NCBI RefSeq assembly: GCF_000981225.1
Contig: NZ_LAJC01000023.1
Location: forward strand, 1 to 64,000
Direction: 5' to 3'
From: Allosalinactinospora lopnorensis
GTDB lineage: Bacteria; Actinomycetota; Actinomycetes; Streptosporangiales; Streptosporangiaceae
Length of the DNA: 64,000 bases
Shown here in pieces: positions 1 to 64,000 of this stretch (position 1 is the stretch's first letter; every line of letters starts with the position of its first letter). A program made the translations under genes and the position numbers. Under the pieces are notes generated by a model, which saw nothing but the letters and a program-made list of their open reading frames with translations, did not search any database and was not told the origin of the DNA.

Positions 1-198
1 GTCGGCGCGGGGACGGGACGCCGATTCCCCTCGGCGCACGCGCAAGGGACGTTCGTCCGTCCCGGCGTGTTGCCAAGGACCCGCGCGGTGACCGCCGTCG
101 GACCGTAGGCGCCGCGGCGCCCATCGGCTTGTCTGGAGACGCGCCCGCGGTGGCCGGTCGCCGCTTGCGGCCCGCGCACGGCAGAAAGCAGGGAGACC

Positions 199-2580
199 AT
201 GCCAGGTATCCGCCATGTCCTCGGCCTGGACGAACTCGGGATCGGCGACGTCAAGACCGCCGGGGGCAAGAACGCCTCATTGGGGGAGCTGCTGCGTGAG
301 CTGGCGGCGGTGGGCGTGTCCGTGCCCGAGGGTTTCGCCACCACGGCCGAGGCCTACTGGGAGTTCCTGGACGCCAACGAGCTGCGCGGGCTCATCGCGG
401 CCCAGGTGGCGCGGCTGCGGCGGGGGGAGCCGGTCTCCTCGGTTGGGGCCGCGGTGCGTTCGGCGATCCTGGCCGCGCAGCTCCCGGCCGGTCTGCACGA
501 GTCCATCCGCGCGGCGTATCGGGAGCTGGGGCAGCGGGCCGGGCGCCGCGACCTCGATGTCGCGGTGCGCAGCAGCGCCACAGCGGAGGACCTGCCCAAC
601 GCGAGCTTCGCGGGACAGCAGGAGTCCTTCCTCAACGTCTCCGGCGAGACGGCCCTGCTGGAGGCCTGCAAACGCTGCTACGCCTCGCTGTTCACCGACC
701 GGGCGATCAACTACCGCGAGGACCAGGGTTTCGACCATCTCAGCATCGCCCTGTCCGTCGGCGTCCAGCGCATGGTGCGCTCGGACCTGGCCGGCTCCGG
801 GGTGCTGTTCACCATCGACACCGAGAACGGGTTTCCGCACCATGTGGTGGTCAGCGCCGCCTACGGCCTGGGCGAGAGCGTGGTCCAGGGTCTGGTGGAG
901 CCGGACGAGTACACCGTGTTCAAACCCCTGCTGCGCGGGGACACCCGGGCGCGGCCGATCACGGCCAAGGCACGCGGCCGCAAGGAGTCCAAGATCGTCT
1001 ACAGCGGTGGCGGCGAACGCGTCCGCACCGAAGACACCTCCGGAGCCGAACGGAACTCCTACGTCCTCGACGACGAGGAGATCCTCACCCTGGCACGCTG
1101 GGGGGTCCTGATCGAGGACCACTACGGCACTCCCATGGACGTGGAGTGGGCCAAGGACGGCCGCACCGGTGAGCTGTTCGTCGTCCAGGCCCGGCCGGAG
1201 ACGGTGCGGACACGCCAGGCGCCGGGGAGCCTGCACACCTACCGTCTGCTGGAGTCCGGGCAGCGGCTCGTGTCGGGCATAGCGGTGGGTGACGCGATCG
1301 CGGCTGGCCGGGTCTGCGTGCTGCGCGGCCCGGAGGAGATCGACCGCTTCGAGCCCGGCACGGTTCTCGTCACCACCAGCACCGACCCGGACTGGGAACC
1401 CGTCATGAAGCGCGCGGCGGCCATCGTCACCGACCATGGCGGACGCACCTCGCACGCGGCGATCGTCAGCCGGGAGCTGGGCGTTCCGGCTCTGGTCGGC
1501 GCCGGCGACGCGACCCGAAGGCTCGCGCCGGGGGCCGAGGTCACCGTCTGCTGCGCCGAGGGCGAGACCGGCTACGTCTACGCCGGGCGGCTGGACTTCG
1601 AGGAGCGCGAACTCGACCTGGCCGCAGTGCCCGAGACGCGGACCGCGGTCTCGCTCAACCTCGCCAACCCAGATGCGGCGCTGCGCTGGTGGCGGCTGCC
1701 GGCGGACGGGGTGGGGCTGGCCAGGATGGAGTTCATCGTGGCCAACCACATCAAGGCCCACCCCATGGCGCTGCTGCACCCCGAGCGGCTGGCCCCCGAG
1801 GACCGGGCGCGCATCGCCGAGCTCGTCGAAGGCTCGGCCGGCGGCGCCGAGTACTTCGTGGAGCACCTCACCCACGGAGCGGCGCGGATCGCGGCCTCGC
1901 GCTGGCCCGACCCGGTCATCCTGCGGATGAGCGACTTCAAGACCAACGAGTACGCCCGGCTGATCGGCGGCGGGCCGTTCGAACCGGCCGAGGAGAACCC
2001 GATGCTGGGATGGCGCGGCGCCTCCCGCTACTACAGCGAGGGTTACCGCGAGGGGTTCGCCCTGGAGTGCCGGGCGGTGCGCCGGGTACGCGACGACATC
2101 GGCCTGACCAACCTGGTCGTCATGATCCCCTTCTGCCGGACCCTGCGCGAGGCCGACCAGGTCATCGGGGTGATGGCCGAGGAGGGGCTCAGGCGCGGCG
2201 AGAACGGCCTGCGGGTGTACGTGATGGGAGAGATCCCGGCCAACGTCGTCCTGGCCGCGGAGTTCGCCGAGCGCTTCGACGGGTTCTCGATCGGCAGCAA
2301 CGATCTCACCCAGCTGCTCCTGGGAGTGGACCGGGACTCCGCCGAACTCGCGGAGCTGTTCGACGAGCGCGATCCCGCGGTGATCGCCAGTATCGAGCGG
2401 CTCGTCGCCACCGCGCACGCCAACGGGCGGCCGGTGGGGCTGTGCGGTCAGCGGCCCAGCGACGACCCCGACTTCGCGCGCGCACTCGTCTCCGCGGGCA
2501 TCGACTCGATCTCGGTGGCCCCGGACAGCTTCCTGGCGGTGAAGGAGAACGTCCTCGCCGCGGAGAGCGAGGCGGGGTAG
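199..2580 (+). CDS. ppsA: Phosphoenolpyruvate synthase
   Basis: Makes PEP from pyruvate, ATP and water, the entry step of gluconeogenesis from C3 compounds. The 793-residue length is normal for the family. An N-terminal ATP-grasp (PPDK_N) domain covers about residues 1-340. The swivelling phosphohistidine domain has GGRTSHAAIVSRELG with the phosphorylated His near residue 419. The C-terminal PEP-utilising barrel has GSNDLTQLLLGVDRDS and ends with the GLCGQ cysteine motif. The ATG is preceded by AGGGAG at good spacing. The gene is intact. It stands first in a run of stress and dormancy genes and may work with the FBP aldolase/phosphatase at 10.5 kb to support gluconeogenesis in resting or oxygen-limited cells (inference). 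Confidence 0.95.
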   Translation: MPGIRHVLGLDELGIGDVKTAGGKNASLGELLRELAAVGVSVPEGFATTAEAYWEFLDANELRGLIAAQVARLRRGEPVSSVGAAVRSAILAAQLPAGLHESIRAAYRELGQRAGRRDLDVAVRSSATAEDLPNASFAGQQESFLNVSGETALLEACKRCYASLFTDRAINYREDQGFDHLSIALSVGVQRMVRSDLAGSGVLFTIDTENGFPHHVVVSAAYGLGESVVQGLVEPDEYTVFKPLLRGDTRARPITAKARGRKESKIVYSGGGERVRTEDTSGAERNSYVLDDEEILTLARWGVLIEDHYGTPMDVEWAKDGRTGELFVVQARPETVRTRQAPGSLHTYRLLESGQRLVSGIAVGDAIAAGRVCVLRGPEEIDRFEPGTVLVTTSTDPDWEPVMKRAAAIVTDHGGRTSHAAIVSRELGVPALVGAGDATRRLAPGAEVTVCCAEGETGYVYAGRLDFEERELDLAAVPETRTAVSLNLANPDAALRWWRLPADGVGLARMEFIVANHIKAHPMALLHPERLAPEDRARIAELVEGSAGGAEYFVEHLTHGAARIAASRWPDPVILRMSDFKTNEYARLIGGGPFEPAEENPMLGWRGASRYYSEGYREGFALECRAVRRVRDDIGLTNLVVMIPFCRTLREADQVIGVMAEEGLRRGENGLRVYVMGEIPANVVLAAEFAERFDGFSIGSNDLTQLLLGVDRDSAELAELFDERDPAVIASIERLVATAHANGRPVGLCGQRPSDDPDFARALVSAGIDSISVAPDSFLAVKENVLAAESEAG

Positions 2581-2631
2581 TTGAGCGTGACATCAACTAT
2601 GCCAACCGGCCGCTGCGCGGCAGCCGGTGCA

Positions 2632-2645
2632 GGACCGGAAGGTCC
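2632..2645. promoter_or_regulatory. GGACC-N4-GGTCC palindrome, DosR/OsdR-like box
   Basis: A perfect 5-bp inverted repeat with a 4-bp spacer, GGACCGGAAGGTCC, lies about 85 bp before the CBS-BON gene. CBS-domain genes are classic members of the mycobacterial DosR and streptomycete OsdR regulons, whose boxes have this general shape. Assignment is by resemblance only. Confidence 0.4.
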
Positions 2646-2729
2646 ATGGCGCCCCGCCCAACGGCTCTATCGACCTGAGACAGCGTGGCCGTGGTAAGAA
2701 ACCGCGCCCCGAGCTTGAGGAGGGTTCAC

Positions 2730-3515
2730 ATGCGTACGACCGTCCGTGACGTGATGGACACCGACGTAGTATCCATTGGCCCAAAGACCCCGTTCAAGGA
2801 AATCGCCCGATTGCTGGTCCTGCCGGAGGTCTCTGCGCTGCCCGTCATTGAGGACGATCGCGTCGTTGGGATTGTCTCCGAGACCGATCTGGCGCACAAC
2901 GAGGAGTTCGGACCCGGGGACTCCGGAGATGACTACCGTGAGCCGGTGTGGGCCCGGCTGCGCCACTCCCTGAGCAGCGCTCCGGGCAAGGCGCGGGCCG
3001 AGAGGGCGAGCGGGCTTATGGCCCGGAACGTGGTCACCGCGCATCTCGAGGACAGCATTGTCGTCGCGGCGCGAGCCATGGACCACCACGACGTCAAGCA
3101 ACTTCCCGTCGTCGATGGGCACGGCCGTCTCATAGGGCTACTCAGTCGACGCGATCTGCTTCGGGTGTTCGCCCGCTCCGACAGGAACATTTCCTGGGAT
3201 ATCAGTGCCGCGTTCATTGACGCTCCCGCCTGGCTCGGTACCAGACACATCCGGTTCACCGTAGACGGCGGCGTGGTCACCCTCGAAGAAGGTAGAGCAG
3301 CACAGTCACTGCACCATAATCAGCCAGCTCGTTTGCGGGGTGGACGGTGTCGTGGGTGTGCACAGCGAGCTCACCTGGGAAATAGACGACACCCCATCGA
3401 CAAGGGACCCTGTCCGATAGCGTCGCGGTGTTCACTGGTCGTCGGAGCGGGCCTCTTAGCGCCACCCGGGGAGCCCGACCTCCGTGGAAAGTGCGCCGCC
3501 CCGTCGCTCGAGTGA
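2730..3515 (+). CDS. CBS-pair and BON domain protein (frameshifted at the end)
   Basis: Two CBS domains (about residues 1-70 and 95-150) form a nucleotide-sensing Bateman module of the type found in DosR-regulon Hrp1. A BON domain should follow from about residue 165. The ATG at 2730 has AGGAGG just upstream, so it is preferred to the ATG at 2685. The BON domain breaks after GGVVTLEE: sequence resembling the rest of the domain (ISQLVCGVDGVVGVHSELTW) continues in the +1 frame from about 3291 and would stop at 3420, whereas the open frame runs on to 3515 as unrelated arginine-rich sequence. This is either a small indel error or a real C-terminal lesion. A palindromic box lies upstream. Confidence 0.85.
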   Translation: MRTTVRDVMDTDVVSIGPKTPFKEIARLLVLPEVSALPVIEDDRVVGIVSETDLAHNEEFGPGDSGDDYREPVWARLRHSLSSAPGKARAERASGLMARNVVTAHLEDSIVVAARAMDHHDVKQLPVVDGHGRLIGLLSRRDLLRVFARSDRNISWDISAAFIDAPAWLGTRHIRFTVDGGVVTLEEGRAAQSLHHNQPARLRGGRCRGCAQRAHLGNRRHPIDKGPCPIASRCSLVVGAGLLAPPGEPDLRGKCAAPSLE

Positions 3516-3519
3516 CAAC

Positions 3520-6253
3520 TTAGGCGCCCCGGCCGGAACCCGGATCCGAAGTGCCGCTTGGCGACGGCGCTGCGCTGCGTGTTAGCCGGCGCCGGATGGC
3601 TTTTTCCGCCTCGACGACCACCAGGACGGTGGCCGCTACCGCGATCATGATCGGCCAGTAGTGCAGTGGCAGCGGCTCGACGCGCAGCACCAGTTGGGTG
3701 AGCGGGAAGTACAGGGCGGCCAGGTGCAGCACGAGGTTGGCGATGGTCGCCCAGACGAGAAACGGGTTGTCGCGCAGGGGCACGGTGAGCACGGAGCGGT
3801 GCTCGGAGCGGGCGTTTCCGGCCTGGAAAGCGGAGAACAGCACCATCGTGGTCAGCGCGACCGTCTGGGCGGTGGTGATTGAATCGGTGCTCTCCAGGGC
3901 CCAGTAGAACAGGGCGAGCGTTCCACCGGCGCGGACAACAGAAGTGCTGACGGTGCGCTGCCACAGCAGGGGCGACATGATCCCCTCCCGTGTGCTGCGC
4001 GGGGGCTTGCGCAGCACGTTGCGGTCGCCACGTTCGAAGGCCAGGGCGACATCCTGGAGTCCACTGGTGACGAGGTTGAGCCACAGCAGTTGTGCGGGCA
4101 CCATGAGCAGCGGCCACCCGGCCGCCACGGTCACGAGCAGCGCGATGATCGTGGCCATGGAAGTGGAGAGGAGGAAGAAGGTCGCCCGGCGCACGTTGTC
4201 GAACGTGATACGGCCCTGTTCGATGGCGCCGACGATGCTGACGAAGTTGTCGTCGGTGAGCACGATCTCGGCGGCCTCGCGGGCCACGTCGGTGCCGCCT
4301 TTACCCATCGCGACCCCGATCGAGGCAGACTTGAGCGCGGGCGCGTCGTTGACTCCATCACCGGTCACCGCGACGACCTCGCCTTGCGCCTGAAGAACAC
4401 GGACAATGCGCAGCTTGCCCTCGGGGGAGATGCGCGCGAAGACGCTCGTGCCGGAGACGGCCGACCTCAGCTCATCCTCGTCCATCGCCTCCAGATCACT
4501 CCCGGTGACAGCTCGATTCGAGCTGCTGGTGATCCCTAGTTCGGTGGCGATGGATGCGGCGGTGAGTGCGTGGTCCCCGGTGATCATGACGACCCGGACA
4601 CCCGCGTCGTGGCAGACCGTGACGGCTTCGCGGACCCCTTTGCGGGGCGGGTCCATCAAGCCGACCAGCCCCGCCAGGACAAGACCGCGCGGCTCCTCAA
4701 GATCGAGGGGCGGATCTCCGTGCTGGCGGGGACGGCTGACGGCCAGAGCGAGAACCCGCAGACCGTCGGCGGCCATCGAGTGCGCCGCGGTGTGCATCTC
4801 GGCCACGTCGAGCGGCACCTCCCCGCCGTTGGCGAGGAGGGCGTCGCACATGTCCAATACGCGTTCCGGCGCTCCCTTGGCGAACAGCACCTCGGCGTCG
4901 CCCCACTGACGCAGGGCCGCGGAGAACCGCCGGCTCGGCTCGAACGGCAGATCGGCGATGAGAGCGTAGGCGTCCCGCTGTGGTTCGGGGGCCAGGCCGG
5001 CCTCGGCCGCGGCGAGCAGCAGGGCGATCTCGGTGGGGTCGCCCCGCCCCTCGACTCCGTCCGCCGTGGCGTGCACCACCGCCTCATTAGTGAGCACGCC
5101 GGTGAGCAGGGTCAGCGCGGCGGCCTCCTCCGCCAGCGGGGAGGGGAGCGCAGGACCACCCCCACTCCGGACGGGGATGCTGGCGGGCATCTGAACCAGC
5201 CCGGCAGCCCAGATCCGGCGGACGGTCATCCGGTTCTCGGTGAGTGTGCCGGTCTTGTCGGAGCCGATGACGGTGGCGCTGCCCAGTGTCTCCACCGCCG
5301 GCAACCAGCGCACGATCGCGTTGCGCCGCGCCATCCGGGTGACCCCGAGCGCGAGCGCGATCGTCAGTACGATCGGCAGGCCCTCCGGCACCGCGGCCAC
5401 TGCCAGCGCCACCGCGGCCATGAGCAGCTCTCGGGCCTGGCCGCCGGTGGCCAGGCCGAGAACGAACACCAGGGCGCAGGAGGACAGCACGACGACCATG
5501 ATCAGCCGGGACAGCCGGGTCATCCGCTGCTGGAGCGGGGTCTCGGCCTGCGGTTCCGCCCGGAGAAGCTCGGCGATGCCGCCCAGCTCTGTGTGGGTAC
5601 CAGTCGCGAACACCAGTCCCTCACCCCGGCCGCTGGTCACCATCGACCCGGCATGCGCGACCGAGCCCCGGTCACCGAGCGGAAGGTCCGACGCCAGCGC
5701 GGGTGTGCTTGACCACGGGCTCGGACTCTCCCGTCAGCAGCGACTCGTCGACCAGCAGCGCCTGGGCGCGGACCAGCCGCAGGTCCGCAGGGATCCGCGC
5801 CCCCGACTCCAGCAGGACCAGGTCACCCGGCACCAGCTCCCGGCCGTCGACCTCCAGCTCCCTCCCGTCCCGCATGACACGCGCCCGCGGCACCGCCATC
5901 TCCATCAGGGCACGCACCGCCGCATCGGCCTTGTGCTCCTGGACAAACCCGATCGTCGCGTTCAGCAGCAGCACGAAGGCGATCACACCAGCGTCGATCC
6001 ACTCCTGGAACACCAGGGTCACCGCGGCGGCCACCAGCAGGATCACGATGAGTGGGCTGCGGAACTGGCGCACGAAGACCACCACGGCCGAGGGCGGCTT
6101 GAGATCCTCCAACACATTGGGGCCGTATCGCTGGATGCGGCGCTCACTATCGGCGGTGCTCAGACCTTCGGGCCCGGAGTCGAGCACGTCGATCGCCTCG
6201 GCGGTCTCGACGGCGTGCCACGACCGGTCGGCGTGTGTGTGGGGCAATGTCAC
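3520..6253 (-). CDS. P2-type cation-transporting ATPase, CtpF-like (one frameshift)
   Basis: Membrane pump that uses ATP to move a cation, probably Ca2+ or a similar metal. Visible parts are an N-terminal cation-ATPase domain, the actuator TGES loop, the TM4 motif PEGLP, the phosphorylation motif [11 protein letters not shown] with its Asp, [12 protein letters not shown] in the hinge, and a C-terminal group of membrane segments. The open frame breaks at 5672. Adding one base to the GGG run at 5701-5703 restores ...[16 protein letters not shown] and joins both halves into about 910 residues, normal for the family. I chose the GTG at 6253 because GGAGGAGAGGG lies just upstream. Mtb CtpF is in the DosR regulon, which fits the neighbours. 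Confidence 0.88.
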
Positions 6254-6587
6254 GGTTCCCTCTCCTCCGGAGCGGGCACATACGGGCACCGCTCTCCCAT
6301 GCTTACTGTTCTCGTCCCCCATAGGCAGGGGCCAACGACCTTCAAGGCGGGGACGGGGGCTCTCGCGAGATAGCGAAGAGCCAGGTGGGATGGGAGGACA
6401 CGCCAGTGGAAAGGGAACAATGGTCGGCTTTCCGGAGCCCGCCGGGGCGGGTACCAATGTTGCTCGGGTGCGCGCCGAAACACGCCCTCTCTGGTCTGCC
6501 GTGTGAGCGGGGCCACGGTGCTGTGGAGCCGTTCCACCTGCCCGCCCTATACGGCGACGCCGCCCGCGAAACATCCTGTGAGCTGCC

Positions 6588-6818
6588 ATGACGACGCGAC
6601 TGCTGTTCTGGTTGTGCCTGGCGGGCCTCGGTGTGGGTGGTGGCGTGTGGCTCGCCGAGTCGCCGGGAACCGCAGACCTCGCGTGGTTGCTCACCCACGG
6701 TGCTGGCGAGCGTTCCAGCGCTGTGGTGGGTGGTCTAAGGGCTGCGTCAACGGCGGCTGGGGACCGGCGTCATCTAAAACTGATGGACATGGTTGTCACC
6801 TGGGTCTCCGACCCTTAG
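6588..6818 (+). pseudogene. Short membrane-protein fragment, possibly the start of a P-type ATPase
   Basis: A 76-codon frame beginning with ATG encodes one hydrophobic segment (RLLFWLCLAGLGVGGGVWLA) followed by an acidic/small stretch, then loses any recognisable character. The first 50 residues resemble the N-terminus of heavy-metal P-type ATPases, but the remaining 600 or so residues are missing. It may be a remnant, or chance coding. Low confidence. Confidence 0.25.
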
Positions 6819-7219
6819 GAGATCCTTCATGTCCAACCCCCACTCGATCGTGAAGCCAAAGACCCGAGCGCCGAACCAGGGGCCCTGGGGGCCGACCAGG
6901 CCAGAAAGCGCGGATCGTCGGTGGTGGTCTGGCCGGCGGCGCGCTGGGCACACACTCTATGAGGTGCCGACGACAGTGGAGCGGCCCCTCGCGAATTGGA
7001 CAGCGTGCCGTTCCGCCGGCCCGTGCATACCATCGGGCGCGCCGGCAGCCCGCCAGGAAAGGGCCACATAGTCGGAACCCTGAACCATTACAGCCGACGG
7101 CATGGTCGGTGCAATCGCCGTGCGCATGATGGCGGTTTCCGCGCCATATGGCGCGTCTCGGCTTACCGGCTCCTGCTTGGCAACGCTTCCACGCATGGTG
7201 AGGAACCAGGAGGCCAGCG
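6819..7219. other. Intergenic, no gene recognised
   Basis: About 400 bases between the membrane fragment and the universal stress gene. Frames on both strands are short or low-complexity and have no recognisable domain. AGGAACCAGGAGG at the right end is the ribosome binding site of the next gene. Confidence 0.5.
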
Positions 7220-8097
7220 ATGACAGCGAGACCTACGGTGCTCCGCCGGCCGATCGTGGTCGGGGTGGAGGCTCCGACGCCGACGCAACGACCTTGGCCT
7301 GGGCAACCAGCGAGGCGGTACGCAGGCAGGCGTCGCTGCAGTTGGTGCACGCCCAAGAGCTCCCCTCGTGGTTCGTGCGGCATCACCGGCTCACGGCCGA
7401 GGCGAAGGAGGACGCCAACGCACATGCGGAGGAACTGTTCGACCGGGCCAGGGCACATGTGCACGCTCGGGAGGCCGCGGTGGTCACCGAGAGCCATTTC
7501 GGATTCGGGGCGGCGGCCTCGGTGCTGTCGAGCGCCGCGCGTGAGGCGTCGCTGGTGGTTTTGGGCGCTTCCCGGCACGAGGAGCAGCATCACATCACCC
7601 TTCGCCCCGTGGCGAGTCATGTGGCGGCCCACGCGCCCTGCCCCGTCGTCGTGGCACGCGATCCCGGGGACGGGGCCGGCAACGTCATCGTTGGGGTTGA
7701 TGGCTCCCGTATCTCCGAGGAGGCTGTCGGGTTTGCCTTCGAGGAAGCCGCGTACCGTGGCACCGGCGTGGCTGCGGTGATGGCCTGGGAACCCGTAATC
7801 TCCGCCTGGCCGGTCTTCCCGGACGACGTCGGGGCCCAGCGCGAACTCGCGGTGGACGCGCTCGCCGGGTCGGTGACCCGGTGGCGGGACCGCTACCCGG
7901 GCGTGTCCCTGGAACAACGGGTCGTCCAGGGCCACCCGGTACGCGCGCTCCTCGATGTGGCGCCGGCGACACCGCTTCTGGTCGTGGGATCGCACGGGCA
8001 CGGGTGGTTTCCGGGAGCGCTGCTGGGCTCGGTGAGCAACGCGCTCATCCGCCGTTCGCCCGTCACACTCGCCGTTGTCCGCGCCCCTGGCCACTAG
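7220..8097 (+). CDS. Universal stress protein, two UspA domains (one frameshift)
   Basis: Cytoplasmic stress protein with tandem Usp domains that probably bind ATP. Domain 1 starts MTARPTVLRRPIVVGV. One base is missing after 7269: restoring it gives VGV-D-GSDADATTLAW and joins the start to the long frame. Domain 2 starts VIVGVDGSRISEEA and ends with the ATP-binding motif GSHGHGWFPGALLGS. The ATG at 7220 has AGGAGG upstream, which the alternative in-frame start at 7102 lacks. At about 293 residues the length is typical of actinobacterial two-domain Usps, many of which are induced by hypoxia. Confidence 0.88.
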
Positions 8098-8626
8098 AGC
8101 AGAGCGAACCACGATTCCCGCTCTTGCCGTCGAAGCGCCGCCTGGTGCCAGGGAACGCAGCCACGACTCAGGGCTTCCGGGCGGCGGAGAGCATGGTTTC
8201 CGCCCGTGTGAGCGGTGTCCTGTCTCGGCTGTTGGGCGCCACCGCCGCAGGCGGTGGTACCGCCTGCCACAGCGGCACGCCCGCACGTCACCCCGGAGCA
8301 ATTCAGCCACCGGCGGCGCACGGCCGTGTGTTCGCGGTACAGGACGTCCAGTGGCACAGGTTCTGACCACAAGGGCGCAGGTCCAGCCAGTGTCGACCCA
8401 GTCTCGAACTGATCCGTGACCATCACTGGCCACCATCGAGACGAGGTCTGTCAGTGGACCGCCGGACACAGACGGGCTGGTAGTGACCGGAGGGCTGCCC
8501 GACCTCGCCGGGAAGACGTGATCGCGTACTTCGCGGCCGGGATGGCAGAGGCGTGAACAGGGAGTCGGGGAGGGGCACTGTGGACAGTGTCTGCCGTGGT
8601 TGCCAAGGCAGTATTGGAGGATAAGG
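8098..8626. other. Intergenic, no gene recognised
   Basis: About 530 bases. No frame on either strand shows a recognisable domain or a good ribosome site, apart from TGGAGG before the next gene. A short plus-strand stretch near 8520-8556 reads like the C-terminal tail of a lost protein, but this cannot be assigned. Confidence 0.45.
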
Positions 8627-9058
8627 ATGTCGTTCACTGGTGTGGAGAACCTCGATCGAAGTATCCACAAGAGCAACGGGTGGCTCGCTGATATCGCCGA
8701 GGGGTTCGAAACGACCGACCGGCAGTTCACCTACCGGGTACTCCGGGCATGGCTGCACACGCTACGCGACCGGCTCGGCGTCGAGGTCGCCGCGCACCTG
8801 GCGGCGGGCTTCCCCGAGTTGCTGCGCGGCGTGTTCTACGACGGGTGGAATCCGAGCAAGGTGCCCGAAAAGTGCGACCGCGACGAGTTCGTGAACCGGT
8901 TCGCGAGGGAGGCGCGGGTCACGAACGTCGAAGCCCCAGAGAAGATCGCGGTCGTCTCGGGGGTGATCCGCGGCCACCTCGGCAATGGCGCGTTCGACCA
9001 CACCCTGCAGCAGCTTCCCCGCGACCTTCGCCGGCTGCTGCATCCGGAGTCGGCGTAG
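8627..9058 (+). CDS. DUF2267 domain protein
   Basis: A 143-residue soluble, mainly helical protein of the DUF2267 family, whose function is unknown. The start MSFTGVENLDRSI, the central LRAWLHTLRDRLGVEVAAH and the GFPELLRGVFYDGW segment fit the family, and the domain fills the whole protein. The ATG at 8627 has GGAGGATAAGG upstream, so I prefer it to the in-frame ATG 27 bases earlier. DUF2267 genes often lie with Usp, CBS and Hsp20 genes in actinomycete stress islands, as here. Confidence 0.85.
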   Translation: MSFTGVENLDRSIHKSNGWLADIAEGFETTDRQFTYRVLRAWLHTLRDRLGVEVAAHLAAGFPELLRGVFYDGWNPSKVPEKCDRDEFVNRFAREARVTNVEAPEKIAVVSGVIRGHLGNGAFDHTLQQLPRDLRRLLHPESA

Positions 9059-9422
9059 CACCTTGACGGGAGGAGATTAGCCGCTGAACCGACGCTGGAA
9101 ACGGTATTGAGGACCGTATGCGGTCGGGGAGCGCTCGACCGGGACGCCGAACGAGCCGGTCGCGGCGGATCGCCGTGGTGAACGCGAAAGTGCGTCGGCG
9201 GGTCCGGGGCGCGCAGCCCTCCCGATGCCCAAGGTGCGGCCCGTCCGGCCGGAATGGGTGTTCGAGGGTCTCGCTCGATAGTGCTTGAAGCGAACAGGCA
9301 ACCAGGCCGCGAAGGCCCGGCGTGCGGGCAGGCACCACCGGGTTCCTGCCTGGCAGGGCATCCCTGCCAGGGAAGACCTCATCCGCAAAGTCCGCGCCGG
9401 GACATCCCCAGGCGCGCCGCGC

Positions 9423-9829
9423 TCACTCGCCCCGTTGCCCCGGAACGCGGTGCCCCTTCTCCTTGGCCGGTAGCGGAACGCTGACCTCAAGGATCCCGTT
9501 GTTGTACGAGGCCTGCACGTCGTTTTCGTCGACCCCTTCGGGCAGGGTCAGGGTGCGGAGGAAGGAACCGTAGCGAAACTCCGAGTGGTGCTTGTCCTTG
9601 CGCTCCTCGCGCCGAGCGGCGCGAATCGTCAGCCGACCGGAGGCTACGGTGATGTCGACGTCCTTGTCCGGATCGATGTCTGGCATCTCGGCCCGTACGA
9701 TATAGCGGCCGCCCTCCTCGAAGTCCTCGACGCGCATCCGGCACATTCCGGGCCGCTCGCTGAGAAACGGCAGATCGAACCACTAGGACAGATTCGGGAA
9801 CAGCGCCCCCTGCGCGCCAGCTCAGCTAT
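9423..9829 (-). pseudogene. Hsp20/alpha-crystallin small heat shock protein, damaged N-terminus
   Basis: Small heat shock chaperone of the HspX type. The alpha-crystallin core is intact: MRVEDFEEGGRYIVRAEMPD, then GRLTIRAARREE, and the C-terminal GILEVSVPLP strand. The usual N-terminus can be read further upstream as AELARRGALFPNLS-x-WFDLPF, but it carries three lesions: ATA where the start ATG should be (9829, after GGGAGGATTCC), an extra G in the run at 9806-9810, and TAG in place of an expected Glu codon. A shortened protein could start at the ATG at 9746 (107 residues). This may be true decay or a mixture of decay and sequence error. Hsp20 is a standard member of dormancy regulons. Confidence 0.75.
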
Positions 9830-10517
9830 GGAATCCTCCCCCGTCAGTCTCCTTCTGCTTCTCGCCTTTCTCTTGTGGCTCTACCTGAAGAGTAACGTCA
9901 TACCCAGGTCGAATATCCTGCGGGGCTCACCCGGCCAGCCCTCAGAGGGGCAACCGGGAAGACGGCGCAACCTGCCCCTTGAGGAGGTACCGAGGGTGTT
10001 CGCCGCCCGAGGATTGAACGCGCATCGCCGAGCCCAATCAGCGGTGGTGTCGGATACCCTACGATGCGTGACTGCCTTGCTCACCGGTCCGCAGCTTCTT
10101 CGCGTCGACTGGTCAAACGGCGCCCCGGCCGCGCTGAGCTGCTCGATCCCCGCTCGCACATCGGAGGACGTCCCAACCGGTGGGAAGTCCGGCAACTGAA
10201 CAGAAGCCGACCAGGACTCGTCGGGCGTAGTTGGCGCAGCCGCCGGTGGAGGCGGTGTCGAGGCCGGCACGGGATCGGGTGTCGTCGCTTTCTCAGCTGA
10301 GCGGGCTTGGCCGGGGCTACCGGCTCGCAGGCATCCGGTGCCGCTTTTGCCTCGTGTCCACCATGCTGCCGGTACGAGGAAGCACACATTGCCGCGAAGC
10401 GCCGACCGTTCGGAGCCGGCGACCGCTTCGATCCCGTCGAAGAACGGGTGGGCCCGTGGCGTTGTCGCCACCACGTGTTGTACGAAGCGGGCCTGTGGCC
10501 TTGGCGCGGTTGGTCGG
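9830..10517. other. Intergenic, no gene recognised
   Basis: Nearly 690 bases between the Hsp20 and FBPase genes. Two long overlapping frames exist (about 9585-10199 plus, 9881-10474 minus), but both are arginine/proline/serine-rich, lack ribosome sites and show no domain. I see nothing supportable here. Confidence 0.45.
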
Positions 10518-11659
10518 CTACTGTGGCTGTTCGGCCCCCGCCATCGCCTCGGCCTTAACCACGGGGCCGCTGATCGGCTTCCACCGGTCGGCGATGCGGT
10601 GGGCGATCGTCGGCATGGTGGTGTATTCCAGGTCCTCTAGCGGAAGCCGGTGCGGCTCGAAGGGGCCGTGGCGGCGCAGGTAGTCCATGGCCTGGTTGGC
10701 CTGCCGACGGGCCTCGTCGAACGACGGGTCGTCGAACATGTCGCGCGGGCCGATCAGCTTGCCGTCCTTGATCTGGAAGCCGAGGGCGACCACCCGCGGC
10801 GGGCCGTCGAACCGGGCCGGATGGGCATCCCTGGTCGCCACTGGCAGCAGCGGCGCGTGGTGCGAACCGCGCATCGCCCCGCCGACGGTGTAGCCGAAAC
10901 TGAACGGCTCAAGAACCTCGCCAACGGCGGGCAGGCCGGACTGGCAGCGCACGAACATCACCGGGTCGTCCTTGCCGACGTACTTACCGGCGATGAGGGA
11001 CAGCCGCTGGGTGCTGGTCGCGGCCGCGACCTCGCCGAGCGCCTTCGACCGCACGCTGTGCACCACGTACCGGGCCGGTGCCCCGATGAACATCAGCATG
11101 TCGTAGAGCTCGGTGGGGCAGTCGAAGAGGATTACCTTTTCCTCATAGAGGTCGTATATCTCGAACAGGAATCCCGCGTGCATCTTGCGTCGATGACCAG
11201 GCCGGCGGAGTTGAACGGGTCGGCGAAGGTCTTGTACAGCGGCAGGTTCCACGCCCCCGGCTCGGTCTTGTCGGCCAGGAAGCAGAGGACGGGCTCGCTG
11301 GGGCGCTCTTCGAACTCCAGCTCCGCATACCCCGGCCCCATCCCGCGCAGGTTGCCGGAGAAGGCGTCCGAGAGCAGGTCCTGCCCGGCACCGTACAACC
11401 CGAGTTCTCTGGCCACGCCGGTCGTGGTCTTGAAGACGTCCCATGCGAAGGAGTGGATGAGCTGGGAGTCCGTGCCGTAGGTGTGGGTCATAATGAGTGA
11501 GATGTCGTCGCCGCAGCTGGCGACGTAGCCGTCCAGGAGTAGCTCGCTGGAGATGGCTCGCTCCACGGCTCGGCGGGCTGCCGCCATCATGTCGGGATGG
11601 ACCGCCGAATGCCCGACGAAACCTCCGGTGTCGGCCTTGATGATGCTCAATGTGATCAT
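10518..11659 (-). CDS. fbp: Bifunctional fructose-1,6-bisphosphate aldolase/phosphatase, archaeal type (one frameshift)
   Basis: Class V FBPase (PF01950), which condenses triose phosphates and dephosphorylates the product to fructose-6-phosphate, giving one-way gluconeogenesis. The N-terminal half starts MITLSIIKADTGGFVGH, with metal-binding Asp residues in KADTGG and SCGDDISL, and runs to SAGLVID. The second half continues in another frame from KMHAGFLFEIYD through CPTELYDMLMFIG and GFQIKDGKLIGPRDMFDDP. A single missing base at about 11186-11188 explains the break. The repaired length of about 380 is normal for the family. This enzyme is common in archaea and deep-branching bacteria. With PEP synthase it provides an ATP-efficient route back to sugars. 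Confidence 0.9.
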
Positions 11660-11741
11660 TACTCATTCCTTTCACAGGGGTCTCTCACCACGGTTTCTCA
11701 CTGGTGGGAGGGCTCCTAGAGGCCGTTTAGCCCGCCTATCC

Positions 11742-11755
11742 TAGACTTTTGTCCC
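11742..11755. promoter_or_regulatory. GGGAC-N4-GTC box, DosR-like, before the FBPase gene
   Basis: On the minus strand the site reads GGGACAAAAGTCTA, about 85 bp upstream of the FBPase ATG. It matches most positions of the known mycobacterial DosR core (GGGAC, AT-rich centre, GTCCC); the outer two bases of the right half differ. It is the best such match I found in the window. Confidence 0.4.
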
Positions 11756-11992
11756 TGTCGGTGCGGGTGGCCCTTCGGCAGGGTGGGCAAGACCAGGAGA
11801 GGAGCCGCGGCCGCCTGGAGGGCGGTTGACGGTCACCGTGGAGGCCGTGCTTCCGGTGTGGTGTTGAGTGGTCGCCCCTCCGCGTGCGCTCGCTATCGGC
11901 ATCCTCTATCGCGGCTGTCGAAGGGCATGAGGCCAAGGGGAAAGCCGTGACTGATTGGGTGCTGATCGACCGGCTGCTGCGGATCCGGGGGA

Positions 11993-12290
11993 GTGCTGGT
12001 CGTTTCCGCCCATCTCGGGCTGCCAGACGATCCCATCGAGCAGCGGGGGTTTCGACCCGGCTCAAGAAGCAGTTGTACCGGGCAGAGATCGATCCTCGGT
12101 GTGGCGGCTGCTCACCGTACGGTTTTCCCTGGAGCCTGCAGCGCCCGGAAGCGCCGGGCCGTCGAGCGCGACGAGTCCGAGATCGCCCGGTGGGGCGCCG
12201 CCGAATGGCCGCGGATCATAAGGGGCCCAGTAAACCGGGCATGGGCCATGTTTGTCGACGAATCAGGCGTGTGGCCACTGCCCTAAGGGC
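11993..12290 (+). mobile_element. IS630-family transposase remnant
   Basis: Broken coding sequence spread over frames. The reading SARKRRAVERDESEIARW, followed by WPRI and MFVDESGVWPL, matches the middle of IS630-type DDE transposases, where a charged helix precedes the first catalytic Asp in FxDESG. Just upstream another frame gives PWSLQRPE, which fits the end of the winged-helix part. Both ends are lost and there are stops and shifts throughout. It abuts the truncated aldo/keto reductase gene, so it may have caused that truncation. Confidence 0.6.
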
Positions 12291-12328
12291 TGTCACGTAA
12301 CAGATCTTCTGGTGGGGTCTGGTGGTGT

Positions 12329-12655
12329 TCAGTCCATTGGTGAGTGCGATGTTGTGCAGGTGGGCAATTCTGGACACGGCGTCGGCGAGTGTGCTTGCGG
12401 CGCGGCGGTAGTCCGGATCGGCGTGGAATTTTCCGGCCAGCATCCCGCTGCGCAGAGGAACGTACGCGATCAGCGTGACGCCGAGCCGCCGCGCGGTGCC
12501 CAGCACACCGTTGGTCTCGATCTTGCGGTGCAACAGGTTGATCTGAACCTGGTTGCTGGTCAACGGAATTCCGTGTTTCGCCAGTTCCTCATGCGCGATC
12601 TCCATCTGCCGGGCCGAAAGGTTGCTGGCGCCGATTGGTTGCGCCCGGTCCCTAG
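12329..12655 (-). pseudogene. Aldo/keto reductase fragment
   Basis: Only an internal part of an NADPH-dependent aldo/keto reductase remains. IGASNLSARQMEIAHEEL, NQVQINLLHRKIETNGVL and GVTLIAYVPLRSGMLAGK match the sixth to eighth barrel strands of the family. The N-terminal catalytic Tyr/Lys region is absent. The C-terminus runs into unrelated sequence after about LHNIALTN, next to the IS630 scrap. Confidence 0.65.
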
Positions 12656-12659
12656 CGCT

Positions 12660-12907
12660 TTATGTCTCGCTTGCGGCGAGGAGGACACTCAGGACATCGC
12701 GGGCGGAGATCATCCTATCGCGCAGCCCTCGCGGCGAACGGGGATGTGTCGGACTTCCGCCCGGCGCATGAGTCTGCCCACGTGGAGGATGCTGTCGTCG
12801 GGGTCGGCCCAGAGGGTGCGGGTACTGATGACGTCGACGGTCCATACTTCGTCGAGGTCACCGGCTTCTGCGAGCGCACCCACGACGCCGTGTGGACTCC
12901 CTTCCAA
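12660..12907 (-). pseudogene. CBS-domain protein remnant
   Basis: One CBS domain can be read in two frames: VISTRTLWADPDDSILHVGRL then RRAEVRHIPVRREGCAIG, followed after a shift by MISARDVLSVLLAASET. This is the usual pattern of a CBS repeat ending in the conserved SxRDVL helix. At least one frameshift (about 12715) and loss of any partner domain suggest a dead gene. It lies directly downstream of the ribonucleotide reductase remnant on the same strand. Confidence 0.55.
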
Positions 12908-12913
12908 TCCGGC

Positions 12914-15022
12914 TCAGAACTCGCAGATGTGATCGGCACAACCTCCGGCGAAGGCGGTGTGGACGCGCGCAGGGGCCCCGGAGGCGCTTCCGTCGGCTGG
13001 GAGGGAGAAGGACCTGACCGGGTTTGCTGCCGTACCGGTAGACGGTGATTCCCTTGACGCGTGCCCGCCAGGAGGCCAAGAAGATGGAGCGTACGTCGTT
13101 GGTGGTGGCGTCCGCGGGGAGGTTGATGGTCTTGGAGACAGCGGCGTCGATGTAGCGCTGAGCGGCTGCCTGCATCCGTAGGTGCCACTTGGGAATGATC
13201 TCCAACGCGGTGGGGAACGCGGACTGGACGTCCGTCGGCACCAGAGCATTGCCTCGTACTCGGCCGGTGCGTGCGATGCCGGTCATGAGCTGGTCGGAGT
13301 AGAAGCCGCGGTCGCGGGCAATCCGTCCGAACAACGGGTTGGTCTCGACCAGGTGCCGGCCGAGGATGTTGCGCAGATATCCGATGGCGAACATCGTTTC
13401 GATTCCCGCCGTCGTTCCGGCGATGAGCGAGATGGTGCCGGTGGGTGCCAGAGAGGTGAGCTGGGCGTTGCGCAGCGACGGTGGTCCAGGGCCGGCAAGG
13501 GTGCTCTTGTGGTAGAGCGGGAACGTGCCACGGCTTTCGGCCAGCGAAGCGGGTTCCTGACACGCCCGCTCGCCGATTCGGCGGGCGATGCGCGAGGTGA
13601 GCCGCACTGCTTGATCGCTGTCGTAGGAGATGCCAATGCTCGCGAGTAGCTCGGCCAGTCCCATCACTCCGAGCCAGATCTTGCTGGCTGGCGAGCGCGG
13701 CCTGTTCAAGCTCGGGGAAGGGATAGCGGTTCACGTCGATCACGTCGTCGAGGAAGCGCACCGCCTTTCCCGCGATTTGATCGAGCCGGTCCCAGTCCAC
13801 GTCGCGGTCGGCGGCGAGGTGGGCGAGATTGATCGAGCCAAGGCTGCACGACTCGTACGGCAGCAGCGGCACCTCCCCGTAGGGTTGGTGGCTTCGAGGC
13901 GACCCTGGACCGGGAGGGGGTCGGCCCGGTTGATGGTATCGAGGAACAGCAGTCCTGGGTCGCCGCATTGGTGGGCGTTCTCGCAGATGCGCCACAGCAG
14001 CTCGGCGGCATCCACGCGGCGTGTGGTGCGGTGGGTGCGTGGCTTGACCAGTCGATGCGTCCCGCCTCGTTCCACCGCATGCATAAACGCGTCCCGAACG
14101 CCGACGGAGAGGTTGAAGTGGTCGAGGCCGCCGGTGCGTTTGGCCGTGATGAACTCGTCGATGTCGGGGTGGGAGATGTCGAGGACGGCCATGCTGGCCG
14201 CGCAGCGCCAGCCGCATTGGCGGAGCACTTTGGCCGCGGTGTCGAATACCTCGAGGAATGACACCGGGCCGCTCGCGGTGCCTTGCGTGCTGGCGACGCT
14301 GTCGCCGGTGGGAGAAGGTGAGAGAAGGTGTAGCCGGTGCCGCCGCCGGCCTGATGGATCAGAGCGGCCTGGCCAAGGGCAGAGAAAATCGAGACCAGGG
14401 AATCCTCTACAGGCAGGACGAAGCAGCCCGAGAGCAGGCCGACCCTGGTGTCGGCGTTCATCAGTGTGGGGGAGTTAGGCAGGAAGTCGCGGGCCCGCAG
14501 CATCGTCGAGAACTCCTCCGCCCACCGGGTGGACGAGCCTGGTTCGTACAGGTCCTCGGCGGCGGCGACATGTTGGGCGACTCGGTCCATCATGCCCGCG
14601 GTCGACTCCGCTGGACTGCCGCGACCATCGCGCAGCAGGTACCGCTCCCGCAGCACGGTGACCGCAGCCAGGCTGAGTTTGAGATCATCACGAATGCCAA
14701 GCAACGCCTTGGCGTCCCGCAGTTCGGCGCGTTGTTGCCGGTACACCAGGTAAGCGCGGGCGACGTCGTCGAAGCCCGTCGCCATGAGTTGCCGCTCGAT
14801 AGCGTCCTGGATCTCTTCGACGCTAGGGGCGCGGCGGGGTTGTGTGCACAGGTCGTCGGCGACGGCCCGTGCCATGGCAGCGGCCAACTTGCCGTCGGTG
14901 CGACCGGTCTCGCGCGCGGCGCGTTCGACGGCGGACTCGATCCGGCGGATGTCGAACGGAACCAGACCCCCGTCGCGCCGTCGCACTTGACTCGGCAGAT
15001 GCCGGTCCTGCTGATCCGTCAT
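12914..15022 (-). pseudogene. Class II (B12-dependent) ribonucleotide reductase, NrdJ/NrdZ-like, degraded
   Basis: Would reduce ribonucleotides without oxygen, using adenosylcobalamin. It starts at the ATG at 15022 with an ATP-cone (LVPFDIRRIESAVERAARE), followed by LPNSPTLMNA, CFVLPVEDSLVSIF, GGGTGYTFSHL, PYESCSLGSINLAHL and SLAPTGTISLIAGTTAG, ending GGCADHICEF. The parts lie in different frames: breaks near 14310, 13882, 13685 and 13005. The expected active-site NPCGE motif reads NP-YGE, because TAC stands where TGC is expected, so the thiyl-radical cysteine appears lost. The shifts alone could be errors, but the Cys-to-Tyr change and decayed neighbours favour a pseudogene. Mtb NrdZ is a DosR-regulon gene. 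Confidence 0.8.
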
Positions 15023-15646
15023 GTCGGTGCGGCATCGAAGGTTCGGCGGTAGCTGGCAGCCGTGGCGATCCTCGCTTCGGCCACCTCCTCGGCCACGGCC
15101 CTTGGTGGGATGTCGGCCACGCGCATCAGAGCAAGCAGCTCGATGATGTTGGCGCGAGTCTTGTCGACGATCTCGGTGAACGCCTCGGTCTTTGTGCTGC
15201 TCCTGTATTCGGCAGCCGTGCAGATCACTCCGCCGGCGTCGGCGGCGAAGTCGGACACGCACACAAGGCCGCGGCGGTAGAAGGTGGCCTCCGCCCCGGC
15301 GGCGGCTGGAATATTGGCGCCCCGCAGGATGACCTCACAGCGTATCCGGTTGGCAGTGTCGGAGGTGAACACGTCCGCCTGGGCCCGCGGGTACCAGGAC
15401 GTCACAGCTGAGCGCCAAGATCGCGTCGCGGGCGTCTGCCTGGCCACCGGGAAACTCGGCCACCGTGCCGTCGGCCTCCTTGAAGGAGGCGAGTTCGGCA
15501 ATATCCAGCCCGTCGGGGTCGTGGGTAACGCCGTGACTGTCGGAGACCGCGATCACCATCGCGCCGCGGGCCACCAAGGCCAACGTGGCGTGCCGACCTA
15601 CCGCACCGAATCCCTGCACCATTCTCCCCGCGCCCCTTACCTCCAC
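15019..15646 (-). pseudogene. Glu/Leu/Phe/Val dehydrogenase, C-terminal half only
   Basis: NAD(P)-binding half of an amino-acid dehydrogenase. VQGFGAVGRHATLALVARGA carries the dinucleotide GxGxxG loop, then VIAVSDSHG. After a shift near 15385 it continues as QADVFTSDTANRIRCEVILR, GANIP and DAGGVICTAAEY. The N-terminal catalytic domain with its Lys and Asp is missing: the frame starts abruptly where the next gene's stop codon lies. The stop overlaps the start of the reductase remnant (ATGA), so the two once formed an operon. Confidence 0.7.
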
Positions 15647-15879
15647 CGTACGATAAGTCGGCTGCCGCGTTCTTCAACGTCATAGCGCGAGCCAGCCGGG
15701 GCCACCTCAACGGGCGTGACGCGGGAGCCAAGCCGGACTCCGCCGGTGGCAGAGCCAAGAGCGAGGTTCTCGACGCACATAAAGGCGTCCTGCCCGGCTA
15801 GCAGTCGCAGGAACACCGCCTCTTCGGGGTCGAGGTCATCGATCGGCCAGACCGTGGTCACCTCCCCTGTCCACGTCAC
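15637..15879 (-). CDS. Small protein of unknown function
   Basis: An 80-residue acidic, mainly beta-predicted protein with no family I recognise. It begins at a GTG that overlaps the stop of the upstream gene (GTGA), so the pair is translationally coupled. It ends at a TAA directly against the truncated dehydrogenase remnant, so that the deletion which removed the dehydrogenase N-terminus seems to have left this gene whole. Confidence 0.5.
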   Translation of the reverse strand: MTWTGEVTTVWPIDDLDPEEAVFLRLLAGQDAFMCVENLALGSATGGVRLGSRVTPVEVAPAGSRYDVEERGSRLIVRWR

Positions 15880-16115
15880 CTCTCCGGGCGCTGCGACGCT
15901 TGCTCGGTAAGCAGCAGCAGTTCGTGGGCTTGACGAGCCGCCTGCCCAGCCGAGCGCTGCTCCTCGCCCGGCTGGGCTATCGGCGTACCCTCCAAGCCAT
16001 GGACAAGCACGCGGATCGCTTCGGTCAGCGTGCTCACTTGAGACTCCAGGATCCGTATTCGCTTCTCGACCACGTCCAAGCGCATCTGAACGCGGTCAAG
16101 CCGCTCCTCCGGCAC
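15876..16115 (-). CDS. Small coiled-coil protein of unknown function
   Basis: A 79-residue protein. Residues 1-50 have a clear heptad pattern (RLDRVQMRLDVVEKRIRILE) and form a coiled coil; the tail is Gln/Ala-rich. The start is the GTG at 16115 with GGAGG nine bases upstream. It is the first gene of a two-gene unit with the 80-residue protein downstream, with overlapping stop and start. No function can be assigned. Confidence 0.5.
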   Translation of the reverse strand: MPEERLDRVQMRLDVVEKRIRILESQVSTLTEAIRVLVHGLEGTPIAQPGEEQRSAGQAARQAHELLLLTEQASQRPER

Positions 16116-16245
16116 GTCGCCACCTCCGCCTTCAGGTGCAGTCTGTGCTTACTTTTGATTCCCCTGCTTGGATGCGATTGCGACGCTCTCCCGCTGCCTT
16201 CTTCGAACTTCGAATCTCCCATTCCTCGGTGATTGGTCTGAGGCG

Positions 16246-16709
16246 CTACGGTTCGAGGGTCTCGGCAGAAAACGGCCCTAGTAGGTCGCCCAGGACTTGC
16301 CACGGTCGCAACAGCAGGTCGTCGATGTAATCATGCCCATGGTCATGCGGTGATCCACCGCCGGAAGCTGCCGGGATTCATGTCTGCGGAAGGTGTGAGT
16401 TGCTACGTCAGCATCGTCGTCTGGCGCCACAGTGACCGGGTCGGGCGACATCACCTGCTCCGCCGGCGAATCCAGGAAGATCGCGGGCAACAGCCCGCAT
16501 CGTTAGATTCCGATCGGGGATGCCCCCTCTACCTGGTCGATGTCAACGACGATCAGGACGCCCACGCCGGTATGGTCCATCTGTTGGGCTACCTCAGCGA
16601 GGGGGCCTGGGCATGTGTGGAAACTCCGTCGACAAGCCCGGCCCTCAGGCTCCACCGCATCCACGATCGAACCTTGGAGGGCGTCTGAAAGGGGATCAGG
16701 ACGGCGCAT
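16246..16709 (-). pseudogene. CBS-pair protein, in-frame stop and frameshift
   Basis: Two CBS domains are visible. The first reads PLAEVAQQMDHTGVGVLIVV and runs to an in-frame TAA at about 16503. The same frame continues with LPAIFLDSPAEQVMSPDPVT for the second domain, up to RQLPAVD and MGMIT. One shift near 16325 then gives DDLLLRPWQVLGDLLGPF to a TAG at 16246. An internal stop plus a shift makes true decay more likely than error. It lies next to an IS5 remnant. Confidence 0.6.
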
Positions 16710-17460
16710 GGGTCAGCCGGGGGAACAGGGTGGGGCTCATCGCGAGGTAGATGACGTTCTCCGAGGTCTTCCTCAGGTACTCGTAATCTTTGGAGAGCGG
16801 CGGTATTCGTCCAGCCAGGAAAACGTCCGCTCTATCACTCAGCGGCGCGGTACCACTGTGAAGCGGGAACGCACCAGGGACGACGCCCCCTGCGGTGCCC
16901 AGATGCGGCGAAATTCTCCATTGGACCGACGCGCGATCTCGACGGTGACGCCGGCGATGCGGTGGGCCTACTCGGTTGGGGCCACATCCATGTAACCCTG
17001 GTCGGCCCAGACGTGGTGCAACCGCGGAAGCAGCATCGCGGCCGGGCCGGCAGAAGCTTCGCGTCGTCGCGGTCACCGACGCTCGCGGGGCTCGCGCACG
17101 CCGCCAGGACAGCGCCGCAGACGCCGACCAGCAGGTGCCGCTTGATCTCATCGACTTTCTTGGCTCCGTCGTAGCCATGCGGGCCGCCCCGATCACTGGC
17201 CTTGAGGCTCTGGGGATCGACGATGACTGCACAGGGCTGAGGGGGGCGCCCCGCGCATGCGTTTGTGGCCGCGCAGGCGCGGCAGGACCTGTCCCAGCGC
17301 CTCTCGATGTGCCCCAGCCTCCAACAGTGGTACACCGTCTGCCAGGAGGGAAGCCGTGGGAGTCACCACGGGTTCCGTACCCAGCGCCAGGGCGCTGGCG
17401 GTGAGTGTCTTCTCTTGAGCCCGCTGGGTCACCACCGCCGCGGTACTGCCGGCGCTGTGT
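16696..17460 (-). mobile_element. IS5-family transposase remnant
   Basis: Pieces in several frames. VYHCWRLGHIERRWDR and AVIVDPQSLKASDRGGPHGYDG contain the first catalytic Asp (VDxQS), then KKVDEIKRHLLVGVCG; the C-terminus reads LSKDYEYLRKTSENVIYLAM and stops at 16696. The order matches IS5 transposases of the IS427 group, which end this way. Stops and shifts separate every block, and terminal inverted repeats were not found. It is a dead insertion between the decayed CBS gene and the acetyl-CoA ligase operon. Confidence 0.65.
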
Positions 17461-17586
17461 CCTTAGGGCCCGCCAGAGCCGCACGTGGTCTCTTGGGAAG
17501 GGACGGGGAAAGGTCTGGTCCCCATGCTGGCGGAGACCCTGGTGTGTTCCGGGGGTGAACCTGCGTTGATCGTGTGAAAGCGGGTA

Positions 17587-17636
17587 TGACCTGAAAAATT
17601 GCGAGGTCGGGGCATAGGGGCGGGAACTCCCCGCCC
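17587..17636. promoter_or_regulatory. Two inverted repeats before the acetyl-CoA ligase operon
   Basis: TGACCT and AGGTCG form an inverted repeat at 17587-17607 with an AT-rich 11-bp spacer. GGGCGGG and CCCGCCC form a second at 17618-17636 with the spacer AACTC. They occupy the last 70 bp before the start codon, where a repressor site or promoter would sit. No known operator matches. Confidence 0.35.
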
Positions 17637-17656
17637 TACGGGGGTATGCGTTCGAC

Positions 17657-19432
17657 ATGAGGTGGCAGACGATCGCGAAGGAAGCGCCACCGGCTGGCCC
17701 GCGAGTGTGGGACTACGCGGAGGTGCGAGACGCGTTCAGCTGGGAACAGGCCCGGGCCGGGTTAGACGGCCTGCCGGATGGTCGCGGGCTGAACATCGCC
17801 CACGAGGCGGTGGACCGCCACGCGGCCGGTCCTAAAGCCGATGCTGTCGCGTTGCGCTGCGTCGACGGGGCCGGTGTCACCGACATCACGTATGGACAGC
17901 TCCGCGAATCCACCAACCGGTTCGCCAGCGTATTGGGCGGACTGTCGGTCGGCCGAGGCGAACGGGTCTTCTCGCTGCTTGGCCGTGGACCGGAGCTGTA
18001 TACCGCGGCGCTCGGCACGCTGAAGAACACGAACGTGTTCTCTCCCCTCTTCTCCGCGTTCGGCCCCGACCCTGTAGGCGAGCGGCTCCGGTTGGGGAAC
18101 GGGCGGGTGCTCGTCACAACCCCGGAGCTGTACACGCGCAAGGTCGCGCCGATCCGCGAATCCCTGCCGGAGCTCCGCCATGTCCTGCTGGTGGGCACGG
18201 TGGGTGAGGGAACCCGAATTCCGGGCGGAATCGAGCTGGACTCTGCTCTTGCGGAGGCGGACCCCGGCTTCGAGATCCCACCCACCGACCCGGAAGACAT
18301 GGCACTTCTGCACTTCACCAGCGGGACCACAGGCAAGCCCAAGGGGGCGGTCCACGTTCACGAGGCGGTCGTCGCGCATCACGCGACCGCTTCGTTTGCC
18401 TTGGACCTGCACGACGATGACGTCTTCTGGTGCACCGCCGATCCTGGGTGGGTTACGGGGACCTCGTACGGGATCATCGCACCGCTCACCCGGGGGACCA
18501 CCCTGGTGGTCGATACCGGAGAGTTCGACGCTCGCCGCTGGTACCGGATCCTGCAGGAGCAGCGCGTGTCGGTCTGGTACACCGCGCCCACCGCGGTCCG
18601 CATGCTCATGCGACGCGGCGCGGATCTGGCGCGCGACCATGACCTGTCGGCGCTGCGTTTCATCGCCAGCGTGGGAGAACCACTGAACCCTGAGGCGGTG
18701 GTGTGGGGCCAAGAAGTCTTAGGACTGCCGATCCACGACAACTGGTGGCAGACCGAAACCGGGGCGATCATGATCAGCAACTACGCCACCATGGACATCC
18801 GTCCCGGCTCCATGGGCCGCCCCGTTCCCGGGGTCGTCGCCGGCCTGCTGGAACGCGGGAAAGACGGCCGGGCGCTGGTCACCAATGGTCGCGTAACCGA
18901 GAGCAGCACGCCGGGCGAGATGGGAGAACTGGCACTGCGGCCGGGGTGGCCCTCGATGTTCCGAGGCTACCTGCACGACGACGTTCGCTACGCGAAGATG
19001 TTCGCCGGTGGTTGGTACCTTACGGGCGACCTCGCCAGATGCGATGCTGACGGGTACTACTGGTTTGTCGGGCGTGCCGACGACATCATCAAATCGGCCG
19101 GCCACCTGATCGGGCCGTTCGAGGTCGAGAGCGCGCTGATGGAACATCCGGCGGTGGCCGAAGCCGGAGTCATCGGTAGGCCGGACCCGGTCGCGGGGGA
19201 GATCGTCAAGGCGTTCGTCTCGCTCCGGCGGGAACAGACTCCGAGCGAGGAGCTGCGCCGGGAGCTGCTCGCCTTCGGCCGCCGACGGCTCGGGGGAGTG
19301 GCGCCCAAGGAGATCGCCTTCGAAGCGGACCTGCCGCATACGCGAAGCGGCAAGGTGATGCGCCGCCTGCTCAAGGCCCGCGAGATGGGGCTTCCAGAGG
19401 GCGATGTCTCGACACTGGAGACCGCCCAATGA
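17657..19432 (+). CDS. Acetate--CoA ligase (AMP-forming), AcsA-like
   Basis: Activates acetate (or a similar short acid) with ATP to acetyl-AMP and then acetyl-CoA. The 591-residue protein has the P-loop [13 protein letters not shown], the A5 motif [11 protein letters not shown], the hinge [20 protein letters not shown] and the catalytic Lys in TRSGKVMRR. Length is close to that of Bacillus AcsA. The ATG has only a distant GGGGG upstream. It is intact and overlaps the next gene by ATGA, so it heads a five-gene unit with a pyruvate dehydrogenase. Supply of acetyl-CoA from both acetate and pyruvate is the obvious shared purpose. Confidence 0.88.
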
Positions 19433-20441
19433 CCGCGGACCACGGCCATGAGGCGGGGAGGAGGCCTGGCCCTCCCGCCGATGCAGGTACGAAACGCCGA
19501 TTCGAGCTGCTTCGGCAGATGCTGCGGATTCGCCGCTTCGAGGAGAAGTGCGTCGAGCTGTACAGCGCAGCCAAGATCCGCGGTTTTCTGCACGTCTACA
19601 TCGGAGAGGAAGCGGTCGCGGCGGGCATCGTCCCTTCCCTGGAGCCGGGCGACGCCATCGTCTCCACCTACCGCGAGCACGGTCATGCGCTGGCCCGCGG
19701 TGTGCCGCTTGAGGCACTGATGGCGGAGATGTACGGGCGGATCACCGGGGTCAGCCGGGGGCGCGGCGGGTCGATGCACCTTTTCGACGCAGACACGCGT
19801 TTCTACGGGGGCAGCGCCATCGTCGCCGGCGGCCTTCCACTTGCCGCCGGGCTGGCCCTCGCGGATCGGATGCGTGGACACCGGCAGGTGACGGCCTGCT
19901 TCTTCGGTGATGGCGCGGTGGCTGAAGGAGAGTTCCACGAATGCCTCAACCTGGCCGCGCTCTGGCGACTGCCGGTGCTGTTCTGCTGCGAGAACAACCT
20001 CTACGCAATGGGGACCGCACTCGCCCGCGCCCAGGCGCAAACCGATCTGGCGTTGCGCGCGGCCTCGTACGGGATGGCAGCCTGGCCGGTCGACGGCATG
20101 GACGTGCTCGCCGTAGAGGACGCGGCGCGCCAGGCGCTCGGTATGGTCCGCGACGGCGGCGTTCCCTGCTTCCTCGAGCTGCGCACGTACCGTTTCCGTG
20201 CCCATTCGATGTACGACTCGGACCGATACCGGGACAAGGCCGAGATCGAGGCATGGAAAGAGCGGGACCCGATTACCGCCCTCGTCTCCCGGGGCCGCGC
20301 TGATGGCGAACTCACCGACGAGGGCCTCGCCGCCCTGGAGGAGGAGATCGCCGTGGAGATCGAGCGCGCCGTCGAAGCCGCCGAGGCGGCGCCGATGGAG
20401 CCCGTGGCCGACCTGACCCGTTTCGTGTACTCGGAGAGAAC

Positions 20442-20445
<4 letters not shown>
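19429..20445 (+). CDS. pdhA: Pyruvate dehydrogenase E1 component, alpha subunit
   Basis: Thiamine-diphosphate-dependent decarboxylating subunit of a 2-oxo acid dehydrogenase. The 338 residues contain [11 protein letters not shown], the conserved [10 protein letters not shown], and the ThDP motif beginning [15 protein letters not shown] and ending ENN. It overlaps the upstream ligase (ATGA) and the downstream beta subunit (ATGA), so the three are translationally coupled. Pyruvate is the likely substrate by similarity, but acetoin or another 2-oxo acid cannot be ruled out. Confidence 0.88.
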
Positions 20446-21422
<977 letters not shown>

Positions 21423-21423
21423 G

Positions 21424-22818
21424 GTGGCCGAGTTCCGCATGCCGTCGCTGGGCGCCGATATGGACGCGGGGACGATCAGCGAATGGCTGGTCAAGCCCGG
21501 CGACACGGTGAGCAGGGGCGACGTGATCGCCGTTGTGGACACCGATAAGGCCGCGGTCGAAGTGGAGAGCTTCGACTCAGGCGTCGTCGACGAGCTCCTT
21601 GTCGGGCCGGGTGAGCGCGTCCCGGTCGGCACGGTACTCGCGACCATCAGCACGGCCGCCGAACAGGCATCGGAGTATCCGCCACCGACTCCGACCGGGC
21701 CGCCCGCCCCGCAACAGCCCGCACCACCGGAATCACCGCCTCCATCTCCGGAGCCCGCAGCGCCGCCGCGACGGCCGCCGGAGCCGCCGCCGGCCGCCCG
21801 GACAGTTCCTGTGGCCTCGCCGCTCGTGCGCAAGCGCGCCGCGGAGGCCGGCATCGACCTTGCGTCTGTACACGGCACTGGTCCTGGCGGTGTCGTCACC
21901 CGAGAGGATGTCGAACGGCTCGTGAGCCCAAGAGCTACCGGCCGCGTCCGGGCGTCCCCGTACGCGCGCCGGATCGCGGGCGAACTCGGTGTGGACCTGA
22001 GTCGTGTCACCGGTACCGGGAGCGGTGGGGCAATCCGCGCTCTCGACGTGCACGCGGTGACGGAGCGAGCCGGAACAGTGGAGGCCGCGCGGGCTGAGGA
22101 AGGCGGTGGGACCGCGCCTCGAGAGGCGACCGGGGAGGAGCGGGGCGAGACGCGCCAAGAGGGGCTGCGCCGCGCCACCGCGGATCTCATGGCCCGTTCC
22201 AAGCGGGAGGTTCCGCACTACTATCTCAGCACCACCATCGACCTATCGCGAGCCATGACGTGGCTGCGCGAGCGTAACCGCGAGGTCCCGGTCGAGGAGC
22301 GCCTCGTCCCCGCTGCGTTGCTGCTCAAGGCGTCCGCCTTGGCTGTCCGGCGCGTACCCCAGCTCAACGGGTTTTGGTGCGGCGACCACTTCGAGCCTGC
22401 GCCGGCCGTCCATCTCGGGGTCGCCATCTCCCTTCGCGGAGGTGGACTGATGGCTCCGGCCCTTCGCGACGCAGACGGCTTGGACGTGCCCGAGCTGATG
22501 AAGCGGCTGCGCGACTTGGTGGCCCGTGTCCGCGCGGGCCGGACCCGCAGTTCCGAGATGACCGATTCAACGATCACCGTCACGAACCTTGGGGACCAGG
22601 GCGTTGAGACGGTGTTCGGGGTGATCTACCCGCCGCAGGTCGCGCTGGTCGGCTTCGGCAGGGTCGTGGAGCGGCCCTGGGCTGTCGGCGGGCTGCTCGG
22701 TGTGCGCCCGGTGGTCACCGCCACCCTGTCCGCCGACCATCGGGCCACCGACGGTTACACCGGTGCCCGGTTTCTCGGCACCCTCGACCGGCTGCTCCAA
22801 GCTCCGGAGGTTCTGTGA
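21424..22818 (+). CDS. pdhC: Dihydrolipoamide acetyltransferase E2 of pyruvate dehydrogenase
   Basis: Core of the complex; carries acetyl groups on lipoate to CoA. From the GTG at 21424: a lipoyl domain with the modified Lys in VDTDKAAVEVES (about residue 43), a long Pro-rich linker, two E1/E3-binding motifs (VRKRAAEAGIDLASVHGTG and ARRIAGELGVDLSRVTGTG), and the catalytic domain ending in the motif SADHRATDG with catalytic His and Asp. It has 464 residues. Two binding motifs are unusual, one being usual. No E3 (lipoamide dehydrogenase) gene is in the cluster, so E3 must come from elsewhere. Confidence 0.88.
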   Translation: MAEFRMPSLGADMDAGTISEWLVKPGDTVSRGDVIAVVDTDKAAVEVESFDSGVVDELLVGPGERVPVGTVLATISTAAEQASEYPPPTPTGPPAPQQPAPPESPPPSPEPAAPPRRPPEPPPAARTVPVASPLVRKRAAEAGIDLASVHGTGPGGVVTREDVERLVSPRATGRVRASPYARRIAGELGVDLSRVTGTGSGGAIRALDVHAVTERAGTVEAARAEEGGGTAPREATGEERGETRQEGLRRATADLMARSKREVPHYYLSTTIDLSRAMTWLRERNREVPVEERLVPAALLLKASALAVRRVPQLNGFWCGDHFEPAPAVHLGVAISLRGGGLMAPALRDADGLDVPELMKRLRDLVARVRAGRTRSSEMTDSTITVTNLGDQGVETVFGVIYPPQVALVGFGRVVERPWAVGGLLGVRPVVTATLSADHRATDGYTGARFLGTLDRLLQAPEVL

Positions 22819-23069
22819 TGCCGACCACGATCACTCCGGAGCAGGCGACCGCAATGGTCCGCGAGGCCTTGTCCGCCATCGCGCCCGATGCCGATCTCGA
22901 TGGCCTCGCACCCGACGACGACCTCCGGGGCGCGGTGGAGCTGGACTCGCTCGACTTCCTGAGCTTCGTCGAAAAGCTCAGCCAGCGCTCCGGGCGGCGC
23001 ATCGAGGAAGACGACTATGAAGAGCTCCGGTCCCTGTCGAGTTGCGTGGCTTTTCTCAGCCACAGGTGA
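22818..23069 (+). CDS. Acyl carrier protein
   Basis: An 83-residue acidic acyl/peptidyl carrier protein. The phosphopantetheine attachment Ser is in VELDSLDFLSFVEKL (about residue 45). The ATG overlaps the E2 stop (TGATG). Finding a carrier protein as the last gene of a pyruvate dehydrogenase operon suggests it accepts or stores acyl groups made by the complex or by the AMP ligase at the head of the operon. No ketosynthase is near, so a role in fatty-acid elongation is not indicated. Confidence 0.85.
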   Translation: MPTTITPEQATAMVREALSAIAPDADLDGLAPDDDLRGAVELDSLDFLSFVEKLSQRSGRRIEEDDYEELRSLSSCVAFLSHR

Positions 23070-23198
23070 CAGCGGTGTTGTGCCCCGATGGCGGCTACAC
23101 GCACGGCCGTGGTGCGCCGCGCCCGGGACGCGGAACGGAATCTCCTGGGAGTCTGCACACCGCCCCGCCCCACCGGGGCGCGCGGATGGCGCACCCGT

Positions 23199-24533
23199 TC
23201 AGCGCGCGGGCTGGCCGATGCTGGTCAGGTGGTCGACGAACCAGTCCCGGGCGAGGTCGGCCACGGTCTCCAGCGCGCCCGGCTCCTCGAAGAGATGAGT
23301 CGCGCCCGGAACGACCCTCAGCCTGTTCTCGCAATGCAGCCGCGCCTGTGCTCGGCGGTTGAGGTCGAGGACCGCCTCGTCGTGCCCGCCCACGATGAGC
23401 AGGGTCGGCGCCCGTACCTCCTCCAGCCGGGCCCCCGCCAGGTCGGGGCGGCCGCCCCGGGAGACGACCGCGGCGATGTCGGTGCCCGGCTCGGCGGCTG
23501 CTACCAGCGCGGCCGCGGCTCCTGTGCTGGCGCCGAAGTAGCCGATCCGGACCTCTGGTGCCTCGCCGTGGAGCCACTCGGTGGTGTCCGCGAGCCGCCC
23601 GGCCAGTAACCCGATGTCGAACACGTTGGACCGGTCGAGTTCCTCGCGCGGCGTGAGCAGGTCAAGCAGCAGTGTGCCGACTCCCGCGCGGTTCAGCATC
23701 CCGGCCACGTACCTGTTGCGCGGGCTGTGCCGGCTGCTGCCGCTGCCGTGGGCGAACACGACCACGCCGGGTGCCTGATCGGGGACGGCCAGGTGCCCGC
23801 CGAGGGAAACGGGCCCGGCGCGTACCTGGACCTCCTCGTCCCGACCCGGGGGGTCGGTGTTACCAGAGGCCGCCTCCTGCGCCGCGGAGGGCCGGAGGTG
23901 CCGGGCCGCGGCCAGATCCAGCAGGGCGACCACCTCCTCGTCGCGCACCTGGGCGAAATCGGCGTACCATTGACCGATGGCGTGAAAAGCCCCGGGGGTC
24001 TCCACGCAGACGACCTCGTCGGCGACCGAACGTATATGCTCGATCGTGTCCGGCGGCCCCACCGGCACCGCCAACACGACCCGCTGTGCCCCCTGCGCTC
24101 GGGCGACCTGGCAGGCGGCCCGCGCTGTGGCCCCGGTCGCGATCCCGTCGTCCACCACGACAGCGGTCCGCCCGGCCAGATCCACCCGCTCCCGGTGTCG
24201 CCGGAACCGCAACGCCCGCCGTTCGAGTTCAGCGCGTTCGTGCTCCTCGACCGCCGCGAGCTCCTCCGGGGCGATCCGGATCACGGCCACGAGGTCTTCG
24301 TTGACGACTCGTACACCGCCCTCGCCGACGGCGCCCATGGCGAGTTCGGGCTGGAAGGGAGCTCCCAGTTTGCGGACCACGATGACGTCCAGCGGTGCCT
24401 CCAGGGCACGAGCTACCTCGAACGCCACGGGGACCCCGCCCCGCGGCAGCCCCAAGACGACGACGTCCGCACCGCGCAGGTGCTCCAGGCGCGCCGCGAG
24501 GCGGTGTCCGGCATCGTCTCGGTTGACGAACAT
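23199..24533 (-). CDS. Phosphoribosyltransferase fused to alpha/beta hydrolase (dienelactone-hydrolase-like)
   Basis: Two-domain protein of 444 residues. Residues 1-215 form a type I phosphoribosyltransferase with the PRPP loop AVVVDDGIATGATARAA and a flexible VVLGLPRGGVPVAFEVA start. From about residue 240 an alpha/beta hydrolase follows: FAHGSGSSRHSPRN oxyanion region, nucleophile Ser in GASTGAAAAL, Asp in GGHDEAVLDLN and His in PGATHLFEEPG. I chose the ATG at 24533 because GGAGGG lies just upstream; the open frame extends much further upstream but is arginine-rich there. Substrates are unknown. Such fusions occur in actinomycete and cyanobacterial stress loci. Confidence 0.85.
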   Translation of the reverse strand: MFVNRDDAGHRLAARLEHLRGADVVVLGLPRGGVPVAFEVARALEAPLDVIVVRKLGAPFQPELAMGAVGEGGVRVVNEDLVAVIRIAPEELAAVEEHERAELERRALRFRRHRERVDLAGRTAVVVDDGIATGATARAACQVARAQGAQRVVLAVPVGPPDTIEHIRSVADEVVCVETPGAFHAIGQWYADFAQVRDEEVVALLDLAAARHLRPSAAQEAASGNTDPPGRDEEVQVRAGPVSLGGHLAVPDQAPGVVVFAHGSGSSRHSPRNRYVAGMLNRAGVGTLLLDLLTPREELDRSNVFDIGLLAGRLADTTEWLHGEAPEVRIGYFGASTGAAAALVAAAEPGTDIAAVVSRGGRPDLAGARLEEVRAPTLLIVGGHDEAVLDLNRRAQARLHCENRLRVVPGATHLFEEPGALETVADLARDWFVDHLTSIGQPAR

Positions 24534-24832
24534 TGGGCCCTCCCTGGAGAGCAGTCGCGTTTCGACGCGGGTGAGCGGCTTTCGCGGTGTGAGGACACGG
24601 AAACCCCTGGGCGCATGACCGCTGTGTGCGCCTCCGCCGCAGTTCGGCCGCGCCGGCGGCGCTGTCCCTCGTGTTAACAGGCGCATTCCCCGGGCGGATC
24701 CGGGCAAACCGCACCCCGCCTCCTCGACGCAGGCGCCCCGGAAAGGAAAACTCGACGGCGAGCAGTTTCCGCCCGGTCGGGGCGCGGGGCCCGCCGATCC
24801 CGCGTGTTGCCGGGCCGGGCTCGGTGTTGATC

Positions 24833-25765
24833 TCAGGTGCGGATCCGCAGGTCGTCCAGGGGCTCGTTTCGATGCAGTCGGCCGATGGTGTCTGCGAGCA
24901 GCGGGGCCACGGACCGTACCTGCACGGGCAGGGGCGGCGCCGGGGCGGGTTCGACGGTGTCGGTGGTGAGCAGGCGCCGCAGCGGCAGGCCACTGAGCGG
25001 GGTGTGCCCCCCCACCAGCAGCCCGTGGGTGGCGGCGACCACCATGCCCGGCTCGGCCCCGTGGGCGAGCAGAACGCGTACCGCCGCCTCGATCGTCCCG
25101 CCGGTACTGACCATGTCGTCGATGACGATCGCGGAGCGGCCCTCGACACCGCCTATGAGCTCCTCGGCGTGGACCCTCGCACCGCTCACCCGGGTCTTGC
25201 GTACCACGGCAACGGGGCACCGCAGCAGCGAGGCGTAGTGCTCGGCGAGCTTGACCGCCCCGAGGTCGGGCGCGACGACGACGGTTCCCTCGGCGACCGA
25301 GGGGGCCAGCGCATCGGCCAGGGTCGGTACCGCTGAGACCATCTCCACGGGCATGGCGCACATGGACTCCAGCGCTGCGGTGTGGGGATCGACGACGACC
25401 AGCCGCTGCGCCCCCGCTGCCATCAGCGTGTCAGCGACGACCCGGGCGCCCACGGCTTCGCCCGCCGCGCCGCGCCGGTCCTGCCGGGCGTAGCCGAAGT
25501 AGGGGACCACTACGGTGACGCGTCCCGCGCCGGCCCTCCGGCACGCGTCCAGCAGCAGGAGCAGCTCCATGATGTTCTCGTTGACCGGGGGGCCGGTGGA
25601 CTGGACCACATACACGTCCGCACCCCGCAGGTGGCCAACACCGGGCCGCAGTTCCCCGTCGGGGAACCGCTCCACCCGGCAGGCCGCGAGCCCGGTCCCG
25701 AGCGCGGCCGCGGTAGCGCCGGCGAGCTCCGGGCTGGCCGTTCCCGAAACGATCCGGAAAGTCAT
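24833..25765 (-). CDS. prs: Ribose-phosphate diphosphokinase (PRPP synthetase)
   Basis: Forms PRPP from ribose-5-phosphate and ATP. The 310 residues show RFPDGELRP, the ATP-binding YFGYARQDR, the metal site VVDPHTAALES and the PRPP loop AIVIDDMVSTGGTIEAA. It lies next to and on the same strand as the phosphoribosyltransferase gene, which would use its product. The sequence is shorter and more diverged than the housekeeping PrsA of actinomycetes, so this is probably a second, accessory enzyme (inference). It has no clear ribosome site. Confidence 0.88.
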   Translation of the reverse strand: MTFRIVSGTASPELAGATAAALGTGLAACRVERFPDGELRPGVGHLRGADVYVVQSTGPPVNENIMELLLLLDACRRAGAGRVTVVVPYFGYARQDRRGAAGEAVGARVVADTLMAAGAQRLVVVDPHTAALESMCAMPVEMVSAVPTLADALAPSVAEGTVVVAPDLGAVKLAEHYASLLRCPVAVVRKTRVSGARVHAEELIGGVEGRSAIVIDDMVSTGGTIEAAVRVLLAHGAEPGMVVAATHGLLVGGHTPLSGLPLRRLLTTDTVEPAPAPPLPVQVRSVAPLLADTIGRLHRNEPLDDLRIRT

Positions 25766-26200
25766 CGCCCCCTCACACAGAACACAGGGCCCACCCCCTC
25801 GACCAGTCGGCGTGCCTTCTGGACCCGGTCGCGGCGAAACAGTGGGCTGCTCGCCGCTACGCCGGAGGCGGGCCCGCTCAAACCGTTTTCTTCCCCGGTG
25901 GCGCGGAGTTTCATCGGAGCGGCTGCCGCAGTGGCGTGCCTGGAGCTCCGGTGTGGCGACCTCGGGGTTTGCCCGGGTCGAGCGGCCAGATGCCGGGTTT
26001 CGCGCCTCCGCGGGGCACGACAGGCGGTGCCTGCGGCTACGGCCAAAAGAGCGCGCCTCAGCGGTGCAGGCAGGTGCAGAGGTGTCAGGCTAATTCCGTG
26101 AGTACCGGACGGTAGCGGCCGTGACCGGCGTCTTTCGGGTGAGCTCAGAGGGTAATCACCCTGTCGAGTCAAACATTGATCGGCGGGCTGGGGGGCTTCC
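25766..26200. other. Intergenic between divergent genes, no gene recognised
   Basis: About 435 bases between the divergently read prs and ZIP genes, so both promoters should lie here. The overlapping antisense and sense frames in the region lack any domain. No operator could be recognised. Confidence 0.45.
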
Positions 26201-26922
26201 GTGCCGGTGCTGGCGTGGATCTTAGTGTCAGGGTTCGCCATGAGCGCGCTGGCGCTGGTGGGAAGCGTGACCCTGCTGTTGTCCGACCGGGCGTTCAAGC
26301 GGGTGGTGCTGCCGCTGGTGGCCATGGCGGCCGGCGCACTACTGGGCGGCGTGTTGTTCCACATGCTGCCGGAGTCGGTGCGAGCGTTCGATAACAGCTT
26401 GGTCGTGTATGTGTGGGTGGCGGTAGGGCTGTTCTCGTTCTTCGTGTTGGAGCAGTTCCTGCACTGGCACCATTGCCATCGCCCCGACAGCTCGCACCGG
26501 CCGCTGGGACATTTGGTCCTGGTCGCCGACGGGTTACACAACCTGATTGGAGGACTGGCGGTGGGCGGGGCGTTCGTGGTCGACGTCCGTCTAGGCGTGG
26601 TGACATGGCCCGTCGCGGCGGCCCACGAGGTGCCCCAGGAACTGGGTGACTTTGGCATCCTGTTGCACAGCGGCTGGGCGCTGGCCTACAACTTCCTCTC
26701 GGCACTGACCTTCGTGCTCGGCGGTGTGCTCGCCTACGCTGCGTCGAGCTGGTCGATGTGGCGGTGCTGGTGCCATTCGCCGCGGGCAACTTCCTCTACA
26801 TCGCCGTCGCGGATCTACTGCCAGAGGTCACCACGTCCCCGGTGTCTTGGGAGAAGGTCCTTCTCAGTGCGGGTTTCGCGGTGGGGCTGACAGTGCTATT
26901 GGCGATCGTCTGGGTCGCGTGA
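26201..26922 (+). CDS. ZIP-family metal transporter (one frameshift)
   Basis: Inner-membrane divalent metal (zinc or similar) transporter. Eight membrane segments can be traced. The variable loop is His-rich (FLHWHHCHRPDSSHRPLGH). Metal-site motifs are DGLHNLIGGLAVG in TM4 and AAHEVPQELGDFGILL in TM5. After AYAASS one base is missing (about 26740-26746); the next frame then gives LVDVAVLVPFAAGNFLYIAV and ADLLPE, ending LLAIVWVA at 26922. Repaired length of about 240 is normal for the bacterial GufA/ZupT-like group. The start is a GTG. Confidence 0.85.
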
Positions 26923-26942
26923 TCCCGCGCTCATAGCGGGAT
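26922..26942. terminator. Hairpin after the ZIP gene
   Basis: ATCCCGC, a 7-base loop, then GCGGGAT form a 7-bp stem at the end of the ZIP gene and before the convergent DUF5320-like gene. There is no T-run, as is common for terminators in high-GC actinomycetes. Confidence 0.45.
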
Positions 26943-26946
26943 GGGA

Positions 26947-27150
26947 TCAGCCCTCCCCGCCGCCACGGATGTGCTCGAGTTCCCGGCGGGCCCGGGCGAG
27001 TTCCTCCTCCAGGTGTCGGAGGTAGTCTGCCAGGTCCTCCTCGTCGGCCTGTCCGCGCCGCCGTCTCGGTCCCGGGTAAGGCGGTGTACCGGGCGGAGGG
27101 TAAGCGTATCCCCAATGGTGCCAGGGGCCGTGCCCGCACCAGCAGCTCAT
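26947..27150 (-). CDS. Small Cys/His-rich DUF5320-like protein
   Basis: A 67-residue protein. The N-terminus MSCWCGHGPWHHWGYAYPPP is rich in Cys, His, Trp and Tyr and may bind metal. The C-terminal half is a charged coiled coil (LADYLRHLEEELARARRELE). This two-part layout is typical of small DUF5320-like proteins. The ATG at 27150 has GAGGAGG at good distance, which settles the start. It is convergent with the ZIP metal transporter. Confidence 0.65.
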   Translation of the reverse strand: MSCWCGHGPWHHWGYAYPPPGTPPYPGPRRRRGQADEEDLADYLRHLEEELARARRELEHIRGGGEG

Positions 27151-27439
27151 GATCGCACCTCCTCGGGTCCTCTTTTCCTTATGCCCCTGCTGAAGTGGGG
27201 GAACGGTGCGCCGAGGCAAAGATTCCGATACCCGCGGATCGCCATCGACCTGCTCCTCTGGTGTCGCTCCGTCTCGTTGCCGGCGCACCTCCGCTGTTCG
27301 GTAGGGAAACTGATGGGGCGGATCTTCCGGAGTGTCGGGACGGCGGCTCGGGCGGGTAGAGAACCCAGGGGAGGGGGCACTCGGTGAGCGAGGTGTCCGC
27401 TGGCCGTGTGTCTGGCCGTACTGACCGGGGGGACAGAGC

Positions 27440-28309
27440 GTGAGTGGTGCGATCGTGGTCGGTGTGGACAGGTCACGGCCGAGCCTTCGGGCGCTGGAAT
27501 GGGCCGCACGGGAAGCGGCGCTGCATGGTCGACCGCTGCTGATCGTGCACGCGTTACCACGGTATCGCTATGACATGCCGTTCTTCGTGCCGGGCCGGTG
27601 GGAGGCGGCCGAAGCTGACGGCAAGGAGATCACCGCCGAGGCCGTCGCGGTGGCCCATGAGCTCTACCCGCCGCTCGACATCGACACGCGCATGCCGGCG
27701 GCGAGTGCCGTGGCCGCGTTGCGGGGCGAGTCCGAGCGTGCCCACATGGTCGTGGTGGGAGCCCGGGGGCGCGGCGGTTTCCATAGCCTGCTCCTCGGCT
27801 CGACCAGCCTGCAACTGGCCGGCCACGCCGACAGCCCCGTCGCCGTGGTGCGGGACGGCCCGAACGCCGCCCACCACGAGATCGTGGTGGGCGTGGACGA
27901 CCCCGAACACTCGGCCGCGGCACTCGACTGCGCCTTCGCGGAGGCAGCGGCCCGCAGCGTACGGCTGCGCGCCCTGCACGCCTGGTCCCTGCCCTCCGCG
28001 CCCGCGCCCGATCCCCAGAAAGCGGCCGAGGAGGAACGGCGTGCGCTGACCCGGGCGCTGGCCGGCTGGCACGAAAGGTACCCCGGTGTGGAAGTCGTCG
28101 ACGACCTAACACGCGACCACCCCGCTCATTCCCTCATTCTGGCGTCGGAACGGGCTGATCTCGTCATCGTGGGTTCCCGGGGCCGTGGCGGCTTCCACGG
28201 CCTGGCCCTGGGCTCGGTCAGTCACGCCGTCCTGCATCACGCCCTGTGCCCAGTGGTGGTCGCCCGGCCGCGGTCCCGAGACCGTGCCGCGGGCGCCGAC
28301 GCGGCCTAG
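27440..28309 (+). CDS. Universal stress protein, two UspA domains
   Basis: Intact 289-residue tandem Usp protein. Domain 1 runs from AIVVGVDRSRPSLRALEWAA to the ATP-binding motif GARGRGGFHSLLLGST. Domain 2 runs from IVVGVDDPEHSAAALDCA to GSRGRGGFHGLALGSVS. Both domains keep the nucleotide-binding glycines, so an ATP-binding Usp is expected. The GTG start has GGGGGGA upstream. It is the second such protein in the window, in line with the stress-island character. Confidence 0.92.
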   Translation: MSGAIVVGVDRSRPSLRALEWAAREAALHGRPLLIVHALPRYRYDMPFFVPGRWEAAEADGKEITAEAVAVAHELYPPLDIDTRMPAASAVAALRGESERAHMVVVGARGRGGFHSLLLGSTSLQLAGHADSPVAVVRDGPNAAHHEIVVGVDDPEHSAAALDCAFAEAAARSVRLRALHAWSLPSAPAPDPQKAAEEERRALTRALAGWHERYPGVEVVDDLTRDHPAHSLILASERADLVIVGSRGRGGFHGLALGSVSHAVLHHALCPVVVARPRSRDRAAGADAA

Positions 28310-28490
28310 ATCGTTGACGAGGATGGTGTGTGGTGCGCTGGTCAGCGCTGCTGTTGAGCCGCGGGCAGGACATGGTCAGTCCAGGTGGACATAGAGACCG
28401 GCCAAAGGGCGTCCAGGTTACTGGTCACACATCGATCATGGGCGCCCTTCCTCGTGTTCGCGGCCGGTTCAGTGAATTCCCACCAACGAT

Positions 28491-28679
28491 CTAGAGGACC
28501 CCCCGTGCGCGCATCAGCGCGCGGACCTCCCCGTCGGAGGGGACACGGCCCAGCGGCTCGTTCCCGTTGAGAACAATGTCGTCGACAAACAGGAGGAACC
28601 CGCTCCCCTCGTCCGTGACATCCTCCACGATCACCACCCGGTGGCCGTCGATCCGACGGTCCTCGACGATGCGTTCCAT
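28491..28679 (-). CDS. Small conserved-looking hypothetical protein
   Basis: A 62-residue acidic protein, starting MERIVEDRRIDGHRVVIVED, with strand-turn-strand character, a GSGFLLFVDDIVLNG core and a short helical tail (DGEVRALMRARG). The ATG at 28679 follows GGAGGAGGGGG. No named family is recognised. It lies at the edge of the stress island beside a Usp gene. Confidence 0.55.
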   Translation of the reverse strand: MERIVEDRRIDGHRVVIVEDVTDEGSGFLLFVDDIVLNGNEPLGRVPSDGEVRALMRARGVL

Positions 28680-29012
28680 CACGCGCCCCCTCCTCCCGTG
28701 CTTTCCTCCCACCGGGCCCCGAGCACCGCGGCGATCGCCGGAGCCTTGCCGGGAGACGGATGCCATACCGTTATGACCGGACTGCCCGAATCCCGGAAAG
28801 TGATAACCTGCCCGGCCAGCTCTGCAAGCGGGAGCTTCCCGCCCACCCTCCCCACCTTCGGATCCCTTCAGCGCCAAGGCGCGGGCCGTCATTCACCCGG
28901 AACCGCTGCCGGACGTACCTCCACGCGAGCACGTCGCTCCCCGCCAGGACCCTAGTACGCGGGTACGGCAGTGGCGGCGACATAGGTATCCCGCTAGATG
29001 GTTGGTGCGCTT
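28680..29012. other. Intergenic, no gene recognised
   Basis: About 330 bases between the last stress-island gene and the first mobile-element remnant. No domain or RNA structure was seen. Confidence 0.45.
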
Positions 29013-29160
29013 TTATGTGCTGGTCAGCGGGGTTGGGTGGTCGTAGTGGATCAGTGAGCGTTCTCTGTGGGCTGCGCAGGCCCCGTTGCGCCAGATGGCG
29101 GTGTTGAGGGCGAGGAGCCGCTGGAGAACCCTGGCCCACAGTCCGGAGCGCACCCGGGTG
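29013..29160 (-). mobile_element. IS982-like transposase, C-terminal scrap
   Basis: The minus-strand frame reads LWARVLQRLLALNTAIWRNG and then RSLIHYDH. IS982 transposases end with almost this pattern (QRLLALxxAIWxN...KRSLIxYDH). Only this tail is left; it overlaps the start of the recombinase remnant on the other strand. Confidence 0.5.
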
Positions 29161-29760
29161 GTCGGCCCCCGTATGGGTACCGGTTGGGATGCCGGCCCGC
29201 ATCCCAACCGGGCGCACGCCAAGTGGGGGCGGCGTCTTCAGCGCCTGGATCCGGATCCGGTGACCGCGCCGCAGGTGCGGTGGATCTTTGCTGAGCGGTT
29301 GGCCGGGCGGAGCGTGGCCGGTATCGCCCGGCGGCTCAACGAGCGGGGGGCGTGTCCGTCGAGTGCGGACCGGCAACGCAACCCGTACCGGTCGGGGCAG
29401 GCGTGGACGGTGCCGACGATGGCCGCGATCCTGAACAACCCGCGCTACACCGGCCGCCAAGTCTGGCAGCGCCAGCCGGGCGCGCGCTCTTCCCGCATCG
29501 CTGGTTCGGACAGCACCCCGGAGGCGTCGTCGCGTGGGGAATGGGCGGTCTCGAAAGAGACCGTGCATCCGCCGCTGGTCAGTGAAGAGGACTTCGTCGC
29601 CGCCCAAGCGGTGCGGGCAGCCCGTCCACCAAGGACGGTCGTATCCGGGAGTGCCTGTGCGCCGGGCTGTTAGTGTGCCGGGTATGCGGTCGGCGGATGG
29701 ACGCACACTGGGTCAACGACCGGGCGGGGTATCGGTGTCGCGTTGACTGGAAGCACCTCT
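29150..29760 (+). pseudogene. Large serine recombinase, middle part (recombinase and zinc-ribbon domains)
   Basis: GRPPYGYRLG (one base missing near 29170), then AGPHPNRAHAKWGRRLQRL, VRWIFAERLAGRSVAGIARR and WTVPTMAAILNNPRYTGRQV match the recombinase domain of large serine integrases. A shift near 29630 leads to the zinc-ribbon VCRVCGRRMDAHWVNDRAGY. The N-terminal catalytic resolvase domain is absent. The ribbon is cut off after about 29760, and a matching C-terminal part is found 3.9 kb away at 33.7 kb. It is non-functional. Confidence 0.7.
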
Positions 29761-29789
29761 TCCAGTCGGTACGTCCAGGAGTAGTCCTC

Positions 29790-30745
29790 TCAGAATTCGG
29801 TCTGAGCAGAGTAGTCGGCGGGGTCGACTTCCTCATCGAGCTCGATGCGGGTCTCGAATCCGGCGGCCTTCAGTTCGTCGGCTCCGAACAAGCTCAGCTC
29901 ACAGGCGCCGCAGACGAAGTTACGCGCGTGGAGGATCTTGATTCCGTAAGTGCCGGAGACGTATGCTTCACGCTCGTCCCCGATATCGATATCAGCCTCC
30001 CAGAGGATCTCTGGTTCCCCGACACAAGTGGCGTATTCGTCGTCGCAGACTGGACACGTGGCTTCGATTTGCTCCTCGGATTCATGGATGATCACAACGC
30101 CTTGGGCCTGGCGGGCAGCCATGACGGAAATGTGCTCTTCCTCGGGGATCTTGGTAAGGAGTTCGTCGATACGGAGCCGGGAGGTCACAAGCTTCCGGTG
30201 AACCTCGCGTTCGATCTCCGTGAGAGAGTCAGTAATCAAGGAAGCGACCAGGTCGGCATGGACACCCCACCGATCCCTCGCGGGGAGAGCCAGGGCCTCA
30301 TACAGTTCCTTGCTGAAGCGGAGCATTGCGGTGAGGATCTCCTGGGTCTCCTTGTCCTGGAGATACCCGACGTGCACGACGCCGTCCCGCACGTTGATCA
30401 ACTGGTCCAGCCGATCCCGGGGAGCGGTGAGTCCGGGCAACAAGTGCTCCACACGGGTCAGCGCCTCCCGGGCGCTGATCGTGCGCGGGGTCTTGAGCTT
30501 CTTGGCTTTGCCGCCCTGTCCTGTCAGGTGGAGCAGAGAGTCGAACTGGCCGTTCTTCAGGTCCACTAGATACGTGGGGCTCACCGAGCACAGATACGCC
30601 TTGCACAGGTGCTCCATGCTGAACGCGGCCTGCGTGAGGATCACCCGGTGGTCGTCCTCCGCGTACGCCTTTAGCGCCGGCTGGCGAAATCCTTCGCCGA
30701 CTCCAGCAGCTGATCAGGGTCGACAGTCGTCACACTGTAGACCAT
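29790..30745 (-). CDS. Helical protein with C-terminal zinc ribbon, unknown function (one frameshift)
   Basis: Starts MVYSVTTVDPDQLLESAKDF at the ATG at 30745. One base is missing near 30680; the long frame then continues KAYAEDDHRVILTQAAFSME. About 315 residues after repair. The N-terminal 200 residues are helical and look HEPN-like (HLCKAYLCSVSP, then INVRDGVVHVGYL). The C-terminal part has paired cysteines, CPVCDDEYATC and FVCGACELS, that would bind one zinc. No named family is certain. It is read away from the XRE-ImmA operon and lies between the two recombinase fragments, so it is accessory cargo, possibly defence-related (inference). Confidence 0.55.
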
Positions 30746-31429
30746 AACGCGCCCTTTCGGTCGGTGCCCTTGGATTTCAGCGCAAGAATCCGTCTCCGAC
30801 CGAGGGGCAGCGTAACTCAATTTTGGCCGGATGGTGATGTCGCTCAACCCCAAGTGCTACCCACTCATGTTGGGACCCGAGTTCCCAGAATACGAACCCC
30901 ATCCCGATCATCGAAAGTTCGATCAGCGACCTGCCACCCGGCTATGTGTAGGAAAGCGAGCTGACGAATCCAAGTCCAGCGCTGAGGTGGCCGTCGATGG
31001 GGGATCGGTGATGGTCGCTTCCCGCTGGATAGATGCCCGCCAGGGCCGCCGCGGCGAGCTGCTGTCCCGGGGCCTGCTGAACATCAACAACCTCGCCTCG
31101 CTTGCGGCCAACATCACTGTGGCCGACCCCACCGCGTGGTAGCGCATCGTCCACGCCTGGCCATCATTGGGTGACGGTGCTTCGTGCTCTGTGGAGTGAA
31201 CAGGCCGGAACAACGCAGCGGGCCACTCGCGTAGCTTCGGGGATACCCAGGGCAAGGCGCCGACGGGCGCCAGTATGCGAACGGGCCTTGGTCTTGTGTG
31301 CCGTCGGTTCCTCTGCCCGTCAGTGACTGTGTCGTACAGGCGGAGGTCGATGTTTTCGTTGATCTCCATGACGTACGCAAGTGGTTTATTTTCAACCGCG
31401 AGATACTGGAATCTGCTACTGTTCTCCGC
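30746..31429. other. Intergenic, probable divergent promoters
   Basis: About 680 bases between divergent genes. Several 70-270-codon frames overlap on both strands but show no domain. Near the right end TACTGT at about 31418 sits 7 bases before the GTG of the next gene, which would suit a promoter giving a leaderless message. Confidence 0.4.
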
Positions 31430-32212
31430 GTGAGTGAGATGCAGCGGGTTGTTGACGAGTTCAGTGCCAACGGACTCCTGGCCGCCATACGGTGGGCCCA
31501 CCTGTCGGCGGCCCGAACTAGCCTGGCCAACCACTTGCCCCGCGAGGGCTACACGACGAACCGGACCCGGGGAACCTCTCTGTACGAACTGACGGTGGAA
31601 CGCATGGATCGCGTCGCTCAGTGCGGTGCGTTCCAACCCGATCCGTCCACACCGGAAGATGGTCGTGACCTCCTCCACGATGGCATCGACCCGGACCTTC
31701 CACTGGGCGACGTTCTGCTCCCGCCTGGCCATGTCATCCGAGACGACATCCGTGGATCAGAGGGTTGGCGTTTCGGTGAGTGGCGCTGGCTGCGCGCTTC
31801 CTTCAAGTTCGGCGAGGTCAGCAAGATCCGTTGGAGGGGCCTGACCAAGCAACAGGTGGCCGCCCAGGACTGCGTGGATTACCCTGCTCTGTTTCCCATT
31901 GACGAGAACGAGAAACTGCATGCACTTTTCGGGGTCGACCTCTCCCAAACCCTGGTGGTCGCCCAGGCTCTGGACTCCACTACCCAGGACTCGCAGCTGT
32001 ACATCGGACGCCCTCGCCTGAACACCGACAGCGATTCTTCCTGGTACTGGCTGTACGATCTGCTCGGCGCACCACCTGACGCCGGTCGGTCGGGGATCGA
32101 CCGCACGCCGACCTCGCCCGTACCCGAGGCTCCTCGCGAGGTTGCCGACGCCCCAGTGCGCCTGCGTCCGGCGCCCACGACCCCTGGAAAGCGTTCCACT
32201 GATCAAGGATGA
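31430..32212 (+). CDS. Hypothetical protein coupled to the XRE-ImmA gene
   Basis: A 260-residue soluble protein with no family I recognise. It has no membrane segment, a helical N-terminus (MSEMQRVVDEFSANGLLAAI) and a Pro-rich tail after about residue 220. I chose the GTG at 31430 because a -10-like hexamer lies immediately upstream (leaderless) and upstream sequence in the same frame is not protein-like. Its stop overlaps the ATG of the metallopeptidase gene (ATGA). In many regulator-ImmA pairs the partner is the target of cleavage, so this protein could be the target or effector (inference). Confidence 0.55.
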   Translation: MSEMQRVVDEFSANGLLAAIRWAHLSAARTSLANHLPREGYTTNRTRGTSLYELTVERMDRVAQCGAFQPDPSTPEDGRDLLHDGIDPDLPLGDVLLPPGHVIRDDIRGSEGWRFGEWRWLRASFKFGEVSKIRWRGLTKQQVAAQDCVDYPALFPIDENEKLHALFGVDLSQTLVVAQALDSTTQDSQLYIGRPRLNTDSDSSWYWLYDLLGAPPDAGRSGIDRTPTSPVPEAPREVADAPVRLRPAPTTPGKRSTDQG

Positions 32213-33393
32213 CCAACCGACTCCGTGACGTGGCCGCCGTGTTCGACGGCGGCCGACTCACCCTTGCGCGCAACCTGGCTGGTATGCGTAAGAATGCTCT
32301 GGCCACCCAGGTCGGCAAGAGCCCCACAGCGGTCGCCGGTTACGAGAACGGGGCTATGCGCCCTGCAGCCACGACCGTGGCCGAACTCGCTCTGGCTCTC
32401 CAGGTCGACCCCGAGTTCTTTCTGCCCCGACCGGGGGCCATGAACGCCACCAGCTCTCCTGCGCACTTTCGTTCACTGCGCTCGACAACCCAGCTTGCAC
32501 GCGACCAGGCCTACGCCTACGGCCAACTAGTGGTCGATGTCGCTGCGGCCGTCGAGCGCCATGTCGAGTTTCCCGGCCGTAACTTCCCGCTCATCCCCGT
32601 CGTGGGAGAGGAACCGGACAGGAACGCTCCGGAAGAAGCGGCTGGACAGCTCCGGAAGGAGTGGGGTCTCGCGGAGGGGCCGGTCGGACATCTGGTGCGC
32701 CTAGTAGAGAACCACGGGGGCTTGGTTGTATTCACACCACCGGGTGTCTCCGCGGTCGACGCCTATTCCTTCGATTCCGCTCTGCGTCCGGTTATCCTAC
32801 TTAACCCGCTTAAGGACGATTACTTTCGTCAACGGTTCGATGTCGCCCACGAATTGGGCCACTTGGTCATGCACATCGACGCCGAACCTGGTGGACGGGT
32901 GGTCGAGAACCAGGCCCACCGTTTCGCGGCCGAGTTGCTCATGCCCGCCGAGCAGGTCATCGACCAGCTACCGGCTCGCGCTGACTGGCAGGCGTTACAG
33001 CGTCTCAAACAACACTGGAACGTGAGCCTGCAGGCGCTGCTGTTTCGTGCCCGCACACTGGGGGTCATGCGGGAGGTGACCTATCGCAACGCCATGGCCT
33101 CTTTGGCGCAGAAGGGGTGGCGGCGGCGCGAGCCCGGACCGATGCCGGTGCTGGAACAGCCGTCCCTTCTACCGGGAGCGGTTGAACTGCTTGCCAAGGA
33201 GGCAGGGGTCGAGGGGGCTACTTTGGCGGATGAGTGTGGTGCCCCTCTCGGCTTGTTCTCCACGATCACCTCCCGGGCTCCTCGCGGTTCGGGGAAGGCC
33301 CACGAGGGTCAAAAGGAGCAGACCGGGGAGGATGAATCGCACCATGGCGACAAAGTCGTGTCGTTATTGGACCGCATGTCCTCGGAGGAGTAA
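32209..33393 (+). CDS. XRE-type regulator with ImmA/IrrE metallopeptidase domain
   Basis: A 394-residue fusion. The N-terminal helix-turn-helix (about residues 15-65, ATQVGKSPTAVAGYENGAMR) binds DNA. The ImmA/IrrE peptidase domain has the zinc motif VAHELGHLVMH near residue 215 and the downstream ENQAHRFAAELLMPA with its third ligand region. Enzymes of this family cleave repressors or antitoxins to switch on mobile elements or stress responses. The charged C-terminal tail is not conserved. Intact, and translationally coupled to the gene before it. Confidence 0.85.
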   Translation: MTNRLRDVAAVFDGGRLTLARNLAGMRKNALATQVGKSPTAVAGYENGAMRPAATTVAELALALQVDPEFFLPRPGAMNATSSPAHFRSLRSTTQLARDQAYAYGQLVVDVAAAVERHVEFPGRNFPLIPVVGEEPDRNAPEEAAGQLRKEWGLAEGPVGHLVRLVENHGGLVVFTPPGVSAVDAYSFDSALRPVILLNPLKDDYFRQRFDVAHELGHLVMHIDAEPGGRVVENQAHRFAAELLMPAEQVIDQLPARADWQALQRLKQHWNVSLQALLFRARTLGVMREVTYRNAMASLAQKGWRRREPGPMPVLEQPSLLPGAVELLAKEAGVEGATLADECGAPLGLFSTITSRAPRGSGKAHEGQKEQTGEDESHHGDKVVSLLDRMSSEE

Positions 33394-33690
33394 TGGCGGC
33401 CGCTTGTACCCAACCTGCTCATGTGAGCCAACTCTTCCTAGCCGAGCGAGGGTTGGACGTCGTCACACGGCCACGACGGTCCCAGCGTCACACCCACCAC
33501 CGCTGACCAGCGAAGCCGCCTGAAATACAAGCCCGCCACCTGTCAACTGAACAGTGAAGATGGGACGTGGCTCCGGGCGTGAGCTTTCCCCGCTTGCACG
33601 GACGCGCCAGCTTCCCCCTCCTACGCCACCGCATCCTCCTCGAATGACACCACTCTCAGTCACCACCGAAAGTGGGACAGAGCCCTTAAC

Positions 33691-34698
33691 TTGACGAACC
33701 CCATCCGCGCGGTCTATCTCCGTGAAGCCGATGTGCTTCCGGTGCTGGACGAGTGGCTGGCCACCCTGTTTGACCCCACCCGACGCCGAGCCACCATTCG
33801 CCTGCTCGCCGAGTCGCAGCGGGAAAACGACGCCGACCAGGCCGCTCGGCGCGCGGCTGAGGAGAAGATCGCCGGGTGTGACGCGAAGCTGGCCCGCTAT
33901 CGCGCCGCGTTAGAGGCCGGAACGGATCCGGAAGTCGTGGCTGAATGGATCCGGGAGGTCAAGCCTGACCGGGCGCTAGCCAACGCCCAACTTGCCGAAC
34001 AGAAGGATTACCCTCAGCGACTCGATGAAGACGAGGTCGCCGCCCACCTGGACGCGATAGGAGACGTCTCAACCATGATCCGCCACGCCGACCGTGAGGC
34101 GAAGAGCGCCCTCTACAACGGGCTGGATCTTCGCCTGACCTACCACCCCGTAGAACGCAAAGTGCGAGCCGAGGCGAACCTCAACTCGCACGACATGTAC
34201 AAACGGTCGTGTCCGAGGGGGGACTTGAACCCCCATGCCCTTAACCTACTGGGGGCCTCAGATGGCCTTGGGACTCGCGGTAGGTCGGCCGATTACGTGC
34301 GAAAACTCTTCCGGCTGATTCTCGCGGTTTCCCGCCCTCACCTGGCGTCATGTGCACTGAATGTGCATCGCTTGGGCGTCGTTACTGGGCCTGCTCCCCG
34401 TAGCTTCCGTGGCCCACCGGACACAGGACTCACCCTTATCAGCTCGATCATGGGTCACCGTAGACGCCTGCTGTGCTGGGATCGGAGTCCGGCGAAGGTC
34501 GTTCCGATCGTGCGGTGGCAGGTGGCGTTGCTGTCACTACTGCTGTCAATTGCTGAGCTCATACCTGTCATCGCTGTATCCAGGATTATGTTCTTGGTCA
34601 TACCGCTCACAGCAGCCCAGCGCTCACGCGGGCAACGGAAACGCATCTCGCGAGTTCTCCCCGCTTCTCGCCTGCTTCTTATAGCTAGATGGAACTAG
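33691..34698 (+). pseudogene. Large serine recombinase, C-terminal part, running into the AICE
   Basis: The first 175 or so residues match the tail of large serine recombinases: the coiled coil (ARRAAEEKIAGCDAKLARYR, DPEVVAEWIREVK) and the last strand LYNGLDLRLTYHP. The end, RSCPRGDLNPHAL, is the frame read through the tRNA-Leu 3' end that forms the left attachment site. Beyond it the open frame to 34698 is AICE DNA without homology to recombinases. Together with the 29.2-29.8 kb part it makes one interrupted gene: the split falls after the zinc ribbon, where TNPIRAVYLREAD resumes. Confidence 0.65.
34209..34245. repeat. Left attachment site (attL) of the AICE
   Basis: A 37-bp copy of the 3' part of the tRNA-Leu gene, identical to 46292-46328. 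Outside these bounds the two places differ. It includes the T-loop region and acceptor 3' strand, but the bases that would encode CCA are different here. Confidence 0.9.
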
Positions 34699-34733
34699 TG
34701 CTGGGCAAGGACCAATTGTGAGATCATATATGA

Positions 34734-35867
34734 GTGTCACATAAGGAAAGAACAGACAAGCTTTCCCCCAGTGAAAAGGCTAGGCGTATAGGGCAACGAG
34801 CAGTCAACGCCTCTCGAATGTTCTTCGAAGAGAACGGCCTAATTTTCCATGAAATTGATTTGCGGAATGATGCTGGAAAAGATGTGATATTAGACCTTGG
34901 GCGATCTGAAAAAGATTTAGGGTTGACGGTGTCGCTGCAAATCAAAGGAGGGGATAAATATAAGCGCAAGTCTGGACATGTCATCGAAATAAACTCGCGA
35001 TTGCGTAGTCTCTGGCTCAACAGCAATACGCCAATTTTTGTAGTCGCCCAAGATCCGAATGACGGGGAGCTCTACTGGGGGAACCTTAAGGAGATGGCGG
35101 AAAGAGCTCCTCAAGAGTCGAAGAGTGCTTATCTATATCCTGACCAGAAGTTGACCCCGAATGGGATTAGTGACTTCCTTGAAGCCGCAAGGACTGAATG
35201 CAAGAGGCAGCAAGGAAATCTCTTTCTGAGGCTATTTGGCGAGGATGAATTAGAGAAGCAGTCTGCTCTTTTTGACTGTCTCGCAGTGGGGCGGAATGAT
35301 CCGCGCTATTTTCGCTTGCTCCGCTCGCTACTATTAAGCTTCAGAGACCAGAACACCTATCTCTCCGCCGTCCGTATATTGTCACATGCAACTCCGCATC
35401 CCGACATCTTCTGGCATAATGGCAACATTGTCCCTACCGATGTTAGGCGCGATATTGCAAAATGTTTCCGTTGGGCGCCGAACGAGATTTCCATGCTAAT
35501 CTCCCGCCTTCCCAAAGAGGAAGGAATATGGGAGCGAGGGACCATATCCCAGAGCCTCTACATGCTCCTCGTCGAGGACCCGGCACTAGACTGGTCTCTT
35601 GACCGTCTCATCACGGAATCATTTCGAACTGACGAAATGACATGGAGAAGCACCTGGATTGCAGCTGAGCCGTTCGGCCCGAAATGGGTTAATGCGGACC
35701 GCAAGCAAATAATATTTGCAGTCTTAGCCTTAATGATCTTCTTGGCGGACTCTCCAGAAGCGAGATTGGAAGAAATACGTGAAAGACTTCCAGGCATCCA
35801 AAAGCTCGCATTCTTCCGAGAAATTGCGCTGCTAGTTGAAGAGTACGGCGGAATTGGTCTCTTCTAA
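34734..35867 (+). CDS. DUF4365 protein, putative PD-(D/E)XK nuclease-like
   Basis: A 377-residue protein starting at GTG. The N-terminal 150 residues fit DUF4365: INRAVNASRMFFEENG-like helix, then DVILDLGRSEKDLGLTVSLQ followed by IKGGDKY, in the position of the nuclease motif where D and QxK replace (D/E)xK. The remaining 220 residues are helical and unassigned. The gene is clearly AT-rich with many A/T-ending codons, unlike everything around it, so it was acquired recently from another source. It stands alone just inside attL, a usual place for phage-defence cargo. Confidence 0.65.
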   Translation: MSHKERTDKLSPSEKARRIGQRAVNASRMFFEENGLIFHEIDLRNDAGKDVILDLGRSEKDLGLTVSLQIKGGDKYKRKSGHVIEINSRLRSLWLNSNTPIFVVAQDPNDGELYWGNLKEMAERAPQESKSAYLYPDQKLTPNGISDFLEAARTECKRQQGNLFLRLFGEDELEKQSALFDCLAVGRNDPRYFRLLRSLLLSFRDQNTYLSAVRILSHATPHPDIFWHNGNIVPTDVRRDIAKCFRWAPNEISMLISRLPKEEGIWERGTISQSLYMLLVEDPALDWSLDRLITESFRTDEMTWRSTWIAAEPFGPKWVNADRKQIIFAVLALMIFLADSPEARLEEIRERLPGIQKLAFFREIALLVEEYGGIGLF

Positions 35868-36449
35868 CATGTCCTGCTTTTTCCTTGGAGTCGGGAATTG
35901 ATTCAGCAGGTATTTATACCTAAATTGAGGAGCCTGTTGGTCGCACTTTCTTGGTCTCTCCTTCTTTTGAGGCCGCCCAGGAACGCTGCTCCTTCCAGGG
36001 AGCGCTACAGCGATCGGTCTGAGGCTTGAGGAGTCTTCTGATGAGATAAGGGTCGCTCTTGTTCCAATGGCCCAAAGTTGTTCACCACACGACTGGGTTC
36101 GCTACCTTGCTGGCGCGGGGCCAGACCGGCCGGAGAGCCGCAGCCAGCCACCGTCCGGCGCCGTACCTGGCAGGGCGTGCACATGACCGCATGCGGAGGA
36201 GGCCGGGAGACTTTGGGCGGTGTCCTGTCTGGCTCTGGCAGGACCATGCCGGGGGCCAATTACGCTCGACCAATTGGAGAGGGCCATGGGCCCTCACCCT
36301 GCGAAGCAATGCACTCGGCCCCCGGCTTGGTCCTGGAGGATCCTGAGCCTGAGAGGTGCCTAAAGTCTCCCGGCCTCCGACCTTGCTGCTACCTCACACG
36401 CGCCCTCAGGCACGGGCTACATTCGATTCTTGGTGTCCTATTCCGGTAG

Positions 36450-36500
36450 CTGTCCGCCGCTCGGGACCGGGCGGCAGCCCGCAGCCCGAGCGGCGGACAG
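36450..36500. repeat. 16-bp perfect inverted repeat
   Basis: CTGTCCGCCGCTCGGG at 36450-36465 and its exact reverse complement at 36485-36500, with a 19-base GC-rich spacer. The stem would be very stable. Confidence 0.7.
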
Positions 36501-36509
36501 CAGGCCGGA

Positions 36510-36532
36510 GCGACGGCGCGAAGCGCCGTCGC
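36510..36532. terminator. 10-bp hairpin with GAA loop
   Basis: GCGACGGCGC, GAA, GCGCCGTCGC: a perfect 10-bp stem with a 3-base loop, nine bases after the 16-bp inverted repeat. It could end the minus-strand transcript of the HAD unit or be part of an origin-like structure. There is no T-run. Confidence 0.45.
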
Positions 36533-36684
36533 CTTGATCCCATACAGCCCAATTCGGCAGTGCTGGGACTAGACAGGTGATCGGAACTGGGCACTGGAGC
36601 GTCCGTTTGAGGGTTCCTTTCGTGAGAGTTGGCGTTCCGTGGTCCCTGACTAGGGCGAGCATCTTGGTCAGGACCGTTTTCGTG

Positions 36685-36900
36685 TCAAGTGTCGCGGACG
36701 ACGGACAGGTGACGGGCGGGTGCGCCCTGGCGTGCACGTCGGGCGATGATCGCTTGGGCCTCGTCTAGGGCGGCCTCCTCGGCGGCCTGCATAGAGATCA
36801 GGTCCATTCGAGCCAGGGCGACCTCACGAGCCAGATCGTCCAGACGGGTGTGTAGGGCTTCAATCCGATCTATAAGCCGGCGGCGACGGAAGAACAGCAT
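36685..36900 (-). CDS. Small basic coiled-coil protein
   Basis: A 71-residue protein: MLFFRRRRLIDRIEALHTRL, then DDLAREVALARMDLISMQ, a continuous amphipathic helix, and an Arg-rich tail (RRARQGAPARHL). The ATG at 36900 has GGAGG at 7 bases. It lies 34 bases downstream of the HAD gene on the same strand, so the two probably form one transcript. Function unknown. Confidence 0.6.
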   Translation of the reverse strand: MLFFRRRRLIDRIEALHTRLDDLAREVALARMDLISMQAAEEAALDEAQAIIARRARQGAPARHLSVVRDT

Positions 36901-36934
36901 CGGTCCTCCAAATTGGGGAGACAGGAGAGTGGTA

Positions 36935-37645
36935 TCAGGTGTCCGTGAAGGGAATTCCAAGCGCGGTAAGCAGTGCCGTATGGTCGCGGGCATCGGGTAG
37001 AACGGTCTCCGGTCTGGCATCTCGCAGTTGGTTGATTGACGTTCTTCCGGTAGCGACGGCAATGACACGGGCTCCCCCCTGGTCGCCTGCGTAGACATCG
37101 CGGACAGTGTCACCGATGAGGATGGTTTCCTCGCGAGAGAATGGATACCCATGTTTAGTCTCGGCGCGCTTCTGCGCAATCGATACCAGGTGAGGTCGAT
37201 GTGATTCGTCGTCGCCGTAGGCGCCGATATCCAGTTCAAGGGACTGCGAGAGGCCGAAGATGTCCAGTTTTGCTGTAGCTGCTGCACGGGTATTCCCTGA
37301 GAGAACACTCTGCACGACACGGGGTGTGCGCCCGAGACTGTCCAGGGCTTCCAGGATTCCGGGAAGGATCTCGCCTCGGCGTAGAAGCTCTTCGGCGCGC
37401 CTTTTGTATCCTTCCGCTTGAGTTTTTGCGAATATTGAGAAGTACTCGGGCGCTTCCTCAATCCCATGCATGGCGAGTGTTTCACGGAAGAGGTCGGGTT
37501 CGGTGTGCCCGGTGGCCTCGGGCATGTCTTTCATCACTTGCCCGGTTGCCGCCGCAAAAGCCTCTCCGAATATCTCGCGCCCTACACCGCCGGTCTTGAT
37601 AAGCGTGTGGTCGATGTCCCATAGAATAAGCAGCGGCGAACGCAT
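36935..37645 (-). CDS. HAD-superfamily phosphatase
   Basis: A 236-residue haloacid-dehalogenase-like hydrolase. Motif I is LWDIDHTLIKTGG with the nucleophile Asp and acid/base Asp; motif II is SVLSGNTRAAATAKL; the motif IV acidic pair lies in ILIGDTVRDVYAG. A helical cap lies between motifs I and II, as in phosphoglycolate-phosphatase-like members. The substrate is probably a small phosphorylated metabolite but is not known. pSAM2 carries a Nudix hydrolase (Pif) that limits re-entry of the element. Whether this HAD enzyme plays a similar part is speculation. Confidence 0.8.
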   Translation of the reverse strand: MRSPLLILWDIDHTLIKTGGVGREIFGEAFAAATGQVMKDMPEATGHTEPDLFRETLAMHGIEEAPEYFSIFAKTQAEGYKRRAEELLRRGEILPGILEALDSLGRTPRVVQSVLSGNTRAAATAKLDIFGLSQSLELDIGAYGDDESHRPHLVSIAQKRAETKHGYPFSREETILIGDTVRDVYAGDQGGARVIAVATGRTSINQLRDARPETVLPDARDHTALLTALGIPFTDT

Positions 37646-37745
37646 CCTACTCGCATCTCCAGATTCTGGTTTTCCTCTTTACGATGACTTGACCACGCTC
37701 TAAAATGATGCTGGCTGTATAGGTCTTCTCGTTCTGGGTGTGGTC

Positions 37746-38957
37746 ATGGGGTCCTCGTCGGAGATTCCGGTCGGTGAATGTCTGAAGTTCTACCGTACGG
37801 GTCAGAAGAAGACACAAGCCGTCGTTGCTGGTCTGGCCGGGGTGAGCGAGGACTACTTGTCCCAGATCGAACGCGGGCTGAAGTCCCCCACGATCACTCT
37901 GCTCCACCGCTTCTCCCGCATCCTTGGTGTACCGGTCTCTTCCCTGCTGGGTGAACCCAAAATCGAGCAAGACGGGGAGGTGCACCCTGTCGCCTCCGAC
38001 ATCAATCGTGCCTTGATCATGCCCCCGCAGTCGCGCGGAGAGGTCGCACCGGACGACATCGAGAGCCTCAAAGACCGGGTGAACTCCGCGTGGCAGATAT
38101 GGCAGAACTCCCCGCACCGCTTCACCGAAGGCTCTGACGTGCTCCCCGCACTGGTCGAAGACGTACAGGCCGCCGCTCGGGCACTGGAGCACGCGGATCC
38201 TGAGCATCGCCGTGCCGTTAACCGTGTGTCCGCTGACCTGTACTTCCTCCTTCGCACCTTCACCAAGCGGATAGGCAGGGTGGACCTCTCTCTCCTGGTC
38301 GCTGACCGCGGGATCCAAGTCGCTGAAGCTGCTGATGACCCCCTCCGCGTAGCGGGTGCCCGTTGGAACCTCGCTCATGTTCTCCTCGCCCAGGACGATG
38401 CGGATGGCGCCGAAGACGTTGTGATGCATGCTGCCGAAGGGGTGCGTACCGAACTTGGTGACACGACGGAGTCCGTTGCCATGCAGGGGGCGCTCTGGCT
38501 CACGGGAGCGGTGGCGTCCGTGCGTAACGGCGACCACTGGACCGCACATGGCAGGATCCGTGAGTATGCGGGTCCAGCCGCTGAGCGGGCCGGTGAAGGC
38601 AACGTGATGTGGACGGCTTTCGGACCGACCAATGTTCAGTTGCACGCCGTGAGCATTGAGATGGAGTCGGGAGAGTCGGCCGAAGCTCTTCGCCTCGCAG
38701 ATACCGTTGACCCGACACGTACTTCCTCGATCGAGCGCCAGACCACGTTTTCCCTGGAAGTCGCACGCTCTTACGAACAGCGTCGCGACGATGCCGCTGT
38801 ACTCATCCACCTGCTCAACGCTGAAGGAACAGGGCCGGAGGACATGAAGTACAACCTGCTCGCCCGGGATCTCGTTCGGGGTCTCAACAAGCGTGCCCGC
38901 CCCACCTTCGCTCCCCAGGTGCGGGCTCTGGCCCGCCGCGTCGGGCTGTACGAGTAA
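37746..38957 (+). CDS. XRE-family regulator with TPR-like C-terminal region
   Basis: About 403 residues. The N-terminal helix-turn-helix reads QAVVAGLAGVSEDYLSQIER followed by GLKSPTITLLHRFSRILGVP. The rest is all helical with repeat-like pairs (AVNRVSADLYFLLRTFTKRI, RVAGARWNLAHVLLAQDDAD), like TPR regulators of actinomycetes that sense a peptide or protein. Start: ATG at 37746; an in-frame GTG lies two codons earlier and neither has a good ribosome site. It is read away from the HAD unit across a 100-bp shared promoter region, so it may control it. Intact. Confidence 0.75.
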   Translation: MGSSSEIPVGECLKFYRTGQKKTQAVVAGLAGVSEDYLSQIERGLKSPTITLLHRFSRILGVPVSSLLGEPKIEQDGEVHPVASDINRALIMPPQSRGEVAPDDIESLKDRVNSAWQIWQNSPHRFTEGSDVLPALVEDVQAAARALEHADPEHRRAVNRVSADLYFLLRTFTKRIGRVDLSLLVADRGIQVAEAADDPLRVAGARWNLAHVLLAQDDADGAEDVVMHAAEGVRTELGDTTESVAMQGALWLTGAVASVRNGDHWTAHGRIREYAGPAAERAGEGNVMWTAFGPTNVQLHAVSIEMESGESAEALRLADTVDPTRTSSIERQTTFSLEVARSYEQRRDDAAVLIHLLNAEGTGPEDMKYNLLARDLVRGLNKRARPTFAPQVRALARRVGLYE

Positions 38958-39042
38958 CCCGGTCTGCTGGTCTACCCGAGCTGAGAGTTCGGGTTCTTGG
39001 CCGCTTCCCGTCATAGCGTTCTGGTCCAACCACGGCGCGGCT

Positions 39043-39234
39043 ATGAAGGGGATGTGCGCTTTGGAGACCACTGCTGTCACCACGTCGGTGCGTTGCCGGT
39101 CCTGTCGTGGGCGGGGGCGCAAGAGCGTGCGACCGCGTCGGGTGGTCGTGGTGAGCCCTAAGCCGGGCACCTCCGGCGCGATTCGTCCCGTCTGGTGCTC
39201 CGCCTGCGATGGGACCGGTAAGAGCGCCGCGTAA
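39043..39234 (+). CDS. Small protein with two CxxC zinc-finger-like motifs
   Basis: A 63-residue protein. CRSCRGRG near residue 17 and CSACDGTG near residue 52 are DnaJ-type CxxCxGxG half-knuckles that would bind one zinc. The spacer is basic. Two ATGs (39043, 39052) are possible. Proteins like this are found as hypothetical genes in AICEs between cargo and core. A hairpin follows the stop. Confidence 0.5.
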   Translation: MKGMCALETTAVTTSVRCRSCRGRGRKSVRPRRVVVVSPKPGTSGAIRPVWCSACDGTGKSAA

Positions 39235-39249
39235 ACCAAGACGAACAGA

Positions 39250-39278
39250 CCCCCGCGACGGCTGCCACCGTCCGGGGG
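39250..39278. terminator. GC-rich hairpin terminator
   Basis: CCCCCG-c-GACGG, a 6-base loop, CCGTC-CGGGGG: an 11-bp stem with one bulged base, 16 bases after the stop of the zinc-finger gene. Confidence 0.6.
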
Positions 39279-39303
39279 CGTGGCCACCAGCTAACGGGAG
39301 CTG

Positions 39304-39450
39304 ATGACGTTGCCTATCCTGCCATCGCGTCGAAGCGCGCGAATCCGCCCATACCTGCGTGTTCTAGAGGATCGCAGGTTGGTAGAAAACCACTCGTTTG
39401 CCCAGTTCGCCGGACTGGCTGTCCTGGCTGGACTCGGGATGCTGAGGTGA
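39304..39450 (+). CDS. 48-residue small protein, coupled to the next gene
   Basis: A short open frame starts at ATG with GGGAG upstream, encodes a basic N-terminus (RRSARIRPYLRVLEDRRLVE) and a hydrophobic end (FAQFAGLAVLAGLGMLR), and ends in a TGA that overlaps the GTG of the next gene (GTGA). The ribosome site and the overlap are the reasons to accept it. No family is recognised. Confidence 0.4.
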   Translation: MTLPILPSRRSARIRPYLRVLEDRRLVENHSFAQFAGLAVLAGLGMLR

Positions 39451-39734
39451 GCGCCAACGCGGACCCGCTGTTGCGGCTGCTCCAAGAGCGCTATGCCGAG
39501 CGGTGGAGGATCCGGCGCACCGAGCATCTGTGGATCGCTGCGGCGGTGGATCCCGATGCCGACCACGCGCCGACCCTGGTCGAGGACGATATCGAGGTCT
39601 TCGTGGGGCAACTGGAAGACCCGCCGGCCCGGGTGGGGCGTGGGCATTCGCTGCTGTCGGCGTCGTGGTTCGCTCAACGGCTGACCGAAGTGCGCGACGG
39701 GGTGTATCGCGACCCCACGCCTCCGATGGCGTGA
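39447..39734 (+). CDS. Hypothetical AICE protein
   Basis: A 95-residue soluble protein beginning MSANADPLLRLLQERYAERW and containing IRRTEHLWIAAAVDPDAD and EDDIEVFVGQLEDPP. Start is the GTG coupled to the small frame before it. It lies just before the core replication/transfer genes. Function unknown. Confidence 0.6.
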   Translation: MSANADPLLRLLQERYAERWRIRRTEHLWIAAAVDPDADHAPTLVEDDIEVFVGQLEDPPARVGRGHSLLSASWFAQRLTEVRDGVYRDPTPPMA

Positions 39735-39823
39735 CGGATGTGCCGCGCCTCCGGGTGCCTTGGTAACGGCCTTCCCACCGGGTCCGCGCGGCACCGTGCA
39801 CCGCCCCCGGGGGGGCGTGTGCT

Positions 39824-39869
39824 GGAGGCCGGGGTCTCCCCTTCCCCCTTCAGGGGCGTCCCGGCCTCC
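39824..39869. terminator. Long hairpin before the GntR gene
   Basis: GGAGGCCGGG at 39824-39833 pairs with CCCGGCCTCC at 39860-39869, and a CCCCT/AGGGG pair lies inside. It separates the small-protein unit from the GntR gene and probably ends the upstream transcript. Confidence 0.5.
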
Positions 39870-39975
39870 CCGGAATCGAAAGCCGTAGACGGTAGTGCCC
39901 CCAGATCATGACAGGTCAGGGCGGCGCCAGTATGCTGCTTGATCAGATGAGTACTAGAGCCATTGGGCGGTCGTC

Positions 39976-40707
39976 ATGTCGAACCTGGAGTTCGCTCCAC
40001 CCAAATACGCGCAGATCATCAAAGCGATCCAAGAGCGTATCGAGGACGGCACCTACCCGGTAGGCGAAATCCTGCCCTCGGAGTCGCGCATGGTGCGTGA
40101 GTTCGGGGCCGGGCGCTCCACGGTGGTGCGGGCCTTGCAGATTCTGAGCCTGCAGGGCTGGATCGAACGCGAGCACGGGCGTGGCTCCTTCGTCAAAGGA
40201 GTGCCGGAGCGTTCGGCGGAGCGCTCGCAGGCGGGGGCCAGTGCCTTCGATGCCTCGGAGAACATCAAGGACGCCCGGATCACCCAGGCTGGGCGGTCCA
40301 CCGCTCCTAGGGCGATCGCCACCGCGTTGGGGTTGCCGGAGGAGTCCCCGGCGCTGCTGCGCCAGCGCCTCATCCTCTCCGAGGGAGAGCCCAGCGAACT
40401 GGTCTCGCTGTGGTTTCCCCTCGATGTGGCCGCCGGGACCGACTTGGCAGAAGAGCAGCTCATCAGCATCGGGGTCAAGGAACACCTGCAGGCGGTCAAG
40501 CAGATCCGCCCGGCCCGCATCAGTGAGCACCTTTCCTCGCGCCTGGCCACCGAGCAGGAGCGCAAGCTGCTCCAACTGCAGGAGACGACCCCGGTGCTGG
40601 GCATCCTCGCCCGTGTACTCGATGGTTCTGACACCGTGATCGCGGTGGCTGATGTGGTGCTGCCCGGGGACCTGCACGAACTCGAAGACAGCTACCCCGC
40701 CTCCTGA
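39976..40707 (+). CDS. GntR-family regulator, KorSA-like, with UTRA domain
   Basis: A 243-residue repressor. The winged helix occupies residues 5-72 (KYAQIIKAIQERIEDGTYPV, LPSESRMVREFGAGRSTVVR). A UTRA ligand domain follows (residues 95-235, ending VIAVADVVLPGDLHEL). KorSA of pSAM2 is a GntR protein that silences pra and so keeps the element integrated. The same position here, directly before the Pra-like gene, supports that role. Similar TTGATC/GAGTA elements lie before its own start (about 39936) and before pra. Confidence 0.8.
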   Translation: MSNLEFAPPKYAQIIKAIQERIEDGTYPVGEILPSESRMVREFGAGRSTVVRALQILSLQGWIEREHGRGSFVKGVPERSAERSQAGASAFDASENIKDARITQAGRSTAPRAIATALGLPEESPALLRQRLILSEGEPSELVSLWFPLDVAAGTDLAEEQLISIGVKEHLQAVKQIRPARISEHLSSRLATEQERKLLQLQETTPVLGILARVLDGSDTVIAVADVVLPGDLHELEDSYPAS

Positions 40708-40772
40708 GGCCGCCCCGAAATCCCCCGGCTCGCCCGCTTGTGTGAACGAGTCGAGTCGGGTATTTTACAGAC

Positions 40773-40788
40773 ACTCGTTTGATCGAGT
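40773..40788. promoter_or_regulatory. ACTCG-N6-CGAGT palindrome, probable KorSA-type operator
   Basis: A 5-bp inverted repeat around TTTGAT lies 32 bp before the Pra-like start codon, and a related TTGATC...GAGTA sequence lies before the GntR gene. A GntR repressor acting on itself and on pra would need just such a pair. Confidence 0.4.
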
Positions 40789-40819
40789 AGTTGAGCACTT
40801 ATCGAAGAAGGAGTGTGTG

Positions 40820-41242
40820 ATGGCGATTCAGGGTGCGTTGCCGGTGGAGTTCGGCACGGTGTTCCCACACGGGGCCTACGCCCTTGGGGTGGAGGCGATC
40901 ACCGATTTTGAGACCAAGCGGCCCCAGACCGACAAGGAGTCCGGGTTGCCGTTGTGGGCGGTCGACGTGATCGACGCCGATCCCGAAGCCCGCGGTAAGG
41001 CCAAGAGCGTGAAGGTCAAGGTGGCCGCTGAGGTCTGCCCCACCCTGCCCGATGAGGTGCCGGGCCTGCCGTTTCGCCCGATCGAGTTCGAGTCCATGTC
41101 GGTGATGCCCTATGTCGATGACAACGGGCGCCGCCCGAGGGTGGCCTACTCGCTGCGGGCTCGGGGCGTGAAGACCCCCGGCGGGGGCGGTTCGCGCAAG
41201 GCCGCGGTTGCCGCATCCGGTGCGGCCAAGGACGGTGCCTGA
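40820..41242 (+). CDS. Replication/integration/excision activator, Pra-like
   Basis: A 140-residue protein. The N-terminus (ALPVEFGTVFPHGAYALGVE, then ESGLPLWAVDVIDADPEAR) fits the AICE family that includes Pra of pSAM2, the activator of the rep-xis-int genes. The C-terminal tail is Gly/Ala/Lys-rich and probably disordered. AAGAAGGAG gives a strong ribosome site for the ATG at 40820. It overlaps the next gene at TGATG. Confidence 0.72.
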   Translation: MAIQGALPVEFGTVFPHGAYALGVEAITDFETKRPQTDKESGLPLWAVDVIDADPEARGKAKSVKVKVAAEVCPTLPDEVPGLPFRPIEFESMSVMPYVDDNGRRPRVAYSLRARGVKTPGGGGSRKAAVAASGAAKDGA

Positions 41243-41544
41243 TGGGTGGGCGCTGGACGGCTGCGGCTCCGGGCGGGCCGGAGGCCTCGCGGGCATCGCT
41301 GGGCCTGCGTGTCGGCTCCGATGCGGCGGTCTACTGCCACACCTACGCCGACAGCAAGCCGATTCTGGCCCTGGCCTCGCGCGGGATCTATGTATCGGTG
41401 ACCTGCCGCGACCACGACGGCGCGGTGACACCGGAGGATCTGGCGTTCGCCGGTGAGCTGGCCTCTCAGGCGAAGCACTTCCTGGCCGCGCTGGAAGAGC
41501 TGCACGCGCGCACCGTCGCCGACGCAGATACCGGCACGGCCTGA
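41242..41544 (+). CDS. Hypothetical AICE protein between pra and tra
   Basis: A 100-residue protein with a compact beta-rich core (SLGLRVGSDAAVYCHTYADS, ALASRGIYVSVTCRD) followed by a helix (FAGELASQAKHFLAALEELH). It is coupled to the Pra-like gene by overlap. Similar short genes occupy this slot in other AICEs; the function is not known. Confidence 0.65.
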   Translation: MGGRWTAAAPGGPEASRASLGLRVGSDAAVYCHTYADSKPILALASRGIYVSVTCRDHDGAVTPEDLAFAGELASQAKHFLAALEELHARTVADADTGTA

Positions 41545-41643
41545 CCGACTGACAGGCGGGGCGGCCATTGGTGTTGGCGCACCTGGCCGCCCCTTACCCC
41601 CTCCCCGATCCCTCACAGACCTTGGAAGAGGTGTGTTCAGCTT

Positions 41644-43081
41644 ATGTGGCGTGACAGGAACGCCGGGGCCACTCAGGTGCAGCCCACCACTCCGGTTCCG
41701 GCCCAAGCCTTCCGCTTCACCACCCCGGTTGTCGAAACACCGGGCATCTTCATCCTCACCCGCTGGGTGTACCGGCTGCTGCGGCTGGCGGTGCTGCTGC
41801 CGGTCCGATTCCCCGTCGCGGTGGCGAGTGCGGCCGTCTTCGCGGCGGTGGCTCACTACCTGGGATGGCTCCCGCTCGCCCTCGTCGCCACGCTGACCGG
41901 TGCGGGACTGGCGGGCTGGCGGTGGCGCTGGCCGAACACGTTCCGGTCCCTGGTGGTGCTGCGGGCGTTGGCCGCCTGGCGCTGGGTGTTCAACTACCGC
42001 CGGCACTGGCAACCCGTGCTGGTGGTGGCCGGGCTGGCCGAGTCCTACCAGGAACGCCAATACCTGCCCCAGATCAAAAAGGTCACCTGCACCGAGTGGG
42101 CCGACCGGGTCCGCGTCAAGCTGGTGGCCGGAACCGCCCCGGCCGACTTCGAAAACCGGGTCACCGAGCTGGCGCACGGCTTCGCCGCTCCCTCCTGCCG
42201 GGTCACCGTGCTCGGTCCACGAGACGTGGTGTTGGAGTTCCCCCGCCGCGATCTGCTCGCCGACCCCCTCGACGCACTCCCCGTACCTGAGCAGGTGGAT
42301 CTGACGGCGCTGCCGATGGGGTTGCGCGAAGACGGCCAGACCTGGCACATGCGCCTGCACGGCACCCATGTGCTGACCGTGGGGGTTACCGGGGCCGGGA
42401 AGGGCTCGGTGATCTGGTCGGCGATTCGTGCGATGCTCCCGGCTCTGGCTGATGGTACGGCGCAGGTGTGGGCGATCGATCCGAAACGCATGGAGCTGTC
42501 CTACGGACGTTCCCTGTTCGCTCGCTACGCCGATACCGCTGAAGCGACTGTGGCTCTGCTCGAAACCGCTGTAGAGGAGATGCAGGAGCGGGCCGCGCGC
42601 TACGCCGGGAAGCAGCGCACGCACGTGCCCACGACGGATGACCCGTTCGTGGCGGTGGTGCTTGACGAGGTGGCCTTCCTGACCGCCTACCACCCGGATC
42701 GCGAGATCCGCCGCCGCGCGGAGAACGCCATCGCCACGCTGACCTCGCAAGGGCGTTCGGTCGGGTTCTCCGTCTTGGCGGCGTTGCAGGATCCGCGCAA
42801 GGAGGTGATGAACCTGCGCAACCTCTTCCCGGACAAGGTGGCCTTGCGCCTGGATGAGGCTTCCCAGGTGGACATGGTGCTCGGCGAGGATGCGCGTGAT
42901 CGCGGCGCCAACGCCCACCTGATCGCCCCTGAGGTTCCCGGTGTGGCGTTCGTGCGCCTGGAGGGATCCCCGGCCGGTGCGGGTGCGCGCCGCCTACGTC
43001 GCCGATGGCGACATCGAGGCGATGGCAGGCGAGTACGGGGCTCCTCGCTTGCGGCCGGTGTCGGGGGAGGGGGTCGCCTGA
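41644..43081 (+). CDS. FtsK/SpoIIIE-type DNA translocase, Tra (one frameshift)
   Basis: Moves double-stranded DNA between mycelial cells; AICEs need only this one transfer ATPase. Two membrane segments lie near residues 37-90 (VASAAVFAAVAHYLGWLPLA). The Walker A motif is GVTGAGKGS and Walker B AVVLDEVAFL. One base is missing near 42972-42976; the repaired end reads PVRVRAAYVADGDIEAMAGE and stops at 43081. Without repair the frame fuses to the next gene into an artificial 1035-residue protein. Its stop overlaps the start of the rep gene (TGATG). Confidence 0.85.
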
Positions 43082-44751
43082 TGCCTACTCCTACGGGGAA
43101 GAGCACGCGGGCTGAGCGCATGGCGCAACCCTTGGCGCGTGAGGTCGCCGAACAGGTGGCTGCCGACAAGGGGGTGTGCATTCGCCCGGTCTCGCTGCGG
43201 CGCATTGATACCGCTACCGGGGCCTCCGAAATCGTGGATGTGCCGTGCGGCTCGACGCTCGAATCGCGGTGTCCGGCCTGCGCCAAGCGCAAGCGCTCGA
43301 TCCGGCGCAGCCAATGCGAAGAGGGCTGGCACCTGGCCGAAGAACCGGTCACCGAACCGGACGAGCCCTCCGAGGTGCAACGCTCCTGGGTGGAACAACG
43401 CGCCATGGTCACCGCCCAACGCGACCGGCTGGCCGAATCCGGTGCCGCTGAGCCTGACCAGCTCGCGGCGCTGGATGCGGCGATTGCGGATCTGGATGCG
43501 GAGATCTCGGCGTCGGGGCTGCGCGGCTCGGTGACTCCCTCCTCGTCCGGCTCGTCCAAGTCGCGTCGGGTGCGCTCGACCAAGCGGCGCCAGGATGCCC
43601 CGGATCTGCCCAAGCGGCCCATGGCCCGGCGCACCGTGGGCCGCGCCTTCGAGGACCCGGCCTCGGGCAAGACCTTCCGCCCCTCGCTGTTCGTAACCCT
43701 GACCCTGAACAGCTACGGGCGGGTGAAAAGCGACGGCACCCCGGTGGATCCCTCAACGTATGACTACCGCCGCGCGGCGCGGGATGCGCTGCACTTCTCC
43801 AAACTGGTGGACCGGTTCGTGCAGAATTTGCGGCGCGTGGCCGGCTTCGATGTCCAGTACTTCGCCAGTGTGGAGCCGCAACGCCGGCTGGCGCCGCACC
43901 TGCACATGGCGACGAGGGGCACCATTCCGCGCGCGGAGCTGCGCCAGATCGCGGCGGCGACCTATCACCAGGTGTGGTGGCCCAAGGCGGACGAGGTGGT
44001 CTATGAGGGGTCACACCTTCCCCTCTTTGATGAGGCGACCGGGAACTATGTGGACCCGGCAACCGGGGAAGTCCTGCCCACCTGGGATGAGGCCCTGGAC
44101 GCCCTCGACGCCGACCCGGACGCCGAACCCATGCACGTGGTGCGCTTCGGCTCCCAGGTCGACGCAAAGGGCGTGCTCGCCGGATCTGAGGATGCCGACC
44201 GCTGCATCCGGTACCTGGCGAAGTACCTGACCAAGGACATCGCCGAATGCCACGAGATCGAGACTGTGGCACAGGAACGCCACGTGGACCGGCTCACCGA
44301 AGCGCTGCGTTTCGAACCCTGCTCGCCCCGGTGCTCCAACTGGCTGCGCTACGGCATCCAACCCCAAGACCCCAAGGCCGGAATGCGGCCCGGATTCTGC
44401 CGCTCCAAAGCCCACAAACGCGAACACCTCGGCTACGCGGGCCGCCGCGTGCTGGTCTCGCGCAAGTGGTCCAACAAGACCCTCACCGACCACAAAGCCG
44501 ACCGGCTGACCTGGGTCCTCGAACAACTCGGCGTCGATCCCAACAGCGACGAGCAGGACCAGGGCGCCGCTGTCCCGTTGCGCGTTCCGTCCGGCAATGA
44601 AGTCTGGGAGCTGGCTCGCCCCACGGATCCCGACGTACCGCCGCGTGAGCAACGCCTACTGCGCGCGGTCGGTGAGGCCTTACAACGCCGCGCACAACTC
44701 GACTCCGCGCGGCAGGCAGAACTTTCGGCAACCGGGGAGAGGGCCGCGTGA
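43081..44751 (+). CDS. Replication initiator, RepSA-like (rolling circle)
   Basis: A 556-residue initiator. A cysteine cluster near residues 58-80 (CPACAKRKRSIRRSQC) may bind zinc. The catalytic part has FVTLTLNSYGRV, the metal-binding HUH-type APHLHMATRG and the Tyr motif CIRYLAKYLTKD, as in RepSA of pSAM2. It nicks the excised circle at its origin to start rolling-circle replication. The ATG at 43081 overlaps the tra stop, and its own stop overlaps xis (GTGA). Intact. Confidence 0.85.
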   Translation: MPTPTGKSTRAERMAQPLAREVAEQVAADKGVCIRPVSLRRIDTATGASEIVDVPCGSTLESRCPACAKRKRSIRRSQCEEGWHLAEEPVTEPDEPSEVQRSWVEQRAMVTAQRDRLAESGAAEPDQLAALDAAIADLDAEISASGLRGSVTPSSSGSSKSRRVRSTKRRQDAPDLPKRPMARRTVGRAFEDPASGKTFRPSLFVTLTLNSYGRVKSDGTPVDPSTYDYRRAARDALHFSKLVDRFVQNLRRVAGFDVQYFASVEPQRRLAPHLHMATRGTIPRAELRQIAAATYHQVWWPKADEVVYEGSHLPLFDEATGNYVDPATGEVLPTWDEALDALDADPDAEPMHVVRFGSQVDAKGVLAGSEDADRCIRYLAKYLTKDIAECHEIETVAQERHVDRLTEALRFEPCSPRCSNWLRYGIQPQDPKAGMRPGFCRSKAHKREHLGYAGRRVLVSRKWSNKTLTDHKADRLTWVLEQLGVDPNSDEQDQGAAVPLRVPSGNEVWELARPTDPDVPPREQRLLRAVGEALQRRAQLDSARQAELSATGERAA

Positions 44752-45173
44752 ACAGTACGACCGTTCCCAATCTGGCCTCGCGCCTGTGGTCGGTGGCAGA
44801 GACCGCCCGCTTCCTCGGCGTCCCGGCGAAGACGCTCTACCAGTGGCGCTACACCCGGACCGGTCCGCCCTCGCACCGCATCGGCCGCCACGTGCGCTAT
44901 GACCCGGCCGAAGTGCGCGCCTGGTCCGTAAGCAGCCCTGACCCCCACCCCCACGGAAAGGAAACCCCCGCATGGCTCGGGCCTGGATCTACGACCGGCA
45001 GAAGGACAAGAGCTACCGCGACGCGGTCACCAAAGCCAAGCAGGCCAAACGCACTCCTCCCGGTCGTTGGCTGGTGCGCTACTACGATCCCGCCGGAAAG
45101 CTCAAAAGCGCCGGCACGTTCAAGAAGAAACCCGACGCTGAACAGCGCCAAACCGAGATCGAGAACAGCCTGA
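44748..45173 (+). CDS. xis: Excisionase (Xis), MerR-type helix-turn-helix
   Basis: DNA-bending accessory protein for excision. Residues 12-62 form the domain: RLWSVAETARFLGVPAKTLY, then QWRYTRTGPPSHRIGRHVRY and DPAEVRAW. From there the open frame runs on to 45173, 200 bases inside the integrase gene, as low-complexity sequence. One extra base after the Trp codon near 44922 would give VRKQP and a stop at 44941, the usual length of about 65. So the true end is probably 44941 and the tail an artefact of a missing base. Starts at a GTG that overlaps the rep stop. Confidence 0.75.
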   Translation: MNSTTVPNLASRLWSVAETARFLGVPAKTLYQWRYTRTGPPSHRIGRHVRYDPAEVRAWSVSSPDPHPHGKETPAWLGPGSTTGRRTRATATRSPKPSRPNALLPVVGWCATTIPPESSKAPARSRRNPTLNSAKPRSRTA

Positions 45174-46201
45174 ACGAAGGCTCCTATCGGGATCCGGCGG
45201 CAGCGAAGATCACGTTCGGAGAGATGGCCGAGAAGTGGTTGGCCGCCCGGACCGACATCAGGCGCTCGACCTGGTGGAAGTACCGGAACCTGCTGGACAC
45301 GCACGTCCTTCCTCGGTGGGCAGACCTGCCGCTCAGTGCTATTCACGCCGAGGACATCGCGGTGTGGGTCGCCGAGCTGCAGAAGTCGCGTGAAGAAGGC
45401 GGGAGTGGGCTGGGAGCCTCGCAAACCAGGAACGCGCATGCTGTGCTGTCGATGGTGCTGGGGTGGTGCGTGCCGCGCCGGATCCCGGTCAATCCCGCGA
45501 AAGGCGTCCCGCTTCCCAAGTCGAGTGAGGCCGAACACGTTTACCTGACCTATGAGCAGGTGGAAGCGCTGGCGGATGCGGCGGCGGGACTGCGCACGAA
45601 GTACAACCAGAGGTCGGCGGCTTCGGCAGTGAACCGCGCCCTTGTCTTGCTGCTGGCCTACACAGGCCTGCGCTGGGGTGAGGCGGCGGCGCTGCGCGTT
45701 GGCAAGGTTGATCTGGTCAAGCGCCGGATCCGGGTCACGGTCGCCTTCGCCGAGGTCGAGGGGAAGCTTGTGGAGCAGCCGCCGAAGACGGGAAAGAGCC
45801 GGACCGTTCCCGTACCGGCTTCGCTGGTGGCCGAGCTGAATCCGCTGGTCGAGGGGCGCCCGGAGGATGCGTTGGTGTTCACCACGGCGCGCGGAAAGCC
45901 GCTGCGTGCGCGCAACTGGCGTCCCCGGGAGTTCAACAATGCCCTCAAGCCCGCTGGACTCAGTGGGCTCGGGCTGACCCCGCATAAGCTGCGGCACACG
46001 GCGGCGTCGTTGGCGATCGCGGCCGGGGCGGATGTGAAGGTGGTGCAGGCGATGCTCGGCCACGCAACGGCGACCATGACCCTCGACCGCTACGGGCACC
46101 TGTGGCCGGACCGGCTCGACGAGGTCGCCGACGTGATGGACGCGCGCCGCATCGAGGCACTGAGCAAGGTGGGAAGTGAAACACAAAACGGCTGCCCCTG
46201 A
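44972..46201 (+). CDS. int: Tyrosine integrase of the AICE
   Basis: Site-specific recombinase that integrates and excises the element at tRNA-Leu. It has 409 residues. The N-terminal arm-binding region (KDKSYRDAVTKAKQAKRTP) is followed by the SAM-like core-binding domain (residues 80-160). The catalytic domain has Arg in AYTGLRWGEAAAL, the box PHKLRHTAAS, and the GHATATMTLDRYGHL segment with the nucleophilic Tyr. AAAGGA lies at good distance from the ATG. The stop is 91 bases from attR, the expected place. Confidence 0.93.
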   Translation: MARAWIYDRQKDKSYRDAVTKAKQAKRTPPGRWLVRYYDPAGKLKSAGTFKKKPDAEQRQTEIENSLNEGSYRDPAAAKITFGEMAEKWLAARTDIRRSTWWKYRNLLDTHVLPRWADLPLSAIHAEDIAVWVAELQKSREEGGSGLGASQTRNAHAVLSMVLGWCVPRRIPVNPAKGVPLPKSSEAEHVYLTYEQVEALADAAAGLRTKYNQRSAASAVNRALVLLLAYTGLRWGEAAALRVGKVDLVKRRIRVTVAFAEVEGKLVEQPPKTGKSRTVPVPASLVAELNPLVEGRPEDALVFTTARGKPLRARNWRPREFNNALKPAGLSGLGLTPHKLRHTAASLAIAAGADVKVVQAMLGHATATMTLDRYGHLWPDRLDEVADVMDARRIEALSKVGSETQNGCP

Positions 46202-46289
46202 GCATGTGCACCATATGTGCAACGCTCCGAAACGGCCGCCTATCGCGATCCCGGTAGCAGCTCTCTGACCTGCTGCGTAACCGGCTCCC

Positions 46290-46377
46290 TGGTGTCCGAG
46301 GGGGGACTTGAACCCCCATGCCCTTAACGGGCACTAGCACCTCAAGCTAGCGCGTCTACCTATTCCGCCACCCGGAC
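46290..46377 (-). tRNA. tRNA-Leu (GAG)
   Basis: Read on the minus strand, the acceptor strands GTCCGGG and CTCGGAC pair, the anticodon loop is CTTGAGG (anticodon GAG), there is a long variable arm typical of leucine tRNA, a T-loop GTTCAAG, and an encoded CCA end at 46290-46292. It is intact and is the target of the AICE, whose attR covers its 3' 37 bases less CCA. Confidence 0.95.
46292..46328. repeat. Right attachment site (attR) of the AICE
   Basis: Identical over 37 bp to 34209-34245. It forms the 3' end of the functional tRNA-Leu gene, so integration keeps the tRNA whole. Confidence 0.9.
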
Positions 46378-46527
46378 CTGAGTGTCAGGCGCTGCCGCGC
46401 CGGACAAGGTCAACCATAGCAAAGCTCACGAGGTGCGGCGTACACGTTTCTCGGGGGGCAGCATCATGGGATGGTCGGTGGGGGACGAGACGCCCCCCGC
46501 GAGGGTCGAGAGGAGCTGGCGTAGGTC

Positions 46528-47849
46528 ATGGCGGATGCGAAGGAGACGTTGGGCCCGGCCGAGGCCGAGGTCGTGGACCTGTGCCGGGAGCTCATCGCCA
46601 TCGATACCTCGAACTACGGGGACCACTCCGGTCCGGGGGAGCGGGCGGCCGCGGAGTACGTGGCGGGCAAGCTGGACGAGGTCGGGCTGGAGACCGCGGT
46701 TTATGAGTCGCATCCGGGCCGGAGCAGCGTGGTCTCCCGTATCGCCGGGGCCGACCCCGGCCGTCCGCCGCTGCTGATCCACGGCCACCTGGACGTCGTT
46801 CCCGCCGACGCGGCCGACTGGACGCACCACCCGTTCTCCGGGGAGATCGCCGACGGGTGCGTCTGGGGGCGCGGCGCCATCGACATGAAGGACATGGACG
46901 CCATGGTGCTCGCCGTCGTCCGGCAGCGCATGCGCGAGGGGCGCACCCCGCCGCGCGACATCGTCCTGGCGTTCCTGGCCGACGAGGAGGCGGGCGGGTC
47001 CTGGGGCGCCCGGTGGCTGGTGGACCGGCACCCCGAGCTGTTCGCCGACTGCGCCGAGGCGATCAGCGAGGTGGGCGGGTTCAGCTTCACCGTCGACGAC
47101 CAGCGGCGCCTCTACCTGATCGAGACGGCCGAGAAGGGCATCGCCTGGATGAGGCTGCGCGCCCGGGGGACCGCCGGGCACGGTCGATGGTCAACGACGA
47201 CAACGCTGTCACCGAGCTCGCCGAAGCCGTCGCGCGCCTGGGGCGGCACGAGTTCCCCGTCCGGCTGACGAAGACCGTCCGGATCTTCCTGGAGGAGGTC
47301 TGCGAGGCGTTCGGCATCGAGTTCGACGAGAACGACCCCGAGTCGACCGTCGCCCGGCTCGGCCCGGTCGCCAGCATGGTCGGTGCCACTCTCCGCCACA
47401 CGCTCAACCCGACCGTTCTGGGTGGCGGCTACAAGGCGAACGTCATTCCCGGAGCGGCCGAGGCCCAGGTGGACGGCAGGTTCCTGCCCGGGATGGAGGA
47501 GGAGTACTTCGCCGAGATCGACCGGCTCCTCGGGCCGAAGGTCACCCGGGAGTTCATCCACCACCTGCCCGCTGTCGAAACGGACTTCGAGGGCGGGATC
47601 GTCGGTGCGATGGCCGATTCGCTGCGCGCCGAGGACCCCGGGGCGCACGCCGTCCCCTACTGCCTTTCCGGTGGAACCGACGCGAAGAGCTTCCAGCGGC
47701 TGGGGATACGCAACTACGGGTTCGCCCCGCTCAAGCTGCCTCCGGAGCTCGACTTCGCGGGAATGTTCCACGGGGTCGACGAGCGCGTGCCGGTGGAGGG
47801 GCTCCGGTTCGGGGTCCGGGTTCTGGACCGTTTCATCGACCTGGCCTGA
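46528..47849 (+). CDS. M20/M25/M40-family metallopeptidase (one frameshift)
   Basis: Zinc-dependent cytoplasmic dipeptidase or amidohydrolase. The metal ligands lie in LLIHGHLDVVPAD, WGRGAIDMKDMDA and LADEEAGGSWGARW. The dimerisation domain follows GTAGHG. One base is missing at about 47182, so that the second half (SMVNDDNAVTELAEAVARLG to the end) lies in the next frame. The repaired protein of about 440 residues has normal length. It is convergent with a DUF5703 gene, a pair I recall as usual in actinomycetes. Confidence 0.88.
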
Positions 47850-48027
47850 GCGGGGACGCGCGCCTTCGCCCCGGTGGCGGAGGGCCCTCCTGGAATAATC
47901 GGGGCGACCCGCCGTTTGCTATTGGGGAAGACGGGGCGGTGCGACGGCGCACCGCTCCCCACCCCCGACCCTCGTGACCGGATACGGGGAGTCCAGGTGC
48001 GCGCCACCTAGAGTGAGGTGACTGAAC

Positions 48028-48213
48028 TCACATTGTGCGTACCTGCCGGATGATTTTTCGGCGCAGAGTAATACGGCGGCTTCCGTTGGGATATAACCGC
48101 ACGCGTGCGAGTTCCCATCTCCCGTACTCCGCGTGCTCTGTCAGGGCCTGGCGCGTGGCGCTGCGCGACGTGCCGCGCGGGAAGCGAAGTTCCCGGTATT
48201 CGTATTCAAGCAT
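48028..48213 (-). CDS. DUF5703 family protein
   Basis: A 61-residue basic protein: MLEYEYRELRFPRGTSRSAT, ALTEHAEYGRWELARVRLYP, then a very basic RRKIIRQVRT end. This pattern is that of the actinobacterial DUF5703 family, of unknown function. The ATG at 48213 gives the usual family start; the open frame extends further upstream without similarity. Confidence 0.75.
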   Translation of the reverse strand: MLEYEYRELRFPRGTSRSATRQALTEHAEYGRWELARVRLYPNGSRRITLRRKIIRQVRTM

Positions 48214-48468
48214 TGCGCTTATTCTGCGTCTGCCGGCCGGGTTCGTGCCATAGCGTGCGAGCACAACGGTTAACGGGATGCCGCTTCCTGGGAACCCTGA
48301 GGACAGCGACAAGGCCAGCGCCGTAGGTACGCCCCGCAGCGGTCGGTCCCGGCGCGGGAAAGCGGAGTCCCCGGGGTTCGGTTACCGTCAGTTGTTGGGG
48401 GTCCGATGGTTCGCGGTCCGGCCGACCGGGCCGCACAGACAGCGCAAAGCTAGACGTAGGGGAAGAGC

Positions 48469-51302
48469 GTGCCACCCACGAAGGGCAGCGCCGGTGAGAA
48501 CGGCTCGAACGACACCGGCACCAAAGACCCGGGCGGCGGCAATCGGCTCGTCATCGTCGAGTCGCCCGCCAAGGTCAAGACGATCGCCGGCTACCTCGGC
48601 CGGGGGTACGTCGTGGAGTCCAGCATCGGCCATATCCGGGACCTGCCGACCAAGGCCGCCGAGATCCCGGCCCGCTACAAGGGCGAGGCGTGGGCGCGGC
48701 TGGGTGTGAACGTCGAGCGCGACTTCGAGCCGCTCTATGTCGTCAATTCCGATAAGAAGCAGCAGGTCAAGAGGCTCAAAGAGCTTCTGGCCGAGGCCGA
48801 TGAGCTCATCCTGGCCATGGACGAGGACCGCGAGGGCGAGGCCATCGCCTGGCACCTGCGCGAGGAGCTCAAGCCGAAGATCCCGGTGAAGCGCATGGTC
48901 TTCAACGAGATCACCCGGGAGGCGATCGAGCGCGCCACCCAGAACACCCGGGATCTGAACCTGCGCCTCGTCAGCGCCCAGGAGACCCGCCGCATCCTGG
49001 ACCGGCTCTACGGCTACGAGGTCTCCCCGGTGCTGTGGAAGAAGGTCATGCCGAGGCTGTCGGCGGGCCGTGTGCAGTCCGTCGCGACACGCCTGGTCGT
49101 GGAGCGCGAGCGTGAGCGGATCGCGTTCACCTCGGCGGAGTACTGGGGACTCAAGGCCGTTTTCGACTCGGTCGGGCGCAGTTCGGGCGACGACCCCGCC
49201 ACCTTCATGGCCAACCTGGTCTCGGTCGACGGCGACCGGGTGGCGGTGGGACGCGATTTCACCTCCGACGGTGTGCTGCGTTCCAGCTCGGGTGTGCTGC
49301 ACCTGGACGAGGAGTCCGCCCGCGCTCTCGCCGACCGGCTCACCGGGAGCGACTTCGCGGTGCGCTCGGTGGAGCGCAAACCGTACAAGCGTTCCCCCTA
49401 CGCCCCGTTCCGCACCACAACGCTGCAGCAGGAGCCTCGCGCAAGCTCGGCCTGTCCTCGAAGCAGACGATGCAGGTGGCGCAGCGGCTCTACGAGAACG
49501 GTTTCATCACCTACATGCGCACCGACAGCATCACCCTGTCGGAGAGCGCCATCGCGGCCGCCCGCGACCAGGCCGCGCGGCTGTACGGCACCGACTACCT
49601 GCCGGCGAAGCCGCGCATCTACTCCAGCAAGGTCAAGAACGCCCAGGAGGCGCACGAGGCCATCCGCCCGGCCGGCGACTCGTTCCGGACGCCGGCCGAG
49701 ACCGGGCTGACCGGTTCGGAGTTCCGGCTTTACGAGCTCATCTGGAAGCGCACGGTCGCCTCCCAGATGAAGGACGCCGTCGGCGAGTCGGTGACGGTGA
49801 AGGTCACCGGGACCTCCAACGCCGGCGAGCTGGCCGAGTTCGCCGCCACGGGGAAGATCATCACCTTCCACGGGTTCCTCAAGGCCTACGTCGAGGGCGC
49901 CGACGACCCCGAGGCCGAGCTCGACGACCGCGAGCGCCGGCTGCCCCCGCTCGACGAGGGCGATCCGCTCAAGGCCGAGAGCGTCGAGGCCGAGGGGCAC
50001 AGCACCCGTCCGCCCGCGCGCTACACCGAGGCGACGCTGGTCAAGGAGCTTGAGGACCGCGAGATCGGCCGCCCGTCCACATACGCCTCGATCATGGGGA
50101 CCATCCTGGACCGCGGCTACGTGTTCAAGAAGGGCTCGGCGCTGGTGCCGTCCTTCCTGGCGTTCGCTGTGGTGCAGCTCCTGGAGCGGCATTTCCAGAA
50201 CCTGGTCGACTACGACTTCACCGCGCGCATGGAGGACATCCTCGACGGCATCGCGCGCGGCGAGACCGCGAGCCTGCCGTGGCTGCAGCGGTTCTACTTC
50301 GGGGCCGACGACGAGACCGGGCTCCGTGACCTTGTGGGCGACCACCTCGCCGAGATCGACCCGAAGGAGGTCAGCTCCTTCCCGCTGCCCGGCACCGACA
50401 TCGTGATGCGGGTCGGCCGCTACGGCCCCTACATGGAGCGCGACGGGCAGCGGGTCAACGTGCCCGAGGACCTCGCTCCTGACGAGCTCACCAAGGAGAA
50501 GGCCGAGGAGCTGTTCGCCCAGCCCAGCGGCGATCGCGAACTCGGGGCGGACCCGGAGACCGGGCGCACCGTCCTCGCCAGGGTCGGGCGGTTCGGCCCC
50601 TACGTGACCGAGGTCCTGGAGGAGCCCGAAGGCGGCGAGGGCGAGACGAAGCCCAAGAGCAACAAGTCGAAGTCCAAGGCCAAGCCGAAGCCGCGCACCG
50701 CCTCGCTGCTGAAGTCGATGTCGGTCGACACGGTCACCCTTGAGGACGCGCTGAAGCTGCTCTCCCTGCCGCGTGTGGTGGGTGAGATCGACGGTGAGGA
50801 GGTCACGGCGCAGAACGGCCGGTTCGGCCCCTACCTGAAGAAGGGGTCCGACAGCCGTTCGCTGGAGAGCGAGGAGCAGATCTTCAGCGTCACCGTCGAG
50901 GAGGCCAAGGAGATCTTCGCCAAGCCGAAGCAGAGGGGGCGCCGCGCCGCCGCGGCCGCGCCGCTGCGCGAACTCGGTGTGGACCCCCACAGCGAGAAGC
51001 CGATGGTGATCAAGGACGGCCGGTTCGGCCCCTACGTGACCGACGGCGAGATCAACGCCTCCCTGCGCAAGGGGGACGACGTCGACTCGATCACCGATGA
51101 GCGCGCGGCCGAGCTGCTGGCCGACCGCCGGGCGAAGGCGCCCGCGAAGAAGTCGGCGGCCAAGAAGAGCACCGCGAAGAACGGTGCGGCGGCCAAGAGC
51201 GGTTCCAAGGGCACTGCCAAGACCGGCGCGAAGTCGGGCACCAAGAGCGGGACGGCGACCAAGAGCCGCGCCAAGAAGAACGGCACCGCCGAGAGCGGTT
51301 GA
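48469..51302 (+). CDS. topA: DNA topoisomerase I (one frameshift)
   Basis: Essential type IA topoisomerase that relaxes negative supercoils. The Toprim domain has LVIVESPAKVKTIAGYLG and AMDEDREGEAIAWHL. KKVMPRLSAGRVQSVATRLV leads to the gate domains. The active-site Tyr is in GFITYMRTDS. One base is missing after 49434: repair gives LQQEASRKLGLSSKQTMQVA and a protein of about 945 residues. C-terminal repeats carry GRFGPY motifs, and a long Lys/Ala tail ends the protein, typical of actinobacterial TopA, which lacks zinc fingers. Since the gene is essential, the shift must be a sequence error. GTG start. Confidence 0.93.
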
Positions 51303-51434
51303 CGATGCGTGACCGCCCCCTCGTTGCGCGCAACGGGGGTGGCGCGCGAACGTTCCTGGCAGTACAGTGCCGCGGACGTACTCATTGCCACTTTCGCTTG
51401 ATTCGTGGCTTTTCGTGCGGATGCGCACCCGGCG

Positions 51435-51440
51435 TATAAT
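51435..51440 (+). promoter_or_regulatory. -10 box TATAAT before the MFS-tmk gene
   Basis: A perfect TATAAT about 130 bp upstream of the start codon, rare in DNA this GC-rich. No convincing -35 box at 16-18 bp was found. Confidence 0.35.
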
Positions 51441-51570
51441 GTTGTGTGTGCTATGTCACATTCCGCACTGTGCTTATGGTGCCGCGCGAGAACGCTGAGG
51501 TGTCTCGCCGCGTCACCGATACACGATCAGTGCCCCGTCGAGACCGGAAGCGTCGATACTCTTTATCGCT

Positions 51571-53738
51571 ATGAGCAGATCTGCATCCTTAGCAGCGCCG
51601 GGCGAGGCGCGCAACGTCCTTGCGATCAAGCCATTCCGGCGGCTGTGGATCTCGCTGTCGCTCTCGAGCCTCGGTGACTGGCTCAGCCTGCTGGCCCTTG
51701 TTTCGCTCGCCGCGCTCCTGACGCGGGAGGGCGAGCCGATCACGCAGTACTTCGCGGTCAGCGGCGTCGTCGCCCTCAGGCTTGTGCCCCCCCTGTTGCT
51801 GAGCCCCCTCATCGGTGCGCTCGCCGATCGGGTCGACAACCGGCTGATCATGATCGTCGGCGACGTCCTGCGCGCCCTCCTCTACGTGTCGGTTCCCATC
51901 GTCGGCCGGCTCGACTGGCTGTTCGCCGCCGCGTTCCTGGCGGCCTGCGTCGTCCCGTTCAGGACCGCGGCCAAGGACGCCACCGTCCCCGACATGGTCC
52001 CCAAGAAGCGGCTGGAGGAGGCGCACCGGATCAACCTGCTCACCGGCTACGGCGCCGCGCCGGTCGCCGCGGTGGTGTTCGCCGTCCTGGCTGCCCTCAG
52101 CGCCGTGCTCGGCGCGCTGTTCCCGGTGCTGAGCACGGCCCAGGCCGACGCCGCCCTCTACGCCAACGGTGTCGCCTTCCTGGCCGCCGCCGTCGTCACG
52201 TGGATGCTCCCGGCCCGCAAGCCGGGCGCGGAGGAGTCGGCGGCGCAGCCGGTGGACAGCGTGGACGCCAATGAGCTGACCGCACCGCTGCCGCAGACCC
52301 GCGAGGTCCCCGTCGCCCAGCCGGTGCAGCGGCCGACCAGTCCGAGCACGCCCGACAGCAACGTGCTGCGCACCCTCTGGCAGGGGGCGCGGTTCGCCGG
52401 TACGACCCCGCTTGTGCGCGGTCTGCTCCTGGGCATGCTCGGCGCGTTCTTCGCCGGCGGCGCGGTGCTGGGCGTGGGCCGGCTCTTCGTGGAGAGGATG
52501 GCGGCCGGCAACGCCGGTTTCGGCGTGCTGGTCGGTGCCTTCTTCGCCGGCATGGCACTGGGGATGTTCATCGGACCGCGCGTCCTGCGCGATCTCAATC
52601 GACGCCGGCTGTTCGGCCTGAGCCTCGGGGTCTCCGCTGTCGCGCTGTTCTGCGCGGGGCTCATCCCGAACATGGTGCTGGCCGCCGGGCTGACCACGGT
52701 CGTCGGCGTGGGCGCCGGCATCGCGTGGGCGGTGGGCCTGGGCCTGCTCACCCAGGAGCTCGAAGAGGAGGTCAGGGGACGCACCTTCGTGTTCCTGCAC
52801 GCGGCGGCCGGGGTGCTCCTGCTGCTCTCGGCCGCGCTGATGCCGCTGCTCGCCGGGCTGATCGGCGACCACCCGGTCCAGGTCCGGGACCTCTCCTACG
52901 ACTTCCTGGGCACCGGAGCGGCACTGATGATCGCCGCGCTGCTGGCCCTCCTGGCGGCCCTCTTCGCCTACCGGCAGGTGAGCGAGCGGAGCGAGGTATC
53001 GTTCAGCACCGAACTGATCGCGGTGCTGCGCGGCGTGCCGGCCACCCCCGCCAAGGAGGCCGAACATCTGCCCGGAACCTTCATCGTGCTCGAAGGCGGC
53101 GAAGGCGCCGGAAAGTCCACCCAGGCCGGCCAGCTCACGGTCTGGCTGCGGGAAGAGGGCTTCGAGGTCGTCGCGACCCGCGAACCGGGCGCGACCAAGC
53201 TCGGCATGCGGCTGCGGGCACTGCTGCTCGACAAGGACGACATGAGCGTCTCCCCGCGGGCCGAGACGCTGCTGTACACGGCGGACCGCGCCGAGCACGT
53301 CAACGAGGTGATCCTTCCGGCGCTGCGCCGCGGCGCCATCGTCATCAGCGACCGCTACATCGACTCCACCATCGCCTACCAGGCGCCGGCCGGGAGCTGG
53401 ACGGTCCGGTGATAGAGCGGATCAACGACTGGGCCACCGAGGAGCTGGTTCCGCACCTCACGGTGCTGATGGATCTGCCGGCGGAGGAAGGGCTCGGGCG
53501 GCTCGGGGGCTCCACCGACCGCATGGAGGCGCAGTCGGAGCAGTTCCACACCCGGGTACGCAAGGGCTTCCGCGACCTGGCCGAACGCGAGCCCGACCGC
53601 TATCTGGTGGTCGACGCCCGGTTGTCGCAGGAGGAGGTCACCCGGGAGATCCAGCGCCGCCTGCGCCCGCTCCTGCCGGACCCGGTCCCCCAGGACGCCG
53701 AGGCCATCACCGGCATGATGCCGATCATCAAGGACTAG
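51571..53738 (+). CDS. tmk: MFS transporter fused to thymidylate kinase (one frameshift)
   Basis: The N-terminal 450 residues form a major-facilitator membrane protein (LWISLSLSSLGDWLSLLALV, then further segments). The C-terminal part is dTMP kinase, which phosphorylates dTMP to dTDP: P-loop in LEGGEGAGKSTQAGQL, DRx motif in ISDRYIDSTIAYQ, LID region before the end. One base is missing at 53382-53383; repair gives AYQGAGRELDGPVIERIN and about 722 residues. The fusion is known in several actinomycetes. Tmk is essential, so the break is most likely an error. Why a transporter is attached is unknown. Confidence 0.9.
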
Positions 53739-53921
53739 GACACGCGGACACCCTCGAAGTCCCTTGGGTGCGGGCCGAAGACCGCTTCGGCCCGCACCTT
53801 TCGTTTGCGGGGGCGGGAAAACCCTTCGCCCGGCCGGGGCCGTCCGGGGTAGGTTCGAGCACCTCCCGATCCCTGGGAGGCACCCAGTGCGGAGCCGCCG
53901 CACCACGGTCCGGAGGGGAGC

Positions 53922-54715
53922 ATGCCGGTGCAGCACTCCAGTGCCGAGTTCGCCGCGATCGCCGAGCAGGGCACGATCCTGCGCTGCCAGGTGGGCTCGG
54001 GAGTCCACGGCATCACCGTCGCCGACCAGGACGACCGGGACGAGATGGGCATCTGCGTGGAGCCGCCGGAGTACGTGGTCGGACTGCGCCGGTTCGAGCA
54101 GTACATCTACCGCACACAGCCTGAGGGGGTGCGTTCCGGTCCCGGTGACCTCGACCTGACCGTCTACTCGCTGCGCAAGTGGCTGCGGTTGGCGCTCCAG
54201 GGCAATCCGACGGTGCTGCTTCCGCTGTTCGTGCCCGAGGACGAGATCGTTCGCGTCACGGATCTGGGGCGGGAACTGCGCGCGAACGCCGACCGGATCT
54301 GTCCCGGCAGGCCGGGGACCGGTTCCTCGGCTACCTGCGGGCGCAGCGGGACAGCATGCTGGGGCTGCGCGGCGGGCGGCACACCAACCGCCCCGAGCTG
54401 GTCGAGAAGTACGGCTTCGACGTCAAGTTCGCCTACCACATGGTGCGGCTGGGCGTTCAGGGCGTCGAGATGCTGGAGACCGGCAGGGTGACACTGCCGA
54501 TCCCCGAGCCCTGGGCATCCTGGCTGCGCGGGCTGCGCCGCGGCGAGCACTCGATGGCCGAGGCGCTGGCCGCGGCCGGGGAGCTGGAGGGCCGGCTGCG
54601 GGACCTGGTGGACACCTCGCGGCTGCCCGAGTACCCCGACCGCGCCTGGGGTGACGCCTGGCTGGTCGAGGCCCACCAGCGCGCGTGGCGCGAGCCCGCC
54701 TCCGCCGCGGTATAG
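53922..54715 (+). CDS. Polymerase-beta-type nucleotidyltransferase (one frameshift)
   Basis: Protein of about 265 residues. The N-terminus holds a minimal nucleotidyltransferase site: GSGVHGITVADQDDRDEMGI (GS motif, then the acidic pair). LDLTVYSLRKWLRLALQGNP follows. One base is missing at about 54299: the repaired reading is RILSRQAGDRFLGYLRAQRD, and the second half continues with VEKYGFDVKFAYHMVRLGVQ to the stop at 54715. Members of this predicted nucleotidyltransferase group occur in many actinomycetes and phages; the substrate is not known. Confidence 0.8.
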
Positions 54716-55249
54716 GGCACGGCCGGAGCAGGGCCTCTCACATCCGCTGACGCGTTCGCATTCCCGGATGATTCAATTCTGAACCTTTTCGGAGTGAGTG
54801 GTCATTCTTGCGGCGAATGCGGTCGCCCGCGCCGATGCGTTACCAGTGAACTCCGCGAACGCGGTCTGTGCCTGGTTCCCGAGACCCGCGGCCGGTGCGA
54901 AAAGAATTGATCAAGTCGCACGGGAACGGGAGGTCTCCGGCGAGGTTGGGTTGGTCACTTCCAGGCCGGCGGGACGACGCTCGGCTGCACGGTGATATCA
55001 ACCACGCCCCGCAGGCCGGTTGCGGAGGAACCCATTGTGACCGCCAGGAATAACAGCAGGTCACAGCCTAAAATGTGAATCTTTGAAAATTGAGGAATAT
55101 TTAGGGATCGATCCTGTCGCCGCCGATGATCTTGCGGTGTGTTCTTCGCCTCTTTTTGTCTTTTGACTTCACCGTTCGTGGCGCGCTAAAAACATTTCGT
55201 TCGGGTTTTTCGGAAAGCGCCTGAAGTGACTGTAGGAAGTTGGAAAGAC
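54716..55249. other. Upstream region of the beta-lactone cluster
   Basis: About 530 bases without a convincing gene; a 65-codon plus-strand frame at 54798 has no ribosome site or domain. From about 55060 to 55250 the DNA is markedly AT-rich for this genome, with TTTGAAAATTGAGGAATATT near 55083. The promoter of the biosynthetic operon should lie here. No regulator gene is next to it in the window. Confidence 0.5.
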
Positions 55250-56298
55250 ATGACGTATACGCGTTTCGAATCCATCGGCGCGTACCTGCCGTCGACAGAG
55301 AAGCCGACGCGGGAACTCGTAGCGCAGATGGAGTATGAGCCACCCTTCGATCTCCAGCGGATCACCGGGATCACGAACCGGCGGGTCGGCGACAGCCGTC
55401 CGGACACCTACGAGGACTCCTTCGCCCTCGCCCTGCGGGCGGCCGAGGACTGCCTGTCGAGGTCGCGGTACGACGCCGGCGGGCTCGACGTGATCATTTC
55501 CTCCTCGATCACCCGGTCCAAGGAGCGCGACCGCTTCTACTTCGAGCCCTCCTTCGCGCACATGCTGGCTCGCGTGCTCGGCGCGGACTCGGCGATCCAC
55601 TTCGACGTGTCCAACGCGTGCGCCGGAATGCTCACCGGGGTGACCGTCCTCGACCGGATGGTCAAGGCCGGGATCGTGCGCAACGGCCTGGTGGTCAGTG
55701 GCGAGAGGATCACCGTGATCACCGAGACCGCGGTCAAGGAGATCTGCGAACCCTACGACTCCCAGTTCGGCTCCCTGACCGTGGGCGACTCCGCCGCCGC
55801 TGTGGTGCTCGACGAGTCCACCAGTGAAGCGGACCGGATCGACTACGCCGAACTGATGACGTGCGCCGAGTACTCTCACCTGTGCATCGGCATGCCGAGC
55901 GACAAGAACCAGGGCATCGCCCTCTACACCGACAACCACCAGATGCACAAGAAGGAGCGCCTGGCACTGTGCCCAACTTCCACCGGGAGTTCCTCGCCAA
56001 GCGCGGCAGGACCTTCACCGAGGAGGGCTACGACTTCGTCATCCACCACCAGGTCGGCGCGAGCTTCATCGAGAAGATATCCCGAACCGGTGAGCGGATC
56101 CTCGACGCGCCCATGCCCGAGCCGCTGGCGGTGGTCGACCGGTACGGCAACACCTCGTCCACGTCGCACTTCGTGGTCATGTACGAGCACCTGAAGAACG
56201 GCCGTATCACCAAGGGCTCCAAGCTCCTGCTCGTGCCCGCCGCCTCCGGCGTCGTCACCGGGTGCCTGTCCGCCACGATTTCTTCCCTGGAGGTCTGA
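55250..56298 (+). CDS. OleA/LstA-like thiolase-fold acyl-condensing enzyme, complete active site (one frameshift)
   Basis: KAS III-like enzyme that would join two acyl chains head to head (Claisen condensation) to a 2-alkyl-3-oxo acid. Catalytic Cys in FDVSNACAGML, His in YDFVIHHQVGASFI and Asn in DRYGNTSSTS are all present, and FEPSF holds the Glu that serves as base in OleA dimers. One base is missing near 55970: HKKERL continues in the next frame as TVPNFHREFLAKRG. Repaired length about 350. The ATG at 55250 follows GGAAAG. It opens an operon whose next gene is a second, partial-active-site homologue, as in lipstatin (LstA/LstB) and nocardiolactone clusters. Confidence 0.85.
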
Positions 56299-56299
56299 G

Positions 56300-57222
56300 A
56301 TGGGCACCATCATCAGCGCCACCGCGGTCAGCACCGACCCCGCGGTCCACAGCTCCATCGAACACGCCTCGCTCGCCGCGGGCGACTGCCTCGACCGTGC
56401 CGGCATCACCGCCGACCAGGTCGACCTCATGGTCAACACCGGCGTCTACCGCGACGCGAACATGTCCGAGCCGGCGATGGCCGCGATGATCCAGAAGAAC
56501 GTCGGGGTCAACCTGGACTACCTTCAGAACCCGACGGCCAAGCCCGCCTTCTCGTTCGACCTGATGAACGGGGCGTGCGGGGTGCTCAACGCGGTCCAGG
56601 TGGGCGCCGGGTTCGTCGAGTCCGGCAGTGCCGAGTACGTGCTCGTGGTCTCGGGCGACGCTCACCCGTCGAACGACCCCGCCGAAGCCCGCCGCACCGG
56701 CTTCCCCTACGCCACGATGGGCGCCGCGATGCTGCTCGGGCGCACCTGGACGAAGGAGCGGGCTTCGGCAAGATCCACACGGCGACCGCGCACGAGGGGG
56801 CGCCTGGGGCCGGAGGGTACACCGAGACCGGCCGGATGGGCCGCGAGGGCCGCCGTGCGGTCACCGTCCGGCAGGACGGCGACTATCCGGACCGTCTTGC
56901 CGCGCTCGCCGCTGACTCCGCCCGGGCGTGCGCCGAGGCCGAGGGCATCGACCTGCACGAGACCCTGCTGGTCACCTCCCAGCCGACCCCGGCTTTCGCA
57001 GCCGAGGTCGCGGCCCGGCTCGGCGTCGGCGAGGACGCGGCGGTGACCGTCACGGGCGTGGCCGGTGACCCGCACACCTCCGCGGTGCCCCTCGCCTACC
57101 ATCAGGCCGTCGCCGCCGGCCGGGACCGGGAGTTCCGCCAGTTGCTGTTCGTGGCCGTCGGTGCCGGGCTCACGTCCGCCTGCGCGGTGTACCGGCACCC
57201 CGAGCACTCCCCTGTCCGATGA
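56300..57222 (+). CDS. OleA/LstB-like partner subunit, incomplete active site (one frameshift)
   Basis: Second KAS III-like protein, about 308 residues after repair. It keeps the Cys region FDLMNGACGVLNAV and the Glu loop NMSEPAMAAM. Where the first subunit has His there is LLVTSQPTPAF, and where it has Asn there is GDPHTSA, so the His-Asn pair is gone. One base is missing near 56757 (TK-GAGFGKIHTATAHEG). The ATG lies 2 bases after the first gene's stop; its own stop overlaps the next gene (ATGA). It probably forms a heterodimer with the first subunit and selects the second acyl chain (inference from lipstatin and nocardiolactone systems). Confidence 0.82.
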
Positions 57223-59179
57223 CGGCGCGGACGGAAGCGGCGCCGGGGATCGCCGCGCGACTGCGGGACAACGCCCGCACCTTCCCGGACAAGAAGGCGA
57301 TCATCTTTCCCGCCGGCCGGGACCGCGCGGGCGCGACCGTCTACCGGCACGTCACCTACCGCGAGGTGGACGACACCGCCGACGCCTACGCGAGAAGACT
57401 GCTCCGCGCTGGGATCGACAGGGGAACCAAGACCATTGTCATGGTCAGGCCCGGGCCGGATCTCTTCGCGATCGTGTTCGCGCTGTTCCGGATCGGCGCG
57501 GTTCCGGTCATCGCCGACCCCGGGCTGGGGTTGCGGCGGATGCTGCACTGCTACCGCACCGCCGGCGCCGAGGCGTTCGTGGGGATCCCGGAGGCGCATG
57601 TACTGCGGGTGCTCAGCCCCCGCACCTTCTCGTCCCTGCGGACGAGCGTCACGGTCGGCCGGCGCTGGTTCTGGGGCGGGCCCACACTGCGCGAACCGGC
57701 CCGACCGCCCGCGGCCGCACCCGGTGCGGAAGGGGCCACCGGCCGGGTCGAGGAGCCCGCCCTGTCGGACGACGACCTGCTCGCCATCAGCTTCACCACC
57801 GGCAGCACCGGTCCGGCCAAGGGCGTGGAGCACCCGCGCGGCATGGTCGAGGGGATCGTGCGGCAGATCAGGGACGCCCTCGGCCAGCGGGAGGACGACG
57901 TCTCGCTCGTCACCGTGCCGCTGTGGGGGATCTTCAGCCTGCTGCTCGGGTCGACCTGCGTGCTGCCGCCCGGCGATCCCGCCAAGGTGGCCGCGATCGA
58001 CCCGCGGGCCGTGGTGGAGGCGATCGAGCGGTTCGGCGTGACCACCATGTTCGCCTCGCCAGCGCTGCTCGACCGGCTCGGTCGCTACGCCACCGGCGCG
58101 GGCATCGGTCTAGGTTCGCTGCGCGGTGTCGTCTCGGGCGGCGCGCCCGTGCGGGACGACATCGCGGCCACCATCTGCGACCTCCTCGGCGAGGGCGGGC
58201 CGGCCCGGTTCCGCATTACATACGGGGCGACCGAGGCGCTGCCGATCTCGTCGATCACCGCGGAGGAGAGCCTGGCCGAGACGCGGGCGCTCATCCGTAC
58301 CGGCAGCGGCACCTGTGTCGGCCGGCCGGTGCCGGACGTGGAGGCGCGCATCGTGCCGATCACCGACACACCGATCCCGGAATGGTCGGATGACCTGCCG
58401 GTCGAGCTGGGGCAGGTCGGCGAGATCGCCGTCAGCGGCCCGACCGTCAGTGGCCGGTACCACGCGGCACCGGAGGCGGACGGGTACGCGAAGATCCCCG
58501 ACGGGGAGCGCGTGTGGCACCGCACCGGGGACCTCGGCCGGATCGACGAGGCCGGGCGGATCTGGTTCTGCGGGCGGAAGAGCCAGCGGGTGCACACCGC
58601 CGGCGGCACGCTGTACACGGTGCCGTGCGAGGGGATCCTCAACGCCCATCCCGACGTGCACCGAACCGCGCTTGTCGGGGTGGGACCGCCGGAGCGGGCA
58701 CGGCCCGTGGTCTGCGTCGAGCTGCATGACGGCGTACCCACGAAGGAGCGGGCCCGGGTGGAGCGGGAGCTGCGGGAACTGGCCGCGCGGCACGAGCCGA
58801 CCCGGCCGGTGGAGGCGTTCCTCTTCCACCCCGGGTTCCCGGTGGACATCCGGCACAACGCGAAGATCAACCGCGAAGAGCTCGCGGAGTGGGCCGGTGC
58901 CCGCCTCGCGGCCGGGGCGGGACCGCGCCGGCGGCTCCGCGCGTGGGTTCCGCGGCTGGTGCCGCTCGCCGGGTGGGCCTTCCTGCTGTACGGGCTGCTC
59001 TGGCCCTTCACCCACCGGTGCTGCAGACCCTCTTCTGGATCGACGTCGTGCTCAGCGTCGTCGTGCACGGGTTCCAGATCCCCCTAGCACTGCCGCGGGC
59101 GCGCCGGGCCGGATACCGCGGTGCGGCGACCGTCGCCCTGACCTTCCTGTTCGGCGCCACCTGGTGGAGGTCACTGTGA
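57219..59179 (+). CDS. OleC-like beta-lactone synthetase with C-terminal membrane region (one frameshift)
   Basis: AMP-forming enzyme that closes a 2-alkyl-3-hydroxy acid to a beta-lactone. Family marks are VRPGPDLFAIVFALFRIGAV, then PVIADPGLGLRRMLHCYR and EAFVGIPEAH, typical of OleC rather than CoA ligases. The P-loop is SFTTGSTGPAKGVEHPRG; GATEALPIS, HRTGDLGRID and the catalytic Lys in NAKINREEL follow. After about residue 565 come three hydrophobic segments (LVPLAGWAFLLYGLLWPF; one base missing near 59015; LFWIDVVLSVVVHGF; VALTFLFGATWW). OleC normally ends before these. The stop overlaps the GTG of the next gene. Confidence 0.85.
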
Positions 59180-60206
59180 AGACACTGGTCACCGGGGCAT
59201 CCGGGTTTCTCGGCAGCCACATCGTGGACGAGTGCGTCCGGGCCGGCGACTCGGTCCGGGCGCTGGTGCGCCCGTCCAGCGATCTCAGCCACCTGCGGAC
59301 GGTGCCGGGCGTCGAGATCGTCCACGGCGACCTCAAGGACCGGGCCTCGCTGCGGGCGGCCACCGAGGGCGTCGACGTGGTCTACCACTCCGCGGCGCGG
59401 GTGCTCGACTACGGCAGCCGGGCCCAGTTCTGGCAGAGCAACGTGACGGCCACGGAATCGCTGCTAGAAGCGGCGCGGGCGGGCGGGGCCGGCCGGTTCG
59501 TCTTCGTGAGCAGCCCGAGTGCGGTGATGACCGGAGAGGACCAGTACGACATCGACGAGAGCCGGCCCTACCCGCAGCGCCACCTCAACCTGTACTCGGA
59601 GACGAAGGCCGCCGCCGAGTCGATCGTCCTGGCCGCCGACGCCCCCGGTTTCACCACCTGCGCGATCCGACCCCGCGGAGTCTGGGGGCCGCGCGACTGG
59701 CACGGGTTCATGCCCAAGCTGCTGGCGAGGATGCTGGACGGGCGCATGCCCGACCTCTCCGGCGGCAGGCGGGTCCGCACATCGCTGTGCTACTGCACCA
59801 ACGCGGCCCGGGCCTGCCTGCTCGCCGCCCGGTCCGGGCGGGTGGGCGGGCGCGCCTACTTCGTCGCCGACAGGGAGAGGACCGATGTCTGGGCGTTCAT
59901 GGCCAGATGGCCGAGCGCTTCGGCGGGACGCCGCCGTCCCGTCCGATCCCGCCGCTGGTGCGCGATGCGCTCGTCGAGGCGGTCGAGCTGGCGTGGCGGG
60001 TGCCGTACCTGGCCCACCGCTACTCGCCGCCGCTGTCCCGGTACTCCGTGGCGCTGCTCACCCGCTCGACCACCTACGACACGAGCGCGGCCGAGCGGGA
60101 CCTCGGCTACCGGCCGGAGGTGGACCAGCCGACCGGGCTCGACCTGCTCCAGCAGTGGGTGGACGAGATCGGCGGCGCCGACGCGTTCGTCGAGAAAGTG
60201 AGGTAA
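59176..60206 (+). CDS. OleD/LstD-like NAD(P)-dependent 3-oxo acid reductase (one frameshift)
   Basis: Short-chain dehydrogenase of the 3-beta-HSD/epimerase type that would reduce the 2-alkyl-3-oxo acid to the 3-hydroxy acid before lactone closure. Rossmann loop: TLVTGASGFLGSHIVDECV. Catalytic Tyr and Lys: LYSETKAAAES; the Ser is in VSSPSAV. One base is missing near 59903: after DVWAFM the next frame reads GQMAERFGGTPPSRPIPP and runs to 60206. Repaired length about 344. GTG start overlapping the OleC-like stop, so strictly coupled. Confidence 0.85.
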
Positions 60207-60211
60207 GCGGC

Positions 60212-63200
60212 GTGACCGGGAGTACGATCTTCTGGCGGCCCGTGTCGCCGACCGAGTGGTTCTACCTCGCCGGCGCCCGGCTGGCGCCCCCGTTCGCGGT
60301 CCAGGCCCTCGTCGAGGGGCAAGGGCGGATCGGCTGCGAGGAGCTCACCCACGCGGTCGCCGCGGCATCGGCCGCCTGCCCCGGGGCGCGGCTGGTCCGC
60401 CGGGGACGGACCTGGCTGGACAGCGGCCGGACGCCGCCGGTGCGGCGCCTGGAGCTCCCCGGCGGCGGGCCCGTGCGCCTTGACGGGCCGGTCCTGGGGC
60501 CGGCGCTGCGCCGGCCGCTGAATCCCGAATCCGGGCCCACCTGCGAGGTGCTGCTGCTCGACCACGGCGGGGCGACGCCGAGCGCGCTCGTGTTCCGCGC
60601 CTTCCACGGCGTCATGGACGGCAGGGGCCTGCTGGCCTGGGTCACCGATGTCTTCCGGGTACTCAGGGGGGAAGAGCCCATAGGGGCCGCGTCGCGGATG
60701 ACCGATCACGGCCTCGCCGGCGAACTCGGAAACGTCGGCCGCCGGCCCCGGCTGGGTGCGGACTGGCGGCCCTCGCTGGAGGGCTCGGGGAGGCCCACCG
60801 GACCCGGTGCCGCCGTCTTCCGCCGCCGCAGCGTCGACGGCACCCATCCGGGCCTCGTCGCGAAGATCGCGGCGGTACTCGCCACGGCCGCCGGGCACGA
60901 CCGGTCCCGCTTCCTGGTCCCGGTGGACCTGCGCCGGCACCGTCCCGGACTCGTCTCGACGGCCAACCTGACCCTGCCGATCCTCCTCGACGCGCGGCCG
61001 GGCGAGGCGTGGGAGGGCCTGCACGAGCGGCTGCTGCGGGCGATGGCCGACCGGCGCGAGGTCACCACCGGCGGGGTACTCGAACGGGTGACCGGCCGGA
61101 TTCCGCAGGCCGGGCTCGGTACCCTTCTCGCCGCGGTCACCGGGGCCGCGGACCGGCGGCGGCGATACCTGGGATCGGCGATCATCTCCGATCTCGGGCG
61201 GTTCGATCTCGCGGACTTCTCCGCGGGGAGCTTTGAGGCGGCGGCGGTGTATCCGCTGCGACCCACTCGCCGCTCCTACCGGTCTCGTTCGCCGTCGCGG
61301 AAACAGCGGGCCGCACCGAGATCACCGTGTCCTGCCCGGACGACCCGGGGGCGGTGGAGAAGGCGGAGGACCTGCTCGACCGGATCACCGAGGCGCTGTC
61401 TCCGCCGGAGAGCCGTGCCTGGTCCGGCAACGACACCGACCGGCCGGTCCCGGCGGCGACGGTCACCCGGCTGTTCCGGGCGCAAGTCCAGCGGAGCCCT
61501 GACGAGCTCGCCCTCACCGGCCCGGACGGCGACGTCAGCTACGCGGAGCTCGACCGCCACTCCGACGTGGTCGCCGCCGAGCTGGCCGCGCGCGGGGTCG
61601 GCAAGGGGACCGTGGTCGGGCTCCTCGCTGACCGGTCGGCCGAGGCGCTGGCCGGGCTGTGGGGCATCCTCAAGGCGGGTGCCGGCTACCTCCCACTCGA
61701 TCCGCACCATCCCGACAGCCGGACCAACTGGGAACTCGATGATTCACGAGCCCCGCTGTGCCTGGTGCAGCGCCCGTACGCGTCGCGGATCACCGGATGC
61801 CGGACGCTCGTCCTCGACGATCTGGCGCGCTCGGGGGCACCACCCGCCCCGCCGGAAGCGGTCGAGCCCGGTGACCTGGCCTATGTCATCTACACCTCGG
61901 GGTCGACCGGTCGACCCAAGGGGGTGCAGGTGGAGCACCGCAGCCTGGTGAACTACGTGACGTGGGCGTCAGAACTGTACCGCGTGGATGCCGATACCCG
62001 GTTCGCGCTGTTCACCTCGCTCGCGTTCGATCTGACCGGGACCGCGGTCTTCCTGCCGCTGCTGGCCGGCGGGAGCGTGGCACTGGTGCCGGACGACGTG
62101 AGTCCGGTGACGCTGCGGGCCATGATCGAGCGGTCCGGCGCCAACGCGCTGAAGCTCACCCCGGCGCACCTGGACCTGATCGGCCGCCTTGATCTCGCGC
62201 CGGACGGCTTCCGGGTGCTGGTCGTCGGCGGCGAGCAGCTCAGAGGCCCGGTAGCGGCGCAGGCGGCACGGCTCTTCGGGCCGGAGTGCCGCATTGTCAA
62301 CGAGTACGGCCCGACCGAGGCCACCATCGGCTGTGTGGCGCACGTCTTCGACCCGGACCGAGACGGGGTCGCTCCGGCGGTGCCCATCGGCACCCCCGTC
62401 GCCAACATGAAGTCCTTCCTGCTCGACGCCGACCGGCGGTTCGTCCCCGCGGACGGGGTCGGCGAGTTGTATCTAGCGGGAGCGCAGCTCGCCCGCGGGT
62501 ACCTCGGGCGTCCGGACCTCGACCGAGAGCGGTTCGTCCGCCTCGCCGACGGAACCCGGGCCTACCGCACCGGCGACCTGGCCCGGATCCTCCCCAGCGG
62601 TGTGCTGGAGTACCTGGGGCGCAGCGATGACCAGGTCAAGATCCGCGGGCACCGTGTGGAGCCCGGCGAGGTCGCGGCGGCACTGGAGGAGCACCCGCGG
62701 GTCGCGCGGGCCCTGGTGACCGGGCGGGTCGGCGGCCAGGGTCAGACGATCCTGTGCGGCTACGTCGTCACGGACCGGGCCGGGCAGCGGCCAGACGTCG
62801 AGGTGCTCCGCGCCCACCTGGCCGAACGGCTGCCGTCCTACATGGTCCCCACGGCGATCGTCTGTGTGCCCGAGCTCCCGCGGACCGTGAACGGAAAGGT
62901 CGACGTGCACGCGCTTCCCGACCCGTTCGCCGGCCAGGACGACCCGGTCGGCGAACCGGCCGAGCCGGCGGTACGGGACGACGTCGAGGAGGCGGTGGCG
63001 AAGATCTGGGCGGAGATCCTGCGGACCGACGCCGCCCGGATCGGCCCGGACGCCGATTTCCACCGCCTGGGCGGCGATTCGGTGCTGTTCCTCGCGATGC
63101 TCGCATCGGTGGCGACGACAGTGGTCGGATCGGAGGGGCAGGAGGCGTTCATGGTGGGGCTGCGGGAGATGATCCGCACCCCCACCCTCGGCCGTGTGTG

Positions 63201-63258
63201 CCGCACGGCCCGGCGGGCACGGCACGAAGGCCGCGAGGGTCCGGTGAGCGCGCTGTGA
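60212..63258 (+). CDS. One-module NRPS: condensation-like, adenylation (Asn code), carrier domain (one frameshift)
   Basis: About 1016 residues from the GTG at 60212. Residues 1-380: condensation/acyltransferase-like domain with FHGVMDG near residue 131, where the first His of HHxxxDG is Phe. One base is missing near 61258 (VYPL... then THSPLLPVSFAVAETAGR). Residues 400-900: adenylation domain with YTSGSTGRPKGV, NEYGPTE, YRTGDLAR and NGKVD. Specificity positions aligned to PheA read D-L-T-K-V-G-E-I-G-K, an asparagine code. Residues 920-1000: carrier domain with Ser in LGGDSV. No thioesterase. It should load Asn and pass it to the hydroxyl of the beta-lactone acid as an ester, like LstE does with Leu. 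GTGA overlap to the next gene. Confidence 0.85.
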
Positions 63259-63866
63259 CCGGACTGTGTTTCCGCCCGGCCCGCCCGCAGGACGCGGCGG
63301 CGGTCGTGCCGCTGATGCGCGCCTCCTCGCCCGCGCTCGTCGACGCGGTGTTCGGGGAGCGCGCCGCCGGTGTGCTCCACCACGACTTCCTCCGCGGCCG
63401 GGGCCTCTTCGGGTACCGGCACCAAACCATCGGCGTCGCCCCCGACGGTGGGATCGTGGCCACCATCACCGCCTACGACGGCGTGCGGTACCGGAGGCTG
63501 CTTCTGCGCACGATGCTGTCGGCCGCCCGCTGCTGCGGCCCCGTCCGCTTCCTCGGCAGCCTGCTGTCGGCCGCCGCGCTGGGGCGCCAGTTCGTCCCGC
63601 CCGGAAGGGACGCGGTGTACCTGGCCAACCTCTGCGTCGACGCCGGGCACCGGTCCCGCGGGTACGGGGCCGCGCTCATGGAACACGTGATCCGGGCAGC
63701 GGGGGACCGGGGCCTCCGGCAGACCGAACTCGACGTGTCGCGGACGAACCCCCGCGCCCAGAAACTCTACGAGCGCATGGGCTTCACCATCGCCGCCGAG
63801 TGCCCGGACACCGGCGGTATCCCCGGGACCCGCCGCATGCGGCGCCCGATCGGACACAGGAGATGA
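63255..63866 (+). CDS. GNAT-family N-acetyltransferase
   Basis: A 203-residue acyl-CoA N-acyltransferase. The acetyl-CoA loop lies in VDAGHRSRGYGAALMEHVIR (RxxGxG/A pattern), followed by the beta-5 end ELDVSRTNPRAQKLYERMGF typical of GNATs. Start is the GTG that overlaps the NRPS stop, and the stop overlaps the next ATG (ATGA), so it belongs to the operon. In lipstatin the matching position has a formyltransferase acting on the leucine amino group. Here N-acetylation of the asparaginyl group is the natural guess. Confidence 0.85.
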   Translation: MTGLCFRPARPQDAAAVVPLMRASSPALVDAVFGERAAGVLHHDFLRGRGLFGYRHQTIGVAPDGGIVATITAYDGVRYRRLLLRTMLSAARCCGPVRFLGSLLSAAALGRQFVPPGRDAVYLANLCVDAGHRSRGYGAALMEHVIRAAGDRGLRQTELDVSRTNPRAQKLYERMGFTIAAECPDTGGIPGTRRMRRPIGHRR

Positions 63867-64000
63867 CCATGCCGGCACTGCCCTACCCGCCCCGCCGCCG
63901 GCCCGACGTGGCCCGGCCCCCGGGGCCGGCGGCGGGTACGGTCCTGCGATCGCTCGTGTCCCGCACGCCGAGCAGGCCGGTCGAGCTGCTCACCGAACTC
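63863..64000 (+). CDS. Unfinished gene at window end, possibly a cytochrome P450
   Basis: Only 46 residues are in the window. The ATG overlaps the acetyltransferase stop. After a Pro/Arg-rich start the sequence reads TVLRSLVSRTPSRPVELLTE, which resembles the first helix of some bacterial P450s before the region where AxxYGDVV would follow. A hydroxylase or desaturase would suit a lipstatin-like fatty chain, but the identity is not settled. Confidence 0.4.
   Translation, partial: MTMPALPYPPRRRPDVARPPGPAAGTVLRSLVSRTPSRPVELLTEL

Follow-up and report, generated by a model that had tools for sequence, protein, structure and literature searches.

A seven-gene operon between tmk and holB

The window, that is, the whole stretch of 64,000 nucleotides that was analysed, codes between 55250 and 63866 for six proteins: a pair of KAS-III/OleA-like subunits, a beta-lactone synthetase of the OleC type, a reductase of the OleD type, an NRPS with C-A-T domains and an acetyltransferase of the GNAT family. 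ORFs and Pfam matches confirmed these six genes in the order, on the strand and at about the positions given in a preliminary description of this DNA. The same description had the cluster continue past the window, which is true of one further gene only: a cytochrome P450 gene overlaps the GNAT gene and stops at contig position 65389, where the operon ends and holB follows. Allosalinactinospora lopnorensis has, in sum, a seven-gene operon (A, B, C, D, NRPS, GNAT, P450) inserted between tmk and holB, which are adjacent in 13 of the 19 relatives examined. The features are as follows.

51571..53738, + strand: MFS-tmk fusion, left edge of the insertion site; frame-split too
55250..56298, + strand: LstA-like KAS-III, catalytic subunit; Pfam ACP_syn_III and ACP_syn_III_C; frame change near 55967-55971
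56300..57222, + strand: LstB-like KAS-III partner subunit; Pfam ACP_syn_III and ACP_syn_III_C; frame change near 56759
57219..59179, + strand: OleC/LstC-type beta-lactone synthetase; NF006754; frame change near 59025, in the C-terminal extension
59176..60206, + strand: OleD/LstD-type NAD(P)-dependent 3-oxo reductase; Pfam 3Beta_HSD/Epimerase; frame change near 59905
60212..63258, + strand: LstE-type NRPS; AMP-binding, AMP-binding_C and PP-binding; frame change near 61260
63255..63866, + strand: GNAT N-acetyltransferase in place of the lst formyltransferase; Acetyltransf_1, E 2e-14
63863..64000, on to contig position 65389, + strand: start of the cytochrome P450; ATGA overlap with the GNAT gene; Pfam p450, E 5e-76

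Each of the first five genes thus has one frame change, as would be expected of a decayed, non-functional cluster. However, the housekeeping genes topA (~49470) and tmk (~53410) on the same contig are split as well, and the catalytic residues are kept in the frames on either side of the breaks. Because topA and tmk are also broken and the homologous five genes of a relative, L174, are whole, assembly indels are likelier than decay, and the genes are more likely to be intact in the real genome. We rejected a pseudogene cluster, which we regard as very improbable.

The core genes are of the lipstatin rather than the olefin type

Each KAS-III gene matches ACP_syn_III in one half and ACP_syn_III_C in the other. 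The A protein aligns at 56-61% with six lst-type A proteins and the B protein at 39-46% with six lst-type B proteins. The published catalytic residues are C128, H271 and N305 of LstA and E60 of LstB (PMC12141560); a Streptomyces globosus locus, L037, has exactly these residue numbers, and by alignment the window keeps all four (Cys-His-Asn in A, Glu in B). OleC and OleD lie directly downstream of the KAS-III pair, as in the lst family. The C protein reaches 50-55% to lst-type C proteins and the D protein 56-61% to lst-type D proteins; the N-terminal piece of D stays below cut-off on the oxyalk_red models NF042422 and NF042423.

The AMP ligase scored 621 bits on NF006754 (cut-off 478) and 536 bits on NF045786, the model for olefin beta-lactone synthetases, which has a cut-off of 900 and so was not reached, while the best ordinary long-chain acyl-CoA ligase model gave 174 bits. 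An ordinary acyl-CoA ligase was rejected on these scores, in line with the initial assignment, for which the tree is less clean. In this tree of a chosen subset of 62 rows, which omits L035, L038 and most rows from Nocardia and whose single FadD outgroup sits on a very long branch and whose root is not trustworthy, the nearest rows to the window are the OleC proteins of the lst-type clusters L045 and L044, and ole-type OleC proteins nest among lst-type ones, so that the two types are not separated. Searching PDB sequences with the OleC protein turned up no close relative of the OleC kind.

The missing OleB gene, first noted within the window, was borne out genome-wide: a query with OleB from an ole cluster found no ortholog in the genome, the best match (30%, 78 bits) lying on another contig, and the low scores belong to alpha/beta-hydrolases. 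As a positive control, another genome with an ole cluster gave 57% and 346 bits. These data bear on an ole-type hydrocarbon (olefin) pathway that merely gained an NRPS, a reading we consider extremely unlikely. Homologs of OleA, OleC and OleD are present, and the tree does not part the two types of OleC, both of which would suit it, but the closest OleC rows belong to lst-type clusters, the two KAS-III subunits are unlike each other, as in lst, and the NRPS, GNAT and P450 genes share one operon. With the OleB decarboxylase absent, the oleABCD pathway was rejected.

Similarity to OleC led us to ten further loci, six in plasmid records and four in genomes. All of them (10/10) carry homologs of A to D followed by one of the NRPS condensation domain, in the same order as the window, which excludes that the genes were grouped by chance. 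Three of these loci (L036, L038 and L039) have a small extra gene in the cluster, and two (L041 and L043) have no A domain. The match of the first five genes to the lstA-lstE order held up, both in order and in homology to named Streptomyces and Rhodococcus records, and the lipstatin-type assignment is supported.

Across the actinobacteria in general, lst-type clusters are no rarity, although within the same family only 2 of 340 other genomes matched LstB at E 1e-30, one of them (L174) with OleC alongside in the DNA read. A search of 100 genomes with the LstB half gave, besides the window, clear matches in G036 and G067 and five weaker ones; no lst-type OleC lay within the 20 kb read around the KAS-III pairs of those two.

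The adenylation pocket resembles that of asparagine-activating domains

The NRPS consists of an N-domain (60212-~61260) with an xHxxxDG motif, an adenylation domain and a carrier domain with LGGDS, and it aligns at 42-45% with four lst-type E proteins, those for which the alignment is unbroken. Its N-terminal 350 aa have no Pfam condensation match. An AlphaFold model of the N-domain (mean pLDDT 88.6) matched condensation-fold and related acyltransferase structures, with a best TM-score of 0.65 by query length, and the invariant His and Asp of the fold are kept.

We assigned the pocket residues by eye, using GrsA numbering, and then carried them over to the other clusters by alignment. The pocket reads DLTKVGEIGK in the window, L054, L082, L120 and L174, and DLTKIGEIGK in L079. 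Seven lipstatin-type clusters have DIFALGGVxK instead, and this Leu-type pocket is absent from the window. Code reading is uncertain in the lst family, because DIFALGGVxK is itself not known as a textbook Leu code. According to a review table, the changes V299I, H322E and I330V convert a surfactin Asp domain to Asn (PMC7242659). The window has E322, with V299 and I330 kept; by alignment, its pocket would be of the Asn type, with Asp possible. A search of reviews of adenylation domains for Asn residues gave no match.

A GNAT replaces the formyltransferase and is partially associated with the Asn-type pocket

The GNAT occupies the slot of the formyltransferase in lst clusters. The first reading of this DNA had left the acetyltransferase unexplained. 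Four formyltransferase (LstF) queries had no match on the 72399-base contig (best E 0.11), and elsewhere in the genome they gave only partial matches of 36-41% and at most 44 bits; the same queries found L042, L044 and L082 at 45-61%. Since LstF is missing and a GNAT is present instead, the locus is a variant and not a lipstatin cluster. Relatives of the GNAT occur in L120 (48%) and L079 (41%), and as a fragment in L045.

The P450, which shows the heme-Cys, ExxR and I-helix motifs, has relatives at 52-53% at best. Of 90 cluster loci, five matched a P450 at all, four of these weakly (23-25%), and no Asn-type cluster was among the five. The enzyme probably adds an oxidation to the product.

We compared pocket and neighbouring genes in the 27 clusters with a readable pocket (26 loci and L174). 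Of the 90 loci, these statistics leave out nine with no OleC match in the DNA searched, six with OleC but without a full condensation domain, some contigs ending at that point, and L040, which is truncated by its contig end. With the window excluded, a GNAT was found in 3/5 Asn-type clusters vs 0/22 others (Fisher p 0.0034) and a formyltransferase in 1/5 vs 21/22 (Fisher p 0.0014), both values ignoring the relatedness of the clusters; the remaining Asn-type cluster had neither. The 0/22 comes from tblastn with four GNAT queries, which could miss unrelated GNATs: they missed one annotated in L037 on the other strand, two genes after the formyltransferase. In L054, an Asn-type NRPS, closest to the other Asn-type ones, is combined with genes from another branch (D 87% to a non-Asn cluster); no formyltransferase matched there, and an unrelated GNAT is present. 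The link between Asn pocket and GNAT is partial and incomplete, with L082 (Asn pocket together with a formyltransferase) and L174 as exceptions.

A lipstatin-family operon could also use Asp or another amino acid, with a GNAT that adds a non-acetyl group or acts elsewhere, for example in self-protection. The Asp and Asn codes do overlap (PMC12283262), the GNAT has a weak, below-cut-off similarity to the N-acyl amino acid synthase FeeM, its PDB matches are very mixed acetyltransferases including some resistance enzymes, and no N-acyl gene was found in the L174 cluster. We nevertheless consider this unlikely, though it is the more serious alternative: Glu at 322 is an Asn-type residue (PMC7242659), the GNAT sits in the formyltransferase slot, and L054 has an unrelated GNAT where an Asn-type NRPS entered another cluster.

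Proposed pathway and product

Starting from what was observed directly, namely gene identity and order, the catalytic residues, the fact that neither an OleB ortholog nor LstF was found, the pocket and its partial association with GNATs, we consider it fairly probable that this is a beta-lactone operon of the lipstatin family (lstABCDE type) dedicated to a product of the esterastin type. Substrates and reaction order would then be as follows. An A/B heterodimer, with Cys-His-Asn from A and the cross-dimer Glu from B, would join two fatty acyl-CoAs to an alpha-branched beta-keto acid; D would reduce the ketone and C would close the beta-lactone ring, which would be kept without OleB. The NRPS would adenylate asparagine and load it on the carrier domain, and the condensation-fold domain would esterify it to the side-chain hydroxyl. 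The GNAT may then put an acetyl group on the amine of asparagine, in place of the formyl group that LstF would put on leucine, and the P450 probably adds an oxidation. The predicted product is an N-acetyl-asparaginyl beta-lactone (esterastin), possibly oxidised. Beta-lactones of the esterastin and lipstatin kind inactivate serine hydrolases such as lipases.

In the literature searched we found no biosynthetic genes for esterastin, and we tentatively propose the operon as the first genetic locus for esterastin-type lipase inhibitors. In this proposal, for which the odds are somewhat below even, amino acid and N-acyl cap change together: Leu/N-formyl becomes Asn/N-acetyl when the NRPS gene is exchanged and a GNAT takes over from the formyltransferase, with unrelated GNATs recruited at least twice, and oxidation by the P450 would yield an undescribed compound. 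If true, the window locus and its counterparts in S. sioyaensis and S. inhibens bring esterastin biosynthesis within reach of direct tests, and naturally occurring exchanges like that in L054 show how the amino-acid cap can be swapped in the inhibitor family of lipstatin, the source of the anti-obesity drug tetrahydrolipstatin (PMC7064751).

Comparison with known systems

Like the window, the nocardiolactone-type (nlt) clusters of Nocardia have the genes A to D together with a protein of the condensation fold. In nlt this protein stands alone, whereas A and T domains follow it in the window; next in the two nlt loci read is what we take from its sequence to be an MMPL-type exporter.

The lipstatin operon lstABCDEF (Streptomyces toxytricini; S. 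globosus plasmid locus L037) is closer, with its first five genes of the same order and family, the same heterodimeric KAS-III residues and a C-A-T NRPS. It differs in having LstF where the window has the GNAT, in its pocket (DIFALGGVAK in L037 vs DLTKVGEIGK) and in lacking the extra P450, and the window's host appears to belong to another bacterial family than the lipstatin loci.

Among intact A-E clusters, L174 (genome G686, same family as the host) comes closest, with 65% for A, 64% for B, 66% for C, 74% for D and 62% for E, and it has the same Asn pocket; unlike in the window, no GNAT, formyltransferase or P450 matched there. L120 (S. sioyaensis) and L079 (S. inhibens) have, like the window, the A-E order, an Asn-type pocket and a related GNAT after the NRPS, but no P450 matched within the flanks searched.

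Esterastin, an esterase/lipase inhibitor known since 1978 from S. lavendulae MD4-C1, is an N-acetyl-asparaginyl ester beta-lactone. Esterastin itself is not expected to have a P450-derived group. Its N-acetyl-asparaginyl ester fits the Asn-type pocket and the acetyltransferase of the window.

A seven-gene operon of the lipstatin type

All six genes of the preliminary description were found on the + strand, confirming the observation of a six-gene cluster:

55250-63866, + strand: two KAS-III genes (A and B, OleA-like), an AMP-forming ligase (C), a 3beta-HSD/epimerase-type reductase (D), an NRPS with adenylation and carrier domains (E) and a GNAT acetyltransferase, as identified by domain scans
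ending at 65389: a cytochrome P450 gene overlapping the GNAT gene by ATGA

The cluster had been expected to run beyond the window, and on the 72399-base contig the P450 gene indeed adds to it. Because this gene overlaps the GNAT gene and is followed by holB, the operon comprises seven genes, and the P450 belongs to it. Past the P450, reading of the sequence gives holB, then a RicT-like gene, followed by genes taken to encode a hydrolase, a tRNA and an MFS protein, and lastly sucCD.

Genes A-E are each divided over two reading frames. In the nearest intact cluster (L174, from a two-contig genome of the same family), all five genes have unbroken frames. Its A, B, D and E proteins align with the window across both of the latter's frames, and where the frames meet no more than one residue is lost. 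Since topA and the MFS-tmk gene of the same contig are likewise split and the L174 genes are whole, we infer that these frame changes are assembly indels. Between 48700 and 54715, topA, MFS-tmk and an RlaP-like nucleotidyltransferase gene seem frame-split, and the assembly seems to carry many indels.

The window's OleC-like protein was used as a tblastn query against plasmids, and the first six matches (five Streptomyces records, one Rhodococcus) were taken. These loci are annotated as KAS-III, hypothetical, AMP-binding/fatty acid CoA ligase, epimerase-type reductase, NRPS and formyltransferase, with extra small genes in L036, L038 and L039.

Identity of window proteins to the six plasmid loci
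A: 56-61%
B: 39-46%
C: 50-55%; in S. globosus (L037) two pieces, 50 and 58%
D: 56-61%
E: four in one piece, 42-45%; two in two pieces, 37-46%

The published catalytic residues are C128, H271 and N305 of LstA and E60 of LstB (as given in the review PMC12141560). S. globosus has them at exactly these numbers, and all four are kept in the window. The window ligase scored 621 bits on NF006754 (cut-off 478), 536 bits on NF045786 (olefin beta-lactone synthetase; under its cut-off of 900) and 174 bits on the best general acyl-CoA ligase model. Its nearest rows in an OleC tree come from lst-type clusters (L045 and L044). The tree does not, however, separate lst-type from ole-type proteins, because OleC of ole clusters (L020, L024) nests among the lst-type rows. 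The claimed lack of OleB, the beta-lactone decarboxylase, was borne out: the best match in the genome, on another contig, reached 30% and 78 bits, compared with 57% and 346 bits in another genome, one with an ole cluster. Gene order, A-E identities, catalytic residues and ligase scores together strongly support the lst-type beta-lactone assignment.

Distribution and genomic site

An LstB-type pattern scan of genome contigs gave 130 relatives, of which 80 were kept; with ten earlier loci, 90 were typed by tblastn.

Types among the 90 loci
22: OleC, condensation domain, adenylation domain, formyltransferase
2 (S. inhibens, L079; S. sioyaensis, L120): OleC, condensation domain, adenylation domain, window-like GNAT, without formyltransferase
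2 (L054, L093): adenylation domain, without window-like GNAT or formyltransferase by the tblastn queries used
48: OleC and condensation-fold protein without adenylation domain (44 titled Nocardia; L040 cut by contig end)
1 (L045, Dactylosporangium MAG): NRPS start joined to GNAT end
6: OleC without full condensation domain
9: OleC absent from the DNA examined around the locus

This typing shows that Streptomyces and Nocardia commonly carry clusters of the lst type. In the family to which the window belongs, LstB matched at 1e-30 in two of 340 other genomes, and a separate search added a third (G036, 8e-26). No lst-type OleC was found in the 20 kb of DNA examined around the matches in G635 and G036; the remaining genome with a match at 1e-30 carries L174.

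Several loci differ in other ways. Three (L014, L015, L175) have LstA/LstB-kind KAS-III pairs but no lst-type OleC in the 20 kb examined, so the heterodimer may have another use as well; those of L014 and L015 lie near genes that are presumably WS/DGAT-like acyltransferases. In Nocardia-type loci, including L041 and L043, a condensation-fold protein without adenylation or carrier domain follows OleD, and in these two what we take to be an MMPL-type exporter comes next; nocardiolactone-type clusters may thus have an unrecognised acyltransferase step. The fusion of lstE start and GNAT end at L045:13800-15011, near a presumably transposase-like gene, is either an internal deletion or a misassembly in the MAG. 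In Streptomyces cavernae (L118:7416-8732), a P450 33% identical to the window's adjoins gene A on the opposite strand; no NRPS was matched in that cluster.

The window cluster sits between tmk and holB. In 13 of 19 relatives with the locus (20 searched; some loci cut by contig ends), tmk is followed by holB in the flanking DNA covered. G+C is higher in the cluster (0.72-0.74) than in its left flank (0.68), and either gain at this site or loss in relatives may have occurred. The L174 cluster lies at another genomic place, since the 20 kb examined there contain no holB. Elsewhere in the window, 31298-35864 is a low-G+C island (0.59 at 32-36 kb) that looks like a defence island, encoding a DUF4365/Argonaute-associated nuclease-like protein, an HTH/M78 peptidase protein that resembles RmrA (387 bits) and a protein with a weak match to RmrT.

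Adenylation pocket and N-acyl gene

With its pocket located by alignment to the GrsA positions, the window adenylation domain reads DLTKVGEIGK. It was compared with 26 other clusters and L174.

Adenylation pockets in the compared clusters
Asn-type (DLTKVGEIGK; DLTKIGEIGK in L079): five (L054, L079, L082, L120, L174)
DIFALGGVxK (lipstatin-type): seven, including S. globosus
DLMxQGxxAK: seven
DMAxxGSIxK: six
DGHLAGVIVK: one
DIIALGGVGK: one

According to a review table, V299I, H322E and I330V converted the surfactin Asp domain to Asn (PMC7242659), and a survey describes overlapping Asp and Asn codes (PMC12283262). The window domain has E322 in common with the converted domain and retains V299 and I330. 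In an adenylation-domain tree of 27 rows (L174 left out), the Asn-type rows and L044 (Longimycelium) form one group (99/98), yet L044 has the pocket DGHLAGVIVK and a formyltransferase; its domain is a candidate for an amino acid other than Asn.

Searched with four lst formyltransferases, the contig (72399 bases) gave no match, the best E being 0.11, and the rest of the genome gave only partial ones, at most 44 bits; the same queries recovered the formyltransferases of L042, L044 and L082 at 45-61%. With the window excluded, three of the five Asn-type clusters have a GNAT (akin to that of the window in two, unrelated in the third), one a formyltransferase (L082) and one neither gene (L174). A formyltransferase is present in 21 of the 22 other clusters; four GNAT queries found none in the 22, although S. 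globosus has an annotated GNAT, encoded downstream on the opposite strand, that they missed. Fisher tests of Asn-type clusters against the rest gave p 0.0034 for any GNAT, 0.028 for the window's kind alone and 0.0014 for formyltransferase, counting relatives as independent, though they are not.

Among single clusters, L054 (Wenjunlia) makes the best case for the Asn pocket going with GNAT. Its reductase shares 87% identity with the one in L049, a DLMSQG-type cluster, and its OleC adjoins that of L049 in the tree, while its adenylation domain is nearest to that of S. sioyaensis (71%). A GNAT lies between D and E (Pfam E 3e-10), matching the window GNAT at 23% over 65 residues only, and tblastn matched no formyltransferase in the locus. 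Because of this combination, L054 appears to record an NRPS exchange accompanied by an unrelated acetyltransferase replacing the formyltransferase.

Proposed product

As in lipstatin biosynthesis, the A/B heterodimer would join two acyl-CoAs non-decarboxylatively, and reduction and lactonisation would follow; as there is no OleB, the beta-lactone ring would stay. The N-terminal domain of the NRPS has no Pfam match. Its modelled structure has the fold of condensation domains and of acyltransferases related to them; within xHxxxDG, His and Asp are invariant in 25 sequences, and ester formation is predicted to be the role of this domain. If the carrier domain holds Asn and the GNAT acetylates it, the product would be an N-acetyl-asparaginyl ester, which we take to be esterastin (C28H46N2O6). 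Esterastin has the same C22 backbone as lipstatin. In the literature searched, passages that name it give neither biosynthetic genes nor structure; a 2023 paper includes it among putative annotations by mass for an extract of Streptomyces (PMC10616362). We hold the reading as an Asn/N-acetyl variant with moderate confidence. The P450, for which none of the other Asn-type clusters gave a match, may add an oxidation, a step that we propose only weakly. Compared with lst clusters, the window shares the order and homology of A-E, but carries a GNAT gene, and its contig yields no match to the formyltransferase.
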